Assembly (NCBI RefSeq): GCF_028767185.1
Contig: NZ_JARACK010000005.1
Location: 124,001 to 188,000 of the forward strand
From: Mangrovimonas aestuarii
GTDB lineage: Bacteria; Bacteroidota; Bacteroidia; Flavobacteriales; Flavobacteriaceae
Direction of reading: 5' to 3'
DNA: 64,000 nucleotides
The notes beneath the pieces were generated by a model, which was not told the DNA's origin, ran no database searches, and saw nothing but the letters and a program-made list of their open reading frames with translations. Positions within the stretch are counted from its first letter, which is position 1; each line of letters starts with the position of its first letter. Below, one piece after another: positions 1 to 64,000 of the stretch. The position numbers were made by a program, and so were the translations under genes.

Positions 1-983
1 AACCTGCTTTTTTAGAAAAAGAAACCAAACCACCTAGACAATTTACAGAAGCATCTCTCTTGCGTGCTATGGAAACTGCAGGTAAACAAGTGGATGACGA
101 TGATATGCGGGAACTCATGAAAGAAAATGGTATTGGTAGACCATCAACGCGAGCAAGCATTATCGAGACACTTTTTAAGCGTAAATACATAATAAGAAAC
201 AAAAAACAAATCCTCCCTACCCCTACGGGAATTCAACTGATTGATACGATTCAAAATGAACTTTTGAAATCTGCAGAACTCACGGGTCGTTGGGAAAAAC
301 AATTAAAGGATATTGAAAAAGGAGAATGCCATGCGGCTACTTTCATAAACAATATGAAGCGCATGGTAGACCGATTGGTTTATGAAGTTCGAAGTGAAAC
401 GGTAAAAGCCAATATTAGTTACGCGAACCATTCCCCTAAAAAAAACACAACGCAAAATAAAACTAACACAAAAAAAACAGAAGGCATAGATAAACAAACC
501 TGTCCTAAATGTGAAGAAGGCTCTTTACTTAAAGGTAAATCGGCTTATGGGTGTAGTGCTTTTAGAAGTGGGTGTGATTTTGTGCTTCCATTTAAATTCA
601 AGAATAAGAAAATATCCGAAAAACAATTAATCAGACTTCTTGAAAAAGGCAGCACTGTTACTCTAAAAGGGTTTAATACCGATTCCGGTAAAATTGATGG
701 TTCAATACATTTCGATGAAAAATTCAATTTGATTCTGAAACAAAAATCGGAAAGTGTGAAAACAAAACCTTCTTCCAAAGAAAATCAATCAACCAACGAT
801 CAATTAACCTGTCCTAAATGCAAGAAAGGAATAGTTGTTAAAGGAAAAACTGCATACGGATGTAGTGCGTATAAAGATGGTTGCAATTTTATGGTTAGCT
901 TTGACCAAATCAGACAACAAGCTAACGGAGAAGTCCTTACCAAAGATTTGGTATACGAAATATTAAAATCTGGTCACCCCTAA
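1..983 (+). CDS. topB: DNA topoisomerase III (type IA), C-terminal part, truncated by the window edge
   Basis: The reading frame is open from the first bases of the window, so the catalytic N-terminal domains lie upstream. The visible part holds the end of the topoisomerase core (ELMKENGIGRPSTRASIIET, the conserved GIGRPST block near the toprim-fold gate) and then two C-terminal zinc-finger-like repeats, CPKCEEGSLLKGKSAYGCSA and CPKCKKGIVVKGKTAYGCSA, each ending in a second cysteine and F-rich strand. Type IA enzymes cut and pass single strands to relax or decatenate DNA. The wording of the GRPST block and the paired C-terminal repeats resemble Bacteroidota TopB more than TopA. It overlaps the next gene by one base (TAATG), suggesting translational coupling. 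Confidence 0.88.
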   Translation, partial: PAFLEKETKPPRQFTEASLLRAMETAGKQVDDDDMRELMKENGIGRPSTRASIIETLFKRKYIIRNKKQILPTPTGIQLIDTIQNELLKSAELTGRWEKQLKDIEKGECHAATFINNMKRMVDRLVYEVRSETVKANISYANHSPKKNTTQNKTNTKKTEGIDKQTCPKCEEGSLLKGKSAYGCSAFRSGCDFVLPFKFKNKKISEKQLIRLLEKGSTVTLKGFNTDSGKIDGSIHFDEKFNLILKQKSESVKTKPSSKENQSTNDQLTCPKCKKGIVVKGKTAYGCSAYKDGCNFMVSFDQIRQQANGEVLTKDLVYEILKSGHP

Positions 984-1549
984 TGTCTCATCTCTTTAAA
1001 CTTTACAAGCCTTACGGTTATCTCAGTCAGTTTGTAAATAATCAAAACAAAAGACGTAATAAAAAACTTTTGGGAGAGCTTTATGATTTTCCCAATGGCA
1101 CTATGGCCATTGGACGATTGGACGAAAAATCGGAAGGCTTATTATTACTTACTACTGATGGTAAAATGAGCGAACATATACGAAGCTCGAAAGTAGAAAA
1201 GGAATATTATGTAATGGTTGACGGCATCATCACAGAAGACGTGATTAATCAACTCTGCCGAGGAGTAAATATAGGGATTAACGGAAAAAACTACACCACC
1301 AAACCATGCAAAGCTCAATTGATTGAAGGCCATCCCAAACAGATTCCTGAAAGATTTGTTAGAGATGAAAAACATGGCCCTACCTCTTGGTTAAGTATTA
1401 TATTAACTGAAGGTAAGTTTCATCAGGTAAGGAAAATGACCGCTGCAGTTGGATTTCCCACTTTGCGGTTGGTAAGAGTACGTATTGGTGAATTTCATTT
1501 TGACGATTTAGAAGTTGGTGGCGTAAAATCTATTGATTTACAGGTTTAA
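983..1549 (+). CDS. rluE: RluE-like rRNA large subunit pseudouridine synthase
   Basis: This 188-residue protein belongs to the RsuA/RluB/E/F family that isomerises uridine to pseudouridine in rRNA. It opens directly with LFKLYKPYGYLSQF and has no N-terminal S4 domain, as in RluE, which modifies 23S rRNA position 2457 in Escherichia coli. The catalytic motif GRLDEKSEGLLLLTTDG contains the active Asp near residue 45, and the C-terminal block EGKFHQVRKMTAAVGFPTLR is the family RNA-binding/active-site segment. Its ATG sits on the stop codon of the topoisomerase gene, so the two are probably co-translated. The exact target uridine in this organism is inferred. Confidence 0.85.
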   Translation: MSHLFKLYKPYGYLSQFVNNQNKRRNKKLLGELYDFPNGTMAIGRLDEKSEGLLLLTTDGKMSEHIRSSKVEKEYYVMVDGIITEDVINQLCRGVNIGINGKNYTTKPCKAQLIEGHPKQIPERFVRDEKHGPTSWLSIILTEGKFHQVRKMTAAVGFPTLRLVRVRIGEFHFDDLEVGGVKSIDLQV

Positions 1550-1613
1550 ATCTTATTTTTTAACTAACCGTCAAATAGCTTACAGCCTATAATTACTAAA
1601 AAACATAAGATTT
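1548..1613. terminator. Imperfect inverted repeat between convergent genes
   Basis: AAATCTTAT at 1548-1556 pairs with ATAAGATTT at 1605-1613, and the adjoining T-rich and A-rich arms extend the stem imperfectly. The hairpin lies between two convergent genes and could end transcription from both sides. The loop is large, so this is a weak call. Confidence 0.35.
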
Positions 1614-1643
1614 TAAAAGAGACAACAACTGCCCAAAAATAAA

Positions 1644-2336
1644 CTACTCTTTAACGACAATTACCGTAGCTTTCACTCCAGTAGATAAATTCCATCTATT
1701 GGCTGAAATAACATTTCCATTATCGTCTATTACTTGAAACTCTGCTGTATTTGGACCAGATTCTCCCTGGTTTAATGCTAAGAAATCAATTTTATTAAAA
1801 CCACTTTTAAGATCTAGCTTGAAACCTCTAAAATCAGGCATAAGTAAAACATTAGGATGTATAATCTCATCATTGACCAACACTTGAATCCTATCACCAT
1901 CTGGATACTCATGATCACGATAAACAATATTAACAAATACTGAACGACTTCTTACATCTCCGAAATATTGATTGGTAGTACTACCCATAGCTCCACGCTC
2001 TACTTCTTCTGACTTAGGCAAATGATTTTTTAGGCGTTTCATATATTGTTCACCTGGATCAGCAAACTTTTCACTATACATGGAAAATGATTCCTTATTT
2101 GTATTTAAATTACTGTTGTTAGGTACTGATAGTCCGTTAACTGTTCCCTTATTGACATTACTGAGCCCCTTATTTTCTATAGGCTTAATATCGATAGAAG
2201 GGCTATTGTCTGGATCGTTTGTATCTTCTGCAGGAATAACAATCGTGGCTTCTTGACTATCAATTTGAGCCCATACATTACCTGCAAAAGTAAGCATGAC
2301 AACAACTAGCAATAAAGTTCTCATAGGGTTATACAT
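1644..2336 (-). CDS. Secreted protein of unknown function
   Basis: A 230-residue protein with a clear signal peptide (hydrophobic run LLLVVVMLTFAGNVWA, cleavage after AQ expected). ATG codons at residues 1 and 5 are both possible starts. The mature part begins with a low-complexity Asn/Ser/Pro/Asp-rich linker (about residues 25-85) and ends with a beta-rich domain of roughly 120 residues containing RSVFVNIVYRDHEYPDGDRI and NKIDFLALNQGESGPNTAEF. No family is recognised; the C-terminal part looks like an immunoglobulin-like beta-sandwich. It lacks a T9SS signal or lipobox, so a periplasmic location is the simplest guess. Confidence 0.7.
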   Translation of the reverse strand: MYNPMRTLLLVVVMLTFAGNVWAQIDSQEATIVIPAEDTNDPDNSPSIDIKPIENKGLSNVNKGTVNGLSVPNNSNLNTNKESFSMYSEKFADPGEQYMKRLKNHLPKSEEVERGAMGSTTNQYFGDVRSRSVFVNIVYRDHEYPDGDRIQVLVNDEIIHPNVLLMPDFRGFKLDLKSGFNKIDFLALNQGESGPNTAEFQVIDDNGNVISANRWNLSTGVKATVIVVKE

Positions 2337-2479
2337 ATAGTTCTTTTTTTGAATGCTGCAAATAGTATACCTAATTGATTATAGTATTCAAATTAATCAA
2401 TTTTACACAAATAATCATAATCACGAAGTTGTAATTTTTTGTAAAAATATAAAGAGATGAAAATTTCAGAAAATAGAGT

Positions 2480-2513
2480 AGTTATATATGATTGACTAAC
2501 TTTATATAACTAA
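2480..2513. promoter_or_regulatory. 10-bp perfect inverted repeat upstream of the GGCT-like gene
   Basis: TAGTTATATA at 2480-2489 is the exact reverse complement of TATATAACTA at 2504-2513, separated by 14 bases. It ends 44 bases before the ATG at 2558, a suitable place for an operator or an upstream terminator. The very high AT content means chance is a real alternative. Confidence 0.35.
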
Positions 2514-2557
2514 ATCAACTACAGTATCTAGGGAGTCATTAACATTAATAAAATATT

Positions 2558-2962
2558 ATGAATGTATTTTTTTACGGTTTATTTATGGATGTGGATACTT
2601 TGGCAAAAAAAGGAATAAACCCTTCTAATCCGAGAAAAGGATATTTAAAAGATTACACATTGAAAATTGGAAATAAAGCTTCATTAATTAAGTGTGATAA
2701 TGGGAGAGCTTATGGTATTATGATGGAAATGGATAATGAAGAGGTTATAAAATTATATTCTGAAAAAAGTGTTTCGAATTATAAACCTGAAATAGTAGAA
2801 ATTATCACTGACTCAAATGAACATATTATGGCAACTTGTTATATTCTTTCTGCAGACCTACTTACGGGGACAAATCAGTTATATGCAAAATTACTCCATG
2901 AATTAGCCAAAAAACTAAATTTTCCAAATGAATACTTAGATCAAATAACTAAGCACTATTAA
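2558..2962 (+). CDS. Gamma-glutamylcyclotransferase-like (GGCT/AIG2) family protein
   Basis: A 134-residue protein opening with MNVFFYGLFMD, the YG(S/L)xM strand typical of the GGCT/AIG2 fold, followed by GYLKDYTLKIGNKASLI and GRAYGIMMEMDNEEVIKLY, which match the second and third conserved strands including the G.aYG(v/i)...l element. The usual acidic catalytic residue after that strand is probably one of the Glu residues in MDNEEV. Members cleave gamma-glutamyl groups as 5-oxoproline or act on related amides; the substrate here is not evident. It has no signal peptide and stands alone between AT-rich spacers. Confidence 0.7.
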   Translation: MNVFFYGLFMDVDTLAKKGINPSNPRKGYLKDYTLKIGNKASLIKCDNGRAYGIMMEMDNEEVIKLYSEKSVSNYKPEIVEIITDSNEHIMATCYILSADLLTGTNQLYAKLLHELAKKLNFPNEYLDQITKHY

Positions 2963-3206
2963 AAATAGGATAGACAATAATGTTTTAAATACTATTAATT
3001 TTTTCTAGACTTTGCAACCTTCAAAAAAAATTATTTTTTTTTATACCACACTACCACATATAGCAATTTTTCACCAAAACCCTCTAGTCTTCTACATTCT
3101 TAGCCAATACAATATTTTATCTAAAACGTTAAAATCTGTTAAACTACTATTATGTTATACACAGTACTGTAACAATCTTGAAACTTGCTCGTCTATACAG
3201 TACAAT

Positions 3207-3222
3207 TCAATCAATAAAACAT
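3207..3222 (+). repeat. Copy 1 of a 16-bp leader repeat before micro-ORF 1
   Basis: TCAATCAATAAAACAT ends 6 bases before the first micro-ORF and recurs exactly at 3348-3363 before the second. A related form, TCAATCAAAAAAC, lies at 3503-3515 before the third. The fixed distance to each ATG suggests a translation-initiation leader duplicated with the coding units. Confidence 0.75.
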
Positions 3223-3228
3223 CATATT

Positions 3229-3315
3229 ATGAGAACTTTAAACAGCAATCAGTTATCCAGTAAGTTTACGCATTCAAAAGGCGAATCATGGAACAGTAAA
3301 CGTCGTTACCACTAA
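3229..3315 (+). CDS. Micro-ORF 1, 28-residue peptide ending WNSKRRYH
   Basis: The ORF starts ATG AGA ACT TTA (MRTL) and runs 28 codons to TAA, ending in the basic aromatic motif WNSKRRYH. It is too short for standard gene calling. Support for coding comes from the neighbouring micro-ORF at 3371-3457, which has the same length, the same MRTL start, the same spacing of N-Q-L and K-F residues, and an identical C-terminal octapeptide encoded with synonymous third-base changes (CGT/CGC, TAC/TAT). There is no signal peptide or membrane segment. The function is unknown; a processed peptide, a leader peptide or a small RNA- or protein-binding factor are all possible. Confidence 0.65.
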   Translation: MRTLNSNQLSSKFTHSKGESWNSKRRYH

Positions 3316-3347
3316 TACCGACAAAAAAGACTTACTTCAATTAATCA

Positions 3348-3363
3348 TCAATCAATAAAACAT
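3348..3363 (+). repeat. Copy 2 of the 16-bp leader repeat before micro-ORF 2
   Basis: An exact second copy of TCAATCAATAAAACAT, ending 7 bases before the ATG at 3371. See the copy at 3207-3222. Confidence 0.75.
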
Positions 3364-3370
3364 AGAAATC

Positions 3371-3457
3371 ATGAGAACTTTAGACAATAATCAATTAACG
3401 GGAAAATTTCACAACGCAAAAAGTGAAACTTGGAACAGTAAACGCCGTTATCACTAA
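3371..3457 (+). CDS. Micro-ORF 2, 28-residue paralogue of micro-ORF 1
   Basis: Twenty-eight codons, MRTL at the start and WNSKRRYH at the end, aligned without gaps to micro-ORF 1. About ten residues differ in the middle (for example SSKFTH versus TGKFHN), while MRTL is identical and the C-terminal WNSKRRYH shows only silent changes. This pattern is what selection on the peptide C-terminus would leave. It is 55 bases downstream of micro-ORF 1 and probably on the same transcript, which would end at the terminator near 3682-3728. Confidence 0.68.
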   Translation: MRTLDNNQLTGKFHNAKSETWNSKRRYH

Positions 3458-3523
3458 TACATGTGCCAACCAAAGTAAACATCAAATTTTCATCAATCAT
3501 CATCAATCAAAAAACGAATTGTT

Positions 3524-3658
3524 ATGCACACTATCATCAGAATATCAAAAAAACTAGAGGGCCTAGTGCAAGATCGACCTCTAAACAGACGGCCAGTAGT
3601 TAAGTTTGAGACCACCAACTCTGGACTTTGGTTAGGCACAAAACGATACGCACACTAA
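3524..3658 (+). CDS. Micro-ORF 3, 44-residue peptide ending WLGTKRYAH
   Basis: A 44-codon ORF starting MHTIIRISKKLEGLVQDRP and ending in WLGTKRYAH. Its N-terminal part is unrelated to the two preceding micro-ORFs, but the C-terminus follows the same pattern, W-x(2,3)-K-R-x-x-H, and the leader before it is a diverged copy of the same repeat. The peptide is strongly basic (many Arg and Lys) with no signal peptide. A stable terminator follows. Its function is unknown; the shared tail suggests it acts with, or is recognised by the same partner as, micro-ORFs 1 and 2. Confidence 0.6.
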   Translation: MHTIIRISKKLEGLVQDRPLNRRPVVKFETTNSGLWLGTKRYAH

Positions 3659-3681
3659 AAACCTAAGCATGAACTAAACCT

Positions 3682-3728
3682 AAAAACGCTTTAAGCATAT
3701 TACCCCAGATTGCCTAAAGCGTTTTTTT
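3682..3728 (+). terminator. Rho-independent terminator after the micro-ORF array
   Basis: AAAACGCTTTA pairs with TAAAGCGTTTT and is followed by a run of T residues, with a loop of about 20 bases. It closes the micro-ORF transcript before the ExbD-like gene. Confidence 0.85.
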
Positions 3729-3767
3729 GACTTTACTGTTTATAAAATTAGATAAATTAATAACTCA

Positions 3768-4196
3768 ATGGCAAACACAAAGGGTATAGAAAGATCAGTT
3801 ACTGCAAACAGCTTGTGGTCTATTATACCTTTGCTATTGTTTAACCTCTTATTTTATCAACCTCTTAGAAAGGCTGAAAGCCCCCTACCAATTTTAACTA
3901 CAAGCGCAAAAAGCCAACAACTCCATGAACATGTATTAAGAATTTTATTAACCGATGATGATACTATTATCATTGACGGACAATTTGTTTCAGTTAACGC
4001 ACTTCCTAAAATCATTAATGATTTTGTAAGTCAGCCAAAACCGGGCTGTAAATCGTGCCTAATTCATGAAGAATACCAGAAAAGAGAATCTACGATAATT
4101 CTAGAGGCTAGCCCTAAAACCAGTGATGGTCTTTATACTACAGTTAAGAATGAAATTACCAAATCTTACGAAAAATTAATGCACTTACTTATTTAG
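3768..4196 (+). CDS. Orphan ExbD/TolR-like protein
   Basis: A 142-residue protein with one N-terminal membrane segment (LWSIIPLLLFNLLFY, about residues 16-30) and a soluble domain matching the periplasmic domain of Bacteroidota ExbD: LLTDDDTIIIDGQFVSVNAL (the 'vdG..v....L' strand), a linker, and GLYTTVKNEITKSYEKLMHL, equivalent to the usual Y..vqneL..AY..L ending. ExbD works with ExbB to pass proton-motive energy to TonB or Tol systems. No exbB or tonB lies nearby, and the conserved membrane Asp of ExbD is not obvious in the hydrophobic segment, so energy coupling by this copy is doubtful. It is convergent with the next gene. Confidence 0.6.
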   Translation: MANTKGIERSVTANSLWSIIPLLLFNLLFYQPLRKAESPLPILTTSAKSQQLHEHVLRILLTDDDTIIIDGQFVSVNALPKIINDFVSQPKPGCKSCLIHEEYQKRESTIILEASPKTSDGLYTTVKNEITKSYEKLMHLLI

Positions 4197-4220
4197 GATA
4201 ATATAGTAAACCAACATTTA

Positions 4221-4625
4221 CTAATCTACTTCGTATTCTATAGTAACTTTTCTACGCCCCCATTCTTTGGCCTTATCAACATTATTCCCCATGTATATAT
4301 CAATATGCTTTGTCCATCTTGAATGCATTTTATCCTTTACCAAATAAACACCATCAAAACCTTCAATTTTAACTTTTGTATTATGGCCTAAACCAAGGTC
4401 TATCAAATCACGAGAAACAGCTATAATCTTGTCTCCTGGAGAAATAGTGTCTCCCCATGCCGATAAATTTGGTTTTTCGTTGGTTTGAGATTCAACTGAA
4501 TTATATGCGGAAGCCATAACTTCTATTGATTTCCATTTTACCGTGTCTGAAGTTTTTCGGGGAGCCTCTACATAATCAACTAGCCCAAAAACTATAACCA
4601 AACTAATCCAAATAAATTTTCCCAT
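4221..4625 (-). CDS. 3D-domain secreted protein (RlpA/MltA-like double-psi barrel)
   Basis: A 134-residue protein with an N-terminal hydrophobic signal (FIWISLVIVFGLVDYVEA). The mature part carries the 3D domain: VMASAYNSVESQTNEKP, then SPGDKIIAVSRDLIDLGLGH, VKDKMHSRWTKHIDIYMG with the conserved Asp residues, and a closing EWGRRKVTIEY strand. This fold is shared with lytic transglycosylase MltA and resuscitation-promoting-type proteins and is linked to cell-wall glycan binding or cleavage; the Asp triad that names the domain is present. It stands alone, convergent with the ExbD-like gene. Confidence 0.75.
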   Translation of the reverse strand: MGKFIWISLVIVFGLVDYVEAPRKTSDTVKWKSIEVMASAYNSVESQTNEKPNLSAWGDTISPGDKIIAVSRDLIDLGLGHNTKVKIEGFDGVYLVKDKMHSRWTKHIDIYMGNNVDKAKEWGRRKVTIEYEVD

Positions 4626-4674
4626 TTATAAATATGTTTAATTAAAGATACGATTTTCCGCTAAAACGCATTAA

Positions 4675-4701
4675 AAAAGGACGCTTAACAAGCGTCCTTT
4701 G
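4675..4701 (-). terminator. Terminator downstream of hsp20
   Basis: GGACGCTT and AAGCGTCC form an 8-bp stem with a short loop. Read on the minus strand the stem is followed by a T run (complement of ATTAAAAAA), placing it just after the Hsp20 stop codon. Confidence 0.85.
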
Positions 4702-4733
4702 AAATTGTTCAAATAATTAATCTAAGTAAACTT

Positions 4734-5195
4734 TTAAGAAACGGTAATGTTTCGTTTTGGCTTTTGCTTCGCCTCATCTCGTTTTGGCAAATCAATTTTT
4801 AGGATACCATCTTCATAATTAGCAGAAATTTTATTGGCCTCCACAGTATTTGGCAACGCAAATGATCGTTTAAAGGAAGAATATCCAAACTCTTTTCGAG
4901 TATATGTTTCATTTTCCTCTTTGTTTTCTGTTTTCACCTCAGCCGATACCGACAAAACTTGATTATCGATATTAATATCGAAATCTGATTTACTTAATCC
5001 GGGAACAGCCATTTCTACTACAAAGGCTTCAGGTGTATCCTTAACATTTACCGCTGGTAAAGTAATACCCGTGTTAAAGTTTGACATAAACTCAGAGCCT
5101 AGGCCCTTACCTAATACGTCATCCATCCAAGTGCTTAAACTTGGCCAAGATTCCAATCCTGACGATTTTCTTTTAGTTGGAATTAAAGTGTTCAT
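4734..5195 (-). CDS. Small heat-shock protein, Hsp20/alpha-crystallin family
   Basis: A 153-residue cytoplasmic chaperone. The alpha-crystallin domain spans about residues 45-140, from NVKDTPEAFVVEMAVPGLSK to EDGILKIDLPKRDEAK; the AVPGLSKSDFDI and DGILKIDLPK blocks are the family signatures, and the short C-terminal tail KPKRNITVS carries the I-x-V anchor used in oligomer assembly. Such proteins bind unfolding proteins without ATP. It is monocistronic with its own terminator, which fits stress-induced expression, although no heat-shock operator is visible in the 210-base upstream gap. Confidence 0.95.
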   Translation of the reverse strand: MNTLIPTKRKSSGLESWPSLSTWMDDVLGKGLGSEFMSNFNTGITLPAVNVKDTPEAFVVEMAVPGLSKSDFDINIDNQVLSVSAEVKTENKEENETYTRKEFGYSSFKRSFALPNTVEANKISANYEDGILKIDLPKRDEAKQKPKRNITVS

Positions 5196-5405
5196 AATAT
5201 CTGATATTTTAAGTTAAACGTTTTTTGTTTTCATTCAACTTATAGCAAATCCAATACCATGAGCCACATTTCAATAAAACACAAAATTAAACTGACAACA
5301 TTTCCGATTAAAACCCAAACAACATGTCAATATGTCTCATAATAAATAAATAAAAAATTAAACTGGGATTTCTTTTTCATGGAAATCAATTCAAAACGAA
5401 GCGTA

Positions 5406-5765
5406 TTAATCCACGTCGTCAAATTCTGCAAACATTTTTTTCAAACTAGGTTTAAGTATTTCTAATTGAGATGTAGCTCCGGTAAATTTAAATCTAAAAT
5501 CTTTTATTTTTCTTTTTGAAGATTCTTCCTCTTCTTTGTTTTTATAAGCTAAAACCAAAGTAACTTCTACATCTTTATCATTATTTTTAAAAGCCTCCTC
5601 TACAATTTTCCAATCAAAGTTTGCTAAATCTTCAAGACTTTCAGCTTCAAATATTAACTCAGTCACGGCTGTTTTGGTTACCACAAAATTATTCTTTTCT
5701 GATTGAGCATAAGTAGTTAATCCCACTAAGAAAAAAATCGCAATAAAAAAGTGTTTAGTTTTCAT
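5406..5765 (-). CDS. Small secreted acidic protein of unknown function
   Basis: A 119-residue protein with signal peptide MKTKHFFIAIFFLVGLTTYA and cleavage expected before QSEKN. The mature chain (about 98 residues) is rich in Glu, Lys and Asp and predicted to alternate strands and helices (ELIFEAESLEDLANFDWKIV, VTLVLAYKNKEEEE, FRFKFTGATSQLEI). No family is recognised. It stands between Hsp20 and the E1 dehydrogenase with its own upstream spacer, so it is probably transcribed alone. Confidence 0.7.
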   Translation of the reverse strand: MKTKHFFIAIFFLVGLTTYAQSEKNNFVVTKTAVTELIFEAESLEDLANFDWKIVEEAFKNNDKDVEVTLVLAYKNKEEEESSKRKIKDFRFKFTGATSQLEILKPSLKKMFAEFDDVD

Positions 5766-5883
5766 AAGTTGTTTAATTAAGTTTAAAGTAATAGATCAGT
5801 AGGCTTATCCTACACTTACTAAATCATAATATTTCCTATAAAATCAAGAAGAATCATCTTTATTTTAGAAATGATTAACAAAA

Positions 5884-5914
5884 AAAAGAGCATAAACCAA
5901 AGTCTATGCTCTTA
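5884..5914 (-). terminator. Terminator downstream of the E1 dehydrogenase gene
   Basis: AAGAGCATA and TATGCTCTT form a 9-bp stem around a 10-base loop; on the minus strand it is followed by a run of T (complement of the A run at 5878-5886). It lies about 30 bases past the stop codon of the E1 gene. Confidence 0.88.
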
Positions 5915-5942
5915 AATACATTTATTATAAAAAATCTGATTT

Positions 5943-7919
5943 CTAATATTCTAATAACTCCAATAAAGCAGTTTCAAAACGTCCTTTAGCTAAATACTGC
6001 TTTTCCAATTGATTTATAAATGGAATGGGCGTCTCCAAACCCGCAACACGTTTTACAGGAGCATCAAGTGATTTAAAACAGTTTTCTGTAATCAACGCAG
6101 AAATATCACTTGCTAAACCACCAAAAAGAGAATCCTCTTGTAGAATTATCGCTTTCCCTGTTTTCTTAACAGAATCAAAAATTGTCTCAGTATCCAAAGG
6201 CTGCAATGTTCTTAAATCAATTAGATCTGCACTTATATTCGGATTCTTATCTAAAGTTTCTAAAGCCCAGTGTACTGCAGCTCCATAAGCAATAATGGTA
6301 ACATCACTCCCACCCTTAAGAGTTGCTGCCTGTCCAAATGGTAAAGTATAATAATCTTTAGGTACATCTTGACGAATGCTTCTGTACAAGGCCTTATGCT
6401 CAAAGAACAATACCGGATTAGGATCATTAATTGCCGTTGCCAAAAGTCCTTTAGCATCGTAAGGGAAAGCAGGATATACAACTTTTAATCCCGGAGTTTT
6501 TGTAAACCACGCTTCATTGGTTTGTGAATGGAACGGCCCTGCCGCCACACCTGCACCACACGGCATACGCAAAACAACATCGGCCTGTTGTCCCCAACGG
6601 TAATGTGATTTTGCCAAGTAGTTAACCACTGGATTGAATCCTGAGGTTACAAAGTCCGAAAACTGCATTTCAACAACACTTTTCATTCCAGCAATAGAAA
6701 GCCCCATTCCTGTTTCTACGATAGCCGATTCGCAAATTGGTGTGTTTCTAACACGTTCTTTTCCAAATTGATCTACGAAACCTTCAGTAATCTTAAATAC
6801 TCCTCCGTATTCTGCTATATCCTGCCCCATGATTACTAAATCATCGTGAAGCTCCATACTTTGCTTAAGTCCTTCAGAAATCGCATCGATAAGTCTTAAT
6901 GATTCTGTTTCAATACCTGGAGCAACCTCAGCATACTCAAATGACTTATACACATCGGCCAATTCAGTTTCCATGCTAGGAATGATAGATTCTTCCTCAA
7001 AAGCAACCTCCAAACCAATTTCAATTTCAGTTTTTATTGTTGCCTTCAGAGCTTCATCTTCAGCTTCCGTTAAAATACCATGTTCAAACAAATAAGCTTT
7101 AAAGTTCTCAATAGGGTCTTTAGCAGCCCAAGTGTCCATCAATTCCTGTGGAACGTACTTAGTCCCACTGGCCTCTTCGTGTCCACGCATTCTAAAAGTT
7201 TTAAACTCCAGCAATACCGGTCTAGGATTATTACGGATACTCTCAGCTATTTCAGATACTCTACTGTAAACTTCTATAATATTGTTTCCGTCTATAATAT
7301 GGCTTTCCATACCATATCCTTTGGCCCTATCAGCCAAATGCTCACAATTATATTGCTCGTTGGTAGGTGTAGAAAGTCCGTATCCATTATTTTCTATACA
7401 AAACATCACAGGTAATTGCCATACAGAAGCAACATTTAAGGCTTCATGAAAATCACCTTCACTAGTTCCTCCTTCTCCTGTAAATACTGCAGTAACTTGA
7501 TTCTTGTTTTTTAGTTTACTTGCCAATGCAATACCATCAGCTACTCCTAATTGCGGACCAAGGTGGGAAATCATTCCAACTATGTGGTATGCATTAGTAC
7601 CAAAGTGAAATGATCGATCTCTACCCTTGGTAAAACCACTGGCTTTTCCCTGCCATTGACAAAATAGCCGATGTAACGGAATTTCACGTGTTGTAAAAAC
7701 ACCAAGGTTACGGTGCATTGGCAAAATATATTCCTCCTTGTTTAGGGACATGGTAACCCCCACAGAGATAGCCTCTTGACCAATACCTGAAAACCATTTA
7801 CTTATCTTTCCTTGACGCAATAATATGAGCATTTTCTCCTCAATCATTCGAGGCTTCAACATTGTCTTATAAAGCGTCTTCAGAATTGTATTATCTAAGG
7901 AATAATCATTGTAGATCAT
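5943..7919 (-). CDS. Fused alpha/beta E1 component of a 2-oxo acid dehydrogenase (branched-chain type)
   Basis: One 658-residue chain joins the two E1 subunits. The alpha half (about 1-325) has the thiamine diphosphate site GEGGTSEGDFHEAL...ENNGYGLSTPT; the beta half (about 340-658) contains MGQDIAEYGGVFKITEGF, the transketolase-like pyrimidine-binding core and the C-terminal transketolase domain ending LLELLEY. The enzyme would decarboxylate branched-chain or other 2-oxo acids and pass the acyl group to a lipoyl E2, which is not in the window. I start at the ATG at 7919 because it leaves about 20 residues before the conserved LKPRMIEEKM; a TTG at 7943 would add eight residues. Confidence 0.92.
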   Translation of the reverse strand: MIYNDYSLDNTILKTLYKTMLKPRMIEEKMLILLRQGKISKWFSGIGQEAISVGVTMSLNKEEYILPMHRNLGVFTTREIPLHRLFCQWQGKASGFTKGRDRSFHFGTNAYHIVGMISHLGPQLGVADGIALASKLKNKNQVTAVFTGEGGTSEGDFHEALNVASVWQLPVMFCIENNGYGLSTPTNEQYNCEHLADRAKGYGMESHIIDGNNIIEVYSRVSEIAESIRNNPRPVLLEFKTFRMRGHEEASGTKYVPQELMDTWAAKDPIENFKAYLFEHGILTEAEDEALKATIKTEIEIGLEVAFEEESIIPSMETELADVYKSFEYAEVAPGIETESLRLIDAISEGLKQSMELHDDLVIMGQDIAEYGGVFKITEGFVDQFGKERVRNTPICESAIVETGMGLSIAGMKSVVEMQFSDFVTSGFNPVVNYLAKSHYRWGQQADVVLRMPCGAGVAAGPFHSQTNEAWFTKTPGLKVVYPAFPYDAKGLLATAINDPNPVLFFEHKALYRSIRQDVPKDYYTLPFGQAATLKGGSDVTIIAYGAAVHWALETLDKNPNISADLIDLRTLQPLDTETIFDSVKKTGKAIILQEDSLFGGLASDISALITENCFKSLDAPVKRVAGLETPIPFINQLEKQYLAKGRFETALLELLEY

Positions 7920-7970
7920 CGGGGTTAAAGTTGGTATACTCAAAATTATATTAATATAAAGTTAGCTTGC

Positions 7971-7978
7971 CAAATATA
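7971..7978 (-). promoter_or_regulatory. Candidate -7 promoter element for the E1 gene
   Basis: On the minus strand the bases read TATATTTG, a full match to the Bacteroidota TAnnTTTG element. It lies about 50 bases upstream of the chosen ATG. A second match (TAATTTTG, 7941-7948) overlaps the alternative TTG start. No clean -33 TTTG was found for this one. Confidence 0.5.
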
Positions 7979-8048
7979 GTATAAAATAGATACTGAAACA
8001 CCGTTGCTTTTCATAAAAAATCGCCCTAAAAACTTAGCATTGTTTTCG

Positions 8049-8056
8049 TACATTTG
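8049..8056 (+). promoter_or_regulatory. -7 promoter element for the 2OG oxygenase operon
   Basis: TACATTTG matches TAnnTTTG exactly and sits 28 bases before the ATG at 8085. It supports that ATG over an upstream in-frame start at 8004, which would lie upstream of the transcription start. Confidence 0.55.
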
Positions 8057-8084
8057 TATTATCCACTCCTTTAAACAAAGCATC

Positions 8085-9035
8085 ATGAAGAGTATTCCAA
8101 GTGTCAATTTAAATGATTTTATATCGGACGACCCTGAGAAAAAACAACAATTTGTCAACGACATTGGAAAAGCCTATGAAGAAATTGGATTTGTAGCCCT
8201 CAAAGGACATTTTCTTGACGACCAACTTGTAAAGAAACTCTATGGTGAAATCAAGAACTTTTTCAATCTGCCTCTTGAGGTTAAACAAAAATATGAAATT
8301 CCTGGTATTGGTGGTCAGCGCGGTTATGTATCCTTCGGAAAGGAAAGTGCGAAAGGAAAAAAGGAAGGTGATTTAAAGGAGTTCTGGCATTTTGGACAAT
8401 ACGTAGACGATAATCCTAAGTTGGATGCAAAATATCCAGAAAATGTTATAGTAGAAGAATTACCAGAATTCAATGTAGTTGGAAAGGAAACCTATAGAAT
8501 GCTGGAAAAAACTGCTAAATATGTTCTTCGTGCATTGGCTTTATATCTGGATTTAGAGGAGACATATTTTGATGAATACATTCATAATGGCAACTCTATT
8601 TTAAGACCAATACACTATCCTCCTATTACCGAAGAACCGAAAGAAGCTGTTCGTGCAGCTGCTCATGGTGACATAAATTTAATCACACTTTTAATGGGAG
8701 CACAAGGTAAAGGGTTACAGGTACAAAACCACAAAGGTGAATGGATCGATGCTATTGCCCAACCAGATGAACTAATGATTAATGTTGGCGACATGCTATC
8801 CCGACACACCAATAATAAACTTAAATCCACTATTCACAGAGTTGTAAACCCTCCTCGTGAACTTTGGGGAACGTCACGCTATTCCATTCCTTTTTTCATG
8901 CACCCTATAAGCGATATGAAATTAGATGTGTTGGAAAATTGCGTTGATGAAGACCACCCTAAATTATATGACGATATTACTGCTGGAGAGTTTCTTTACG
9001 AACGTCTGGTAGAATTAGGATTAATAAAAAAATAA
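8085..9035 (+). CDS. 2-oxoglutarate/Fe(II)-dependent oxygenase, isopenicillin N synthase-like
   Basis: A 316-residue protein of the DIOX/IPNS family. The N-terminal half has the typical IPSVNLNDF start and RGYVSFGKESAKGKKEGDLK substrate-side block; the C-terminal half has the iron ligands H-x-D in AAHGDINLITLL and a distal His in NKLKSTIHRVVNPP, with the 2OG-binding R-x-S in TSRYSIPFF. Such enzymes hydroxylate, desaturate or cyclise small molecules or proteins. The ATG at 8085 (MKSIPSVNL) is preferred. Nine bases separate it from the SUI1-like gene, so the two are likely co-transcribed; a link between the oxygenase and translation is speculation. Confidence 0.9.
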   Translation: MKSIPSVNLNDFISDDPEKKQQFVNDIGKAYEEIGFVALKGHFLDDQLVKKLYGEIKNFFNLPLEVKQKYEIPGIGGQRGYVSFGKESAKGKKEGDLKEFWHFGQYVDDNPKLDAKYPENVIVEELPEFNVVGKETYRMLEKTAKYVLRALALYLDLEETYFDEYIHNGNSILRPIHYPPITEEPKEAVRAAAHGDINLITLLMGAQGKGLQVQNHKGEWIDAIAQPDELMINVGDMLSRHTNNKLKSTIHRVVNPPRELWGTSRYSIPFFMHPISDMKLDVLENCVDEDHPKLYDDITAGEFLYERLVELGLIKK

Positions 9036-9044
9036 AACAAATAC

Positions 9045-9374
9045 ATGGACTTACAAGATCAGTTAAAAAATCTGTTTCCTGACCATACTCCAGAACCTAA
9101 AGAACAAGACGCTGTTGATGACAATCAAGTTTGGATGCAGGACGATCCTATTATCTGTAAATACGAAAAACGAAAAGGAAAACCTATTACCATTCTTGAA
9201 GGTTATACCGGTGCCACCGAAGATTTTAAAACTCTTGCTAAAGAACTAAAAACAAAGCTTAGTGTAGGCGGAAGCTTTAAAGATGATAAGATTATAATCC
9301 AAGGGGATTACCGTGATAAAATCATGGCTATTTTAAAGGAAAAAGGCTTTAATGTTAAACGGGTTGGCGGATAG
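9045..9374 (+). CDS. SUI1/eIF1-like translation factor (YciH family)
   Basis: A 109-residue protein with an acidic N-terminal extension and a C-terminal SUI1 domain (about residues 40-109): KRKGKPITILEGYTGATEDF, LAKELKTKLSVGGSFKDDKI and GDYRDKIMAILKEKGFNVKR. The G-x-G-G/S loop between the two blocks is the conserved eIF1 signature. In bacteria the YciH homologue can influence initiation accuracy and stress-time translation in vitro. It lies between the 2OG oxygenase (9 bases) and a DUF1835 gene (3 bases), so the three are one operon. Confidence 0.92.
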   Translation: MDLQDQLKNLFPDHTPEPKEQDAVDDNQVWMQDDPIICKYEKRKGKPITILEGYTGATEDFKTLAKELKTKLSVGGSFKDDKIIIQGDYRDKIMAILKEKGFNVKRVGG

Positions 9375-9377
9375 CTA

Positions 9378-10319
9378 ATGAACCAATCCCCTTTACATAT
9401 CACCAATGGCGACAGCCTAACTCAATTCCTTGACGAGCTTAACATTAAAGGAGAAAAGCTCACTTGGAGAGAAATGTTATGTGAAGGCCCCACTATTGAA
9501 ACTATAGACTGTGATGATTTTTTTGATCTTAGAAAGTCATTCCTAAAAGATCATTATAACGTTAGCAGCTCTGAATACTCACTCAACTATCAACTTAAAC
9601 TGCTAAAAGATATTTCATCTTACAGTGAAATTGTTCTTTGGTTTGAATACGACTTGTTTTGCCACATTAATATGTTGGCAGCTATAAGTCTCATCAAACA
9701 AAAGCAAATTGAATTACCTGTTTACCTTGTATGCAGTGGAACTATTGAGGGTTCAAGTGAACTTAAAGGGCTTTCTGAACTTTCAGATGAAGAATTATTG
9801 GAACATTACAGCAATAAAATAAGACTCCCTGGAGTGGCCATCGATATAGCCGAAACACTTTGGGGTATTTACTGTGGTCGGGATCACAACCTCTTTAAGC
9901 CTTACTTAACCATGCCTTCGGTTTTTAAATACTTATCACCATGCTTAAAAGCGCATTTTGAGCGTTTTCCTAATCCGGTTTCGGGACTTAGCAAATTAGA
10001 AAACCATATTCTAAAGTTAGCTAATAACGAAGAGATTAAAACCAAAAATCAATTATTGGGGTATGCGATGAACTACCAAGGCTACTATGGTTTTGGAGAT
10101 GTTCAAGTGCAAAGACTAATTGATAACTTAGACATTTTCTTTTATGAAAATGGCGCTGGATTAACACTAAATCGTGACGGACATGAAGCACTTTTAAAGC
10201 ATCACAACGTATCTGGCATGGCTAAAAATCAAATGATGTATGGCGGTGTTGAACGATTGGATTTCCAATATCACGAAAAAGAGAGTATCCTCATAAAAAC
10301 TAACAATAATGGCATTTAA
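9378..10319 (+). CDS. DUF1835 domain protein
   Basis: A 313-residue cytoplasmic protein beginning LHITNGDSLTQFLDELNIKG, the DUF1835 N-terminal signature, followed by WREMLCEGPT and a central EIVLWFEYDLFCHINMLAAI block. The C-terminal half contains a helical region with QRLIDNLDIFFYENG. The biochemical role of DUF1835 is not established. It starts 3 bases after the SUI1-like gene and its end overlaps the next gene by 11 bases, indicating coupled translation in a multi-gene operon. Confidence 0.85.
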   Translation: MNQSPLHITNGDSLTQFLDELNIKGEKLTWREMLCEGPTIETIDCDDFFDLRKSFLKDHYNVSSSEYSLNYQLKLLKDISSYSEIVLWFEYDLFCHINMLAAISLIKQKQIELPVYLVCSGTIEGSSELKGLSELSDEELLEHYSNKIRLPGVAIDIAETLWGIYCGRDHNLFKPYLTMPSVFKYLSPCLKAHFERFPNPVSGLSKLENHILKLANNEEIKTKNQLLGYAMNYQGYYGFGDVQVQRLIDNLDIFFYENGAGLTLNRDGHEALLKHHNVSGMAKNQMMYGGVERLDFQYHEKESILIKTNNNGI

Positions 10320-11178
10320 GCCCTCTGAACTCATATTAAACCCAGACGGTAGTGTTTACCATTTAAACCTTAAACCAGAGCATATTGCCAAAACAGTAAT
10401 AACTGTTGGCGATCCAGACCGTGTTGAGGAAGTATCAAAATATTTTGATACCATAGAATTCAAAATTCAAAAACGGGAGTTTCACACCCATACTGGATAT
10501 TACAAGGGCAAACATATTACCGTGATCTCCACCGGAATAGGAACAGACAATATCGACATTGTTCTTAACGAACTCGATGCCTTGGTAAATATAGATTTAC
10601 CTACGAGAACCGTAAGACCCGAATTGACTAGTCTAGAAATAATTAGAATAGGTACATCGGGGGCTATTCAAGACGACATTCCGGTAGATTCTTTTTTTGT
10701 TAGTGAATTTAGTGTTGGTTTTGACAGTTTACTACATTATTACGAAAACAAAAATGTACTTCATGCTGACTTTTCTGAAGCACTAATGGAACACTGCAAC
10801 TGGTCACCACAAAAATCCAAACCTTATTTCGTGAAATCGGACGAATCCCTTTTCAATCGTTTCACATCCCAAAAAACCGTTGAAGGGATTACAGCTACAA
10901 ACGTTGGCTTTTATGGTCCACAAGGAAGAACACTGCGTCTTAACTTACAAGACGATACCCTTAACGATAAAATAGCTTCCTTTAAATTTAGGGGGCATTG
11001 TATCTCAAATTTGGAAATGGAAACAGCAGGAATTTATGGCCTAGCTGAATTGTTAGGACATAAAGCCGTATCTTTAAGCGCTATTATTGCCAATAGAGTT
11101 ACTGGGCAATTTAGCAGCAATCCTAAGGCGGTAGTAAACAATCTTATTATCTATACGCTTAATAAATTGATTGAATAA
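10309..11178 (+). CDS. Nucleoside phosphorylase (uridine phosphorylase-like)
   Basis: A 289-residue protein of the PNP/UDP family. Visible signatures are TVGDPDRVEEVSKYFD (phosphate-binding GDPxR), VISTGIGTDNIDIVLNEL, IIRIGTSGAIQ and NLEMETAGIYGLAELLGHKA (the ExE ribose-binding strand). These enzymes split nucleosides with phosphate to give ribose-1-phosphate and a free base. A roughly 20-residue insertion (LVNIDLPTRTVRPELTSLEI) before the TSGAIQ loop is also typical of Bacteroidota members. It overlaps the DUF1835 gene by 11 bases, and the next gene starts 4 bases beyond it. Confidence 0.88.
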   Translation: MAFKPSELILNPDGSVYHLNLKPEHIAKTVITVGDPDRVEEVSKYFDTIEFKIQKREFHTHTGYYKGKHITVISTGIGTDNIDIVLNELDALVNIDLPTRTVRPELTSLEIIRIGTSGAIQDDIPVDSFFVSEFSVGFDSLLHYYENKNVLHADFSEALMEHCNWSPQKSKPYFVKSDESLFNRFTSQKTVEGITATNVGFYGPQGRTLRLNLQDDTLNDKIASFKFRGHCISNLEMETAGIYGLAELLGHKAVSLSAIIANRVTGQFSSNPKAVVNNLIIYTLNKLIE

Positions 11179-11182
11179 GCTT

Positions 11183-12037
11183 ATGAAAACGGTTAACATT
11201 GGCGGTGTACCAGAACATTTTAATTTAGCTTGGTACCTAACCCTCAAAAACGGGGAATATAAAGCCGAAAATATCAATCTACGTTGGAAAGATTATTTTG
11301 AAGGTACTGGTGCTATGTGTAATGCACTTCGCGAAGGTGAAATAGATTTCGCCGTGATTCTTACCGAGGGTATTATCAAAGATATTATAGAAGGAAACCC
11401 CTCCAAGATTGTTCAAACCTTCGTAGAGTCGCCATTAGTTTGGGGAATTCACGTAGCTGAAAAATCTTCTTATCAATCAATCGAAGAGTTAAAAGGTACT
11501 AAAGCAGCTATTAGTCGCTATGGTTCTGGCTCCCATCTAATGGCCTATATCAATGCTAAAAATCACGATTGGGATATAGATAATGATTTAAAATTTGAAG
11601 TCATTAATGACCTTAATGGTGCTGTTGAAGGATTGACAAATAGTCAAGCCGATTATTTTATGTGGGAAAAGTTTACCACAAAACCTTTAGTAGATAACAA
11701 TACTTTTAGAAGGGTTGGAACTTGCCCTACCCCATGGCCATGTTTCGTAATCGCTGTACGCGATGAATTCTTAGAAAACAACCCTAAAGAGGTTAGAACC
11801 ATTTTAGATATTATTAATAACACGACTAAAGATTTTAAGGAAATACCAAGTATAGATAAAACTATCGCCAATCGTTACTCCCAGAAAATAGAAGATGTTC
11901 AAGAATGGCTGTCCATTACAGAATGGTCTCAAGATTTAATTAAGGAGAGTACAATAAACAAAGTACAGAACCAGCTATTAGAATTGAACATCATTGACCA
12001 GAAATGGCCCTACAAAAAACTCGTTAGACCGATATAA
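11183..12037 (+). CDS. Periplasmic-binding-like (type 2) protein without signal peptide
   Basis: A 284-residue protein of the NMT1/THI5-SsuA-like solute-binding fold: MKTVNIGGVPEHFNLAWYLT, then GAMCNALREGEIDFAVILTEG, SIEELKGTKAAISRYGSGSH, and NSQADYFMWEKFTTKPLV. The lack of any signal peptide places it in the cytoplasm, so it is either a thiamine-precursor or futalosine-pathway type enzyme on this fold or a small-molecule sensor rather than an ABC importer subunit. The ATG at 11183 is preferred over an upstream TTG at 11171 that would overlap the preceding gene. It closes a five-gene operon starting at 8085. Confidence 0.75.
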   Translation: MKTVNIGGVPEHFNLAWYLTLKNGEYKAENINLRWKDYFEGTGAMCNALREGEIDFAVILTEGIIKDIIEGNPSKIVQTFVESPLVWGIHVAEKSSYQSIEELKGTKAAISRYGSGSHLMAYINAKNHDWDIDNDLKFEVINDLNGAVEGLTNSQADYFMWEKFTTKPLVDNNTFRRVGTCPTPWPCFVIAVRDEFLENNPKEVRTILDIINNTTKDFKEIPSIDKTIANRYSQKIEDVQEWLSITEWSQDLIKESTINKVQNQLLELNIIDQKWPYKKLVRPI

Positions 12038-12105
12038 TATCCCTTTTAACGGATTTCTGCTTCACTAACAATAAAAAGGATTAAAAAGAAGTTAATAAAT
12101 TTTAC

Positions 12106-12113
12106 TATTTTTG
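12106..12113 (+). promoter_or_regulatory. -7 promoter element before the small membrane protein
   Basis: TATTTTTG fits TAnnTTTG exactly and lies about 75 bases before the ATG at 12189. The 6-bp hairpin CTACAT/ATGTAG lies in the intervening leader. A -33 element is not evident. Confidence 0.45.
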
Positions 12114-12188
12114 ACGCAACCCTAGAGAACAAACTACATCTTATGTAGTATGATAATTAACTATTAACCGGCTAATCTATTTATCGTT

Positions 12189-12362
12189 ATGATTACAGTC
12201 ATCTGCATACTTGGCGCTTTGGTTGCCATAAACTTTCTTCTGTTGTTCTTTAGCTGCAATAAATCCACTAAAAAGGACACTAAACGAGTAAGAAAATACA
12301 TTAAAAACCAAAGAACTACCAAATTATTGGATTCAAAGCAGCTTGCTGCAACAGGGAGTTAG
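12189..12362 (+). CDS. Small single-pass membrane protein, 57 residues
   Basis: Starts MITVICILGALVAINFLLLF, a single strongly hydrophobic segment with the N-terminus outside or an uncleaved anchor, followed by SCNKSTKKDTKRVRKYIKNQ, a highly basic cytoplasmic tail. The hydrophobic-then-basic layout and a promoter-like TATTTTTG upstream suggest a real gene, though it is shorter than usual cut-offs. The Cys in FFSCNKS could make it a lipoprotein instead. Its last 47 bases overlap the 3' end of the convergent ung gene. Function unknown. Confidence 0.5.
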   Translation: MITVICILGALVAINFLLLFFSCNKSTKKDTKRVRKYIKNQRTTKLLDSKQLAATGS

Positions 12363-12981
12363 TTTTACTGAAATGTTTATTACCAAACCAGTACCCTCTA
12401 TTAGCGCTTAATGGCGATGGATGCCCCGACATGAGTATATGGTGTTTTGACTTATCTATGAGCTTTACCTTTTTCTTAGCATAACCTCCCCAAAGTAGAA
12501 ATACAACATCTTTTTTCTTTTCACTTACAGTTTGAATAACTGCATCGGTAAACAATTCCCAACCTTTGTTTTGATGGCTTCCCGCCTGACCTGCCCTAAC
12601 AGTTAACGTAGCATTAAGCAACAATACCCCTTGATCTGCCCATCTCATTAAACTCCCACTTTTAGGATAAGGAATTCCTAAATCCTGTTCAATTTCTTTA
12701 AAAATATTGATAAGTGATGGTGGATGTACAACATCTGAATTTACGGAAAAACACAACCCATGTGCCTGACCAGGGCCATGGTAAGGATCCTGACCAATAA
12801 TCACCACTTTGGTATCCTCAAACGTACAGTGTTCAAAAGCATTAAAAATTTCCTTTCCCGGAGGATAACATATCCCATTAGAATATTCCTCCTTAACAAA
12901 GTTTGTAAGTGATTTAAAATATTCTTTTTCAAATTCAGTTTGAAGATACGGTTTCCAACTAGGGTGTATATCAACGTTCAT
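12316..12981 (-). CDS. ung: Uracil-DNA glycosylase
   Basis: A 221-residue family-1 UDG, near the usual length. It contains the water-activating loop GQDPYHGPGQAHGL with catalytic Asp (about residue 64), the Ser-Pro loop PPSLINIFKEIEQD, and the minor-groove intercalation loop HPSPLSANRGYWFG with the catalytic His. The enzyme removes uracil from DNA at the start of base-excision repair. It is monocistronic, divergent from the carrier gene on its upstream side; its 3' end overlaps the small membrane ORF. Confidence 0.97.
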   Translation of the reverse strand: MNVDIHPSWKPYLQTEFEKEYFKSLTNFVKEEYSNGICYPPGKEIFNAFEHCTFEDTKVVIIGQDPYHGPGQAHGLCFSVNSDVVHPPSLINIFKEIEQDLGIPYPKSGSLMRWADQGVLLLNATLTVRAGQAGSHQNKGWELFTDAVIQTVSEKKKDVVFLLWGGYAKKKVKLIDKSKHHILMSGHPSPLSANRGYWFGNKHFSKTNSLLQQAALNPIIW

Positions 12982-13033
12982 TTTATTATCAGGTTTATTT
13001 TGCTAACTAAAATATGTACTATCTTTCGGCTTA

Positions 13034-13041
13034 CAAAAATA
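13034..13041 (-). promoter_or_regulatory. -7 promoter element for ung
   Basis: The minus strand reads TATTTTTG, a full TAnnTTTG match about 52 bases upstream of the ung ATG, in the divergent gap shared with the YfcC-type carrier. Confidence 0.5.
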
Positions 13042-13061
13042 TAAAGTTTTAGCTGCCTTAT

Positions 13062-14555
13062 ATGAAAGCATTCAAATTCCCAACCGCCCAAACCATTTTA
13101 TTAATTATAGCTGGACTAGTAGCTATTTTAACCTGGTTAATTCCTGCCGGAAAATATGATAGCCTATTATTCAACAAAGACATCAATAAATTCAACATTA
13201 CTAGTTCCGGTGAAAACTTTCAGGTTTCAGCAACTCAAACTACTTTGGACAGTTTGCATATAAAAATCCCTATAGAAAAATTTACAAATGGAGATATTTG
13301 GAAACCCGTTTCTATACCGGGAACATACAAAACTGTTGAAGCAGCTCCTCAAGGATTAACGGCCTTTATGCAATCACCGGTAAAAGGAATTATTGAGGCT
13401 GCCGATATAATTTTTCTTGTTCTTATTATTGGAGGTCTCATAGGTATAATGAATTTAACAGGAGCTTTCAATGCAGGAATTGCTTGGTTGGCAAATGCAT
13501 TAAAAGGTAAAGAATTCCTCTTAATTATTTTGGTCACAACTCTTATTGCCATTGGAGGAACTACTTTTGGGTTAGCAGAAGAAACTATAGCTTTCTACCC
13601 TATCCTCATCCCTATATTTTTGGCGGCGAAATACGATGCCATGGTAGCACTGGCCTGTATATATTTGGGTTCGTCTATAGGAACGATGTGCTCTACAGTA
13701 AATCCATTTAGCACAATAATTGCCTCCGATGCAGCAGGAATCAATTGGACTACAGGATTAACCGGAAGAGGGATTATGCTTCTCGTGGGACTTATTATTT
13801 GCATCGTTTACATTTTGAGATATGCCGGTAGAGTAAAGCAGAATGCGAGTAAATCTATCATATATGATCAAAAAGAAATGATAGAAAAAATGTTTGGCAT
13901 CATGACCGACTCCAGAATTCAACTAAATACCAGACTTCGACTGATACTAATTATTTTTGGAGCCTGCTTTGTTATTATGATTATTGGTGTATCTAAATTA
14001 GGATGGTGGTTTACAGAAATGACCACCGTGTTTTTGGTAGGTACCATCATTATTGGTGTTATCGGGAAAATCAAGGAATCAACCTTTGTGGAAGCTTTTG
14101 TAAGAGGTGCTTCAGATTTATTGGGTGTTGCCTTGATTATAGGTATTGCCAGAGGTGTATCTGTGATTATGGAAGATGGGCTTATTAGTGACACAATGCT
14201 TTATTATGCAAGCAATGTTACTAGCGGCATGAACAAAGGTGTGTTTGCCAATGCGATGTTACTTATCTATTCAGGATTATCATTCTTTATCCCTTCATCA
14301 TCTGGAATGGCTGTATTGACCATGCCGATTATGTCTCCATTAGCTGATACAGTTGGTATTGGAAGAGAAATTATTGTAAACACATACCAATACGGGATGG
14401 GTTTATTCGCTTTTATCAATCCGACAGGACTAATTCTAGCATCTTTAGCGATTGTAAAAGTGGGATACGACAAATGGTTACGCTTTGTAACCCCTTTGGT
14501 AATTACCCTATTGGTATTTACTATGATTGTATTAACAATTTCGGTATACCTATAA
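13062..14555 (+). CDS. YfcC family carrier (DcuC/AbgT-like ion transporter superfamily)
   Basis: A 497-residue membrane protein with 11-13 hydrophobic segments. After the first helix there is a periplasmic stretch of about 80 residues, then IIEAADIIFLVLIIGGLIGI, the conserved GGTTFGLAEETIAFYPILIP block and SSIGTMCSTVNPFSTIIASD, both characteristic of the YfcC group; a second matching repeat ends FFIPSSSGMAVLTMPIMSPL. Family members are thought to import C4-dicarboxylates, arginine or other amino acids; the substrate here is not clear. It is followed, 61 bases later, by mutS2. Confidence 0.88.
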   Translation: MKAFKFPTAQTILLIIAGLVAILTWLIPAGKYDSLLFNKDINKFNITSSGENFQVSATQTTLDSLHIKIPIEKFTNGDIWKPVSIPGTYKTVEAAPQGLTAFMQSPVKGIIEAADIIFLVLIIGGLIGIMNLTGAFNAGIAWLANALKGKEFLLIILVTTLIAIGGTTFGLAEETIAFYPILIPIFLAAKYDAMVALACIYLGSSIGTMCSTVNPFSTIIASDAAGINWTTGLTGRGIMLLVGLIICIVYILRYAGRVKQNASKSIIYDQKEMIEKMFGIMTDSRIQLNTRLRLILIIFGACFVIMIIGVSKLGWWFTEMTTVFLVGTIIIGVIGKIKESTFVEAFVRGASDLLGVALIIGIARGVSVIMEDGLISDTMLYYASNVTSGMNKGVFANAMLLIYSGLSFFIPSSSGMAVLTMPIMSPLADTVGIGREIIVNTYQYGMGLFAFINPTGLILASLAIVKVGYDKWLRFVTPLVITLLVFTMIVLTISVYL

Positions 14556-14578
14556 GTCACTAAAACGGCTTAATTCCC

Positions 14579-14586
14579 TAAATTTG
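14579..14586 (+). promoter_or_regulatory. -7 promoter element for mutS2
   Basis: TAAATTTG matches TAnnTTTG and lies 30 bases before the mutS2 ATG, in the short gap after the carrier gene. It suggests mutS2 is transcribed from its own promoter. Confidence 0.5.
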
Positions 14587-14616
14587 CAATCGCAATAGAG
14601 ATTTCAGGCTATTTTA

Positions 14617-16782
14617 ATGATAAACATTAATAAAAAAACATTACAGGATTTAGAGTTTTATACGGTTTTAAACCAAGTAAGCGAATATTGTATTACCCCT
14701 CTCGGTCATGAGGCAGTACTTCAATTAGAGCCTTATTCAACTCGTGAACATTTATTGGTAGAATTGAATAAAACCAATGAATATCTCGCATCGTTTGATA
14801 ACGAAAACCGTATACCTAACCATGGTTTTGACGAAATAACCAAAGAACTTAAGCTATTAACAATTGAGAACAACTATCTCGAAATCCATAGCCTAAGAAA
14901 GCTAAGTACTGTTTCTGCAACTGCCAATGAGATTATCCTGTTCTTAAAAAAGTTTGAAGAATACTATCCTACCCTAAATGAATATGCTTCGAATATTGAA
15001 GTAACCAAGCTAATTATCGATAAGGTAAATAGCATTATAGATCGTTTTGGTGACATTAAAGACGATGCTTCACAAAGGTTGTTGCAGATCCGCTATGAGA
15101 TGAATATTCTCAAAGGAAAAATCAACAGTAGTTTTACATCCGCTTTGAACACTTACCATCAATTGGAATATCTAGACGATATCCGCGAAACGGTGGTAGA
15201 CAACAAACGAGTACTAGCAGTAAAAGCGATGTACAGGAAAAAAGTGAGGGGTGCCATTATGGGTGGTAGTAAAACTGGGAGTATTGTTTACATTGAGCCA
15301 GAAACCACCTTGCAGCATTCTCGTGAGCTGAACAATCTTGAGTATGAGGAAAAGGAAGAAATCATCAAGATTTTAAAAGAAGTTACTACATACATACTCC
15401 CATTTGGTAGACTTTTGGAACAATACCAAGTGTTTTTAACCCAATTGGATGTTATTTCGGCAAAGGCAAAATATGCAAACTCTATTAATGCCCTTTTACC
15501 CGAAATTACCGAAGAACGTCAATTCTATATCCGTGACGCCTACCATCCGTTACTTTATGCTGCTAACTTAAAGAAAGGACAAAACACCTTTCCACAAACA
15601 ATTACTTTAGAACAGGACAGCAGAATCATTGTTATTTCAGGACCAAATGCAGGTGGAAAAAGTATCACCCTAAAAACCGTTGGTCTATTACAGGTAATGC
15701 TACAAGCTGGTATGCTAATCCCTGTTCACGAACGCAGTAAAATGTGTCTTTTCAATAAAGTTTTAAGTGATATTGGTGATAATCAATCTATTGAAAACCA
15801 CTTAAGCACCTACAGTTATCGCTTAAAGCAAATGAACTATTTCTTAAGAAAGTGTGATGACAAAACACTTTTCTTAATCGATGAGTTTGGTACGGGTAGT
15901 GATCCTGAACTTGGTGGAGCATTGGCTGAAACTTTCCTTGAAGTATTCTACGAAAGAGGCGCTTTCGGTATTATTACAACCCACTACTCCAACCTAAAAA
16001 TTCTTGCCAACGAATTACCGCATATTCAAAATGCGAATATGTTGTTCAATGAGCATTCGCTGGAACCTATGTACAAACTCGTTATAGGTCAAGCGGGTAG
16101 TTCATTTACATTTGAAGTTGCTCAGAAAAATGGTATTCCTTACAGTTTAATAAACAAGGCCAAAAAGAAAATTGAACGCGGTAAAGTTCGATTTGATAAA
16201 ACTATAGCAAAACTCCAAAAGGAGCGTTCTAAACTTGAAAAAACAGAACGTTCTTTAAAAGTTAACGAGCAAAAGAAAATGGCCGAAGCTGACAAACTGG
16301 AGGAAATAAACGCTCGTGTTCAAAAAAAGCTGGAGAGTTATCAAGAACTTTACGATTCAAATCAGCGTTTGATTTACTTAGGACAAAAGCTTGATGCCAT
16401 TTCTGAAAAATATTTCGAAAATAAAGATAAAAAAGACCTTATTGGCGAGTTCCTTAAAATTGTAGCTGTAGAGAATTCTAAACGAAAAAGAGAGTCCAAA
16501 AAACAAAAAGACATTAAAAAAGCTAAGGAAGCCAAGCTCAATAAGGAAGTTCAGAAAAAGGTTGAGATTATCAGAGAAAAGAAAAAGGAGGAAAAGAAAA
16601 AAGCAATAGAACAACCTAAACCACGTCCTACACTAAAAGTAGGCGATAGAGTGAGATTACTGGACGGAAAGGCAGTTGGAAGCATCGACACTATTGAAAA
16701 AAACAAAGCCGTTGTAAATTATGGTATCTTTACGACTAATGTGGATATAGACCAATTGGAATTGGTACAGGCAGCTAAATAA
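14617..16782 (+). CDS. mutS2: MutS2-type ATPase lacking the Smr nuclease domain
   Basis: A 721-residue DNA- or ribosome-associated ATPase. The core and clamp regions (about 1-320) precede the ABC-type ATPase with Walker A GPNAGGKSITLKT (about residue 345), DNQSIENHLSTYS signature, and Walker B TLFLIDEFGTGSDPELGG. A long, very Lys/Glu-rich coiled coil follows (about 515-670), and the chain ends in a KOW-like segment, TLKVGDRVRLLDGKAVGS, not in the Smr domain that standard MutS2 carries. MutS2 suppresses recombination and, in Bacillus, rescues collided ribosomes. A separate DUF2027/Smr protein at 42788-43345 could supply the missing nuclease. Confidence 0.92.
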   Translation: MININKKTLQDLEFYTVLNQVSEYCITPLGHEAVLQLEPYSTREHLLVELNKTNEYLASFDNENRIPNHGFDEITKELKLLTIENNYLEIHSLRKLSTVSATANEIILFLKKFEEYYPTLNEYASNIEVTKLIIDKVNSIIDRFGDIKDDASQRLLQIRYEMNILKGKINSSFTSALNTYHQLEYLDDIRETVVDNKRVLAVKAMYRKKVRGAIMGGSKTGSIVYIEPETTLQHSRELNNLEYEEKEEIIKILKEVTTYILPFGRLLEQYQVFLTQLDVISAKAKYANSINALLPEITEERQFYIRDAYHPLLYAANLKKGQNTFPQTITLEQDSRIIVISGPNAGGKSITLKTVGLLQVMLQAGMLIPVHERSKMCLFNKVLSDIGDNQSIENHLSTYSYRLKQMNYFLRKCDDKTLFLIDEFGTGSDPELGGALAETFLEVFYERGAFGIITTHYSNLKILANELPHIQNANMLFNEHSLEPMYKLVIGQAGSSFTFEVAQKNGIPYSLINKAKKKIERGKVRFDKTIAKLQKERSKLEKTERSLKVNEQKKMAEADKLEEINARVQKKLESYQELYDSNQRLIYLGQKLDAISEKYFENKDKKDLIGEFLKIVAVENSKRKRESKKQKDIKKAKEAKLNKEVQKKVEIIREKKKEEKKKAIEQPKPRPTLKVGDRVRLLDGKAVGSIDTIEKNKAVVNYGIFTTNVDIDQLELVQAAK

Positions 16783-16783
16783 G

Positions 16784-17200
16784 ATGATCAATTTACCTAA
16801 AAACAAACAGCTGATTTTATTTGACGGTGTATGCAACCTTTGCGATAATACCGTTCAATATGTTATTAAACATGATAAAGCCAATCACTTTATGTTTGCT
16901 GCTCTACAGAGTGAAGTAGGTAATAACATCATCTCTAAGTATCGTATAGATACAAACAAAATGGATTCCATTTTACTTTACAATCCCGAAAAGGGAATCT
17001 CTTATAAATCCACAGCAGCTTTAAAAATTGCAAGACATCTTGGCTTTCCCAACAATTTGCTGTCTATTTTTTTAATCGTCCCTTCTTTTATAAGAAATAC
17101 CCTTTACGATTTTATCGCTAAAAACCGCTATAAGTGGTATGGTAAAAAGGATAATTGTATGATTCCGACACCAGAATTACAATCGAAGTTTTTGGGGTAA
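16784..17200 (+). CDS. DCC family thiol-disulfide oxidoreductase (DUF393)
   Basis: A 138-residue protein with the family signature LFDGVCNLCDNTVQYVIKHD, in which the DxxCxxC motif (D-G-V-C-N-L-C) gives the name; a second block FAALQSEVGNNII and a C-terminal YDFIAKNRYKWYGKKDNCMI follow. The fold is thioredoxin-like and a redox role is assumed from the CxxC. It starts one base after the mutS2 stop codon, so the two genes are translationally coupled. It is convergent with the RNase P RNA gene. Confidence 0.92.
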   Translation: MINLPKNKQLILFDGVCNLCDNTVQYVIKHDKANHFMFAALQSEVGNNIISKYRIDTNKMDSILLYNPEKGISYKSTAALKIARHLGFPNNLLSIFLIVPSFIRNTLYDFIAKNRYKWYGKKDNCMIPTPELQSKFLG

Positions 17201-17209
17201 AAAAGAAAA

Positions 17210-17515
17210 AAGCAGATCTATAAGCCGAATTCTGTATTGTGGGAATCCCCGCAACCCTTATCATTTATCTGAGTGAGCCGTTACCGACACACTTTAGCTG
17301 CCTACCCTCCAACATTGAACGTGCCGCCCTCAAGCGTTGGTTTACATGGCATTGCACCGCATAGAGTTTACCTGATTTCACTACAGCATGACCTGTACAT
17401 TCTTTCTGTTGCACTTTTCCTAGCCTCACGACTGGTGGCCGTTAGCCACTATGCTTGCACTATGGTGTTCGGACTTTCCTCCATCCCAAAGGGACAGCGA
17501 TAAGGCGATCTGCTT
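17210..17515 (-). ncRNA. rnpB: RNase P RNA, bacterial class A-like
   Basis: Read on the minus strand the region shows the conserved 5' element GATGGAGGAAAGTCCGAAC, the core GTGCAACAGAAAGAA block, GAAATCAGGTAAACTC, GGAGGGTAGGCAGC and the 3' AGAATTCGGCTTATAGATC element. The ends AGCAGATC (5', near 17510) and GATCTGCT (3', near 17211) pair to make helix P1. The RNA is the catalytic subunit that trims the 5' leader of tRNA precursors. The ends are set from P1 and are accurate to a few bases. A conflicting protein ORF on the other strand is an artefact. Confidence 0.97.
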
Positions 17516-17519
17516 TCGG

Positions 17520-17527
17520 CAAAAATA
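17520..17527 (-). promoter_or_regulatory. -7 promoter element for rnpB
   Basis: The minus strand reads TATTTTTG about 5 bases before the RNA 5' end, the position expected for a TAnnTTTG -7 box. This agrees well with the P1 end and so supports both the promoter and the RNA boundary. Confidence 0.7.
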
Positions 17528-17693
17528 CAATATTTACCAATAGTCCCTAATAAATCTTAACTGTTAATAATTCGCCGTAATTTTTGAAAACTGGATGCCG
17601 GAATCTCATTTGAATTTTTAACTTTGTTACTTCAATAAGTGCTCCCTGATTTAGGTTTATAACTGGGTACTTTTAAAGCAAAAATTCAGCAAT

Positions 17694-18779
17694 TTGGAAC
17701 ATTTTGTAGTATCGGCAAGGAAATACAGACCTCAGACCTTTAAGGATGTTGTAGGCCAACAGGCTATTACCAATACCTTGCTAAATGCTATAGAAAACAA
17801 TCACTTGGCTCAAGCCCTTTTGTTTTGTGGCCCTCGTGGTGTGGGTAAAACTTCCTGTGCCCGTATCCTTGCCAAAATGATCAATCAAAATGGAGAAAGT
17901 AATCCTGATGAAGATTTTGCTTTTAACATTTTTGAGCTGGATGCTGCTTCGAATAACTCTGTAGATGATATAAGAAACCTTACCGATCAGGTTAGAATAC
18001 CCCCTCAAGTAGGGTCTTATAAAGTATATATCATTGATGAGGTTCACATGCTGTCGCAGGCTGCTTTCAATGCATTCTTAAAAACATTGGAAGAACCGCC
18101 TAAGCACTGTATTTTTATTTTGGCAACTACTGAAAAGCACAAAATCATCCCTACGATTTTGTCACGTTGTCAGATATTCGACTTTAAGCGCATAACTGTA
18201 ACTGATGCCAAAGAATACTTAAGGTACATTGCAGAAGAACAAGGTATTAACGCCGAAGACGATGCTTTGCACATTATTGCCCAAAAAGCAGATGGAGCCA
18301 TGCGTGATGCACTGTCTATTTTCGATCGTGTGGTTAGTTTCTCTGGAAAAAAACTAACAAGGCAAGCGGTAACTGAAAACCTAAACGTACTTGATTATGA
18401 TACTTATTTTAGCAGTACGGATTTAATTTTGGAAAATAACATTCCTGAATTGCTTATTCAGTTTAATGAAACATTAGCAAAAGGATTTGACGGTCACCAT
18501 TATATTGCTGGGCTAAGCTCTCACTTTAGGGATTTGATGGTGTGTAAGAACGAAAAAACCATTCAACTTCTTGAAGTCGGAGAAGAAACCAAGATCAAAT
18601 ACTTAGAGCAATCTAAAAAAGCGTCACAAGAATTCCTTTTGGAAGGTATTGCACTGGCTAACGATTGTGATCTTAAATACAAAAGCAGTAAAAACCAACG
18701 ACTTCTCGTTGAGCTTTGCTTAATGCAATTAGCTTCCATCAACTTTGATGGTAAAAAAAAAATAGCAAACACTATATAA
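17694..18779 (+). CDS. dnaX: DNA polymerase III gamma/tau, zero-frame (gamma-like) product
   Basis: A 361-residue clamp-loader ATPase from a TTG start; an in-frame stop lies upstream without any ATG, and the protein begins LEHFVVSARKYRPQTFKDVV as DnaX does. It has Walker A GPRGVGKTSCARIL, the DEVHMLSQAAFNAFLKTLEE Walker B block, the SRCQIFDFKRI sensor and domain III helices. The zero frame closes with KKKIANTI shortly after an A10 tract at 18753-18762. In the -1 frame the same tract leads into 219 further codons of tau-like C-terminus. The short form resembles E. coli gamma, so the tract could be programmed slippage, or the stop could be a sequencing or assembly error in the homopolymer. Confidence 0.93.
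   Translation: MEHFVVSARKYRPQTFKDVVGQQAITNTLLNAIENNHLAQALLFCGPRGVGKTSCARILAKMINQNGESNPDEDFAFNIFELDAASNNSVDDIRNLTDQVRIPPQVGSYKVYIIDEVHMLSQAAFNAFLKTLEEPPKHCIFILATTEKHKIIPTILSRCQIFDFKRITVTDAKEYLRYIAEEQGINAEDDALHIIAQKADGAMRDALSIFDRVVSFSGKKLTRQAVTENLNVLDYDTYFSSTDLILENNIPELLIQFNETLAKGFDGHHYIAGLSSHFRDLMVCKNEKTIQLLEVGEETKIKYLEQSKKASQEFLLEGIALANDCDLKYKSSKNQRLLVELCLMQLASINFDGKKKIANTI
18753..18762 (+). promoter_or_regulatory. A10 slippery tract in dnaX, candidate -1 frameshift site
   Basis: Ten consecutive A residues in codons GGT AAA AAA AAA ATA. The reading frame after it is open for 9 codons only, whereas the -1 frame runs to 19417 and continues the known DnaX sequence (KKNSKHYIIPPSFFRVE). A weak hairpin (CTTTC/GAAAG) lies about 25 bases downstream. 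An extra A from RNA polymerase slippage, or -1 ribosomal slippage, would join the two. Confidence 0.7.
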
Positions 18780-19417
18780 TTCCCCCTTCTTTCTTCAGAG
18801 TTGAAAGGAAATCAACCAATTCTCCTGAACAAACTAAACCTCAGCAAAAAGAAGTTAGCACTCAAAAAAGCACAGTGGTTTCAACGGCTGCATCGGTTAA
18901 ACAACAACCTACAACCCTAAAAGAACCTGAAACAAAGGTAATTTCTAGAAGAGATTCTAAGCGTACTTCTGGACTATCTCTAAAAAGTATCCGTGCTAAA
19001 AAAGAACACCAAATAAAACAACAGGAACAGGTTGTTAAGGAGGAAAACCTTCCTAGAGAAGCTTTTACCGAAGAAGAAATGCAGAATGCTTGGCAAGCTT
19101 ATATCGATAAAATTAACGAAGACGGCAAGTACAATTTAGCATCAATTCTCTCCATAGATACTCCAAAATTAAAAGATACTGAAATTCACGTCACCTATCC
19201 TAACTCCACCAACAAAGTTGAAGTTGAGCGTGATCAATATGAATTAATGGGCTTTTTGAGGAAAACACTATCCAACTACGACGTTACACTTCATATTGAT
19301 GTGAACGAAACTATGGAAAAGAAATATGCCTATTCTCCACAAGAAAAGTACGAGAAGCTTAAAGATAAAAACCCTAATATTGAAGTATTAAGACGTTCCT
19401 TTGATTTAGATCTATAA
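18761..19417 (+). CDS. dnaX: dnaX C-terminal (tau) segment in the -1 frame
   Basis: This frame continues domain III with NSKHYIIPPSFFRVERKS, then a Ser/Thr/Lys/Gln-rich linker, a basic stretch (KRTSGLSLKSIRAKKEHQIK), and a C-terminal domain EAFTEEEMQNAWQAYIDKIN...IEVLRRSFDLDL of the type that ends Bacteroidota DnaX. It has no credible start of its own: the first Met is at 18875, inside the linker. Together with the upstream frame it would make a tau-like protein of about 574 residues. I read it as part of dnaX, not as an independent gene. Confidence 0.85.
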   Translation, partial: NSKHYIIPPSFFRVERKSTNSPEQTKPQQKEVSTQKSTVVSTAASVKQQPTTLKEPETKVISRRDSKRTSGLSLKSIRAKKEHQIKQQEQVVKEENLPREAFTEEEMQNAWQAYIDKINEDGKYNLASILSIDTPKLKDTEIHVTYPNSTNKVEVERDQYELMGFLRKTLSNYDVTLHIDVNETMEKKYAYSPQEKYEKLKDKNPNIEVLRRSFDLDL

Positions 19418-19419
19418 CA

Positions 19420-19980
19420 ATGAGATTACTATTTCTATTAGCACTTCCCCTTTTTATTTTTGCTGTGAGCTGCGATGGTAGAGGTCGTGCCTACTTGAGC
19501 AATAAAGAAGTTTTAATGGAGCATAACCTATTGGAATCCTTTAGTGAGAACGTTAGCTATATACCTGTTGACTATACCGAAACCATCACCGACACCATTT
19601 TGAGCAATGGTTTTTCCGTAAGGATAAAGCTGTTTACCGATATGGAAAACAGTAAACTTTTGGAGTACACTAAAGACACGATAAACTATAAGGAATTTTA
19701 TAGAGAAACCAAGGCAGAGGTGCAAGTAAAAAAAGACAACACCATTCTATTCGACAGGGTCTTTAATAGTGAAGTATTCACTGAAGAACTTCCAAGCCAA
19801 AAAGAAATATTAAAAGTTGTAAATTTGCAGGCGGTTAGCACTGAGCAATTAGAGTCTTCTCTAACTGGAAATATATCAATTACTTTCAGCTTTAAAAGAC
19901 CTAAAGAAAATAAACTTTGGGATTACAGACTAATAATAGACGAACAGGGTAATCATAAATTTGAAGCAATATACTTATAG
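19420..19980 (+). CDS. Gliding-motility-type small lipoprotein of unknown function
   Basis: A 186-residue protein with a signal peptide (MRLLFLLALPLFIFAV) and a lipobox FAVSC, so acylation at Cys18 is expected. The mature part is predicted to be mostly beta strands (TITDTILSNGFSVRIKLFTD, AEVQVKKDNTILFDRVFNSE, NISITFSFKRPKENKLWDYR, DEQGNHKFEAIYL). No family is recognised. It starts 2 bases after the dnaX stop codon and 12 bases before miaE, so it shares their operon; this location next to replication and tRNA genes says nothing clear about its role. Confidence 0.8.
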   Translation: MRLLFLLALPLFIFAVSCDGRGRAYLSNKEVLMEHNLLESFSENVSYIPVDYTETITDTILSNGFSVRIKLFTDMENSKLLEYTKDTINYKEFYRETKAEVQVKKDNTILFDRVFNSEVFTEELPSQKEILKVVNLQAVSTEQLESSLTGNISITFSFKRPKENKLWDYRLIIDEQGNHKFEAIYL

Positions 19981-19992
19981 AACAAGAGAATT

Positions 19993-20571
19993 ATGTTAGG
20001 ACTGAAACTTCCAACCGATCCAAGGTGGGTAAACATTGTTGAAAAAAATATTGAAGAAATACTTACAGACCATGCTTTTTGTGAACAAAAGGCAGCGAGT
20101 ACTGCTATTACTTTTATTGTACGCTACCCAGAATATACCGAATTAGTTCAGGAAATGACCGCTTTGGTTAAGGAAGAAATCAGTCACTTTAAAATGGTTC
20201 ATGACAAAATTGTAGAACGTGGATGGGTTTTGGGACGTGAACGCAAAGACGAATATGTTCATGCCATTAGAAAATTCTTCAAAGGAGGCGATCGTACCAA
20301 ACAATTGGTTGATAGCTTACTTATTGCTGCATTAATTGAAGCTAGAAGTTGTGAACGCTTTAGATTGCTTTCGGAAGAGCTTGAAGATGAAGAATTAGCA
20401 CAATTCTACAGAAAACTAATGGTTAGTGAAGCCAACCACTATACCATGTTTCTAGGGTTTGCCCGAAAGTATGGTAAACGTGAGGAAGTGGATAAAAAAT
20501 GGCAAGATCTATTATCCTACGAAGCCGAACTTATGAAAGAACTCGGTAAAACTGAAACCATTCACGGTTAA
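19993..20571 (+). CDS. miaE: tRNA-(ms2io6A37)-hydroxylase
   Basis: A 192-residue ferritin-like diiron enzyme. The metal-binding helices are visible as CEQKAAS, EEISHFKMVHDKI (ExxH), EARSCERFRLL and EANHYTMFLGF (ExxH), spaced as in MiaE. It hydroxylates the isopentenyl group of modified A37 in tRNAs that read UNN codons, using oxygen. It lies 12 bases after the lipoprotein and its stop codon overlaps that of the convergent ppx gene by three to four bases, leaving no room for an intergenic terminator. Confidence 0.95.
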   Translation: MLGLKLPTDPRWVNIVEKNIEEILTDHAFCEQKAASTAITFIVRYPEYTELVQEMTALVKEEISHFKMVHDKIVERGWVLGRERKDEYVHAIRKFFKGGDRTKQLVDSLLIAALIEARSCERFRLLSEELEDEELAQFYRKLMVSEANHYTMFLGFARKYGKREEVDKKWQDLLSYEAELMKELGKTETIHG

Positions 20572-21488
20572 GCTTCAACCTTGTCAAACTGTTGGCTGGG
20601 AACTGTATCGTAGTAAATACTTTTAATAATTCCGTCGGATAGACCTATTTTAGGCACAAATATGTGCTTGGCACTACTCCATTTCATTGCTGAAAGATAA
20701 ATACGAGATGCAGGAATAATTACGTCTGCACGGTCTTGGTTTAAGTCTAATTCCGAGATACGCTCTTCATAAGAATAGCTTTGCAACATGGTATAATAGT
20801 TACTCAAGTAGAAATAGGTCAATGGTTTTCCCATAGCTTTTCCAGATATCTTGAAAATCTTATTGATGTTACCACCAGAACCAACAACTGTAATTTTATC
20901 GTACTCTTCTGTATTTGCTTTAATCCATTTTTCAAGTTCTAGCCAGGTTTCTTTCTTGACCATATCATTCAATAACCTAACTGTACCAATTTTAAAGGAA
21001 CGGGAAGTTACTTTTTTACCGTTGTGAATCACGGTGAACTCTGTACTACCCCCACCCACATCAACATATAAATAGTTCTTATTGTCATCTATATAAGTAT
21101 GTAAGTCAGTAGCAGCTATAATTGCTGCTTCTTCTTCACCATCAATAATGTCTATTTGAATACCAGAATGCTCCAATATCATCTCAGCGACTTTCTTACC
21201 ATTTTCGGCTTCTCGCATAGCAGAAGTTGCACAAGCTTTATATTTAATTACTTTATGGGATTTCATAAGTAATTTAAATGCCAACATGGTATCCAACATA
21301 CGTTGGGTGTTGTATTCAGAAATATTTTCCTTTACAAAAACATCGGCTCCCAAACGAATAGGAACACGAACTAAAGAGCTTTTTTTAAACCTTGTAGGCT
21401 TTCCTTTTTCCTCAATAATATTAGCTATGAGCAATCTTACGGCATTCGAGCCGATATCTATGGCTGCATATTTTTGTATTGTAAGCAT
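20568..21488 (-). CDS. ppx: Exopolyphosphatase, Ppx/GppA family
   Basis: A 306-residue member of the ASKHA phosphatase group, shorter than E. coli Ppx because it lacks the C-terminal helical domain. Phosphate-1 loop AAIDIGSNAVRLLIANI, catalytic DGEEEA region and phosphate-2 loop YVDVGGGSTEFTVIHNG are all clear. It would hydrolyse terminal phosphates of polyphosphate or the gamma-phosphate of pppGpp. It directly abuts ppk1 (stop at 21489, this start at 21488), so synthesis and breakdown of polyphosphate are coupled at the operon level. Confidence 0.93.
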   Translation of the reverse strand: MLTIQKYAAIDIGSNAVRLLIANIIEEKGKPTRFKKSSLVRVPIRLGADVFVKENISEYNTQRMLDTMLAFKLLMKSHKVIKYKACATSAMREAENGKKVAEMILEHSGIQIDIIDGEEEAAIIAATDLHTYIDDNKNYLYVDVGGGSTEFTVIHNGKKVTSRSFKIGTVRLLNDMVKKETWLELEKWIKANTEEYDKITVVGSGGNINKIFKISGKAMGKPLTYFYLSNYYTMLQSYSYEERISELDLNQDRADVIIPASRIYLSAMKWSSAKHIFVPKIGLSDGIIKSIYYDTVPSQQFDKVEA

Positions 21489-23552
21489 TTAGTTTTCTAA
21501 CTTATTTTTATAATAATCGTAAGTAGCAAACTGAGCTCTTACCTTTGGTAAATCATTCCTTCTATATTTATTTTGCTCAGAGCCATCCAATATGCGTGCT
21601 TTAACATTATCACTCCAACAAATATTAAAAGTATCTATGAGCTCATTTCTGATTTCCTCATCATAAATAGGGCAAGTTACCTCAACCCTGTTATCAATAT
21701 TTCTTGTCATCCAATCGGCAGAAGAGATAAATACCTTCGGGTCTCCATCATTACCAAAAATGAACAAACGAGTATGTTCCAAAAATTTATCTACAATACT
21801 TATTACCTCAATATTCTCACTCATTCCCTCAATTCCTGAAACTAAACAACAAATCCCTCTTACTACCATCTGTATTTTTACTCCTGCTCTACTGGCATCA
21901 TAAAGCTTATCTACCATTTTGTAACTGGAAATACTGTTCATCTTTAAACGAATATAACCAGGTTTGCCTGCTCTTACATTCGCAATTTCCCTGTCGATTA
22001 ACCTAAAGAAGGCGCTCTGGCTATAGTGCGGTGAGGTTATAATATGCTTATACTTGTATATCTTATAGTTTATATCGAAAAAGCTGAACACTTTGTTTAC
22101 ATCTTTCAAAATTCTAACATCTGAAGTAAACAATGTATAATCGGTATAAATTTTGGCTGTAGACTCATTGAAATTTCCGGTACTAATAAATCCGTAACGC
22201 TTTATTTTACCTTCTTCCTCTCGCTCTACAATACACATTTTACTGTGCACCTTAAGTCCTTGAACTCCAAAAATCAAGTTGATACCTTCGTCTTCCATTT
22301 GCTCGGCATAATTGATGTTGGCTTGCTCATCAAACCTAGCTTGAAGTTCAATAGACACAGTTACTTTTTTACCGTTTTTAGCTGCGTTAATAAGAGAACT
22401 TGCCACATGCGAAATCTCAGCCAAACGATAAATAGTAATTTTTATGGTCTTTACCTTAGGGTCTAGAGCTGCTTCCCTTAAAAACTTGACTACGTAAGCA
22501 AATGTATGGTAAGGCGCATAAAGCAGATAATCCTTTCTTGCTATAGCAGGAAATAAACTTTTCTCTAAACTCAATTTTTTAATTGGAAGAGGAGAAATCT
22601 TACTATAAAGTAAATCGGTTCTACCCAAACTAGGGAATCCCATATAATCTCTACGATTATGATAACGTCCCCCCGGAATAATACTATCACTTCTGTGTAT
22701 CCCCATCTTATTCATGAGATATTGTAGAGTATCTGGAGCAATCATCTTATCGTAAACAAAACGTACTGGATCACCAATACTACGGTGTTTTACACTATCG
22801 GAGATCTTATCTATAAAACTTTTACTCAAATCACTGTCAAAATCAAGCTCCCCATCTCGGGTAATCTTAATCATATGAGCAGTGATATCTGAAAATTCAA
22901 AAATGCTGAAAATATCTTTTAAACAGTATCTCAATAAATCGTCGATTAAAATAATGTAGCTTTTATCGCCTTCCTGAGGTAAAACCACAAAGCGATCCAT
23001 TGTTTTAGATATTTCTATCAATCCATATTGGTTTCCGTTATTTTTCAACTGCATTTTCACCGCTAAATAAGCTGCACTGTCTTTTAAATGAGGAAACTCA
23101 GATTCATCACTTAAAACAATAGTTACTAGTGCAGGACTTACATTCTGGATAAAATACTGTTTTATAAATGAATGCTGTTCAGGTTTAATCTGGGTTTCGT
23201 CAATAATAAAAATGTTCTCATCCTTGAGCATTTCTTGAATATCACTGAGAATATTTAAGCTTTCACTCTGTTGATCAATAACTATTTGGGTAATTACTTC
23301 CAACAATTCTTTTGCCTTAATACCACCAAGTTCACTTTTCCCCCCTTTACCAGCTTGGTCGATACGCTTAACAGTAGCATACCTTACTTTAAAGAATTCG
23401 TCGAGATTATTGGAAAATATCCCTAAAAAACGTAGCCTTTCAATCAGTGGCACCGTTTCATCTGCAGCTTCCTGAAGCACTCTGGCATTAAATTGTAACC
23501 AACTTACTTCTCTATTTATATAGCTATTGCTTGTTTTTTCACTTGTAATCAT
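21489..23552 (-). CDS. ppk1: Polyphosphate kinase 1
   Basis: A 687-residue PPK1. It begins with the N domain (NREVSWLQFNARVLQEA), continues with FLGIFSNNLDEFFKVRYATV and contains the two phospholipase-D-like catalytic halves: the autophosphorylated His in GLKVHSKMCIVER (about residue 430) and the second HTRLFIFGNDGDPKVFISSA block. It reversibly adds the ATP gamma-phosphate to polyphosphate chains. I chose ATG at 23552; a GTG 9 bases upstream is possible. Upstream is sixA, downstream is ppx. Confidence 0.97.
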   Translation of the reverse strand: MITSEKTSNSYINREVSWLQFNARVLQEAADETVPLIERLRFLGIFSNNLDEFFKVRYATVKRIDQAGKGGKSELGGIKAKELLEVITQIVIDQQSESLNILSDIQEMLKDENIFIIDETQIKPEQHSFIKQYFIQNVSPALVTIVLSDESEFPHLKDSAAYLAVKMQLKNNGNQYGLIEISKTMDRFVVLPQEGDKSYIILIDDLLRYCLKDIFSIFEFSDITAHMIKITRDGELDFDSDLSKSFIDKISDSVKHRSIGDPVRFVYDKMIAPDTLQYLMNKMGIHRSDSIIPGGRYHNRRDYMGFPSLGRTDLLYSKISPLPIKKLSLEKSLFPAIARKDYLLYAPYHTFAYVVKFLREAALDPKVKTIKITIYRLAEISHVASSLINAAKNGKKVTVSIELQARFDEQANINYAEQMEDEGINLIFGVQGLKVHSKMCIVEREEEGKIKRYGFISTGNFNESTAKIYTDYTLFTSDVRILKDVNKVFSFFDINYKIYKYKHIITSPHYSQSAFFRLIDREIANVRAGKPGYIRLKMNSISSYKMVDKLYDASRAGVKIQMVVRGICCLVSGIEGMSENIEVISIVDKFLEHTRLFIFGNDGDPKVFISSADWMTRNIDNRVEVTCPIYDEEIRNELIDTFNICWSDNVKARILDGSEQNKYRRNDLPKVRAQFATYDYYKNKLEN

Positions 23553-23642
23553 AAATAACACTTAGGCTCTTACAAATATATTTTTTTAAACTGTAAATAG
23601 CTATCTCAGTAATTCATAATTCAACACAAAAAGACAAAAGCT

Positions 23643-24128
23643 CTATCGATATTCTTTAGGAAAATAATGCATCACCGTTATACCTTTATTCAAGTCTTTC
23701 CAATGCACTATATTAAACTCAAACATGACAGTGCCACAAGTTGGAACATTATCAAACCCTTTATCTCCAAAAGCATTAGAAAAAGCTGTGATGGCATGGT
23801 TATGGCCAAAGACCATAACGTTATCATATTTATCGTTTATATCTTTGATAAAACTTGTTAATTGATGTCCCCCAAAATCATAGAGTGTTTCAGAGGTTTT
23901 AACCGATTCCAAAGGCACCTTTAAATTAGCCATGAGAATATTACAGGTTTGAAAAGCGCGTTTAGCTGGACTGGAAAACACTTTTTGAGGTTTATAATTC
24001 TTAGCTTTTAAAAGGTTAGAAATTAATATAGCATCGGTTATCCCTCTTGTAGCTAGGGGGCGATCAAAATCATCTACTTCGTAATCCCAAGAAGATTTTG
24101 CATGTCGGACTAGTGTTAGTTTTTTCAT
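23643..24128 (-). CDS. sixA: SixA-type phosphohistidine phosphatase
   Basis: A 161-residue histidine-phosphatase-superfamily protein: the RHG-like motif LVRHAKSSWDYEVDDFDRPL gives the phospho-accepting His near the N-terminus, SSPAKRAFQT supplies the phosphate-binding Arg, and VFGHNHAITAF carries the second catalytic His. SixA removes phosphate from His of relay proteins such as ArcB or PTS components. It is upstream of ppk1 on the same strand with a 90-base gap, so the tie to polyphosphate is by position only. Confidence 0.9.
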   Translation of the reverse strand: MKKLTLVRHAKSSWDYEVDDFDRPLATRGITDAILISNLLKAKNYKPQKVFSSPAKRAFQTCNILMANLKVPLESVKTSETLYDFGGHQLTSFIKDINDKYDNVMVFGHNHAITAFSNAFGDKGFDNVPTCGTVMFEFNIVHWKDLNKGITVMHYFPKEYR

Positions 24129-24723
24129 TTAAAAAAAGTACTTGTTTACACAATTTATTTACAATAGGAATGAATCCCTTCAAAAAGTTGATAAATATCA
24201 ATAAAACAGTGGTTTTTCAGTTACTTCATACATTTCATATGACTAAAATTATAGTTTAGCATCATTGTATTGGTTTACCAAGTTATTCTTGTAATAGATA
24301 AATATCCTTTTAGCCCAATACCAAAACATATTGCTAACAATAACATTAAATTTAATAAATTAATAAACATTATCCCACAACATATTAAAAACCAACAAAA
24401 TAGGGGTCGTTAAAAAAATGGTTTTAACCGATAAGTTGTAACAATCTCACCCTTAGTCGAATATTTTAGTGATTTAACACTTTTTTTTGAAAAAATCACA
24501 GCTTATATGTTGTTTTGGTTACATAAAATGCTATTAATCAATACCCAAAAAATTATGCTACCAAATCCAATTCCCGAGGATTTACGGAGTTTCTCTGTGT
24601 GCCTTTTTTATCCCTCAACAGCAATTTTGATAAATGATCTTATGCAAGATTTAGCACTTTAAGCTAACTCCTGTACTTATAACCATACTGTATAGTTTGT
24701 TTACGTAAACAAAGTAAAAGCTC
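24129..24723. other. 595-base AT-rich intergenic region before the adhesin operon
   Basis: This gap separates divergent sixA and the adhesin. The only strong structure seen is the 18-bp palindrome at 24696-24713. I found no exact TTTG-N19-TAnnTTTG promoter; a 35-codon ORF at 24555-24662 has no support. The adhesin promoter must lie here but cannot be placed by eye. Confidence 0.6.
24696..24713. promoter_or_regulatory. 18-bp perfect palindrome just before the adhesin start codon
   Basis: TTTGTTTACGTAAACAAA equals its own reverse complement and ends 10 bases before the ATG at 24724. It could be an operator for a dimeric regulator, or, as RNA, a 9-bp hairpin that occludes ribosome binding. A perfect 18-bp palindrome at this position is unlikely by chance. 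Confidence 0.6.
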
Positions 24724-27700
24724 ATGAAAACACTTACCCAAAAAATTGATTTTCTAAAATCTGTTGCGCTTTTCCTATTACTTGGAACTAGTTCAATATT
24801 TGCCCAAAGCGACCCCACTAACTGTATAACTTTCACCAATTGTCCAACAGACATTGTGGTATGTGCTAATAGTTATAACCCAGACAACCCAAATGAATGG
24901 GGAGCTTCTGCAAGTTGGCAAGTGCCTTCTGCTTCAGAAACCTGTTCTGGTGGACCAGGCTCTAATTCCTTTGTAATGGATTTTGAACTCAACGAATCGC
25001 TATTGGGTAACGATTGTTGGGATTTCGACTATGTACAACGAGTAGGGGGAAGTGGCGGAGAAGTTAAGCTGTTTTCATCCAGCGATTTAGGCAACGACAA
25101 TATAGGGTATATTATTACACCTTACCTTTTTTTAGAGGTTGGTGAACCCTTATCTATAGACGTTACCTATACAGATGGTGCTTATAACTTAAATCTTTAT
25201 TACATAGATGAAATGGGAAATGAGGTGTTTTCTGGAAATTCACAAGCCATTAACCTTCTTGGAGTTGGCACACATACCGTTATTATGAACCCTAATATTC
25301 CATCTGATGGCTCATACCGTATAAAGTTTGAATTTGAAGAAGTGTCGGGCAATCCAAGTAACATGAATTTGGTTGATAAAATAAGTATTGATGGAGTAGT
25401 CGTTGAAGGAACATGTACAGGAGGTGTAGACTTCACTGTTTCTGGACCAGATACAAATAGTGGTTTCTTCCCTATAGGAACCACACCTATAACTTATACT
25501 GCAACATACACAAGTGCAGATGGAACTATAATTACAGATACTTGCTCATTTAATATTGTTGTAACCGATACTCCTCCAACAATTACCTGTCCTGCCAATA
25601 TTTCACAGGATGTCGATGCAGGTCTTTGTAACGCAACAATATCAACACCAGTACCTATCGTATCTGATAGTGGTTGTGATGGTAATGACCTTGCTACATT
25701 CCTAACCGTTACCTCTACTCGTGATGATGGATTAGCTCTTAGTGATCCCTATCCAATAGGAGTTACAACAATAACCCACTCAGCTACAGACCCCAGTGGA
25801 AACAACATAACTTGCGATCAAACTATTACAATAACTGGAGGTACTACTCCTGAATTTGGTGTATCACCCGCTGCAATTGCAGATTTAAACTGTGATGATC
25901 CTCTACCAACTCAAGAAACACTAACCGCAAGCAACTGTGAAGGCCCAGTTGCCGTAGTTGCTTCTGTTGATCCCTATACACCTGATTGTTCTGGATACAC
26001 CATTACTTATAGATGGATAGCGGGTGTTACCGAAGTAACTCAATCTTTCAATGTTTTACCGGACACAACAGCCCCATCCTTTGTTGAAACCTTGCCTGTT
26101 GATACAACCGTGGAATGTGATGCCGTTCCATCAGCCGAAATTTTAACAGCTATAGATAACTGTAATAATGCAACAGTAACATTTAACGAAACTTCAGCTC
26201 CTGGTAGCTGTAGCGATTCTTATACAATAACTAGAATCTGGACAGCTTCAGACGATTGTGGTAACGATAGTATCCATACACAAACCATAACTGTTCAAGA
26301 CATAACTCCTCCTGACTTTGTAGAAACTCTACCAGCCGACACAACAGTAGAGTGTGATGCTGTTCCTACTGCTGAAACACTGACGGCTACTGATAACTGC
26401 AGTAATGCCTCCGTTTCTTTTAACGAAGTTAACACTGCTGGAAGCTGTCTTGGTGCCTATACCTTGACTAGAACATGGATCGCTACTGACGAATGCGGTA
26501 ACGAAACTTCACACATTCAAACGATAACAGTTCAGGATACAACTCCTCCTAACTTTGTTCAAGCTCTACCTGCCGACACTACGGTTGAGTGTGATGCTGT
26601 TCCTACTGCTGAAACTTTAACAGCTACAGATAACTGCGGTAATGCCTCTGTTTCTTTTGAAGAGATAAACACTTCCGGAAGCTGTACCGGTGCCTATACC
26701 CTAACTAGGACTTGGACTGCTACTGATGAATGTGGTAACCAAACGTTACATACACAAACCATAACCGTTGAGGATACGACCCCTCCTACTTTTGTTGAAG
26801 CTCTACCTGCCGACACTACGGTTGAGTGTGATGCTGTTCCTGTAGCTGTAACTTTAACAGCTACAGACAACTGTGGAAACGCCTCAATTATTTTTAATGA
26901 AGTAAACACCGCAGGAAGCTGTTCTGATGCCTATACCTTAACTAGAACTTGGACCGCTACTGATGAATGCGGAAACCAAATATTACATACACAAACCATA
27001 ACCGTTGAGGATACGACCCCTCCTACTTTTGTGGAAGCTCTACCTGCCGACACTACGGTTGAGTGTGATGCTATTCCTGTAGCTGAAACTTTGACGGCTA
27101 CAGATAACTGTGGAAACGCCTCAATTATTTTTAATGAAGTAAACACCGCCGGAAGCTGTACCGGTGCCTATACCCTAACTAGGACTTGGACCGCTACTGA
27201 TGAATGCGGAAACCAAACGTTACATACACAAACCATAACCGTTGAGGATACGACCCCTCCTACTTTTGTTGAAGTTTTACCAGCCGACACTACGGTTGAG
27301 TGTGATGCTATTCCTGTAGCTGAAACTTTGACGGCTACAGATAACTGTGGTAATGCCTCAATTACTTATAATGAAGTAAACACCGCAGGGAGCTGTTCCG
27401 ATGCCTATACCCTAACTAGGACTTGGACCGCTACCGATGAATGTGGCAACCAAACTTCTCATGTACAGATTGTAACCGTTCAGGATACCACGCCTCCTGC
27501 TTTTGTGGAAGCTTTACCAGCTGACACAACAGTTGAGTGTGATGCCGTTCCTTCAGTAGTAACTTTGACGGCTACGGATAACTGCGGTAATGCCTCCGTT
27601 TCTTTTGTAGAAGTAAACACGGCTGGAAACTGCCAAGGTGCATATACCTTGACTAGAACTTGGACCGCTACTGATGAGTGTGGTAATCAATCTTCTCATG

Positions 27701-30700
27701 TACAAACCATAACTGTTGAAGATACAACCCCTCCATCTTTCAACACTGTTGCAGCAGATCAAACCGTAGCCTGTGATGGTATGGGTAACATTACCGAATT
27801 ACAAGCATGGTTAAATACAAATGCTGGTGCTACTGCAACAGACAACTGTTCTGGAGTTACTTGGAGCAACAACTTTGTTAGCCTCAGTAATGGTTGTGGC
27901 GAAACAGGATTAGCTTTAGTTACTTTTACTGCTACTGATGAATGCGGTAACTCAAATACAACAAGCGCATTATTTACCATTATCGATTTATTACCTCCTA
28001 CTATTGACACACAAGCTTCTGATTTAACTGTAGAATGCGATGGAAACGGTAACCTTACAGAATTAAATAATTGGTTGGGCAATAATGGTGGTGCTATTTC
28101 ATCTGATATATGTGGTGAAATTACTTGGTCTAACAACTACTCTACATTGAATGCAGATTGTGGTGGCACTGGAAGTGCTTTAGTGACATTTACTGCTACC
28201 GATGATTGTGGTAACTCATCTACAACAACTGCCACATTTACAATAGAAGATACTTCACCTCCGTCATTTGTGGAAGCACTACCCGTTGATACAATAGTTG
28301 AGTGTGACGCAGTTCTTAATGCAGAGACTCTAACCGCTACTGATAGCTGTGGTAACGCAACAGTAACCTTTGACGAAGTAAATACCCCTGGAAGCTGTCC
28401 TAACTCCTATACCTTGACCAGAACTTGGACTGCTATCGATGAATGTGGTAACCAAACCTCTCATATACAAACAATAAACGTTCAGGATACCACACCTCCT
28501 TCAATTGACCTTCAGGCATCAAATGTCGTAGTGGAATGTGATGGAAGCGGTAACAACGACGCTATTCAAAACTGGCTGGACTCCAATGGAGGTGCAACCG
28601 CTAGCGATAACTGTGGTGTTGTAACATGGTCCAACGATTATAACGGTGCTACATCCGATTGTTCAAGCCCCGTTGTAGTAACATTTACTGCTACCGATGA
28701 ATGTGGAAACGTTTCTACAACATCGGCTTCCTATGCCATTCAGGATACTACACCTCCTACCATAGATACAATTGCAACAGACCTTACCGTAGAGTGTGAC
28801 GGAAGCGGAAATACCCAAGACCTTCAGGATTGGTTGGACAGCTTTGCTGGAGCTACTGCCTCTGACGATTGTAGTGCCATTTCTTGGAGCAACGACTTCA
28901 GTCAGCTTAGCGACCTTTGCGGTGCTACCGGATCGGCTACGGTTACATTTACCGCTACAGATGGCTGTGGAAACAGTTCATCAACCGCTGCAACCTTCAC
29001 CATTGAAGATACTGCTGCTCCTTCATTTGTGGAAGCACTGCCTTCTGATGCAACAGTTGAGTGTGATACAGTTCCTAATGAAGAAACTTTGACCGCTACC
29101 GATAGCTGTGGTGACGCAACTGTGACCTTTGACGAAGTAAACACCCCTGGAAGCTGTCCTAACTCCTATACCTTGACCAGAACTTGGACCGCTACTGATG
29201 AATGTGGTAACGAATCGTCTCATGTACAGACAATAACCGTTCAGGATACCACGCCTCCAACTTTTGTGGAAGCTTTACCCGCTGATGCAACAGTTGAGTG
29301 TGATACAGTTCCTACTGCAGAGACTTTAACCGCTACCGATAGCTGTGGTGACGCAACTGTAACCTTTAACGAAGTGAACACCGCCGAAAACTGTCCTAAC
29401 TCCTATACCTTGACCAGAACTTGGACTGCTACAGATGAATGTGGAAACGAATCGTCTCATGTACAGACAATAACCGTTCAGGATACCACGCCTCCGTCAT
29501 TTGTGGAAGCACTACCCGTTGATACAATAGTTGAGTGTTACGCAGTTGCTAATGCAGAGACTTTAACCGCTACCGATAGCTGTGGTAACGCAACTGTAAC
29601 CTTTGACGAAGTAAACACCCCTGGAAGCTGTCCTAACTCCTATACCTTGACCAGAACTTGGACTGCTATCGATGAATGTGGTAACCAAACCTCTCATATA
29701 CAAACAATAAACGTTCAGGATACCACACCTCCTTCAATTGACCTTCAGGCATCAAATGTCGTAGTGGAATGTGATGGTAGCGGTAACAACGACGCTATTC
29801 AAAACTGGCTGGACTCCAATGGTGGTGCAACCGCCAGCGATAACTGTGGTGTTGTAACATGGTCCAACGATTATAACGGTGCTACATCCGATTGTTCAAG
29901 CCCTGTTGTGGTAACATTTACTGCTACAGATGAATGTGGAAACGTTTCTACAACATCGGCTTCCTATGCCATTCAGGATACTACACCTCCTACCATAGAT
30001 ACAATTGCAACAGACCTTACCGTAGAGTGTGACGGAAGCGGAAATACCCAAGACCTTCAGGATTGGTTGGACAGCTTTGCTGGAGCTACTGCCTCTGACG
30101 ATTGTAGTGCCATTTCTTGGAGCAACGACTTCAATCAGCTTAGCGACCTTTGCGGTGCTACCGGATCGGCTACGGTAACATTTACCGCTACTGATGGCTG
30201 TGGAAACAGTTCATCGACCGCTGCAACCTTCACCATTGAAGATACTGCTGCTCCTTCCTTTGTAGAAGCACTGCCTTCTGATATAACCGTGGAGTGTAAT
30301 ACAGTTCCTGCTGAAGAAGCTTTGACCGCTACCGATAGTTGTGGTGACGTAACTGTGACCTTTGAAGAACTAAACACGGCTGGAGCTTGCCCTGGAGCCT
30401 ATACTTTAACAAGAACTTGGACCGCTACCGATGAATGTGGTAACGAATCGTCTCATGTACAGACAGTAACCGTTCAGGATACCACGCCTCCAACTTTTGT
30501 GGAAGCTTTACCCGCTGATGCAACAGTTGAGTGTGACGTAGTTCCTACTGCGGAAACTTTAACCGCTACAGACAACTGTGGAAATGTTACTGTGACTTTT
30601 GAAGAACTAAACACGGCTGGAGCTTGCCCTGGTGCCTATACTTTAACAAGAACTTGGACCGCTACCGATGAATGTGGCAACCAAACTTCTCATGTACAGA

Positions 30701-32940
30701 TTGTAACCGTTCAGGATACCACGCCTCCTTCTTTTGTGGAAGCGCTGCCTGCTGATACTACAGTTGAGTGTGACGCAGTTCCTAGTGCAGAGACTTTAAC
30801 CGCTACCGATAGTTGTGGTAACGCAACTGTGACCTTTGACGAAGTAAACACCCCTGGAAGCTGTCCTAACTCCTATACCTTGACCAGAACTTGGACTGCT
30901 ACCGATGAATGTGGTAACCAAACCTCTCATATACAAACAATAAACGTTCAGGATACCACACCTCCTTCTTTTGTGGAAGTGCTGCCATCAGATGTATCAG
31001 TACAATGTGATGCCGTTTCTACTGCAGAGACTTTAACCGCTACCGATAGTTGTGGTGAGGCAACTGTGACCTTTGACGAAGTAAACACCCCTGGAAGCTG
31101 TCCTAATTCCTATACCTTGACCAGAACTTGGACTGCTACCGATGAATGTGGAAACGAAACCTCTCATTTACAGACAATAACCGTTCAGGATACTACGCCT
31201 CCTTCCTTTGTGGAAACGCTGCCATCAGATGTATCAGTACAATGTGATGCCGTTCCAAATGCGGAAACATTAACCGCAACGGATAACTGTGGTAATGCTA
31301 CAGTAACCTTTGATGAAGTGAATACGGCTGGAAACTGTCCAGGAGCCTATACCTTGACAAGAACCTGGACTGCTACTGACGAATGTGGAAACGAAACCTC
31401 TCATTCCCAAACAATAACCGTTCAGGATACTACGCCTCCAACCTTTGTGGAAGCGCTGCCAGCAGATATCTCAGTCCAATGTGATGCCGTTCCTACTGCT
31501 GAAACTTTGAATGCTACTGACAACTGTGGTTCAGCTACTGTAACTTTCAACGAATTGAGCACTGCAGGAAACTGTCCTGGAACCTATACCTTAATAAGAA
31601 CTTGGACCGCTACTGACGAATGCGGTAACGAAACCTCTCATACCCAAACAATAACTGTACAAGATACTACTCCTCCAACCTTTGTGGAAGCCCTACCTGC
31701 AGATGTCTCTGTAGAATGTGATACTGTTCCAACTGCTGAAACATTAACCGCTGTAGATAATTGTGGTAATACAACAGTAACCTTTGACGAAATAAACACT
31801 GCTGGAAGCTGCCCTGGTGCCTACACCTTGACAAGAACCTGGACCGCTACTGACGAATGTGGAAACCAAACTTCGCATATGCAAACAATAATTATAGAGG
31901 ATACTACAGCTCCTACCTTTGTGGAAGCACTGCCAGTAGATATCTCAGTGCAATGTGATGCTGTTCCTACTGCTGAAACTTTGACCGCTACAGACAGCTG
32001 TGGTGATGCAATTGTAACATTTGATGAAGTGAACACTTCAGGAAGCTGTCCTGGTGCCTATACCTTGACAAGAACCTGGACCGCTTCTGACGAATGCGGT
32101 AACGAATCGTCACATGTACAAACCATAACAGTAGAAGATACTACAGCACCTATTCTTGGCTCTTCATTACCTACTGTTATAGATGTAAACTGTTCAGAAA
32201 TTCCAGTCGTCCCAACTCCTATGTTTGAAGACAACTGTTCAGAAAATTTAATCATAAATTTTGAAGAGGTTAACAATTCTCAAGCTGATGGAAATGATTA
32301 CTCTATAGAATACACTTGGACTGTAACGGATGAGTGTGGTAACACAGCAGTATTCTCTCAAACAGTAAATGTCACAATGGAAGAATCGGTTACAGAAGTC
32401 ATTGAGAACAGCTGTATTGACGATGGTACAATTGATCTGTTTGATTACATCAACACTTCCAACACAGACGGAGAATGGGTTGTTATATCAGGAAATGCTA
32501 CAGTTAATAGTGGTTTCTTCGATCCAACACAAAGTGGAATAGGTGACTATGTATTTGAATATTCTGTAATAGAGGATAGCTGTTTAAGTGTTACTCGAGT
32601 AATGCTCAACATCAACGATGATTGTGTGGTATTACCATGTGGAAGCGAAGATGTAAACATTTCCACTGCAATCACACCTAACGGAGATCAATGGAACGAA
32701 TACTTTGAAGTAACCGGTGTTGAAGAATGTGGTTTCACTATAGAAATTATGATTTTTAACCGATGGGGTGCTAAAATTTTCGAATCTAAAAACTACCAAA
32801 ACAACTGGAATGGGGCTGCTCCAAGTGGATCGGTAGGAAATGCGGAAAAAGTACCAACCGGAACATATTACTACGTTGTAAAATTAAAAGATAGTGGACT
32901 TGATCCTTTTAGTGGACCAATCTACGTAGGAACCAAATAA
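24724..32940 (+). CDS. Giant HYR-like repeat adhesin with type B T9SS sorting domain
   Basis: A 2738-residue secreted protein. The signal peptide (hydrophobic SVALFLLLGTSSIFAQ) is followed by an opening region with a lectin-like beta-sandwich (about 80-230), HYR-like domains, then 26 tandem modules at residues 446-2550: 19 of type A (79 residues), 6 of type B (86-89 residues) and a divergent last one, each with paired Cys in VECD, DNC and DECGN. The C-terminus (about 2650-2738), beginning ITPNGDQWNEYF and containing FNRWGAKIFESKNYQNNW, is the gliding-motility-associated CHU_C domain (TIGR04131) that directs type B T9SS export. It is followed by its likely secretion partner, a SprF/PorP protein, and an OmpA protein. 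A surface adhesin role is inferred from the architecture. Confidence 0.95.
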   Translation: MKTLTQKIDFLKSVALFLLLGTSSIFAQSDPTNCITFTNCPTDIVVCANSYNPDNPNEWGASASWQVPSASETCSGGPGSNSFVMDFELNESLLGNDCWDFDYVQRVGGSGGEVKLFSSSDLGNDNIGYIITPYLFLEVGEPLSIDVTYTDGAYNLNLYYIDEMGNEVFSGNSQAINLLGVGTHTVIMNPNIPSDGSYRIKFEFEEVSGNPSNMNLVDKISIDGVVVEGTCTGGVDFTVSGPDTNSGFFPIGTTPITYTATYTSADGTIITDTCSFNIVVTDTPPTITCPANISQDVDAGLCNATISTPVPIVSDSGCDGNDLATFLTVTSTRDDGLALSDPYPIGVTTITHSATDPSGNNITCDQTITITGGTTPEFGVSPAAIADLNCDDPLPTQETLTASNCEGPVAVVASVDPYTPDCSGYTITYRWIAGVTEVTQSFNVLPDTTAPSFVETLPVDTTVECDAVPSAEILTAIDNCNNATVTFNETSAPGSCSDSYTITRIWTASDDCGNDSIHTQTITVQDITPPDFVETLPADTTVECDAVPTAETLTATDNCSNASVSFNEVNTAGSCLGAYTLTRTWIATDECGNETSHIQTITVQDTTPPNFVQALPADTTVECDAVPTAETLTATDNCGNASVSFEEINTSGSCTGAYTLTRTWTATDECGNQTLHTQTITVEDTTPPTFVEALPADTTVECDAVPVAVTLTATDNCGNASIIFNEVNTAGSCSDAYTLTRTWTATDECGNQILHTQTITVEDTTPPTFVEALPADTTVECDAIPVAETLTATDNCGNASIIFNEVNTAGSCTGAYTLTRTWTATDECGNQTLHTQTITVEDTTPPTFVEVLPADTTVECDAIPVAETLTATDNCGNASITYNEVNTAGSCSDAYTLTRTWTATDECGNQTSHVQIVTVQDTTPPAFVEALPADTTVECDAVPSVVTLTATDNCGNASVSFVEVNTAGNCQGAYTLTRTWTATDECGNQSSHVQTITVEDTTPPSFNTVAADQTVACDGMGNITELQAWLNTNAGATATDNCSGVTWSNNFVSLSNGCGETGLALVTFTATDECGNSNTTSALFTIIDLLPPTIDTQASDLTVECDGNGNLTELNNWLGNNGGAISSDICGEITWSNNYSTLNADCGGTGSALVTFTATDDCGNSSTTTATFTIEDTSPPSFVEALPVDTIVECDAVLNAETLTATDSCGNATVTFDEVNTPGSCPNSYTLTRTWTAIDECGNQTSHIQTINVQDTTPPSIDLQASNVVVECDGSGNNDAIQNWLDSNGGATASDNCGVVTWSNDYNGATSDCSSPVVVTFTATDECGNVSTTSASYAIQDTTPPTIDTIATDLTVECDGSGNTQDLQDWLDSFAGATASDDCSAISWSNDFSQLSDLCGATGSATVTFTATDGCGNSSSTAATFTIEDTAAPSFVEALPSDATVECDTVPNEETLTATDSCGDATVTFDEVNTPGSCPNSYTLTRTWTATDECGNESSHVQTITVQDTTPPTFVEALPADATVECDTVPTAETLTATDSCGDATVTFNEVNTAENCPNSYTLTRTWTATDECGNESSHVQTITVQDTTPPSFVEALPVDTIVECYAVANAETLTATDSCGNATVTFDEVNTPGSCPNSYTLTRTWTAIDECGNQTSHIQTINVQDTTPPSIDLQASNVVVECDGSGNNDAIQNWLDSNGGATASDNCGVVTWSNDYNGATSDCSSPVVVTFTATDECGNVSTTSASYAIQDTTPPTIDTIATDLTVECDGSGNTQDLQDWLDSFAGATASDDCSAISWSNDFNQLSDLCGATGSATVTFTATDGCGNSSSTAATFTIEDTAAPSFVEALPSDITVECNTVPAEEALTATDSCGDVTVTFEELNTAGACPGAYTLTRTWTATDECGNESSHVQTVTVQDTTPPTFVEALPADATVECDVVPTAETLTATDNCGNVTVTFEELNTAGACPGAYTLTRTWTATDECGNQTSHVQIVTVQDTTPPSFVEALPADTTVECDAVPSAETLTATDSCGNATVTFDEVNTPGSCPNSYTLTRTWTATDECGNQTSHIQTINVQDTTPPSFVEVLPSDVSVQCDAVSTAETLTATDSCGEATVTFDEVNTPGSCPNSYTLTRTWTATDECGNETSHLQTITVQDTTPPSFVETLPSDVSVQCDAVPNAETLTATDNCGNATVTFDEVNTAGNCPGAYTLTRTWTATDECGNETSHSQTITVQDTTPPTFVEALPADISVQCDAVPTAETLNATDNCGSATVTFNELSTAGNCPGTYTLIRTWTATDECGNETSHTQTITVQDTTPPTFVEALPADVSVECDTVPTAETLTAVDNCGNTTVTFDEINTAGSCPGAYTLTRTWTATDECGNQTSHMQTIIIEDTTAPTFVEALPVDISVQCDAVPTAETLTATDSCGDAIVTFDEVNTSGSCPGAYTLTRTWTASDECGNESSHVQTITVEDTTAPILGSSLPTVIDVNCSEIPVVPTPMFEDNCSENLIINFEEVNNSQADGNDYSIEYTWTVTDECGNTAVFSQTVNVTMEESVTEVIENSCIDDGTIDLFDYINTSNTDGEWVVISGNATVNSGFFDPTQSGIGDYVFEYSVIEDSCLSVTRVMLNINDDCVVLPCGSEDVNISTAITPNGDQWNEYFEVTGVEECGFTIEIMIFNRWGAKIFESKNYQNNWNGAAPSGSVGNAEKVPTGTYYYVVKLKDSGLDPFSGPIYVGTK
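28261..29493 (+). repeat. First copy of a 1233-bp five-module tandem duplication
   Basis: Modules A-B-B-A-A. The same 411-codon block follows directly at 29494-30726. The first about 788 bases of the copies are nearly identical. Confidence 0.85.
29494..30726 (+). repeat. Second copy of the 1233-bp tandem duplication
   Basis: Same module order as 28261-29493 at a constant offset of 1233 bases. One visible difference is GAC to TAC at 29539-29541, turning the VECD motif of the first module into VECY. Confidence 0.85.
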
Positions 32941-32951
32941 ACCCATTACCC

Positions 32952-33869
32952 ATGAGACATCTTAGAAACATATTATTTGCTTCGGTACTCTTAAGTTGTA
33001 CTGCTACAATTGCCCAGCAATTACCACAATTTACGCAGTATATGTACAATACCATTTCAATAAACCCTGCCTATGCAGGAAGTAGGGAAACACTAAGTGC
33101 GGTAGTACTATATCGTAGTCAATGGACGGATATTGATAATGGCCCCACTACCCCTACAGTATCAGTACACAGTCCTTTAAGGAATGAAAAGATTGGATTA
33201 GGAGCGTCTCTTATTCATGATGAATTGGGATATGAAAACTTCACCTATATCTATGGTGACTTTTCTTATACTATCCATACAGGTCCTAACACAAAACTCG
33301 CATTTGGGGTAATGGGAGGATTTACAAGCTATACGTTAGATTCTGAATTCAGGACTCAAAACGCCACCGATCCAAACATTTCGGGAATTGAGGACCAATG
33401 GGCTCCTAATTTTGGAGCTGGAATGTTATGGCATACCAATCGCTGGTATCTAGGTCTTTCGGCACCAAGGTTATTGAACACCAATTACAATGATAATTCC
33501 GATTATGAAGCTGTTGAACGGGTAGGTTATTATTTTACTGGAGGTTATGTATTTGACTTGAGCAACAACGTAAAATTTAAACCTGCATTCTTAGTTAAAG
33601 CTACAAATGGAGCCCCTATGTCTTACGATCTAACTGCTAATTTCCTTTTTTACGAAAAGCTATGGGTTGGTGCTGGTTACCGAATTAACGAAAGTGCTGC
33701 AGCAATTGGTGGAATTGTCGATTTCCAAATCTCAAAACAATTCCGAATTGGTTATGCTTATGAAAATCCGATTTCAGATATACGCCCCTACTCTGGAGGT
33801 ACTCATGAATTCCTTCTGATGTTTGAATTATTTAAAGAACAACGTATTAAGTCTCCAAGATATTTTTAA
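32952..33869 (+). CDS. PorP/SprF family T9SS outer-membrane partner
   Basis: A 305-residue outer-membrane beta-barrel: signal peptide ending ...TATIAQ, then QLPQFTQYMYNTISINPAYA, the PorP/SprF hallmark near the N-terminus of mature proteins, followed by amphipathic strands down to LLMFELFKEQRIKSPRYF. In Flavobacterium johnsoniae SprF is needed for SprB secretion, and such genes typically follow their own type B cargo. It starts 11 bases after the adhesin stop codon, so it is almost certainly the adhesin's dedicated partner. Confidence 0.95.
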   Translation: MRHLRNILFASVLLSCTATIAQQLPQFTQYMYNTISINPAYAGSRETLSAVVLYRSQWTDIDNGPTTPTVSVHSPLRNEKIGLGASLIHDELGYENFTYIYGDFSYTIHTGPNTKLAFGVMGGFTSYTLDSEFRTQNATDPNISGIEDQWAPNFGAGMLWHTNRWYLGLSAPRLLNTNYNDNSDYEAVERVGYYFTGGYVFDLSNNVKFKPAFLVKATNGAPMSYDLTANFLFYEKLWVGAGYRINESAAAIGGIVDFQISKQFRIGYAYENPISDIRPYSGGTHEFLLMFELFKEQRIKSPRYF

Positions 33870-33880
33870 ATCCCTAAATT

Positions 33881-35797
33881 ATGAAAACAAACATACTACT
33901 TACACTATTTCTACTGGGTTACACTTGCCTTCAAGCACAAAGCCACCAAACCAAAGTTGGCGATAAATTCTTCAAAAATTATTCATATGTTAAGGCAAGT
34001 GAGTTTTATGAAGAAGCTGTTAAGAAAGGGGACAGTAGCGAACACGTACTTACTCGTTTAGGTGATTGTTATTACAATAACTCTAATTCAGAAAAAGCTG
34101 CCTATTGGTACGGTGAAGCTGTAAACAAATATCCTGAAAATATTAATACGGAATATTACTATAAACTTTCTCAAGCTTTAAGAGGTAATGGTAATTATGA
34201 GGAAGCAATTAGTTGGTTGGAAAAATTTAAGGAAACCAACGCAGAAGATGACAGAATAAAAGGTTTTGATTTTTCTGATATCGAACTTTATAAAAAACTA
34301 ACTAACACAGATGAGGTATACGTAGAAACCGTTAACCTACCAATAAACTCGAAATTCTCAGATTTTGGAGCTTTTAAATATAAAGACCATGTTTATTTTT
34401 CTTCTGCAAGAAAAGGTGTAGACAAACTATATGGCTGGAATAATGAGCCATTCTTAGACATTTATCAGGTTAGTATTAAAAACGAAGAAGATGGCTACAA
34501 AGAAACCTATGGAACAGTAAAATCCTTTGATGCAAAAGGGGTTAATTCAGAGTTCCATGAAGCCAATATTACTATCACCAGCGATGGTCAAACTATGTAT
34601 TTTACTAGGGATAATGTTTCCAAAAGAAATAGATTAAAAACAGATAAAGATGGCACATCCCATTTAAAAATTTATAAAGCAAGCCTTGTTGATAGCGTAT
34701 GGGCTAATATTAAAGAATGTCCATTTAATGACAAGCTTTATTCATCAGGCCACCCTACTTTGAGTCCTGACGACAAAACCCTATACTTTGTTTCCGATCG
34801 TGAGGGTGGTTATGGACAAACAGACATATATAGGGTTTCTATCCATGATGATGGTACATATGGAGCTGTTGAAAACATGGGGCCAACAATAAACACAGAT
34901 GGCAAGGAAATGTTTCCTTTTGTTGCAAAGGACAGCACATTTTATTTCTCTTCAGACAGTAATTTAAGTTTAGGGTTTTTGGATATATTTAAATCGGATA
35001 TCCTTAAACAATCCAATGATCAACCACAAAACCTAGGAGCGCCTTACAACAGCGGTTTTGATGATTTCGCCTTTTCAATTAATCCAGAAGAAGGAATTGG
35101 TTATCTATCGTCCAATCGTTCTGGGGGGGAAGGAAGCGACGATATTTACCGTTTTATGGAATGTTTTCAAATGGTAGAAGGAACTGTGATCAACTCAAAG
35201 AGTTTAGACAGTTTATCTATGGCAACATTACAGTTAATTGATGAAGATGGTAGAATTGTTAAAGAAGTTCAAACAGATGAAAATGGCCATTATAACTTAA
35301 AGATAAAATGTAACAGTATTTATACCATCTTGGCCAAAAAAGAGGACTATAAAGAAACCTTCAAACCTATTTCAACAGACTTGAATAACAGGCATAAAAA
35401 TAATTTAGACTTTGGATTAATCCCTCTTATTGTTGAAGATGAAATAGTAATAAATCCTATATTCTTTGACTTTGACAAGTGGGATATTAGACCAGACGCC
35501 TCCTACGAACTGGAAAGTATTGTAGATGTAATGCGTTCACACCCTGGTATGGTAATTAAAATTGAATCGCATACAGATAGTAGAGGTCCCGATCAATATA
35601 ATTTAGCTCTTTCTGACCATCGTGCTAAATCTACAAGAGACTATTTATTATCAAGAGGAATTACTCCAGAACGAATTGAAAGTGCCATTGGGTATGGTGA
35701 AACTCAACCTGTTAATGACTGTACAAATGGAGTAAATTGTACTGAAGAACAACATCAAGCTAACAGACGCTCAAAATTTATTATCCTAAGGAACTAA
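33881..35797 (+). CDS. OmpA-family protein with PD40 propeller and TPR-like N-terminus
   Basis: A 638-residue protein: signal peptide (MKTNILLTLFLLGYTCLQA); TPR-like helices (about 25-130, FYEEAVKKGDSSEHVLTRLG); a PD40/WD40-like beta-propeller (about 150-430; repeated 'lSPDDKTLYFVSDREGGYGQ' and 'YLSSNRSGGEGSDDIYRF'); a carboxypeptidase-regulatory-like strand domain (about 430-510, DEDGRIVKEVQTDENGHYNL); and a C-terminal OmpA peptidoglycan-binding domain (about 525-638, FFDFDKWDIRPDASYEL, ESHTDSRGPDQYNLALS, ANRRSKFIIL). It is related in layout to PorE-type T9SS peptidoglycan anchors. It lies 11 bases after the SprF-like gene. Confidence 0.93.
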   Translation: MKTNILLTLFLLGYTCLQAQSHQTKVGDKFFKNYSYVKASEFYEEAVKKGDSSEHVLTRLGDCYYNNSNSEKAAYWYGEAVNKYPENINTEYYYKLSQALRGNGNYEEAISWLEKFKETNAEDDRIKGFDFSDIELYKKLTNTDEVYVETVNLPINSKFSDFGAFKYKDHVYFSSARKGVDKLYGWNNEPFLDIYQVSIKNEEDGYKETYGTVKSFDAKGVNSEFHEANITITSDGQTMYFTRDNVSKRNRLKTDKDGTSHLKIYKASLVDSVWANIKECPFNDKLYSSGHPTLSPDDKTLYFVSDREGGYGQTDIYRVSIHDDGTYGAVENMGPTINTDGKEMFPFVAKDSTFYFSSDSNLSLGFLDIFKSDILKQSNDQPQNLGAPYNSGFDDFAFSINPEEGIGYLSSNRSGGEGSDDIYRFMECFQMVEGTVINSKSLDSLSMATLQLIDEDGRIVKEVQTDENGHYNLKIKCNSIYTILAKKEDYKETFKPISTDLNNRHKNNLDFGLIPLIVEDEIVINPIFFDFDKWDIRPDASYELESIVDVMRSHPGMVIKIESHTDSRGPDQYNLALSDHRAKSTRDYLLSRGITPERIESAIGYGETQPVNDCTNGVNCTEEQHQANRRSKFIILRN

Positions 35798-35829
35798 TAC
35801 TAATACCAATAGTGAATAATCTAAACACT

Positions 35830-35859
35830 AAGAAGCCGCTGATTTCTCAGCGGCTTCTT
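35830..35859. terminator. Strong bidirectional terminator between the adhesin operon and CAP gene
   Basis: AAGAAGCCGCTG and CAGCGGCTTCTT form a perfect 12-bp stem with a 6-base loop. It lies between the OmpA gene and the convergent CAP gene. A T run follows in the plus direction only loosely. Confidence 0.85.
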
Positions 35860-35886
35860 CCTTTAAAATAGCAATATCCATATCCA

Positions 35887-36381
35887 CTATCGCTTTATAA
35901 ATATGTTTGTATAATACCACTTACCCTCTTGGTCTTGCTCTGCAGACATATCAAAATCAGTAAAATCGCCTTCTATGTTCTCTCTATGCGAATCACTATT
36001 TAACCAAGCATTAAACAACGATTCTGCAGAAGTGTAGCCATAAGCTACATTTTCGTTTACCTTAAGTGCAGAAGCATAACTCTTTAAATACTCTTCCCTA
36101 TCATAAAAATAATCATGAGAAACACTCTGAGTTTCTACCATATAATCTGTATGTGTGAATGCAGTACCTTTAATTACATCCATTACGTTAAGTACATTTA
36201 GCCCTAAACTAGCTCTGTAATCATTGATAAGATTTAAGGTTTGTAATTCGATATCTTTAGTCTCTGGTATTTCAAATTCTACCGAAACAGTATTTGAGTT
36301 GTCGTCTAAACTCTCAGTTGAGCAGGAAAATGTAAAGGTCACAAGAAGTGCCAACAAAACAAATTTTGTCAGTTGTTTCAT
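35887..36381 (-). CDS. CAP/SCP domain lipoprotein
   Basis: A 164-residue protein with a lipoprotein signal (MKQLTKFVLLALLVTFTFSC, Cys20) and a CAP (SCP/PR-1) domain at about 45-164: NLINDYRASLGLNVLNV, FTHTDYMVETQSVSHDYF, VNENVAYGYTSAESLFNAWL and NSDSHRENIEGDFTDF. The two His and two Glu-type residues of the CAP cavity are recognisable (HTDYM, NENVAY, SDSHRENI). Bacterial members are linked to stress and wall-associated processes but their chemistry is unsettled. It lies alone after the terminator. Confidence 0.88.
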   Translation of the reverse strand: MKQLTKFVLLALLVTFTFSCSTESLDDNSNTVSVEFEIPETKDIELQTLNLINDYRASLGLNVLNVMDVIKGTAFTHTDYMVETQSVSHDYFYDREEYLKSYASALKVNENVAYGYTSAESLFNAWLNSDSHRENIEGDFTDFDMSAEQDQEGKWYYTNIFIKR

Positions 36382-36551
36382 AACGTTGTAGGTTAAGCTT
36401 GTTTAGATTTGGTTGTATAAATCTACAAGCTATGACGAAACAACGTGTTAAATAAATGTTAAAATCGACGAAAAACATGTATTTCATCGAAATAAAAAAG
36501 CATTTCAACGCCTAAACTGCTTTTCGTCATTAAAATAAAACATTTTAACGA

Positions 36552-37205
36552 TTAAGGTGCAAGCCTCTGTTTAATCCAATTAAAATCGGTTTGAAGCGAA
36601 TATCTAACGCGATCGTGAAGACGGTTAGGCCTACCCTGCCAAAACTCGATTTCAACAGGCTTAACAATAAACCCTCCCCAATGTTCTGGTCTTGGAATTT
36701 CTATTTCTTTATATCGTTCTTCAAGTTTTTTCAATTCGTCTTCAAGAACGTCCCTACTCTTTATAACCGAGCTTTGTTGTGAAACATGGGCGCCTAATTG
36801 ACTTCCTTTTGGTCTGGTATCAAAATAACCATCACTAAGGTTTGCTGCTAGCTTTTCTGCTTTTCCTTTGATAATGATTTGTCTTTCTGCCCCTGGCCAA
36901 AAAAAAGAGAGACATACATTCGGGTTCGCTTCGATAGCTAGTCCTTTTTCACTGTTATAATTAGTGTAAAACACAAAGCCCTCGAAAGTATATCGTTTTA
37001 AAAGCACAATCCTACTTTTAGGAAAGCCATCAAGCCCTATTGTAGAAACTGTCATGGCATTGGTTTCATCTTCAGGAAAATGCTTATCTACCTCAATAAA
37101 CCATGCTCTAAAAAGTTCTAAAGGATTTTCTGGAGTGTCCTTTAACCTCAATTGTTTTTTCTCGTAGGATCGTCTGTAATTACTTAAATCGTGTTCTGTG
37201 TTCAT
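36552..37205 (-). CDS. pdxH: Pyridoxamine 5'-phosphate oxidase
   Basis: A 217-residue FMN enzyme that makes pyridoxal 5'-phosphate from PNP or PMP. The FMN-binding split-barrel signatures SRIVLLKRYTFEGFVFYTN, FFWPGAERQIIIKGKAEKL and the C-terminal EFWQGRPNRLHDRVRY (PLP-site Arg-x-His) are all present, and length and ending match E. coli PdxH. It is monocistronic, divergent from the SRPBCC gene 52 bases away. Confidence 0.97.
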   Translation of the reverse strand: MNTEHDLSNYRRSYEKKQLRLKDTPENPLELFRAWFIEVDKHFPEDETNAMTVSTIGLDGFPKSRIVLLKRYTFEGFVFYTNYNSEKGLAIEANPNVCLSFFWPGAERQIIIKGKAEKLAANLSDGYFDTRPKGSQLGAHVSQQSSVIKSRDVLEDELKKLEERYKEIEIPRPEHWGGFIVKPVEIEFWQGRPNRLHDRVRYSLQTDFNWIKQRLAP

Positions 37206-37257
37206 ATGTGCAAGTTACGGTGAATTTGAAAAATACTTATCTTTAGAGTGAAACATA

Positions 37258-37704
37258 ATGACTAAATCCAAAAAAATGAAGTTTTCCTGTACAATAGATA
37301 TTAACAAACCTGTTAATAAGGTTTGTGAGGTTTTTAAAGACCCTAACAACTTGGCATTAATTCAAAAAGGTTTTAAAAGTAAAGAACAATTAAGTGGAGC
37401 CCAAGGCAAAAAAGGGTCAAAATCGAAAATGATTTATGACAACATGGAACTTATTGAAACAATTTTGATTGACGACCTTCCAGACGAATTTGAGGCTCTT
37501 TACGAGCACAAATACATGACCAATACAATGAAGGTTCATATGATTCCTTTGACTGTTAATAGTACAAGATACGTGACTACTGTACACTATACTAAATTTA
37601 ATGGATTTGTTCCAAAAATAATTGCAAAAGTGTATCCTGGATTGTTTAAAAACCAAGTAAACAAGTGGCTTTGGAAGTTCAAGGAATTTACAGAAAATAA
37701 GTAG
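37258..37704 (+). CDS. SRPBCC/START-fold protein
   Basis: A 148-residue cytoplasmic protein without signal peptide. The pattern KKMKFSCTIDINKPVNKVCE, FKDPNNLALIQKGF, then beta-rich MELIETILIDDLPDEF and KVHMIPLTVNSTRYVTTVHY, closing with a C-terminal helix (FKNQVNKWLWKFKEFTENK), fits the helix-grip fold of SRPBCC proteins, in which the central cavity binds lipids or other hydrophobic ligands. The ligand is unknown. It is convergent with rnz with an 7-base gap. Confidence 0.8.
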   Translation: MTKSKKMKFSCTIDINKPVNKVCEVFKDPNNLALIQKGFKSKEQLSGAQGKKGSKSKMIYDNMELIETILIDDLPDEFEALYEHKYMTNTMKVHMIPLTVNSTRYVTTVHYTKFNGFVPKIIAKVYPGLFKNQVNKWLWKFKEFTENK

Positions 37705-37711
37705 CAAAAAG

Positions 37712-38617
37712 CTATATTTCAAAAACCTTGCCTGTAGTTGCTAATTCTACAGTATCAAAAACCGTTTCTGCCTCATGCCTAAAAGGTTCGATATCTTCAT
37801 AACGGGTAGAATAATGCCCTAAGATTAAGCGTTTTACTTTTGCTTGACTTGCTATTTTTGCTGCTTGTTTTGCAGTACTGTGCTTCGTGGGTTTTGCCAA
37901 TTTTTCGTGCTTATCCAAAAAGGTAGATTCATGGTATAATGCATCTACGCCTTTAATTATTGGAACAATAGCTTCGTTATAAGCTGTATCACTGCAAAAG
38001 GCGTAACTTTTACGTGAAGGGGGGGCTTTTGTTACAGAAGTGTTTTTGATTAGCCTGCCGTCTTCATTAACAACATCGTGGCCTTGCTTTAACTTTCTAT
38101 AATAAGCCATATCAATGTTGGCATCTTGTACTTTACCAATATCTAATTTGCGTTCCCCTATTTTTTCTCTGAACAAAAATCCATTGGTGTATACACGATG
38201 ATCTAACGGAATGGTGTGCACCTCTACTTTATCATCCTCAAAAATCAATTCAGACTCTTTTGATGACAGTTCATGGAAAATCAAAGGATAATTAGTCCAT
38301 GAATCGGCCAATTTCATTTGAAGTGTAATTACTTCCTTTAAACCTTTAGGTCCATAAATATGAAGCTCTGTCTCACGTGTTAATAAACGAAAAGTGGAAA
38401 TAAGGCCTACCAAACCAAAAAAATGATCACCATGTAAATGTGAGATAAAAATATGTTTTATCCTGTAAAATTTAACCCTGTACTTGCGTAATTGAACCTG
38501 AGTTCCTTCACCACAATCAATTAAAAAAACATGGTTCTTTATTTCAAGTACTTGAGATGTAGGATGGGTACTAATTCGTGGAGTAGCGCTATGACAACCT
38601 AAAATGGTGAGCTTCAT
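37712..38617 (-). CDS. rnz: Ribonuclease Z (tRNA 3' processing)
   Basis: A 301-residue metallo-beta-lactamase-fold enzyme. It has the zinc motif SHLHGDHFFGL (HxHxDH), FLIDCGEGTQVQLRKYRVK, DTAYN and RLILGHYSTRYEDIEPF, the usual RNase Z short-form elements. It cuts pre-tRNA 3' trailers. Its start codon is one base from the end of the STAS-like gene upstream (38619), so the two are translationally coupled and lie downstream of pyrB. Confidence 0.95.
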   Translation of the reverse strand: MKLTILGCHSATPRISTHPTSQVLEIKNHVFLIDCGEGTQVQLRKYRVKFYRIKHIFISHLHGDHFFGLVGLISTFRLLTRETELHIYGPKGLKEVITLQMKLADSWTNYPLIFHELSSKESELIFEDDKVEVHTIPLDHRVYTNGFLFREKIGERKLDIGKVQDANIDMAYYRKLKQGHDVVNEDGRLIKNTSVTKAPPSRKSYAFCSDTAYNEAIVPIIKGVDALYHESTFLDKHEKLAKPTKHSTAKQAAKIASQAKVKRLILGHYSTRYEDIEPFRHEAETVFDTVELATTGKVFEI

Positions 38618-38618
38618 G

Positions 38619-38951
38619 TTAAATCTCCAGGTCGCGCTCCATTTCCTCCATTTCTATGATATCGTATGCTTCTTGTAAAGTTGGAACCACTACAATTTCG
38701 TCTGGTGTCTCGTCAATATTAGCCTTATCAGAAACTATAACAAAAGAACGCTTTGTTCTCCTATGGTCGTTAGATATTTGTAAAAACTCAACAATATCCT
38801 GTAAGCCAACATCTTTAAGCGAATTAAGGTTTACAATTACATTGTCGTTTTTGAATTTTGGGTAGGATTCTTGAAGTCTTTGAACTAATTGAGGTACAGT
38901 AGCGCGTTCTTGGGTGATAATTGTAATGTTTCCGTCTTTATCAAAAATCAT
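38619..38951 (-). CDS. STAS-like small protein between pyrB and rnz
   Basis: A 110-residue protein beginning MIFDKDGNITIITQERATVP, with alternating strands and helices (QLVQRLQESYPKFKNDNVIV, DIVEFLQISNDHRRTKRSF) that resemble a STAS-type anti-sigma antagonist fold, ending in acidic DIIEMEEMERDLEI. The family has no assigned role; in related genomes it is often mis-named ribonuclease Z because it abuts rnz. Gaps of 3 bases to pyrB and 1 base to rnz point to one transcription unit. Confidence 0.65.
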   Translation of the reverse strand: MIFDKDGNITIITQERATVPQLVQRLQESYPKFKNDNVIVNLNSLKDVGLQDIVEFLQISNDHRRTKRSFVIVSDKANIDETPDEIVVVPTLQEAYDIIEMEEMERDLEI

Positions 38952-38954
38952 AAT

Positions 38955-39884
38955 TTACTTTTTTATTTTGGAAGCTAATAAATAAATAACAGCCATTCTT
39001 ACTGCCACACCATTTTCTACTTGGTCTAGAATTATGGCTTGGTCAGAATCGGCCACATCACTCGTGATCTCAACACCACGATTAATAGGTCCGGGATGCA
39101 TTATTGTAATTTCTTTATCAAGTTCCTCCAACAAGGCTTTATTTACCCCAAACTGTTGGGTGTACTCCCTAGTAGTTGGAAAATAACTGATATCCATCCT
39201 CTCATTTTGTACACGTAGCATGTTTGCAACGTTACACCAATTTAATGCTTTTTTTAGATTTGTTTCAACTTTTACTCCTAATTTATCTATGTACTTTGGT
39301 ATTAAAGTTTTAGGTCCACAAACCATAACATTTGCTCCTTGTAATTGCAACGCAAATATATTTGACAAGGCCACTCTACTATGAAGAATATCCCCTACAA
39401 TCACAACATTTTTCCCCCCTACTTCCCCTAACCTTTCTCTGATAGAATAGGAATCCAACAAGGCTTGGGTAGGATGTTCATGTGCTCCATCACCGGCATT
39501 TACTATGCTGGCATTGACGTGTTTGGAGAGAAATATTCCAGCACCTGGATTAGGGTGACGCATAACCACCATATCCACTTTCATTGAAAGTATATTATTA
39601 ACTGTGTCAATTAATGTCTCCCCCTTTTTTACAGAGGATTGGGCGGCAGAGAAGTTTATAACATCTGCAGACAATCGCTTTTCTGCCAGTTCAAATGATA
39701 GTTTGGTTCTTGTCGAGTTTTCAAAAAACAGATTTGCTATGGTAATATCCCTGAGCGAAGGAACTTTTTTTATGGGGCGATTAATTACCTCTTTAAAATG
39801 ATCTGCAGTTTCAAAAATCAATTGAATATCTTCTGGCTTTAGATATTTAATTCCTAATAAGTGGTCTACACTTAACTCGCTCAT
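38955..39884 (-). CDS. pyrB: Aspartate carbamoyltransferase, catalytic subunit
   Basis: A 309-residue enzyme making carbamoyl-aspartate, the committed step of pyrimidine synthesis. The carbamoyl-phosphate motif FFENSTRTKLSFELAEKRL (STRT) and the catalytic HPTQALLDSYSIRERLG, MRHPNPGAGI and IMHPGPINRGVEI blocks are all complete. It lies 6 bases after pyrR and 3 bases before the STAS-like gene. No pyrI regulatory subunit is next to it, so regulation is likely at the level of transcription through PyrR. Confidence 0.97.
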   Translation of the reverse strand: MSELSVDHLLGIKYLKPEDIQLIFETADHFKEVINRPIKKVPSLRDITIANLFFENSTRTKLSFELAEKRLSADVINFSAAQSSVKKGETLIDTVNNILSMKVDMVVMRHPNPGAGIFLSKHVNASIVNAGDGAHEHPTQALLDSYSIRERLGEVGGKNVVIVGDILHSRVALSNIFALQLQGANVMVCGPKTLIPKYIDKLGVKVETNLKKALNWCNVANMLRVQNERMDISYFPTTREYTQQFGVNKALLEELDKEITIMHPGPINRGVEITSDVADSDQAIILDQVENGVAVRMAVIYLLASKIKK

Positions 39885-39890
39885 AATTCT

Positions 39891-40433
39891 TTATTGGTTA
39901 TTAATTAAGTAAACAGTGTCCTCATCTTCATGCTCCTGCCACTGTACAATTACTTTTTCCTGATTAATTACATCTACTTGACGGCCACAATAATCTGGCT
40001 GAATTGGTAAATGTCTACTAAAACGTCTATCTATTAAAGTAAGAAGTTCAATTTCATTTGGACGACCAAAAGACTGAATTGCTGTTAGGGCAGCTCGAAT
40101 ACTTCGCCCAGTATAAAGTACATCGTCAATAAATACAACATTTTTATCTTCAACAATAAAATCAATTTGCGTACTATTGGCTTCCAAAGGCTTGTCCCCT
40201 CTTCTAAAATCGTCTCTGAAAAATGTAATATCCAAATATCCCAATTTTAAATCCTTGATATTGTAATCTTCTTGAAGCATCTTGGCTAGCCTGTCAGCCA
40301 AAAAAGTACCTCTGGGCTGCAAACCAATAATTACAGTATCTTTAAAATTGTTGTGATTTTCAATAAGTTGACAAGCTAATCGATGAAGAATAATGTTGAC
40401 TTCCTTAGCGTTAAGTAAAAGTTTTTTACTCAT
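39891..40433 (-). CDS. pyrR: PyrR, bifunctional pyr regulator / uracil phosphoribosyltransferase
   Basis: A 180-residue type I phosphoribosyltransferase: the PRPP loop VVFIDDVLYTGRSIRAALTA (DDVLYTGRS), GLQPRGTFLADRLAKMLQ near the start and LLTLIDRRFSRHLPIQPDYC after it. PyrR binds pyr mRNA leaders in Gram-positives and also has UPRT activity. Its place ahead of pyrB and the hairpin 55 bases upstream of its start (40489-40529) fit a role in pyr regulation, which is unproven in Bacteroidota. Confidence 0.95.
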   Translation of the reverse strand: MSKKLLLNAKEVNIILHRLACQLIENHNNFKDTVIIGLQPRGTFLADRLAKMLQEDYNIKDLKLGYLDITFFRDDFRRGDKPLEANSTQIDFIVEDKNVVFIDDVLYTGRSIRAALTAIQSFGRPNEIELLTLIDRRFSRHLPIQPDYCGRQVDVINQEKVIVQWQEHEDEDTVYLINNQ

Positions 40434-40456
40434 AGAAATTCAAAAGTATAGGATTA

Positions 40457-40464
40457 CAAAGATA
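40457..40464 (-). promoter_or_regulatory. Candidate -7 promoter element for pyrR
   Basis: The minus strand reads TATCTTTG, a TAnnTTTG match 23 bases before the pyrR ATG. A second match, TACTTTTG at 40441-40448, is only 7 bases from the ATG. Either could start the pyr transcript; no TTTG -33 element is exact. Confidence 0.45.
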
Positions 40465-40488
40465 ATGGAAAATTTAAGACCTCTTACC

Positions 40489-40529
40489 AATCTTATTTAG
40501 AAAAGGGCGTACTTTTTCTAAATAAGATT
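40489..40529. promoter_or_regulatory. 16-bp perfect inverted repeat between cysteine desulfurase and pyrR
   Basis: AATCTTATTTAGAAAA at 40489-40504 and TTTTCTAAATAAGATT at 40514-40529 are exact reverse complements with a 9-base loop. It lies 20 bases past the desulfurase stop codon and 56 bases upstream of pyrR. It has no good T run, so it may be a weak terminator for the desulfurase gene or a regulatory hairpin for the pyr operon. Confidence 0.6.
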
Positions 40530-40548
40530 TTAGTATTTCACTAAATGA

Positions 40549-41691
40549 CTACTCTAAAAAAGATGTCAAAACATCAATCACATAATCTACTTCTTCTTTT
40601 GTATTAAAATGGCTTAGAGAAAAACGAACGGATGGCTTTTTTAGATCCTCTTCACTTAATATTGTTGCAAGTACATGTGATCCCGTAGAACTCCCACTTT
40701 GACAAGCACTTCCTCTGGAACAGGCTATACCTTTTAAATCGAGCTGAAAATCTAGTATTTGAGCCTTTTCTGGTGGTATTGGCAAACAAGCATTAATTAC
40801 GGTATAGGTACTACTTACCGTATCTGCACAACATCCATTAAAAGTTATCCCCTGAATGTTTTCCTCAAGTTGATTTATAAAATAGGTTTTTAGCTCTAAA
40901 ACCTTTTGCTTATCTTCTTCTAAATGTTCATATGCCAATTTTAAAGCTGTTTCCAAACCAGCAATGTTATGGATAGATTCTGTTCCTGCTCTATAGCCAC
41001 GCTCCTGCTCACCTCCAAAAATTAATGGTTTTAACCCAGAGTCTCTTCTTATATAAGCAAACCCAACACCCTTGGGACCATGAAACTTATGGGCACTTAC
41101 TGCCATAAAATCTATTGGAATATCTTGAACATCAATTTTAAAATGTCCAACCGATTGAACAGTATCACTGTGAAACAGGGTATTGTAGGTTTTACATAAA
41201 TCAGCTACTCGTTTTAAATCAAGTAAATTACCAACCTCATTGTTAACATGCATTAAACTCACCAAGCTTTTTACAGGATTATTTAATAAGAGCTCTAAAT
41301 TTTGATAATCTATTACTCCTCCTTTTGTTAGGTTCACATACTCAACCGTAATACCATACTCTTTTTCTAACTGCTCTGCTGTGTGTAATACAGCATGATG
41401 CTCAATTCTAGAGGTTATTATACGTTTAACATCTAAATCTCTAACCGCACTTCTCAAAGCCAAGTTATCTGCTTCTGTACCTCCAGATGTAAATACAATC
41501 TCCGAAGGATTAGCGTTCAACAACTTCGCAATTGTTTTACGGGATTGTTCCAACAATGACTTGGACGACCTACCAAAACTATGGGTAGATGAGGCATTCC
41601 CATAATTGTTAATCATAACCTGAGTCATTCGTTCTATGACCTCTTTTCTCATTGGCGTAGTCGCCGCATTATCGAAATAAACCTGTTTCAT
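40549..41691 (-). CDS. Cysteine desulfurase (NifS/IscS-like, PLP-dependent)
   Basis: A 380-residue class V aminotransferase. It has the PLP-binding block with lysine VSAHKFHGPKGVGFAYIRR, the FDNAATTPMRKEVIERM start, TSGGTEADNLAL, and the catalytic cysteine loop SRGSACQSGSSTGSHVL near the C-terminus (an extended loop as in IscS/NifS). It moves sulfur from cysteine to Fe-S assembly or tRNA thiolation. A promoter with a very short leader is at 41697-41704. It is monocistronic and divergent from the TSP3-like lipoprotein. Confidence 0.93.
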   Translation of the reverse strand: MKQVYFDNAATTPMRKEVIERMTQVMINNYGNASSTHSFGRSSKSLLEQSRKTIAKLLNANPSEIVFTSGGTEADNLALRSAVRDLDVKRIITSRIEHHAVLHTAEQLEKEYGITVEYVNLTKGGVIDYQNLELLLNNPVKSLVSLMHVNNEVGNLLDLKRVADLCKTYNTLFHSDTVQSVGHFKIDVQDIPIDFMAVSAHKFHGPKGVGFAYIRRDSGLKPLIFGGEQERGYRAGTESIHNIAGLETALKLAYEHLEEDKQKVLELKTYFINQLEENIQGITFNGCCADTVSSTYTVINACLPIPPEKAQILDFQLDLKGIACSRGSACQSGSSTGSHVLATILSEEDLKKPSVRFSLSHFNTKEEVDYVIDVLTSFLE

Positions 41692-41696
41692 ACGAG

Positions 41697-41704
41697 CAAA
41701 AATA
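41697..41704 (-). promoter_or_regulatory. Promoter of the cysteine desulfurase with almost no leader
   Basis: The minus strand reads TATTTTTG and the ATG follows only 5 bases later. A CTTG at 41724-41727 sits exactly 19 bases upstream, matching the TTTG-N19-TAnnTTTG layout with one mismatch. Transcription would begin at or next to the start codon. Confidence 0.65.
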
Positions 41705-41771
41705 GACCAAATAAAATAATTTTCAAGATGACATCATATAAATTGAGTTTTCTCTTATTTTTGCTCTAATT

Positions 41772-42722
41772 ATGAAGTCTATGAAGAAGTTTTTTCCAGT
41801 ATTTTTAGCCCTTACCATCTTTAACCTTTCATGCGACGATGGTGATATCATCACTACTTACCTAGATTTCGACGATGTGAATTTGCAAACTTGTGGTGAA
41901 TTGGTATTCTATAAGACTAAAGATGACACCAATGAAACCCTGTCCTTAAAACTCACCAATCCTCAGTATACATTTATTGCTCCCGTTAATGATACGATTC
42001 CTGTTGAAGAAAACAATATACTCTTTGTAGATGAAAATGGTGAAGGAGTTAAATTAGCTACAATAAATGGCACTTCAAATACTTTCAATTATCGAACCTA
42101 TAGCTCAGAACCAGATAATGTATTCTGTAATGATGTACCTCCCTCAAATATAGATATTCAAGAGGACTTATCTAGCGATACAGGTCTTGCAACTATCACA
42201 ACTACTTTAACTGAAGACGACAATGATGGTATCCCTTCTGAAGATGAAGATGTTAACGGCGATGGCAACCTTGATAATGATGATACTGATGGAGATGGAA
42301 TTCCAAATTATCTTGATGAAGATGATGATGGCGACAATGTGTACACAATAGATGAAATAGATTTTGATGAAGAAACAGACGAGTTGATATTAATCGATAC
42401 TGACGAAGATGAAATACCAAATTATTTAGATTCTGACGACGATGGTGACAACGTCAATACAATTGATGAAGAAAACTTAACTCAAGATAACAATCCAACC
42501 AACGATGTAACAACCCCAGGAGCAGGCCCAGACTATCTTAATCCTTTAGTAGCAACAACTGTGACTGCTGCTGCTTATCGCGAACATAATATTTACCAAA
42601 CATATACCATTAAAGTCGAAGTAGAAGATATTTTACTTCCTGGGCTAACCCAAGACTATTTTGATATGGGAGATATTGAATTTCATGACGAAAGAGAAGT
42701 GACTCCTGAATTTGGTGATTAA
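41772..42722 (+). CDS. Lipoprotein with thrombospondin type 3-like calcium repeats
   Basis: A 316-residue protein with a lipoprotein signal (KFFPVFLALTIFNLSC, Cys about 21). Residues 150-235 hold acidic loops of the TSP3/EF-hand-like kind: EDDNDGIPSEDEDVNGDGN, DTDGDGIPNYLDEDDDGD, and DTDEDEIPNYLDSDDDGD, each with the DxDxDGIPNYLD pattern that binds calcium in related proteins. The mature rest is strand-rich. Such lipoproteins lie at the cell surface or in the periplasm of Bacteroidota; the ligand is unknown. A TATTTTTG at 41756-41763 lies 8 bases before the ATG. Confidence 0.85.
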   Translation: MKSMKKFFPVFLALTIFNLSCDDGDIITTYLDFDDVNLQTCGELVFYKTKDDTNETLSLKLTNPQYTFIAPVNDTIPVEENNILFVDENGEGVKLATINGTSNTFNYRTYSSEPDNVFCNDVPPSNIDIQEDLSSDTGLATITTTLTEDDNDGIPSEDEDVNGDGNLDNDDTDGDGIPNYLDEDDDGDNVYTIDEIDFDEETDELILIDTDEDEIPNYLDSDDDGDNVNTIDEENLTQDNNPTNDVTTPGAGPDYLNPLVATTVTAAAYREHNIYQTYTIKVEVEDILLPGLTQDYFDMGDIEFHDEREVTPEFGD

Positions 42723-42733
42723 AAAAAATATGA

Positions 42734-42774
42734 CAAACAATAAAAGCAGCTCAATAGGCTGCTTTTATTGTTTT
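42734..42774. terminator. Strong bidirectional terminator after the TSP3-like gene
   Basis: AAACAATAAAAGCAGC at 42734-42749 and GCTGCTTTTATTGTTT at 42757-42772 form a perfect 16-bp stem with a 7-base loop. The T-rich arm serves the plus strand and the A-rich arm the convergent Smr gene. Confidence 0.93.
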
Positions 42775-42787
42775 ATCTCAGTCTTAA

Positions 42788-43345
42788 TTAAGAATTCTGA
42801 AAAATATAAATTTCAGTTGCCCCTAAACCATATTTTTGGTAATTGGCATCATAAAACTTAATATTATCATATCTTCCAAAAAGATATTCCAACTCCATTC
42901 TTAACACACCTTCACCAACACCATGTATAAATACTACTCTTTGAATTCTGTTACGAATAGCAAACTCTAGTTTATTCCTAGCTGTATCTACTTGTAGCGT
43001 TAACATATCGTGATTGGTCATCCCCTTGGTAGAATTGGTTAATTGATGAATATGCAAATCAACCTCCATAGGAGGTAACTGCCCTTTTTGACTTACTTTC
43101 AATTTTGGCTTAGTTTTATTGGATGATTTTTTATCCTTTAAAACCGACTCTAAAGATTGAGTTGTAAATGCTTCCATATCTAAAGACCCCACGTCATCAA
43201 TCAGTACTAATTCTTCTGGATTAAAGTCAAGGTCAAACCCGTCTTCAGACTCGATATAAACACGATTATTAAGGACCTTTACAACTCTTCCTTCAATATT
43301 ATCATCTAATACCGAAACTCTATCCCCTACTTTTATTTTCATCAT
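42788..43345 (-). CDS. DUF2027-Smr domain protein
   Basis: A 185-residue protein with two parts: an N-terminal DUF2027/KOW-like domain (MMKIKVGDRVSVLDDNIEGR...EELVLIDDVGSLD) and a C-terminal Smr domain (about 100-185: MEVDLHIHQL, then RIQRVVFIHGVGEGVLRMEL and DANYQKYGLGATEIYIFQNS). Smr is an endonuclease domain normally joined to MutS2; here it stands alone and its N-terminal KVGDRV opening mirrors the C-terminal KVGDRV of the window's MutS2, which lacks Smr. It overlaps the upstream gene by 26 bases (a start at ATG 43342 or 43345). Confidence 0.85.
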   Translation of the reverse strand: MMKIKVGDRVSVLDDNIEGRVVKVLNNRVYIESEDGFDLDFNPEELVLIDDVGSLDMEAFTTQSLESVLKDKKSSNKTKPKLKVSQKGQLPPMEVDLHIHQLTNSTKGMTNHDMLTLQVDTARNKLEFAIRNRIQRVVFIHGVGEGVLRMELEYLFGRYDNIKFYDANYQKYGLGATEIYIFQNS

Positions 43346-43544
43346 TATCCTTACTAAAAAAATCCTCCTTATCAGACTTACTTGGTATTGTTGAGGATAT
43401 CCTATAAACCCCTATCATCAACAATACAATACCTACAATTAGAACTATCTGATTTTGTTTCTCACCCGCCTGGGCATAGATAGCTACAACAGCTCCTGTT
43501 GCAACCAAAATCATATTTAATATTTTAGAAAATCTCTTCTTCAA
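43320..43544 (-). CDS. Small two-helix membrane protein
   Basis: A 74-residue protein with two hydrophobic segments (about 10-26, MILVATGAVVAIYAQAG, and 33-50, IVLIVGIVLLMIGVYRIS) and a charged tail. It resembles small Bacteroidota membrane proteins of unknown function. Its 3' end overlaps the Smr gene by 26 bases, so the two are co-translated. Confidence 0.75.
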   Translation of the reverse strand: MKKRFSKILNMILVATGAVVAIYAQAGEKQNQIVLIVGIVLLMIGVYRISSTIPSKSDKEDFFSKDNDENKSRG

Positions 43545-43717
43545 AACAAAATAAATAACTTTACCATAAAATCAATAAAACAAAATTACAAATTACCTTT
43601 TTTCAAACCCAATATCAAACTCATAGCTTTAACCGATAGTTAAGATAATTAGTCTAATATTACATACATTTTATCTAATATTATATAGAAGTCTAAAATG
43701 TATAGTTTAAAAAATTG

Positions 43718-43725
43718 TACATTTG
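43718..43725 (+). promoter_or_regulatory. -7 promoter element for the T9SS type A protein
   Basis: TACATTTG matches TAnnTTTG and lies 57 bases before the ATG at 43783. A -33 TTTG is not evident at the expected spacing. Confidence 0.5.
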
Positions 43726-43782
43726 TTGTGAGAAATACCTACTTTTTTTGGTTTCTTTCATAATCTGCTTAACTGAATTATT

Positions 43783-45618
43783 ATGGTAAAAAAAATATTT
43801 TTTGCAGCATCTCTAATTGGTTTTTCGGTTAGTCTACATGCCCAACTTACGGTAAAGGACAACAGTTATATTTATGCCAGCGATGAAGTTATTTTTGTTG
43901 AAGATGATATTAATCTTGTTAGCACAAATAGTAATCTATATCTTAGAGATGAAGCTCAACTTATTCAAGGAGAAGGGACAACTGGAAATTCAGGTAATGG
44001 TAATTTAAGTATATTCCAAAGAGGTACGGTAAACGGTTACGCTTATAACTTTTGGTGTTCACCTGTGGGGCAAACTACTGGAGCTAGCAACGGAAACACT
44101 CCATTCTTAGCTAGTTTAATTGACAAACCAACAGGTAAAACCTCCAGTGATAATGTAACCTTTATCAACAGCTATGATGGTACTGCTAACCCTTTCCAAA
44201 TTTCAAAGAAATGGATTTACACATTCTCCTCTTCAGCAGATTACTCTGGTTGGTCTTATAAAGGTAATTCAAACAATATCAATTCTGGTCTAGGGTTTTC
44301 AATGAAAGGGGTTAATGGAGAAAATACTACTATAGTTTATGACGATATAATATTAAATCCTGAAAATAATCAATTATATGATTTCAGGGGAAGGCCAAAC
44401 AATGGCACAATTAGTAATGATATTATTGCAAATTCACAAACTTTAATCGGTAACCCTTACCCTTCAGGGATTGACGCTTTGCAATTCATCCACGATTCAG
44501 AAAACGAAAGTGTTATAACTGGTTATTTACATTATTGGGAACAAGCTCCTGGTGCAAACTCTCACAACTTAGCAGATTATGCTGGTGGTTACGCTACTTA
44601 TACAATAGATATAGGAGGGGCTGAAACATTCGTTCACGCTACCTTTTATAGTTACAACGGAAGTGGTGAAGTAATTGATGAACCACAAGGAACAGGAACA
44701 AAAGTTGCTCGAAGATATATACCCGTAGGACAAGGTTTTTTTGTTGAGGGGAAATCAGATATTGTTGGAACTGGGCAGGTAAAAATGAAGAACAGTTTCC
44801 GGGCCTATGTGAAGGAATCTTCTGGCGACAGTTACTTTTTTAGAACAGCTTCTCCTGGTCATGAAAGCCAAACACAATCAGTAAATTCATCTCAAACATC
44901 CAGTGATAGTGGATTCGGTATTATTCCAGACACATATAAACGATTCCGTCTAAACATAATATTTAACAACACTTACACCCGTCAGCTTGTGCATAACTTT
45001 CATGCTAATGCTACTGATGGTTTTGATTATGGACTAGAAGGTAAAAGCCCTGGCGGAGTAAGTTCTGATGCTTACTGGATACTTAACAACGAACCTTATG
45101 TTATACAAGCTCATAACTTTACATCAGACTTAACAATCCCCTTAATCGTTAACATTGACCAACCCCAAAATGTAAACATCAACATTCTTGACATACAACA
45201 TTTTCCAGACACACAAGCAATTTACCTGCATGATACTTATACAGGAACATATACCAATTTAAGGCTACAGGATTTTAGTACTTATTTGGAACAAGGGGAA
45301 TATACTGATAGATTTGAAATTACATTTCAACAAGATTCTACCTTAAATAATGCTGAAATTCCCTCTGAAACACTAAATATTTTCCAAAACAATCGCCAAT
45401 CAGAGCTGACTATTTTAAATCCTAATGGATTGAATGTAAAAGAAATTCAGTTATTCGATATGGCTGGAAAATTAATATTACGTAATAGTAATATGAATGC
45501 TTCAAACAGTTACAAACTGCCTACAAATCACTTAAGTGATGGAACTTATGTAGCTTCTATTATTTTGGGTAATAACCAAACTATCAACAAAAAAGTTGTA
45601 ATTTCCAATAACAACTAA
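43783..45618 (+). CDS. Secreted protein with type A T9SS sorting domain
   Basis: A 611-residue protein with a signal peptide (FFAASLIGFSVSLHAQ). The bulk is beta-rich and lacks repeats; it contains FWCSPVGQTTGASNGNTPF and a Gly/Asn-rich central region. The C-terminal 80 residues, with VKEIQLFDMAGKLILRNSN and LSDGTYVASIILGNNQTINK, are the type A (Por_Secre_tail, TIGR04183) sorting domain, which is cut off after export. The domain before the tag is not recognised; it could be an adhesion or substrate-binding protein. It is followed 10 bases later by a DUF2752 gene. Confidence 0.88.
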   Translation: MVKKIFFAASLIGFSVSLHAQLTVKDNSYIYASDEVIFVEDDINLVSTNSNLYLRDEAQLIQGEGTTGNSGNGNLSIFQRGTVNGYAYNFWCSPVGQTTGASNGNTPFLASLIDKPTGKTSSDNVTFINSYDGTANPFQISKKWIYTFSSSADYSGWSYKGNSNNINSGLGFSMKGVNGENTTIVYDDIILNPENNQLYDFRGRPNNGTISNDIIANSQTLIGNPYPSGIDALQFIHDSENESVITGYLHYWEQAPGANSHNLADYAGGYATYTIDIGGAETFVHATFYSYNGSGEVIDEPQGTGTKVARRYIPVGQGFFVEGKSDIVGTGQVKMKNSFRAYVKESSGDSYFFRTASPGHESQTQSVNSSQTSSDSGFGIIPDTYKRFRLNIIFNNTYTRQLVHNFHANATDGFDYGLEGKSPGGVSSDAYWILNNEPYVIQAHNFTSDLTIPLIVNIDQPQNVNINILDIQHFPDTQAIYLHDTYTGTYTNLRLQDFSTYLEQGEYTDRFEITFQQDSTLNNAEIPSETLNIFQNNRQSELTILNPNGLNVKEIQLFDMAGKLILRNSNMNASNSYKLPTNHLSDGTYVASIILGNNQTINKKVVISNNN

Positions 45619-45628
45619 CAGCTAAAAA

Positions 45629-45913
45629 ATGGCTTCCATAGAACAGTACATGCTCCCTTGCCTAAACAAAAAACTTTTAGGTATTGAGTGTTTGGGGTGT
45701 GGGCTACAACGCTCTGTTGTTTTAATTTTTAAAGGAGAGTTGATTAATGCTTTCCTTATGTACCCTGCTATTTATCCCATTTTAGGCTTTATTGTTTTCC
45801 TTATTTTGAATTCATTTCTTACTTTTAAGTACGCTGATAAAACAAAATTTATCCTAGTTGTTATTATTATTTCAACTATAGTTATCAACTATATTATTAA
45901 ACTAATCAACTAA
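45629..45913 (+). CDS. DUF2752 small membrane protein
   Basis: A 94-residue protein with the DUF2752 signature GIECLGCGLQRSVVLIFKGE (CxGCGxxR), followed by two hydrophobic helices. Family members are often next to secreted or TM2-type proteins, with unknown biochemical role. It lies 10 bases after the type A T9SS gene and 14 bases before a CCC-motif protein, so they are one transcription unit. Confidence 0.85.
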   Translation: MASIEQYMLPCLNKKLLGIECLGCGLQRSVVLIFKGELINAFLMYPAIYPILGFIVFLILNSFLTFKYADKTKFILVVIIISTIVINYIIKLIN

Positions 45914-45927
45914 ACACTTAACTTTTT

Positions 45928-46263
45928 ATGGAAAGACAAAGACTCAATCCCACAATTGTTTACGTATTGTCGATTCTAGGATTTTTATGCTGCTGTATGG
46001 GAGGACTAGGTTTTATACTCTCTGGAATTGGTTGGCTTATTGCCAACAGTAAATTAAAAGAAGCCTCTGCTAATCCAGATGAATATGATAATGTTCAAGC
46101 AATGAATACTGCAAAAACAGTAGCCCTGGTAGTAACTATTATCAACCTTCTTTATTTAATCTATACCATTTATACTATTTCGACCGTTGGCTGGGACGAA
46201 ATGATGGAACAGTCTAGACAAATGATGGAGCAATATGGCATTGAAGCAGAAACTCAGCCATAA
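45928..46263 (+). CDS. CCC-motif membrane protein
   Basis: A 111-residue membrane protein named for the Cys triplet in ILGFLCCCMGGLGFILSGIG. Two hydrophobic segments (about 10-38 and 64-86, VALVVTIINLLYLIYTIYTI) flank a charged loop, and the tail is Met/Gln-rich and acidic. The family is found next to DUF2752 in Bacteroidota and has no established activity. A terminator follows. Confidence 0.85.
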   Translation: MERQRLNPTIVYVLSILGFLCCCMGGLGFILSGIGWLIANSKLKEASANPDEYDNVQAMNTAKTVALVVTIINLLYLIYTIYTISTVGWDEMMEQSRQMMEQYGIEAETQP

Positions 46264-46280
46264 ACCACAATTAATACAAA

Positions 46281-46310
46281 TAAAAAAGCGACCGGATGGT
46301 CGCTTTTTTA
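46281..46310. terminator. Strong terminator after the CCC-motif gene
   Basis: TAAAAAAGCGACC and GGTCGCTTTTTTA form a 13-bp perfect stem with a GGAT loop and a T tract. It lies between the plus-strand operon and the convergent rocD gene and probably serves both. Confidence 0.93.
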
Positions 46311-46329
46311 TTTATTCCTCCTAAAAGTT

Positions 46330-47574
46330 TTAATCTTCAAATTCTTTTAAAGTCTTCACAATAATTGATACACAATCCATAAGCTGCTCTTCAGTCATTA
46401 CCAAAGGTGGAGCAAAACGGATGATGTTACCATGGGTTGGTTTGGCTAACAATCCATTGTCGCGAAGTGCTAAACAAATATTCCAAGCTGTATCGCTTTC
46501 CTCATCATCATTAATCAATATGGCATTTAGCAATCCTTTACCACGAACCAAGTTCACTATATTACTTGTTTCAATATATTTATTAAGCTCTTTACGGAAC
46601 ATATTTCCTAAGCTCTCAGCTCTTTCGGCTAATTTTTCATCTTTTACCACATCTAATGCAGCCATAGCAACAGCAGCTGCTACAGGGTTACCACCAAATG
46701 TACTACCATGGCTTCCTGGTGTAATAACATCCATTACATTATTGTTTGCCAATACAGCACTTACTGGATATACACCTCCACTCAATGCCTTACCTAAAAT
46801 AAGAATATCTGGATGTACATTTTCATGGTTAACAGCCAACAACTTGCCGGTTCGAGCAACACCTGTTTGTACCTCGTCTGCTATAAACAATACGTTGTAT
46901 TTTTCACAAAGTGCTTTTGCTTTGGTCAAATACCCTTCACTTGGCACGTAAACTCCAGCTTCTCCTTGAATAGGCTCAACAAGGAAACCTGCTACTTTTG
47001 AATTATTCTTTAAAGCATCCTCTAAAACCTCTAGATTATCATATTCTATTTTAATGAATCCCTTTGTAAAAGGCCCAAAGTTCTTTGTTGCTACTGGATC
47101 ATTAGAAAATGAAATAATTGTTGTTGTTCTTCCGTGGAAGTTATTTTCACAAACAATAATTTCGGCTTCATTCTCATCAATACCCTTAACCTGATATGCC
47201 CATCTTCTACATACTTTTAGAGCTGTTTCTACTGCCTCAGCACCTGTATTCATAGGCAATAGCTTATCAAATCCAAAGTACTCGCATGCATACTTTTCAT
47301 ACTGGCCTAGCATATCGTTATAGAAAGCTCGAGAAGTTAAAGTTAAAGTTTGTGCTTGCTCTGTCATTGCACCTACAATACGTGGGTGACAATGCCCTTG
47401 GTTTACAGCAGAATAAGCAGATAAGAAATCGTAATATTGCTTTCCTTCCACATCCCACACATATACTCCTTCACCTTTACTTAAAACCACAGGAAGTGGA
47501 TGGTAATTATGTGCTCCGTATTTATTTTCTAAATCAATTGCTTCTTGCGACGTTAATTGCTCTGTAACAGACAT
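46330..47574 (-). CDS. rocD: Ornithine aminotransferase (ornithine--oxo-acid transaminase)
   Basis: A 414-residue class III aminotransferase. It contains ADEVQTGVARTGKLLAVNHE, the PLP-lysine region ILGKALSGGVYPVSAVLAN, GSHGSTFGGNPVAAAVAMAA and MNTGAEAVETALKVCRRWAY, in the arrangement of ornithine aminotransferase rather than argD (full FHGRTTTIISFSND block and length about 414). It converts ornithine and 2-oxoglutarate into glutamate semialdehyde and glutamate. Monocistronic. Confidence 0.94.
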   Translation of the reverse strand: MSVTEQLTSQEAIDLENKYGAHNYHPLPVVLSKGEGVYVWDVEGKQYYDFLSAYSAVNQGHCHPRIVGAMTEQAQTLTLTSRAFYNDMLGQYEKYACEYFGFDKLLPMNTGAEAVETALKVCRRWAYQVKGIDENEAEIIVCENNFHGRTTTIISFSNDPVATKNFGPFTKGFIKIEYDNLEVLEDALKNNSKVAGFLVEPIQGEAGVYVPSEGYLTKAKALCEKYNVLFIADEVQTGVARTGKLLAVNHENVHPDILILGKALSGGVYPVSAVLANNNVMDVITPGSHGSTFGGNPVAAAVAMAALDVVKDEKLAERAESLGNMFRKELNKYIETSNIVNLVRGKGLLNAILINDDEESDTAWNICLALRDNGLLAKPTHGNIIRFAPPLVMTEEQLMDCVSIIVKTLKEFED

Positions 47575-47697
47575 TTTAATACTTTTAAATTTTTACTGTA
47601 CTATTCCTTCTTGTGGAGAGAAATCACCCAAATCTTGTAGAGGGCGCAAATTACTAAATCTTGCTTAAAATATTGGAGTATTTCGGGGCTTTTATTC

Positions 47698-47705
47698 TAT
47701 TTTTG
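47698..47705 (+). promoter_or_regulatory. -7 promoter element immediately before rlmD
   Basis: TATTTTTG matches TAnnTTTG; the rlmD ATG comes 4 bases later, so the transcript would be nearly leaderless. A TTG at 47673-47675 is 22 bases upstream, a little longer than the usual 19. Confidence 0.55.
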
Positions 47706-47709
47706 TGGC

Positions 47710-49119
47710 ATGTCTAGAAAAAACAAAAAACAACTGTTTGAACAGCTTGAAGTGATAGATGCAGGTGCCAAGGGTAAAAGTATTGCTAAGGCTCCTGATG
47801 GGAAAGTTATTTTTTTAAATAATGCCATACCTGGTGATATTGTAGATGTACAGACCTTTAAAAAACGTAAAGCGTATTACGAAGGTAAGGCTGTAAATTT
47901 CCACAAATATTCCAGCAAAAGATCACAACCAGAATGTGAACATTTTGGGGTTTGTGGTGGTTGCAAATGGCAACATATGGGTTATGAACACCAGTTGTTT
48001 TACAAACAACAAGAGGTAGAAAACAATCTAACCCGTCTTGGGCACATAGAATTACCCGAAGTGTTACCTATTTTAGGATCTGAAAAACAGTATTTCTACA
48101 GAAATAAAATGGAATTTTCTTTTAGCGATAGCCGTTGGTTAACTTTAGAAGAAATTAACTCAGGTGAAGACCTTGGTGATAAAAATGCTTTAGGTTTCCA
48201 TATTCCTGGAATGTGGGATAAAATTCTGGACATAAAAAAATGTCACCTTCAAGCAGATCCTTCAAACGACATCCGAAATGCGGTTAAAAGCTTTTCAATA
48301 GAAAACGGACTAGAGTTTTTCAATACCAGAGAACAATTCGGACTTTTAAGAACGATGATGATCCGCACAAGTACTACAGGTGAAATTATGGTACTTATCC
48401 AGTTCTTTAAAGAAGATAAGGAAAAACGAGAGCTATTATTAGATTTCATCAAAAAGCGCTTCCCTGAAATCACTTCTTTACAATATGTAATTAACGGAAA
48501 AGCCAATGACACTATTTACGATCAAGAGGTTATATGCTATCACGGCAGCGACCATATTTTTGAGGAAATGGAAGGCTTAAGGTTTAAAATCAACGCTAAA
48601 TCCTTCTATCAAACAAACAGTGAACAAGCCTACGAACTTTATAAAGTTGCCCGTGATTTTGCTGGACTGACAGGAAGTGAATTGGTATACGATCTCTATA
48701 CAGGAACAGGAACCATTGCTCAATTCGTCGCCAAAAATGCTAAAAAAGTAGTTGGTGTTGAAGCAGTACCAGATGCTATTACAGCAGCCAAAGAGAATGC
48801 TAAGCTTAACAATATCGACAACGTAGATTTTTATGTTGGTGACATGAAATCGGTATTTAACGATACCTTTATTAAAACCCATGGACACCCAGACGTGATC
48901 ATTACAGATCCTCCACGAGATGGGATGCATAAAGATGTTGTTCAGCAAATATTAAATATTGCACCGGAAAAGGTGGTTTACGTGAGCTGTAACAGTGCTA
49001 CTCAAGCACGTGATTTAGCTTTAATGGATCATGCTTATAAAGTTATCAAGGTACAAGCCGTGGATATGTTCCCACAAACTTTCCATGTAGAAAATGTTGT
49101 ACTTTTGGAAAAACGTTAA
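47710..49119 (+). CDS. rlmD: 23S rRNA (uracil-1939-C5)-methyltransferase
   Basis: A 469-residue TrmA-family enzyme. It has an N-terminal TRAM domain (about 8-65, EVIDAGAKGKSIAKAPDGKV), an Fe-S cluster motif CEHFGVCGGCKWQH (four Cys), and the C-terminal methyltransferase (VYDLYTGTGTIAQFVAKNAK, DPPRDGMHKDVVQQI, VSCNSATQARDLALMDH, where the Cys is the nucleophile). The TRAM and Fe-S elements favour RlmD over RlmC or TrmA, though the specific rRNA position is inferred. It heads an operon with DUF6452 and DUF6048 genes. Confidence 0.9.
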   Translation: MSRKNKKQLFEQLEVIDAGAKGKSIAKAPDGKVIFLNNAIPGDIVDVQTFKKRKAYYEGKAVNFHKYSSKRSQPECEHFGVCGGCKWQHMGYEHQLFYKQQEVENNLTRLGHIELPEVLPILGSEKQYFYRNKMEFSFSDSRWLTLEEINSGEDLGDKNALGFHIPGMWDKILDIKKCHLQADPSNDIRNAVKSFSIENGLEFFNTREQFGLLRTMMIRTSTTGEIMVLIQFFKEDKEKRELLLDFIKKRFPEITSLQYVINGKANDTIYDQEVICYHGSDHIFEEMEGLRFKINAKSFYQTNSEQAYELYKVARDFAGLTGSELVYDLYTGTGTIAQFVAKNAKKVVGVEAVPDAITAAKENAKLNNIDNVDFYVGDMKSVFNDTFIKTHGHPDVIITDPPRDGMHKDVVQQILNIAPEKVVYVSCNSATQARDLALMDHAYKVIKVQAVDMFPQTFHVENVVLLEKR

Positions 49120-49127
49120 TTCCTAAT

Positions 49128-49691
49128 ATGAAGAAAACCATATTATTGCTTGGGGTAATCCTCTTTGGCTTTTTCTTTGGATGTGAACGCGATGATATTT
49201 GTTCTCAGGATAAAGTCACAACACCAAGACTGGTGATTGAATTTTATGACAATACAAATCGTGATACGCCAAAAAATATCGCCAACTTAAGAGTTCAAGG
49301 GGTTGGCAACAATCAACCATTACCTGATTATACTGGGTCTCAAAATACTAGTCAATTAATATACCTTCCACTTAAAACCGATATAGCCGAAGGTGAAATG
49401 GGAACAACACAATTTGTATTGACTAAAGATTACGGCATAGATGATAATGACACCCCTAATGATCCTGATGACGATATTCTCATAGGAAATTCAGACACTA
49501 TAACCATTTCCTATTCAACTAGGGAAGAATATGTATCCCGAGCCTGTGGCTATAAAACCGTATTTGAGAATATCAGTATTGTTCGAGAAAATGAAGCCGA
49601 CGAAAATTATTGGATTTTTGACTTAGAACCAGTTGAAGAAAACATTATCATAGAAAATGAAAAAGAGACACACTATAAAATTTACAATTAA
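49128..49691 (+). CDS. DUF6452 lipoprotein
   Basis: A 187-residue protein with a lipoprotein signal (TILLLGVILFGFFFGC, acyl Cys about 19, followed by ERDDIC). The domain contains TPRLVIEFYDNTNRDTPKNI, characteristic of DUF6452, and the typical acidic DDNDTPNDPDDDILIGN loop. No function is assigned. It begins 8 bases after rlmD and overlaps the DUF6048 gene by 35 bases, so their expression is coupled. Confidence 0.88.
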   Translation: MKKTILLLGVILFGFFFGCERDDICSQDKVTTPRLVIEFYDNTNRDTPKNIANLRVQGVGNNQPLPDYTGSQNTSQLIYLPLKTDIAEGEMGTTQFVLTKDYGIDDNDTPNDPDDDILIGNSDTITISYSTREEYVSRACGYKTVFENISIVRENEADENYWIFDLEPVEENIIIENEKETHYKIYN

Positions 49692-50388
49692 CACTTTATT
49701 AGTTCTTTTGTTTTGTGGTGTTTCAGTGTTTTCGCAAAACGACTCCCTAAAGCAACAACCTATCGATTCTGTTAAGTATAAGCTACGTTATGGTTTAAGA
49801 TTAGGTGTGGATCTAAGCAAATTGCTACGTACCGGATTTGATGATGATTACAATGGCTTTGAATTAAATGGAGATTTTAGAATTACCCGTAAATGGTTTA
49901 TTGCGGGTGAACTGGGTTCAGAAGAAAAAACCACTTCCAATGATTATTTAAACACTACCTCTTCTGGTCAATACTTTAAAGTTGGAGCAGATTACAATGC
50001 TTACGAAAATTGGTACGGTATGGAAAATATGATTTACGGAGGTTTACGAATAGGCGCTAGTACTTTTAAGCAAACTGTAAACAGCTATACTGTTTATTCT
50101 CAAAATCAATATTGGACACCACAACTTTCTTCAGATGAAAAAATGGAGTTTAACAGCCTATCAGCCCTTTGGGCTGAATTAATTGTTGGGATAAAAGCCG
50201 AATTACTTCACAATCTTTTTGTTGGCCTTAACGTCCAATTTAAATATATTGTTACACAAAATCAACCAACAGGTTTTGAAAACTTGTACATTCCAGGATA
50301 TAACAAAACCTATGATTCTGGAAATTTTGGATTTGGTTTTGGATACAATGTATCTTACTTAATCCCATTTTATAAATCTAAAGGATAA
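49657..50388 (+). CDS. DUF6048 outer-membrane beta-barrel protein
   Basis: A 243-residue protein with a signal peptide ending VSVFSQ; mature strands include YKLRYGLRLGVDLSKLLRTG and GFELNGDFRITRKWFIAGEL, and it ends with an aromatic-rich strand ENLYIPGYNKTYDSGNFGFG...VSYLIPFYKSKG, typical of outer-membrane barrels. It is known to occur paired with DUF6452; the physiological role is unknown. Its start lies inside the upstream gene. Confidence 0.88.
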   Translation: MKKRHTIKFTINTLLVLLFCGVSVFSQNDSLKQQPIDSVKYKLRYGLRLGVDLSKLLRTGFDDDYNGFELNGDFRITRKWFIAGELGSEEKTTSNDYLNTTSSGQYFKVGADYNAYENWYGMENMIYGGLRIGASTFKQTVNSYTVYSQNQYWTPQLSSDEKMEFNSLSALWAELIVGIKAELLHNLFVGLNVQFKYIVTQNQPTGFENLYIPGYNKTYDSGNFGFGFGYNVSYLIPFYKSKG

Positions 50389-50510
50389 TAAATTAACTTC
50401 TGGGATTTTGATTTGTGATTCTAAGAAAGGGCGTTCGTAGAAACCTCCTTGACCCTTCTTGATTTTTTATTTCGTTTTCAAGATCAATCTATAAAAGTTG
50501 TAGAGGAATA

Positions 50511-50538
50511 AAAAAGCCTTAAGACGAATCTTAAGGCT
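50511..50538 (-). terminator. Terminator downstream of the small outer-membrane protein
   Basis: AGCCTTAAGA and TCTTAAGGCT form a 10-bp perfect stem with a 4-base loop. On the minus strand a T run follows (complement of the A run at 50509-50515). It lies 24 bases past the stop codon. Confidence 0.88.
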
Positions 50539-50561
50539 CTTAAATATAACATAAATATATC

Positions 50562-50993
50562 TTATAATTTCACGGTGAGTCCTATTCCAGGAGATAAACC
50601 GGCGACATTTCCTCCAGCAAGCTCTACATAAACCCCCCATTTATCATTCCAAAACCATCGACCACCAACTTGCAATCCAAAATCTATATCGCTGTCGTCT
50701 TTCCCACTACCCATATAGATAGAATATCCAGCATTGGCACCACCGTAAAAATCCCAAGCAGTATTTGTAATTCCAAAAAGATTATCGAAGTAATAGTTTG
50801 CTTTAACTCCTAAGTTTAACCAGTCAAAATCTAAACTTGTTCCTGCTCCTGGAGCAATAGTAATATTTTTGTGTATTGGAAATTCGTAATTAGCACCCAC
50901 TAAGCCAAAATTCAATTCATTTCTAGCCTGCCCAAAAACATTTGCAGCACTACATAGTAATGCAAAAACAAATAGTAAAGTTATTTTTTTCAT
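50562..50993 (-). CDS. Small outer-membrane beta-barrel protein
   Basis: A 143-residue protein with a signal peptide (LLFVFALLCSAANVFG) and eight-strand barrel features in a compact mature chain: ELNFGLVGANYEFPIHKNIT, WLNLGVKANYYFDNLFGI, YGGANAGYSIYMGSG, FGLQVGGRWFWNDKWGVYVE and a terminal aromatic-ended strand LSPGIGLTVKL. It resembles OmpA-type or OmpW-like small porins of unknown role. Monocistronic with its own terminator. Confidence 0.8.
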   Translation of the reverse strand: MKKITLLFVFALLCSAANVFGQARNELNFGLVGANYEFPIHKNITIAPGAGTSLDFDWLNLGVKANYYFDNLFGITNTAWDFYGGANAGYSIYMGSGKDDSDIDFGLQVGGRWFWNDKWGVYVELAGGNVAGLSPGIGLTVKL

Positions 50994-51370
50994 GATATAT
51001 TATTAAATATGTTTAAATCAAATTTATATATATTTTTTCAAATAAGATGCACAGAATCTATCAATAGCAGATTTACTCGACAATAAAAGAAAGAAAATAC
51101 CTGCTTTAGTCTTTTAGAAACACAAATATTCGTTAAAAAAAACGATGTAAAAAGTTTAACCAACAGCCTTTAATTCAAAACAATAACATTACTTAGTACA
51201 ACATAGAGCACATATTTATTGATATACCAAAATTTTCATGGATAAAGGGTTTCCCACTTAATTAGCTGTAAAATGATATCTATTTTAATCATATCGAATA
51301 ATTATAATTTGAGTTTGAAATCGTAATAGGATACGCTACTTTTGACATAAAAACAGTTTAAACCATAACC
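50994..51370. other. 377-base divergent intergenic region
   Basis: The gap separates two divergent genes. Apart from the full promoter at 51314-51344 for the lipoprotein on the right, it contains A/T-rich sequence and no ORF that I can support; the promoter of the minus-strand gene could not be placed. Confidence 0.7.
51314..51344 (+). promoter_or_regulatory. Complete Bacteroidota promoter of the Asn-rich lipoprotein gene
   Basis: TTTG at 51314-51317, 19 bases, then TACTTTTG at 51337-51344: an exact match to TTTG-N19-TAnnTTTG. The ATG at 51371 gives a short leader of about 20 bases. This is the clearest promoter in the window. Confidence 0.85.
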
Positions 51371-52201
51371 ATGAAAACAATCAAACTAACCCTTTTAGCG
51401 CTTTCCATTGTCCTAGGTTTCAGCGCTTGTTCCTCTGATGATGACAACAACAATAATAACAACAATACTGATGGTTCTACCGTTATATTCCCTCTAAACA
51501 GTAATAACTATTGGAAATATGACGTAGTGGCTACCAATACTCAATTTACTGATGATTTTAACGGTACTGACTCGCTTTATGTAAATAATGCTAATGGAAA
51601 TAATTACTCCCTAAATGCTAATGACAATGGCATTGCCAATGGCATAATGAGTAGTATTTTAACTTCTGGTGAATTAACAGCTTCTGAGCAAGATTTAACA
51701 ATTAATGGAACTTTACAGCTTCCTCTTGCCGGTTTTGTAGATTTCACCATACCTCTAGATAATGTGAAGCTATACGATATTCAAGCTAATAACAATAGTA
51801 CACTAAGTTCTGTTACAGATTCATTTGAACAAGAAATTCAGGGTTTTCCAATGACTTTCGATTATACGGCTGAAATTATTCAAGTGGCGACTTATGAATC
51901 AATGCAGCTAAACGGAGAAAACTACAATAACGTTACAGAAACTCGATTAACTCTAGATGTTGAAGTTTCAACTGTTCTTGTAGGCCAGCAATTAAACATG
52001 CTTAATAACCAAGAGGTAATGGCCGTTACGGCATATTATGCTAATGAAATTGGTTTAGTTCGTGCTGAAGCTGATATTAATTACGAAATGTCACAAAACT
52101 TTATTTCTGCTGTAGAATTACTTGGAGGGGAATTGCCTATTCCAACCTCTTCATCTGGAACCAATGTGCAAGAACTAACCGAATATTTTGTTGAAGAATA
52201 A
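51371..52201 (+). CDS. Asn-rich lipoprotein of unknown function
   Basis: A 276-residue protein with lipoprotein signal (LTLLALSIVLGFSAC, Cys20) followed by a SSDDDNNNNNNNTDGS linker, typical of surface-exposed or tethered lipoproteins in Bacteroidota. The mature part is strand-rich (YWKYDVVATNTQFTDDFNG, LQLPLAGFVDFTIPLDNVKL, YNNVTETRLTLDVEVSTVLV). No family is recognised. It has its own complete promoter and a terminator. Confidence 0.82.
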   Translation: MKTIKLTLLALSIVLGFSACSSDDDNNNNNNNTDGSTVIFPLNSNNYWKYDVVATNTQFTDDFNGTDSLYVNNANGNNYSLNANDNGIANGIMSSILTSGELTASEQDLTINGTLQLPLAGFVDFTIPLDNVKLYDIQANNNSTLSSVTDSFEQEIQGFPMTFDYTAEIIQVATYESMQLNGENYNNVTETRLTLDVEVSTVLVGQQLNMLNNQEVMAVTAYYANEIGLVRAEADINYEMSQNFISAVELLGGELPIPTSSSGTNVQELTEYFVEE

Positions 52202-52225
52202 ATAAATAATTTATTAATAACTTTT

Positions 52226-52256
52226 AATAGCCTTGTTTTTACAAGGCTATTTTTGT
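52226..52256 (+). terminator. Terminator of the Asn-rich lipoprotein gene
   Basis: AATAGCCTTG and CAAGGCTATT form a 10-bp stem with a T-rich loop and a T tract. Its right arm reaches into the end of the convergent dehydrogenase gene, whose stop codon is at 52247. Confidence 0.9.
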
Positions 52257-55165
52257 TTTAATGCCTCAAATAAAATTGTAACAGTATGTTTTGCTAATCT
52301 ACCGGTACCATCTTTTATTTGGTGACGGCAACTGGTTCCATTTGCAACTATCTCTACCTCTTTATTGGTTTTCCTAATAGCTGGAAATAAAGTTTGTTCA
52401 CCAATTGTCATACTTACGTTATAATGTTCTTTTTCATAACCAAAACTACCAGCCATCCCGCAACATCCACTAGGGATTATAGTTGCTTTATAATTTTTTG
52501 GTAGATTCAGAATCTTAAAACTAGAACTCTGACTCGATAATGCCTTTTGATGACAATGACCATGGAATTTAAGTATTTTGCCCTCATCTGTAAATGAATC
52601 TGCCTTTATTCGTCCAGCGTCTATTTCAATTGCTAAAAAATCATCTATTAAAAAAGTATTGTTTGATATTTCTTTAGCCGCCCCTTTATCATCACATAAT
52701 CTAAGATATTCATCTTTAAAGGTCAATATGGCAGATGGCTCTAACCCTACTAATGGAGTTTCCTCTCCAATTAAAGCTTTAAAAATTGCTATATTTTTAT
52801 TAGCTAATTTTTTCGCTTCTTTTAAAAGACCTTTTGAAATAAATGATCTACCAGACTCCTCATGATCTAACAATCGAACTTGGTACCCTAAAGCTTGCAA
52901 CAACAATATCGCTTCTTCACCAATTTGTGTATCTAGATAGTTAGTAAACTCATCAACAAAAAACCAAACTTTTTTTAATGGACTAGTCGGATTATTTTTT
53001 AGTAAATGAGTTGCTTTACTCCGTAAACTTTTTCCAGACACTAAGGGTAAACTTCTTTCTTTGGCAACTCCTAAAGTGGATTTTATCATTGAAGAAATCA
53101 CCTTGTTACTAAACATAAAATTTGAAATACCGGCTGACGAACTTGCAATACGGTTAATAGTATTGTTATAGGCAAACAATTTAGTTCTAACAGGAATCCC
53201 ATTAGCCTGTTGATATTGGTACTGAAACTCTGCTTTTAAACTGGCCACATCAACACTACTAGGACATTCTGTGGAACAAGCCTTGCAACTTAAACACAGA
53301 TCGAAAACAGTTTTAAGTTCGTCATGATCAAATCGGTTTACCTTATCTGAATGCGTTAAAAATTCCCTTAAGGCGTTGGCTCTGGCTCTTGTTGTATCCT
53401 TTTCATTTCTGGTTGCTCGATAACTTGGACACATTACACCTCCAAACTCTGGAAGTTTTCTGCAATCTCCTGTACCATTACATTTTTCGGCCTCTCTTAA
53501 AATGCCTTGAGAACTTGAAAAATCCAAAATGGTATCTATTTCTGGCTCTTTCCTATCAGCTTCATAACGAAGAAATGAATCCATTGGTTTAGCAGCTACA
53601 ATCTTGCCAGGGTTAAAGATATTTTTTGGGTCGAATACCGATTTAATGTACTTTACAATTTCATAATTTGCTTTACCAACCATCAATGGTATAAACTCAG
53701 AACGCACCCTTCCATCACCATGCTCTCCAGACATTGAGCCATTGTAAGACTTAACCAAATGAGCAACTTGTGTGGTAATTTCCCTAAACAAACTAACATC
53801 TTCACTTTTTTTAAGATTTAAAATAGGGCGCAAATGGAGTTCACCTGCTCCCGCGTGAGCATAGTACACAGCTTTTTGATCAAATTTTTCCATTAATTTG
53901 GTAAAATCCTCAATATAATTAGCTAAATCGGGAAGTGCCACTGCAGTATCTTCAATACAAGCAACAGTTTTTTTATCTCCAATTATATTTCCCAACAACC
54001 CAAGTCCGGCCTTTCTCAATTCTACAGCCTTATCTATTTCATCATCCTGTAGTATTGGATATGCATAGCCTAACCCCGAGGCTAATAATTCATCTCTCAA
54101 CGCTATCGCCTTGGAAATAGATTCATCCGCTGAATTTGACCTAAGCTCACACATCAAAATAGCTTCTGGATCTCCTTCAATAAAACTTCGATTGTCTTGC
54201 TGTGTTTTATTGTGCTTTGTAAGATCAATAATTGTTTTATCCATCATCTCACACATATATAAATTGTGCTTCATAGCTAGAACTACAGCTTGCATACAAT
54301 CTGGTATTGTATTATAATGAGCCGCTACCAAACAGCTATACGTTGGAGGTAAATTATCTAACTGAAGAGTAATTTGTGTGGTAAAAGCTAAAGTACCTTC
54401 ACTACCACACAACAACTCACACATATTAAATTGGTTTAATGAATTTTCATTAAAAATCTGAGAATCAATTAATGAATCTAGGGCGTATCCTGTATTTCTT
54501 CTGTGTATTGTTGGTTTGGGAAACTCTTTCTCTATTTCGTTTTTAACACCAGGTTTTACTAAGGTGTCAAAAATAGATTTATAGATAATTCCTTCTAATG
54601 TTTGCAACTCAAGTTTCCCCCTAAACTCCTGGTTAGAAATAGACTTAAATTCAACTTCACTGCCATCACTCAACAAAACCTCCAATTTAAGTACCTTATC
54701 CCGTGTTACACCATATTGAATGGAAGTAGAACCTGAAGAGTTGTTGCCAACCATTCCCCCTATCATACACCGATTTGATGTAGACGTGTTTGGCCCAAAA
54801 AATAAACCATAGGGCTTTAAATAATTATTCAGCTCATCACGAACCACTCCAGGCTGCAGGGTAACTGTTTTTGTAGTTGTATCTACAGATATAATTTTGG
54901 TGAAATATTTTGAGACATCAACAACTATTCCCTCTCCTACGCATTGTCCCGCCAGAGAAGTTCCTGCTGTTCTGGGTATCAATGAAACATTATTGTCATT
55001 TGCAAAAGCAATTAGTAGCTTTAAATCAAAAACATCTTTCGGATAGGCCACAGCTATTGGTAGTTCTCTATATACGGAGGCATCAGTTGCATATAATGCT
55101 CGCATAAGATCATCATGGTAAAGTTCTCCTCTAAGATTGCTTTTTAGTATATTTAAACTATTCAT
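52247..55165 (-). CDS. FAD-linked oxidoreductase with C-terminal Fe-S/CCG domains (D-2-hydroxyglutarate dehydrogenase-like)
   Basis: A 972-residue protein combining GlcD-type and GlcF-type modules as in YdiJ. In order: FAD_binding_4 (about 30-240, PRTAGTSLAGQCVGEG and SSGSTSIQYGVTRDKV), FAD-oxidase C (about 270-510, NNRSFIEGDPEAILMCELRS), a ferredoxin-like region with CLSCKACSTECPSSVD, and C-terminal CCG domain with HGHCHQKALSS and PSGCCGMAGSFGYEKEHYNV. It probably oxidises D-2-hydroxyglutarate or D-lactate and passes electrons to quinone. The role as a single fused polypeptide is established for the family; the substrate is inferred. Confidence 0.93.
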   Translation of the reverse strand: MNSLNILKSNLRGELYHDDLMRALYATDASVYRELPIAVAYPKDVFDLKLLIAFANDNNVSLIPRTAGTSLAGQCVGEGIVVDVSKYFTKIISVDTTTKTVTLQPGVVRDELNNYLKPYGLFFGPNTSTSNRCMIGGMVGNNSSGSTSIQYGVTRDKVLKLEVLLSDGSEVEFKSISNQEFRGKLELQTLEGIIYKSIFDTLVKPGVKNEIEKEFPKPTIHRRNTGYALDSLIDSQIFNENSLNQFNMCELLCGSEGTLAFTTQITLQLDNLPPTYSCLVAAHYNTIPDCMQAVVLAMKHNLYMCEMMDKTIIDLTKHNKTQQDNRSFIEGDPEAILMCELRSNSADESISKAIALRDELLASGLGYAYPILQDDEIDKAVELRKAGLGLLGNIIGDKKTVACIEDTAVALPDLANYIEDFTKLMEKFDQKAVYYAHAGAGELHLRPILNLKKSEDVSLFREITTQVAHLVKSYNGSMSGEHGDGRVRSEFIPLMVGKANYEIVKYIKSVFDPKNIFNPGKIVAAKPMDSFLRYEADRKEPEIDTILDFSSSQGILREAEKCNGTGDCRKLPEFGGVMCPSYRATRNEKDTTRARANALREFLTHSDKVNRFDHDELKTVFDLCLSCKACSTECPSSVDVASLKAEFQYQYQQANGIPVRTKLFAYNNTINRIASSSAGISNFMFSNKVISSMIKSTLGVAKERSLPLVSGKSLRSKATHLLKNNPTSPLKKVWFFVDEFTNYLDTQIGEEAILLLQALGYQVRLLDHEESGRSFISKGLLKEAKKLANKNIAIFKALIGEETPLVGLEPSAILTFKDEYLRLCDDKGAAKEISNNTFLIDDFLAIEIDAGRIKADSFTDEGKILKFHGHCHQKALSSQSSSFKILNLPKNYKATIIPSGCCGMAGSFGYEKEHYNVSMTIGEQTLFPAIRKTNKEVEIVANGTSCRHQIKDGTGRLAKHTVTILFEALKQK

Positions 55166-55314
55166 ATTAAATTAGCCACCTATTTTATTAAAATTAATCT
55201 ACTTCACCGTTTAAAATTAAGACTTGTAGCCCAATTTAACATAAAAATTCGCATTGTATTTCAACATGAACATGTATGAAAATTACTATTTTATTGACAC
55301 TAAAACTTTTGATT

Positions 55315-55809
55315 ATGAAAAGACTGATTTTAACCATTAGTTTAATACTTGGGTGTCTATCTCTTGGATACTCTCAAGACATTGCAGACAATGCCATCGG
55401 TTTACGACTGGGGGATAGTGATGGCTTTGGAGCCGAGATATCCTATCAACGTGCATTAGGATCCAATAATCGTTTGGAAGCAGACTTGGGCTGGCGTAGT
55501 GGTAACGATTACGACGGATTTAAGTTAACGGGGATTTACCACTGGGTATGGTATTTAGAAAACAACTTTAATTGGTATGCCGGTCCTGGTGGTGGATTTG
55601 GAGTTTACGATTACAATCATGATCATGATCATAACCATGGCCATGACCATGATAGTGACTCCTTTGTTTTTATTGCTGGGGATATAGGGATTGAATATAA
55701 CTTTAACATTCCTTTACTTCTTTCTTTGGATTTTAGGCCAGAAATAAACTTTGGAAGGGATGATGATCTAGACCTTGACATTGCTCTTGGTGTTCGATAC
55801 CAATTCTAA
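55315..55809 (+). CDS. Outer-membrane beta-barrel protein with a His/Asp-rich loop
   Basis: A 164-residue protein from the ATG at 55315 (MKRLILTISLILGCLSLGYSQ signal, one start fewer than the longer in-frame option at 55276, which would put 13 residues before the signal). The barrel strands NAIGLRLGDSDGFGAEISY, RLEADLGWRSGNDYDGFKL and YHWVWYLENNFNWYAGPGGG lead into a striking loop of alternating His/Asp (NHDHDHNHGHDHDSD, about residues 101-115), then YNFNIPLLLSLDFRPEINFG. The loop could bind metal ions; the rest resembles DUF-type small OMPs. Confidence 0.8.
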   Translation: MKRLILTISLILGCLSLGYSQDIADNAIGLRLGDSDGFGAEISYQRALGSNNRLEADLGWRSGNDYDGFKLTGIYHWVWYLENNFNWYAGPGGGFGVYDYNHDHDHNHGHDHDSDSFVFIAGDIGIEYNFNIPLLLSLDFRPEINFGRDDDLDLDIALGVRYQF

Positions 55810-55925
55810 ATTAGAAGCTATCTAAAAAGTTTTATTTAGGTCCTTGAGAATTGCTTTTTGAAAAATATCTTAAACATCTTACCAAAATAAAAACTAGACT
55901 GTCTTTACTTATTATTCAGGCTCGT

Positions 55926-57059
55926 TTAAAGTAAAGTACTCTTAGCTAAAGTTTTTTTATAAATTGCCTCATATTGAGGTACAATATTATGGATATCGAA
56001 GAGCTCTGCCTGAGCTCTGGCCTGCTTTTTAAACACTTTCAAGTCATTATTTTCTCTTAAAATCTTTAAAGCATTAATACTCATATCCTCAACATCCCCG
56101 ACAGGACTGAGATACCCCGAAATCCCATGGATATTCACTTCTGGTATTCCTCCAGAGTTACTTGAAATAACAGGAACTCCAGATGCCATCGCTTCTAAAG
56201 CGGCAAGACCAAAGCTCTCAGTCTCTGAAGGAAGAAGAAACAAATCACTAAAACAGAGAATCTTATTAATTTCATGACTTTTACCAAAAAAGATAACCTT
56301 CTTGGCTATACCAAGCTGTTCGCATAAATTTTCGGCGTTTTCCTTTTCTGGCCCCTCACCGACCATCATAAGCTTGGCTGGAATCTCCTTTTGAATGTTG
56401 TAGAATATCCTAACAACATCTTCAATTCGTTTTACTTTTCTAAAATTACTAATGTGGGTTACTATTCGTTCTTCTTCATTGGCCATCATAACCCGTTGGC
56501 AATCTCTATACTGATTTTGATACTTAGAAAGATCAATAAAATTCGTTACAACATTAATTTCTCTCTTTATATCAAACAACCGTAATGTATCATCTTTCAA
56601 GCTTTGAGAAACGGCAGTAACTGCATCAGATTTATTAATACTGAAAGTCACCGCTGGTTTATAAAAAGGATGGTTACCTACCAAAGTAATATCTGTACCG
56701 TGTAACGTTGTTACTATTGGCAACCTAACACCTTCTTCTTGAAGCATCTTTTTTGCCATATAAGCCGCATAAGCATGAGGAATGGCGTAGTGCACATGAA
56801 GTAATTCAATCTTGTACAATTTTACCGTATCGACCAACTTACTGGATAGTGCCAATTCATAAGGTTGGTAATGAAATAATGGATATTCGGGAACATGAAC
56901 TTCATGGTAATGCACCTGATTAAGCAATTCTAAACGCACAGGCTGGCTATACGTAATAAAATGAACTTCGTGCCCCCGCTTAGAGAGCTCTAACCCGAGT
57001 TCTGTGGCAACAACACCACTACCCCCAAAAGTTGGATAGCAAACAATTCCTATGCGCAT
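55926..57059 (-). CDS. bshA: N-acetyl-alpha-D-glucosaminyl L-malate synthase (bacillithiol synthesis)
   Basis: A 377-residue GT4 glycosyltransferase starting at ATG 57059 (MRIGIVCYPTFGGSGVVATE), which is the BshA signature. Other BshA blocks are HEVHFITYSQPVRLELL, LHGTDITLVGNHPFYKP, ITHISNFRKVKRIEDVVRIF and the C-terminal EXFGLAALEAMASG nucleotide-site stretch (seen as SETESFGLAALEAMASGVPV). It joins GlcNAc from UDP-GlcNAc to L-malate, the first step of bacillithiol. It starts one base after the stop codon of the GH3 gene; BshB and BshC are outside the window. Confidence 0.95.
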   Translation of the reverse strand: MRIGIVCYPTFGGSGVVATELGLELSKRGHEVHFITYSQPVRLELLNQVHYHEVHVPEYPLFHYQPYELALSSKLVDTVKLYKIELLHVHYAIPHAYAAYMAKKMLQEEGVRLPIVTTLHGTDITLVGNHPFYKPAVTFSINKSDAVTAVSQSLKDDTLRLFDIKREINVVTNFIDLSKYQNQYRDCQRVMMANEEERIVTHISNFRKVKRIEDVVRIFYNIQKEIPAKLMMVGEGPEKENAENLCEQLGIAKKVIFFGKSHEINKILCFSDLFLLPSETESFGLAALEAMASGVPVISSNSGGIPEVNIHGISGYLSPVGDVEDMSINALKILRENNDLKVFKKQARAQAELFDIHNIVPQYEAIYKKTLAKSTLL

Positions 57060-57060
57060 G

Positions 57061-59976
57061 TTAATCAATTATAGATTCGTAGATTAATTTCTGAATATTA
57101 GTCCTAATATCCTCTTTAAGCAAAGTATTATCTGCTGAATCGGGATAAGTTCTATTAGCTAAAAAAACGTAAACTATTTCTTCTTCTGGGTCTGCCCAAG
57201 CGTAAGTTCCCGTAAAACCGGAATGTCCAAAGCTAGTCATAGACAAGCAACCACAGGTTGGCCCTACATCTCCTAGCTGGGGTTTATCAAAACCAACTCC
57301 TCTCCTATTATCGTCTTGGCAATAATAACAACGGTTAAATTTATCTAATGTTTCAGGTTTAAAATACTGTTTCCCTCCGTAATATCCTTTCTGCAAATAC
57401 ATCTGCATTATCTTTGCAACATCGTTTGCATTACTGAATACTCCTGCATGACCACCAACTCCATTTTGCATCGCAGCCCCCATATCGTGTACATAACCCT
57501 GTACCTTTTGGAATCTGTAATAACCATCTTTCTCTGTTGGCACAATATTTTTATTACTAAAGGTCGTACTCGGATTATACATGGTATAATTAGCTCCTAA
57601 AGAAGCATAAAAGTGTTCATGAACCAGTTCGTCAAGAGGCTTATCATAATAGTGTTCAATATACTCCTTTAAGATATAATAAGGTAAATCACTATAGCGA
57701 TAACGTAATTTGCTCAACAAATCACTATCCCTTATTATTTTTTGAATAGAATCCTGATAATCGGCACGCATGTACATATTATTAGCAACCTTTACATTAA
57801 AGTTTTTATCGTAGGTAGTACTGTAATAATTTGGTGAAGGATGTTTAGTAACTGAATCCATCGTAGCCATGTAAAAAGGAATCCAGGGTTTTAATCTAGC
57901 ATAGTGAGAGAGCATTTCCTTAAGAGTAATCTTAGCCTTGTTTGAAGACTTATACTCAGGGAGTATTTCAGAAAGCTTAGTGTCTAAGGAAACAATATTT
58001 TGGTCTACCATTTCCATAAGCATAGGTAAGGTAGACAATATCTTTGTCAACGATGCCAAGTCATAAATATCGTTAAATTTTACAGGCTCCTCAGGATCGT
58101 AAGCGTGTGTTCCAAAGCTTTTGTTGTAGATAACTTTACCGTGTCTGGCTATGAGCAACTGAATACCCGGCGTCATTTTTTTTTTTACAGCGTATTCTGC
58201 AACTGAATCGACTTTTTTTAATAATTCAGAACTCATGCCTTCCCGTTCAGGGATACTATATCCCAGACGTTTTAGGGTACCTAGTGTAATGCTAGTTCCT
58301 TGAGGAAAATCACCAATTGAAACTGGTAATTGCCCTTTTGCCGAAAGTGCACCAAAAATAATCTGGGCTGATTTTTCCTGAGCCACATCACTATTCTGAT
58401 AACTCACAACGATACTCTCAATATTTTTAGTTGTGGATAGATCCAACAATGCATAAGGTTTTACAAATACATCTAAAATCACATCATTCTTTCTAGCAAT
58501 CTCATATAACCATACCAACTCTTGATCGGTAAATTTATAGCTCTTCCAGGGATTTTTGTTAGATCGGTGCAATCCAATAATTACGGTATTGTACTGCTCT
58601 AACTGTGTTAAATTATCGTCTAACATATTTCCTTTAATCTCGTGAACTTTGGTGTACTTCTTTAGTTCTTTTAAAAATGTACTGCCAGAGTCGTCTCCCA
58701 TATGCACATAAGCTATTGATCTTTTATCCAAGTCTCGAAGCGGAAGAATATTATCTTCATTTTTAACAACAGTGATAGCTTCTTCAAAAAGGGCTTCATT
58801 TAGCGCATCATCTTTTATCCTATTAAGATCCTCAACTAAGTGGTCAATTACTATAGGTTCAAAATTATTTAGTCCAACCTTGTATTTAGCCTGTAAAATC
58901 TTTTTTACTGAATATGCCAATCGGTCTTCACTTATACGTCCATCGTTAAAAGCTTCTTCAATTTTAAACATAGCTTTTGGCACATCTTCAGAAATAAGAA
59001 GCACATCGTTTCCTGCCAAAAAAGCAGCCAAGTCAATATCACCAGGTTCACTAAAATTAGCAGCGCCTTTCATCTCCAAAGCATCGGTATAAATAAGCCC
59101 TTGAAACTGCATCTTATCTTTCAACAGATCAGTAACAATTTTTCTGGAAATAGAAGATGGATACCCAGAACGTGATTCTAAACTTGGAATGTTTAAATGG
59201 GCAACCATAACACTGGATAGTCCATACTTTATCAATTCACGATAAGGATAAAGCTCTACTTCTTCTATACGCTTTTTATCAAAATTAACCGTTGGCAAAG
59301 TTTTATGAGAATCCTGATCTGTATCACCATGACCAGGGAAGTGTTTAGCCGTAGCCAAAACCCCTGCACTTTGCATACCCTTCATAAAAGCCAATGCCTT
59401 TTGGGTAACATTGTCCTTATCCTCCCCAAAGGAACGATTACCTATAATTGGATTTAGAGGATTTGTATTGATATCAACTACAGGTGCAAAATTAAAATGT
59501 ACACCTATACGCTTACAGTGTTCACCTAATTGTCTCCCGGTTTGCTCTACTAAAGCATTGTCTTTAATAGCTCCCAATGTCATATTCCATGGAAAAGCAT
59601 AGGTAGAATCCAACCTCATACTCAATCCCCATTCGGCATCCATCCCTATTAATAGAGGCACTTTAGATTTTGATTGGAGTTTATTATTTAACTTAGCCTG
59701 AGCAACTGGTCCTCCCGTAGAGTAAATAATTCCACCAATATGATTGTTTTCAATTAACTTAAGAACACTGTTCTCATGAGCCTGCCCCTTATTGGAAAAT
59801 GCTCTAACCATGAATAATTGACCAATCTTTTCCTGAAGGGTCATTTCATTGTACAAACTATCTACCCAATGTTCCTGCTGCTCCACATCCTTTGTAAGCA
59901 ATGGATTTTTTGGGGATTGACTGAATATATTTTGAACGGAAATTAAAAGACAAATTAAGAGTATCGTTTGGCGCAT
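57061..59976 (-). CDS. GH3 beta-N-acetylhexosaminidase fused to a serine beta-lactamase-like domain
   Basis: A 971-residue secreted protein. A signal peptide (MRQTILLICLLISVQNIFSQ) precedes the GH3 catalytic half (about 35-365), with the NagZ-like KHFPGHGDTDQDSHKTLPTV motif and GIGQLFMVRAFS-type start, then a GH3 C-terminal region (about 380-580), and a class C/PBP-type domain (about 595-970) with SxxK SLTK, YxN-type YSDLPYYIL and the C-terminal HSGFTGTYAWADPEEEI. Such fusions may release GlcNAc from peptidoglycan or chitin-like chains and hydrolyse or transfer peptides. It is directly upstream of bshA. Confidence 0.93.
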   Translation of the reverse strand: MRQTILLICLLISVQNIFSQSPKNPLLTKDVEQQEHWVDSLYNEMTLQEKIGQLFMVRAFSNKGQAHENSVLKLIENNHIGGIIYSTGGPVAQAKLNNKLQSKSKVPLLIGMDAEWGLSMRLDSTYAFPWNMTLGAIKDNALVEQTGRQLGEHCKRIGVHFNFAPVVDINTNPLNPIIGNRSFGEDKDNVTQKALAFMKGMQSAGVLATAKHFPGHGDTDQDSHKTLPTVNFDKKRIEEVELYPYRELIKYGLSSVMVAHLNIPSLESRSGYPSSISRKIVTDLLKDKMQFQGLIYTDALEMKGAANFSEPGDIDLAAFLAGNDVLLISEDVPKAMFKIEEAFNDGRISEDRLAYSVKKILQAKYKVGLNNFEPIVIDHLVEDLNRIKDDALNEALFEEAITVVKNEDNILPLRDLDKRSIAYVHMGDDSGSTFLKELKKYTKVHEIKGNMLDDNLTQLEQYNTVIIGLHRSNKNPWKSYKFTDQELVWLYEIARKNDVILDVFVKPYALLDLSTTKNIESIVVSYQNSDVAQEKSAQIIFGALSAKGQLPVSIGDFPQGTSITLGTLKRLGYSIPEREGMSSELLKKVDSVAEYAVKKKMTPGIQLLIARHGKVIYNKSFGTHAYDPEEPVKFNDIYDLASLTKILSTLPMLMEMVDQNIVSLDTKLSEILPEYKSSNKAKITLKEMLSHYARLKPWIPFYMATMDSVTKHPSPNYYSTTYDKNFNVKVANNMYMRADYQDSIQKIIRDSDLLSKLRYRYSDLPYYILKEYIEHYYDKPLDELVHEHFYASLGANYTMYNPSTTFSNKNIVPTEKDGYYRFQKVQGYVHDMGAAMQNGVGGHAGVFSNANDVAKIMQMYLQKGYYGGKQYFKPETLDKFNRCYYCQDDNRRGVGFDKPQLGDVGPTCGCLSMTSFGHSGFTGTYAWADPEEEIVYVFLANRTYPDSADNTLLKEDIRTNIQKLIYESIID

Positions 59977-60082
59977 GAATCACTTCTGGTTTATATCGTT
60001 ATATATAACTAAAACAGTGCCAAAATAGTATTTTTAAAATGAAGAAGAAAGGACTTTAAGATAGAATTATAAGCCTATATTA

Positions 60083-60111
60083 AAAAAGAAGGGCAGTTAT
60101 AAAAGCTGCCC
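60083..60111 (-). terminator. Terminator after the conserved 161-residue gene
   Basis: GGGCAG and CTGCCC form a GC-rich stem with a wobble extension; on the minus strand the T run TTCTTTTTT follows. It lies 12 bases past the stop codon. Confidence 0.85.
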
Positions 60112-60122
60112 TATTTGATATT

Positions 60123-60608
60123 TTAGTTTACAAATCTGCCATGCCAACTATCTTTTGCAGGCACTTCCCAATTTTCGTTAAACTCAGCGATATTTGTGAC
60201 AAGATTATTAAAAACAATTGTGTTTTTTGAAACAGCCTTGTCCTTTGCCATTTTTCTAAACTCAGCCAAAGGTTTATAGGCTACAAACTCTCCCTGTTTA
60301 TAGGATACGTTCATTTTATCCATTAAATCAACGCTATAGTCCTTCTCTAATTGTTGAATAAAATGAACAGATGCATCAATCGAGCATCCTGTTGCCTTAT
60401 TTAGATTTTGATTTAATCCGATAATAATAAAACGCTTGTATTTTATTGTATATCCTGCTTGTAAATCACTACCATGAGCAGTCCAATTCTCTATAAACAC
60501 ATTCAGTTTATCACTTATTTCTGCCAACTCCTCTTCTGTAAAAGAACGGTTAGCTTGGTATATCCACACTCTTGATGTTTCTGGTAAGTCATTAAAATCA
60601 ACTAACAT
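60123..60608 (-). CDS. Conserved Bacteroidota protein, 161 residues (often labelled ABC transporter ATPase)
   Basis: A cytoplasmic protein beginning MLVDFNDLPETSRVWIYQAN, with ELAEISDKLNVFIENWTAHG, IGLNQNLNKATGCSIDASVH and VSKNTIVFNNLVTNIAEFNE. These blocks are conserved across Bacteroidota in a family that databases often label as an ABC transporter ATPase, but I see no Walker A or signature motif, so that name looks wrong. The function is unknown. It has its own terminator. Confidence 0.8.
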   Translation of the reverse strand: MLVDFNDLPETSRVWIYQANRSFTEEELAEISDKLNVFIENWTAHGSDLQAGYTIKYKRFIIIGLNQNLNKATGCSIDASVHFIQQLEKDYSVDLMDKMNVSYKQGEFVAYKPLAEFRKMAKDKAVSKNTIVFNNLVTNIAEFNENWEVPAKDSWHGRFVN

Positions 60609-60728
60609 AACACTTCTTGTTTTTTTCCAAATGCTGAAAATAAATTACAGCTGATTATATGATGCAAATGTAGTGAAGAATACTCCTAAAACAACCAATG
60701 TTCTATATTTTGAACACCTGCTCAAAAC

Positions 60729-60762
60729 AAAAAAAAAAGAGAACCCTAAGCCCTCTTCTTTT
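60729..60762 (-). terminator. Terminator after the small membrane protein gene
   Basis: On the minus strand AAGAAGAG and CTCTTTTT pair across an 11-base loop and lead into a long T tract. It lies about 22 bases past the stop codon of the 68-residue gene at 60784-60990 and ends the MCE/Fe-S cluster. Confidence 0.75.
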
Positions 60763-60783
60763 AATTATCGTTACAATAAAACG

Positions 60784-60990
60784 TTACTTTTTAGCTTTAT
60801 AAACCTTTAGCAATTTCTTTCGGTTAATGATTACCATAAGTACTCCATAGCCCATTGAAAAGAAAACAAACTTTTCCCAAGAAAAAGGAGTATTTCTCAG
60901 GTAATCGAAACCAGCCATTACCAACGCAAAGATAATCCCATTGAAAAGACCAAACCTTACTAGTTTTATCGCTTTACTGTTTATATTCAA
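60784..60990 (-). CDS. Small two-helix membrane protein at the end of the Fe-S cluster
   Basis: A 68-residue protein with two hydrophobic segments (FGLFNGIIFALVMAGF and FVFFSMGYGVLMVII) and a basic C-terminus RKKLLKVYKAKK. No family is recognised. It begins 2 bases after the CCG-domain gene, so it belongs to that operon and could be a small partner of the membrane electron-transfer complex. Confidence 0.7.
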   Translation of the reverse strand: MNINSKAIKLVRFGLFNGIIFALVMAGFDYLRNTPFSWEKFVFFSMGYGVLMVIINRKKLLKVYKAKK

Positions 60991-60992
60991 AA

Positions 60993-61784
60993 CTATAACT
61001 CTTCTGCATTAGCAATCAACTCGGCTACATCCATAACCGCAATTTTAGCTTCTTTCTCCTTTGCTTTTACCCCATCGGTCATCATAGTGTTACAGAAAGG
61101 ACATCCTGCAGCAATGATTTCCGGTTTGGTTTCAAGAGCCTGTTCTGTACGGGCAATGTTGACGTCTTTATCGCCTTTTTCTGGCTCCTTGAACATTTGG
61201 GCTCCACCAGCACCACAACAAAGACCGTTACTTTTACACTTGCGCATTTCAACCAATTCGGCTTCTAACTTTTTAATCAAATCGCGAGGTGCTTCGTATA
61301 CATTGTTTGCACGCCCTAAATAGCAAGGATCGTGAAAAGTAATACGTTTACCTTTAAATTTACCTCCTTCAACAGTTAATCGACCTTCGTCTAAAAGCGT
61401 TTTTAGAAATTGAGTGTGGTGCATCACCTCAAAGTTCCCTCCAAGTGAAGGATATTCATTTTTAATGGTATTAAAACAATGCGGACAAGCTGTTACTACC
61501 TTTTTAATTTCGTAGGCATTCATAACTTCTATGTTAGTAACCGCTTGCATCTGGAACAAAAATTCGTTACCGGCACGTTTAGCAGGGTCTCCTGTACAGC
61601 TTTCCTCGGTACCTAAAACAGCAAATTCTACATTAGCTTTGTTCAATAACTTTACAAAAGCCTTAGTAATTTTTTTGGCTCTATCATCAAAACTTCCTGC
61701 GCATCCAACCCAAAATAATACTTCTGGTTGTTTGCCTTCGGCCATATATTCTGCCATGGTAGGCACTTTAAGTAATTCGCTCAT
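60993..61784 (-). CDS. Fe-S oxidoreductase with two CCG domains (HdrB/LutA-like)
   Basis: A 263-residue protein starting MSELLKVPTMAEYMAEGKQ at ATG 61784; an 11-residue longer start at 61817 would overlap the neighbour. It has the paired CCG cysteine motifs: VTACPHCFNTIKNEYP, LCCGAGGAQMFKEPEKG and AAGCPFCNTMMTDGVK, and HDPCYLGRANNVYEAP in between. Such domains hold a noncubane or 4Fe-4S cluster and act with a ferredoxin-type partner. The partner here is probably the membrane Fe-S protein at 62262-63572, the HAD protein lying between them. Confidence 0.9.
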   Translation of the reverse strand: MSELLKVPTMAEYMAEGKQPEVLFWVGCAGSFDDRAKKITKAFVKLLNKANVEFAVLGTEESCTGDPAKRAGNEFLFQMQAVTNIEVMNAYEIKKVVTACPHCFNTIKNEYPSLGGNFEVMHHTQFLKTLLDEGRLTVEGGKFKGKRITFHDPCYLGRANNVYEAPRDLIKKLEAELVEMRKCKSNGLCCGAGGAQMFKEPEKGDKDVNIARTEQALETKPEIIAAGCPFCNTMMTDGVKAKEKEAKIAVMDVAELIANAEEL

Positions 61785-61794
61785 ACTGGTAGGT

Positions 61795-62244
61795 TTATTC
61801 TTCGTTTTGACCATCATTAAACACCTCGATGGTCACATTCTTTTGTACTAAATCTGTAAATTGTCCTTTATATCTAGTGGCTTTTACCATGTGGTTATCT
61901 ATCCAATGATAATTACCGCCTCTAGGTTTTCCCATCAATAATCTATGGTATTTAAACCCATTGTCATCAAGCCACTTTTCTGTAATCGTTCTATGCTCTT
62001 CTATACGGGAAGTGAAAAAACAAATCATATGGCCTTCATCAAACCACTTATTGCATATTGCTAAAGCATCTGGATAAACTTCTGCCGTTACCATACGATT
62101 TGGTTCCTCATTGGGAATATCATCGCAAATAGTTCCGTCGATATCGATTAAGTAATTCTTTATGCCTTTTGGCAATACTGGACTTACTTTTTCTCCACCT
62201 TCTACTTTATCATGCAAAAATTTATCAGCTTCTTCCCGTTTCAT
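61795..62244 (-). CDS. HAD-superfamily phosphatase-like protein
   Basis: A 149-residue protein with the HAD motif I in NYLIDIDGTICDDIPNEEPN, motif II MICFFTSRIEEHRTITEKW, and a C-terminal block KPRGGNYHWIDNHMVKATR in place of the usual motif III/IV pair. It is often named phosphoheptose isomerase in related genomes, but the sequence reads as a HAD hydrolase. The substrate is unknown. It overlaps no gene: the next gene downstream starts 10 bases on. Confidence 0.8.
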   Translation of the reverse strand: MKREEADKFLHDKVEGGEKVSPVLPKGIKNYLIDIDGTICDDIPNEEPNRMVTAEVYPDALAICNKWFDEGHMICFFTSRIEEHRTITEKWLDDNGFKYHRLLMGKPRGGNYHWIDNHMVKATRYKGQFTDLVQKNVTIEVFNDGQNEE

Positions 62245-62261
62245 GGCTTTGGCTTTATTTA

Positions 62262-63572
62262 TTAAGCTTCATCCTTCCAGTTCAATCGATCCATTTGATT
62301 GTATGGCCAAGGTGCTCCGTTGTTCTCAATATTACTCATCATATTATTAAGCTCAATTGGTGCTGCAGATTGTTCCATCACCAAATAACGGCGCATATCC
62401 AAAATAATAGATAACGGATCAATACTTACAGGACAAGCTTCAACACATGCATTACAAGATGTACATGCCCAAAGCTCTTCTCTAGTGATATAATCGTCTA
62501 ATAATTGCTTACCATCATCTTTAAACTCGCCGTTGTTGGCATCTATATTTTTTCCAACTTCTTCAAGTCTGTCGCGAGTATCCATCATAATCTTACGAGG
62601 CGACAGCTTTTTACCCGTTTGGTTGGCAGGACATTCACTTGTACAACGTCCACATTCGGTACAGGTATAAGCATTTAATAACTGAACCCAATTAAGGTCC
62701 TGAACATCACTAGCTCCAAATTTAGATGGCTCCTCTTCTTCTTCGCTTGGCTCTGGTGCAGCAAAAGGATCGGCATTTGGATCCATCATTAACATTACCT
62801 CATTGGTAACAGCTTCTAAATTATCTAATTCTCCTTTTGGTTTAACCTTCCCAAAGTATGTATTTGGAAACGCCAATAAAATATGTAAGTGCTTGGAAAA
62901 ATATAGGTAATTAAGGAATACCAAAATCCCCAAAATGTGCAACCACCAAGCAGAACGTTCTATAAAATGAAGTGTTCCTTCCGAAAGCCCTTCAAACAAA
63001 GGAGCTATCAATCCACTAATTACATTACCTGAATTCATTTCCTGAAAATGAACATCTGTGGCATTCATTATAAGAAAGAGTGCCATAAGTACCATTTCGA
63101 AATACAAAATGTAGTTAGCATCATTTTTTGGCCAACTAGTCATTTCTGCTTTCCAAAAACGCTGTAACTTAATAATATTTCTACGAATCCAAAAGATGAC
63201 AACCGATACAAACACTAAGGCTGCAAGAATTTCAAAAGAACCTATTAATACTCCATAAAAAGTTCCCATACCTGAAAAAATACGGTGAGTTCCTAATAAT
63301 CCATCTATGATAATCTCGAGAACTTCTATATTAATTATAATAAAACCGAGGTATACTATAATATGTAGAATACCTGCAACAGGACGGCGTACCATTTTAC
63401 CTTGCCCCAATGCAATTCTTATCATATTTCTCCAACGTTGTTCGGTATTATCACTTACATCGACATCCTTTCCGAGTTTAATATTACGGACAAGTTTTTT
63501 AACGTTCCTGGTAAAATACCCAATGCCTGCAATCAATGCAATGGCAAACAAAATACTAGGTATAAATTTCAT
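62262..63572 (-). CDS. Membrane 4Fe-4S dicluster protein (HdrC/NarI-like fusion)
   Basis: A 436-residue protein with an N-terminal membrane part of five or so helices (about 1-255, including SILFAIALIAGIGYF and ILHIIVYLGFIIINIEVLEI) and a soluble C-terminal part with two ferredoxin-type motifs, CTECGRCTSECPANQTGK and CTSCNACVEACPVSIDP, plus a C-terminal LRRY-like helix. The N-terminus is like a cytochrome-b/NarI gamma module. It is the likely electron-transfer partner of the CCG-domain protein downstream. Confidence 0.9.
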   Translation of the reverse strand: MKFIPSILFAIALIAGIGYFTRNVKKLVRNIKLGKDVDVSDNTEQRWRNMIRIALGQGKMVRRPVAGILHIIVYLGFIIINIEVLEIIIDGLLGTHRIFSGMGTFYGVLIGSFEILAALVFVSVVIFWIRRNIIKLQRFWKAEMTSWPKNDANYILYFEMVLMALFLIMNATDVHFQEMNSGNVISGLIAPLFEGLSEGTLHFIERSAWWLHILGILVFLNYLYFSKHLHILLAFPNTYFGKVKPKGELDNLEAVTNEVMLMMDPNADPFAAPEPSEEEEEPSKFGASDVQDLNWVQLLNAYTCTECGRCTSECPANQTGKKLSPRKIMMDTRDRLEEVGKNIDANNGEFKDDGKQLLDDYITREELWACTSCNACVEACPVSIDPLSIILDMRRYLVMEQSAAPIELNNMMSNIENNGAPWPYNQMDRLNWKDEA

Positions 63573-63592
63573 TGTGGTAAGTTAGATCTTGA

Positions 63593-64000
63593 TTAGTTAT
63601 TGTCTTTTTGTTGATTGTCTTCTGCGTCATAATCTTTAGGTTTTTTTCCAAACATAGAGAAATGCACATAACGTTTAGGATTCAGTTTGAAATCCTGTAA
63701 CAATTCCTCAAGTTGTTTAGACGCCCCTTCTAAATTATCATAAAGGCCTTCTTCCTTAAACAATTTGCCCAATGTACCTTCACCTTGGTCAACAGAGGCT
63801 AATAAACTATTTATATTACCTAAAGTCTGTTCTAAATTATTTACTGTTTGAGTTAAATTCGCATTTGCCAAAGAATCTGCAATGGCGTCAAATTTTCCTG
63901 AAGCCGAATTAAGGTTTCCTAGTGTACCTTGTAGTTGCGCATCTGTACTCTTAATGAACTTATTTAAAGAATATGAAGTTGCTTGAAACGAACTCATAGT
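63593..64000 (-). CDS. MCE/MlaD-family protein, C-terminal part, truncated by the window edge
   Basis: The frame stays open to the right edge, so the MCE domain and the N-terminal anchor lie outside. What is visible is a helical, coiled-coil-like region (LNSASGKFDAIADSLANANL, NLEQTLGNINSLLASVDQGE, GTLGKLFKEEGLYDNLEGAS, KQLEELLQDFKLNPKRYVHF) and a charged tail KKPKDYDAEDNQQKDNN. This layout, with the LNPKRYVHFS ending, is typical of Bacteroidota MlaD proteins, which move phospholipids between membranes. The next gene is the membrane Fe-S protein 20 bases downstream. Confidence 0.82.
   Translation of the reverse strand, partial: TMSSFQATSYSLNKFIKSTDAQLQGTLGNLNSASGKFDAIADSLANANLTQTVNNLEQTLGNINSLLASVDQGEGTLGKLFKEEGLYDNLEGASKQLEELLQDFKLNPKRYVHFSMFGKKPKDYDAEDNQQKDNN

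Follow-up and report, generated by a model that had tools for sequence, protein, structure and literature searches.

Three very short open reading frames (ORFs) follow one another in the DNA of Mangrovimonas aestuarii analysed here, a stretch of 64,000 nucleotides referred to as the window. Are they genes, what switches them on, and what might their products do? An earlier note, drawn from the letters of the window, had described micro-ORFs of 28, 28 and 44 codons, and their coordinates are right (Table 1). The statement that the first two align without gaps and share an identical tail, with only silent changes in the DNA, was verified as well: ORF1 and ORF2, both 28 codons long, are 68% identical in a gapless alignment (76% identity between the DNA from 3226 to 3318 and that from 3368 to 3460), and both end in WNSKRRYH, encoded with three silent differences (TGGAACAGTAAACGTCGTTACCAC vs. 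TGGAACAGTAAACGCCGTTATCAC). The leader that had been placed in front of each ORF is present as an exact copy (TCAATCAATAAAACAT) before ORF1 and ORF2, but only in degenerate form (ATCATCAATCAAAAAA) before ORF3; the distances between leader and ATG are 6, 7 and 9 nt, respectively. The strong terminator proposed after the last ORF is found, too. Of 90 loci of the family described below, 68 have a terminator-like site no more than 350 nt beyond their final 28-aa copy, compared to 157 of 495 random stretches.

Table 1. Features of the micro-ORF array and its surroundings (positions in the window).
Feature	Position	Strand	Basis or remark
Neighbour of no known family, 230 aa	1644..2336	-	No Pfam match; cluster with arrays in 43/96 loci
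Conserved upstream repeat GTTAAAATCTGTTAA	3128..3142	+	Kept in alignment of 18 promoter-bearing rows
Operator-like element GTTATACACAGTACTGTAACA with perfect palindrome ACAGTACTGT	3154..3174	+	Overlaps the -35 box
ECF-sigma-type promoter	3168..3195	+	-35 TGTAACA (3168-3174), 15 bp, -10 CGTCTA (3190-3195)
ORF1 leader, translation start region	3207..3222	+	Exact repeat; A at -3 and -12/-13
Microprotein 1	3229..3315	+	28 aa, MRTLNSNQLSSKFTHSKGESWNSKRRYH; family matches and tail pN/pS
ORF2 leader, translation start region	3348..3363	+	Exact repeat
Microprotein 2	3371..3457	+	28 aa, MRTLDNNQLTGKFHNAKSETWNSKRRYH; family matches and tail pN/pS
ORF3 translation start region, degenerate	3499..3514	+	94% to shifted repeat copy
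Microprotein 3	3524..3658	+	44 aa, C-terminus LWLGTKRYAH; relatives and 15-row alignment
Intrinsic terminator	3682..3728	+	Arms 3682-3697 and 3711-3726, 94% complementary, then T run; fold about -15.7 kcal/mol
ExbD-like neighbour past the terminator	3768..4196	+	ExbD 18.8 bits, cut-off 25.4; cluster in 31/96 loci

A profile of the two 28-aa copies, searched in 59 other genomes at a threshold of E about 0.001, recovered relatives in 12 of them, every one from the same family; the 23 genomes of other families among the first 60 relatives gave no match at E 0.001. A 24-row profile of the 28-aa proteins matched 129 of the 397 Flavobacteriaceae genomes searched, which represent 88 of 237 genera, and internal stops are absent among the matches listed. 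A sample of the class comprising 295 genomes yielded one match with this profile, in the array's own genome; other Flavobacteriaceae included in the sample had none. In addition, a DNA pattern scan of named genomes returned at least 118 stretches, 80 of which were used. They come from Winogradskyella, Aquimarina, Psychroserpens, Aequorivita, Algibacter, Hyunsoonleella and other genera, which we take to be Flavobacteriaceae, and some from metagenome bins without a genus. Together with 23 loci from the profile search, this makes 103 loci. 28-aa copies were extracted from 99 of them by a regular expression, which delivered no copy in L052, L053, L154 and L173. One copy is present in 47 of the 99 loci, two or more in 52, and nine in one; three loci that duplicate others were dropped for the later counts, leaving 96 loci that are all distinct around the first copy. 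The largest array seen belongs to Psychroserpens jangbogonensis (L163), whose nine 28-aa copies form three repeated blocks of three.

Selection was estimated on two sets. In the first, the pattern used to fetch most of the loci itself prescribes parts of the peptide, which biases the ratios: pN/pS is 0.46 overall, with a pN of 0.083 and a pS of 0.317 within arrays (108 pairs). The cleaner set consists of loci chosen by their promoter, in which every ATG-started 28-codon ORF behind it was taken (31 ORFs, 22 loci). Here, pN/pS amounts to 0.20 for residues 3-7, 0.73 for residues 8-20 and 0.20 for residues 21-28, whereas the same DNA read in frames shifted by one or two bases gives 1.39 and 0.93. 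The synonymous sites of the tail are free to change (pS 0.71). From the low values in both end regions compared to the shifted frames it follows that the 28-codon ORFs are coding and that purifying selection acts on both of their ends, the middle being more loosely constrained. This bears out the earlier suggestion that the locus encodes a family of small, duplicated peptides whose tail is conserved. The homologue searches in Flavobacteriaceae and the selection analysis recommended by the earlier note were run; it had taken a lack of frame-conserving homologues, or stops and frameshifts in them, as a sign against coding, and the opposite was seen, since such homologues exist in roughly a third of the Flavobacteriaceae genomes sampled, without internal stops among the matches listed. 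The array pattern is beyond chance because it has homologues, because selection acts in the coding frame only and because a common promoter lies upstream in most loci.

The repeated leader is best understood as a strong translation start region of the ordinary flavobacterial kind, with which each ORF is provided, because A residues at -12/-13 before all three ORFs and at -3 before ORF1 and ORF2 match positive initiation determinants described for F. johnsoniae (PMC6847099). The promoter in front of ORF1, rather than the leader, is what sets the system apart at the DNA level. When 23 first ORFs were viewed, 18 with an evident motif were chosen for alignment, and in these chosen rows the spacing TGTAACA-N15-CGTCT is constant, one row starting with CGTAACA. 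GTAACA-N15-CGTC is found at most 400 nt upstream of the first 28-aa copy in 85 of 96 loci; it is absent within this distance from 11, one of which has only 91 nt of sequence. The operator-like element occurs as a single copy in the M. aestuarii genome at up to three mismatches. Of GTTAAA-N3-TGTTAA there are three exact copies, compared to none in the reversed control; a phosphate box was considered for this motif and rejected, since the other two copies adjoin genes without a recognisable phosphate role. The region 3128-3174, which is conserved beside the promoter, combines this repeat with two GTAC-like centres that stand 17 bp apart as read by eye.

The joint pattern AGTACTGTAACA-N15-CGTCT, here called strict, is present in 149 of 397 genomes, with none in the reversed control among the matches listed. 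In 30 loci fetched for it, 29 of 31 sites precede a tail-bearing micro-ORF (random background: 16 of 786), while the remaining two, both from one genome, precede a secreted acidic protein. After addition of 20 loci picked from genomes without profile matches or with odd sites, a regular expression assigned such an ORF to 41 of 52 sites, a count in which overlapping loci enter some sites twice. Among the misses are a 48-aa ORF containing WNLHRRYR (L334), a contig end (L337), a locus with nothing evident (L332) and ORFs ending in FKRRIA (L330); the others precede the acidic protein. The strict promoter is not exclusive to micro-ORFs because acidic-protein genes in four genomes carry it as well. 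Their products are secreted and very acidic, 140-188 aa long (L325 of G105, with two tandem sites, L328 of G243, L341 of G390 and L343 of G089) and contain IEVIEIEEEVELxFDTSxYLPENFN-type repeats; for two of them, Pfam gave no match.

How far does the family extend beyond the 28-aa proteins? Relatives of the 44-aa ORF3 stand behind 28-aa copies in 24 of 96 loci, as read by eye and with little downstream sequence in some, and 15 sequences give the consensus MKxxxKISRxLNxITQExLxxNRxIxxFxxSxxxxWKGxKRYAH. A comparison of the 28-aa and 44-aa profiles (hhalign) returned a probability of 0.5, which leaves homology unsupported. Another family of 36-37 aa, with the consensus MKATITKTxTESKTxxxFSxFxxSKRxQWAxxRNxxR, is found in 57 of 397 genomes, one listed match carrying an internal TGA. 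From 34 loci taken for it (two pairs being the same place) copies were extracted in 32, and in 18 of these the promoter lies no more than 220 nt from the first extracted copy. Between the 28-aa and the 36-37 aa families, the tail only is alike (hhalign probability 67, E 5e-5, in a single comparison). Both families co-occur in seven genomes vs. 18.5 expected, a deficit with a Fisher p of 3.5e-4 if genomes are counted as independent of phylogeny. Further ORFs of 24 to 44 aa, with other N-termini and related tails, were seen behind the promoter in genomes or places outside the matches of both profiles. The shared tail has the form W-x2-(K/R)RR-(Y/F) or close to it and is located at the free C-terminus. 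As far as these sequences tell, tail and promoter are constant and the N-terminus is replaced between families. In L330 (G288), the promoter is followed by four near-identical 29-aa ORFs without Trp, which represent either a divergent or an independent family.

The promoter boxes also point to the sigma factor that might read them. In M. aestuarii, the loose promoter pattern with one mismatch gives 33 matches and its reversed control 36; because there is no excess, the sites of this one genome, of which the informative ones were chosen by eye, prove little by themselves. Seven of the 33 are exact GTAACA-N15-CGTC sites including that of the array, and six of the seven loci were viewed, the site on C15 being left out. 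Exact boxes precede an ECF-sigma gene with, after it, a small membrane protein at the anti-sigma position (L104), a small ankyrin protein whose start is signal-like (L089), a protein whose start appears lipoprotein-like by eye (L102), a DUF4870 protein (L114) and an ABC ATPase (L116). A MacB/FtsX permease (L096) has one mismatch in the -35 box, and in a relative a Pmp3 protein is located behind boxes that deviate from the extended pattern at one position. Two relatives (L061, L075) have the boxes before an ECF operon of this type, too. In another genus, 96 of 121 genomes have a promoter match; among 30 loci fetched there, the promoter leads an operon of the ECF-sigma/anti-sigma type in 17, ankyrin-type proteins in three (L357, L365 and L371, so called for their likeness to L089) and different genes in the others, and no array was found behind the promoter in these 30. 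In four relatives (L076, L079, L085, L073), TGTAACA-N15-CGTCT precedes a pair of small membrane-type proteins, the first with 83-85 aa (MELVLSSxDLEPLP...) and the second mostly with 86-89 aa, one example of which had no NCBIfam match. Identical boxes before the ECF-sigma gene itself, as in L104, the two relatives and the 17 loci of the other genus, are a feature of autoregulation, and the ECF factor of this boxed sigma/anti-sigma operon probably reads the array promoter, too.

A promoter common to array and sigma operon would also suit peptides that are regulators, their tail binding the anti-sigma factor, RNA polymerase or a protease and so feeding back on the stress response. Short free C-terminal motifs are typical of docking peptides, and the tail resembles such a motif. 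However, multi-copy arrays with a strong start region per ORF suggest a bulk need, and the sigma operon occurs in a genus whose fetched loci hold no array, which makes regulatory peptides quite improbable.

In F. psychrophilum, a CGT-box (SM6) ECF promoter motif has been defined from mapped start sites; SM6 promoters are induced at low nutrients, and the genes behind them include an ABC ATPase and an ECF/anti-sigma pair (PMC9723704). SM6 and the array promoter have an ECF-type -10 box with CGT in common, and their likeness rests on this box and on gene content; SM6 has T9SS targets in F. psychrophilum, whereas none were met behind the boxes here. An SM6 promoter also precedes the 'putative regulatory RNA' Rfp11, a short independent transcript reported to be conserved outside the species, and the independent transcripts of F. 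psychrophilum are described there as typically without coding potential (PMC9723704). The array likewise reads as a short unit behind an ECF-type promoter. In the array, too, the RNA itself might do the work as a regulator, the short ORFs in it being incidental, and a short, terminated transcription unit would fit. But selection tracks the reading frame and leaves the synonymous sites of the tail free, and Rfam contains no family that reaches its threshold, the one sub-threshold match lying on the minus strand over the terminator (30.7 bits vs. 55). A regulatory RNA is, hence, very unlikely.

The encoded peptides are basic (charge +3.7 to +6.5) and free of Cys. Their GRAVY values are -1.6 and -1.7 for the 28-aa proteins and -0.57 for the 44-aa protein. 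The helical moment lies under that of shuffled sequences (z -1.24, n = 30), i.e. there is no amphipathic helix, and a structure model of the 44-aa protein has low confidence (mean pLDDT 54). The micro-proteins are probably disordered. A secreted signal peptide, one of the roles proposed earlier, is unlikely, as no hydrophobic or signal-like stretch is visible by eye and the 28-aa proteins are strongly hydrophilic. No match at E 1 was obtained in Pfam, NCBIfam, PHROGs and PADLOC, the latter two speaking to phage or defence membership, and no credible one among PDB chain sequences, where a designed repeat protein with an overall E of 0.008 was rejected, no stretch of it being better than an i-Evalue of 380. 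In viral contigs, the two DNA patterns searched there are absent. With Rfam included, the assertion that no named family has this tail stands. A literature search found no paper on the micro-protein family and none containing the tail strings WNSKRR, WNTKRR, SKRRYR or GTKRYAH.

Tandem tiny basic ORFs recall two groups of toxins. Aureocin A70 and garvicin KS are encoded by several short, basic, leaderless ORFs in tandem, and Ldr type I toxins by tandem ORFs that are nearly identical, span about 30 codons and have a basic end containing Trp; the array shares each of these features. In contrast to the former, its products are very hydrophilic and not amphipathic, and no transport, export or immunity gene was recognised in the neighbour clusters seen most often, for which three ORFs of at least 80 aa on each side were considered. 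In contrast to Ldr, they have no hydrophobic segment, and a pattern search of 3051-3760 detected no primary-sigma -33/-7 pair on either strand that could serve an antisense RNA, the minus strand having a lone -7-like box at 3477. A type I toxin with an antisense RNA or a multi-peptide leaderless bacteriocin is, therefore, the least probable of the readings weighed here.

RNA-binding and ribosomal proteins offer further parallels in composition. Arginine-rich RNA-binding peptides of the lambda N type are short and disordered and have an Arg cluster and one important Trp, as do the array peptides, whose tail, by contrast, is C-terminal. bTHX and bL36 are very small basic ribosomal proteins similar to the array proteins in length, charge and Trp and Arg/Lys content, whereas the array is multi-copy and stands behind a stress promoter. 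As mentioned above, the PDB chains contain no credible match. RNA or ribosome binding is the best candidate among the roles proposed earlier, a ranking that rests on composition.

The peptides could also belong to the same regulon and act at the inner membrane, where the tail would bind an anionic lipid or an envelope protein and stabilise a stressed membrane. Envelope-type partners in the regulon (the DUF4870 protein, the MacB/FtsX permease, the ABC ATPase and, in a relative, Pmp3) speak for this. Trp or Tyr beside Arg is common at lipid interfaces, and the tail has this arrangement. Against it stand the strongly hydrophilic character of the peptides, the lack of a hydrophobic stretch and the low helical moment. 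We consider a membrane role unlikely.

The 230-aa neighbour and the ExbD-like gene probably lie outside the unit, and the setting between them looks ancestral rather than functional, because other arrays are found at different genomic places, up to several per genome.

The following course of events is proposed. The array would be transcribed as a single unit within a stress regulon under an ECF sigma factor. Probably, an ECF sigma factor reads the promoter and a second factor acts at the operator-like element overlapping it. The strong start region in front of each micro-ORF and the tandem copies would then raise the dose, so that upon induction many molecules of basic, Cys-free, probably disordered proteins of 28 and 44 residues are made; that they are coding is shown by selection, and their high output is likely. 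The tail is conserved as a free C-terminus, and the variable N-terminal part may serve as a spacer or confer specificity. Finally, the aromatic and Arg/Lys residues of the tail would bind a cytoplasmic polyanion, most likely RNA or the ribosome, and protect or tune it under stress; the membrane ranks second as a target. A polyanion-binding tail is the most economical reading, because the free C-terminus, which contains a single Trp, several Arg/Lys and one Tyr/Phe, is apparently produced in bulk under stress. Taken as a whole, the reading of the array as a microprotein system under ECF control and amplified in dosage, in which the tail binds a polyanion (RNA or ribosome rather than membrane), has in our view about an even chance of being correct. 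A more far-reaching version can be put forward only tentatively, as possible and on balance improbable: the arrays may form a family-wide layer of the stress response that has been missed so far, in which an ECF sigma factor and a second regulator meet at one compound promoter and cause tiny disordered proteins to be made in bulk; with a W-RR-(Y/F) tail and freely replaced N-termini, these would coat and preserve ribosomes or RNA under starvation or envelope stress.

Together, the two peptide profiles cover 179 of 397 genomes (129 + 57 - 7 shared), and unnamed gene families this common are unusual. In the examples seen, the micro-genes have 22-48 codons and are presumably short enough for gene finders to drop. 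With its tail nearly unchanged on varying N-termini and a single stress promoter in front, the system offers a direct experimental handle, and the promoter a sequence tag for finding more micro-genes. The family and its architecture appear to be new, although the mechanism could turn out to belong to a general type already known, that of stress-induced small basic proteins. In the Flavobacteriaceae, genome annotation seems to have overlooked a widespread system of small proteins.
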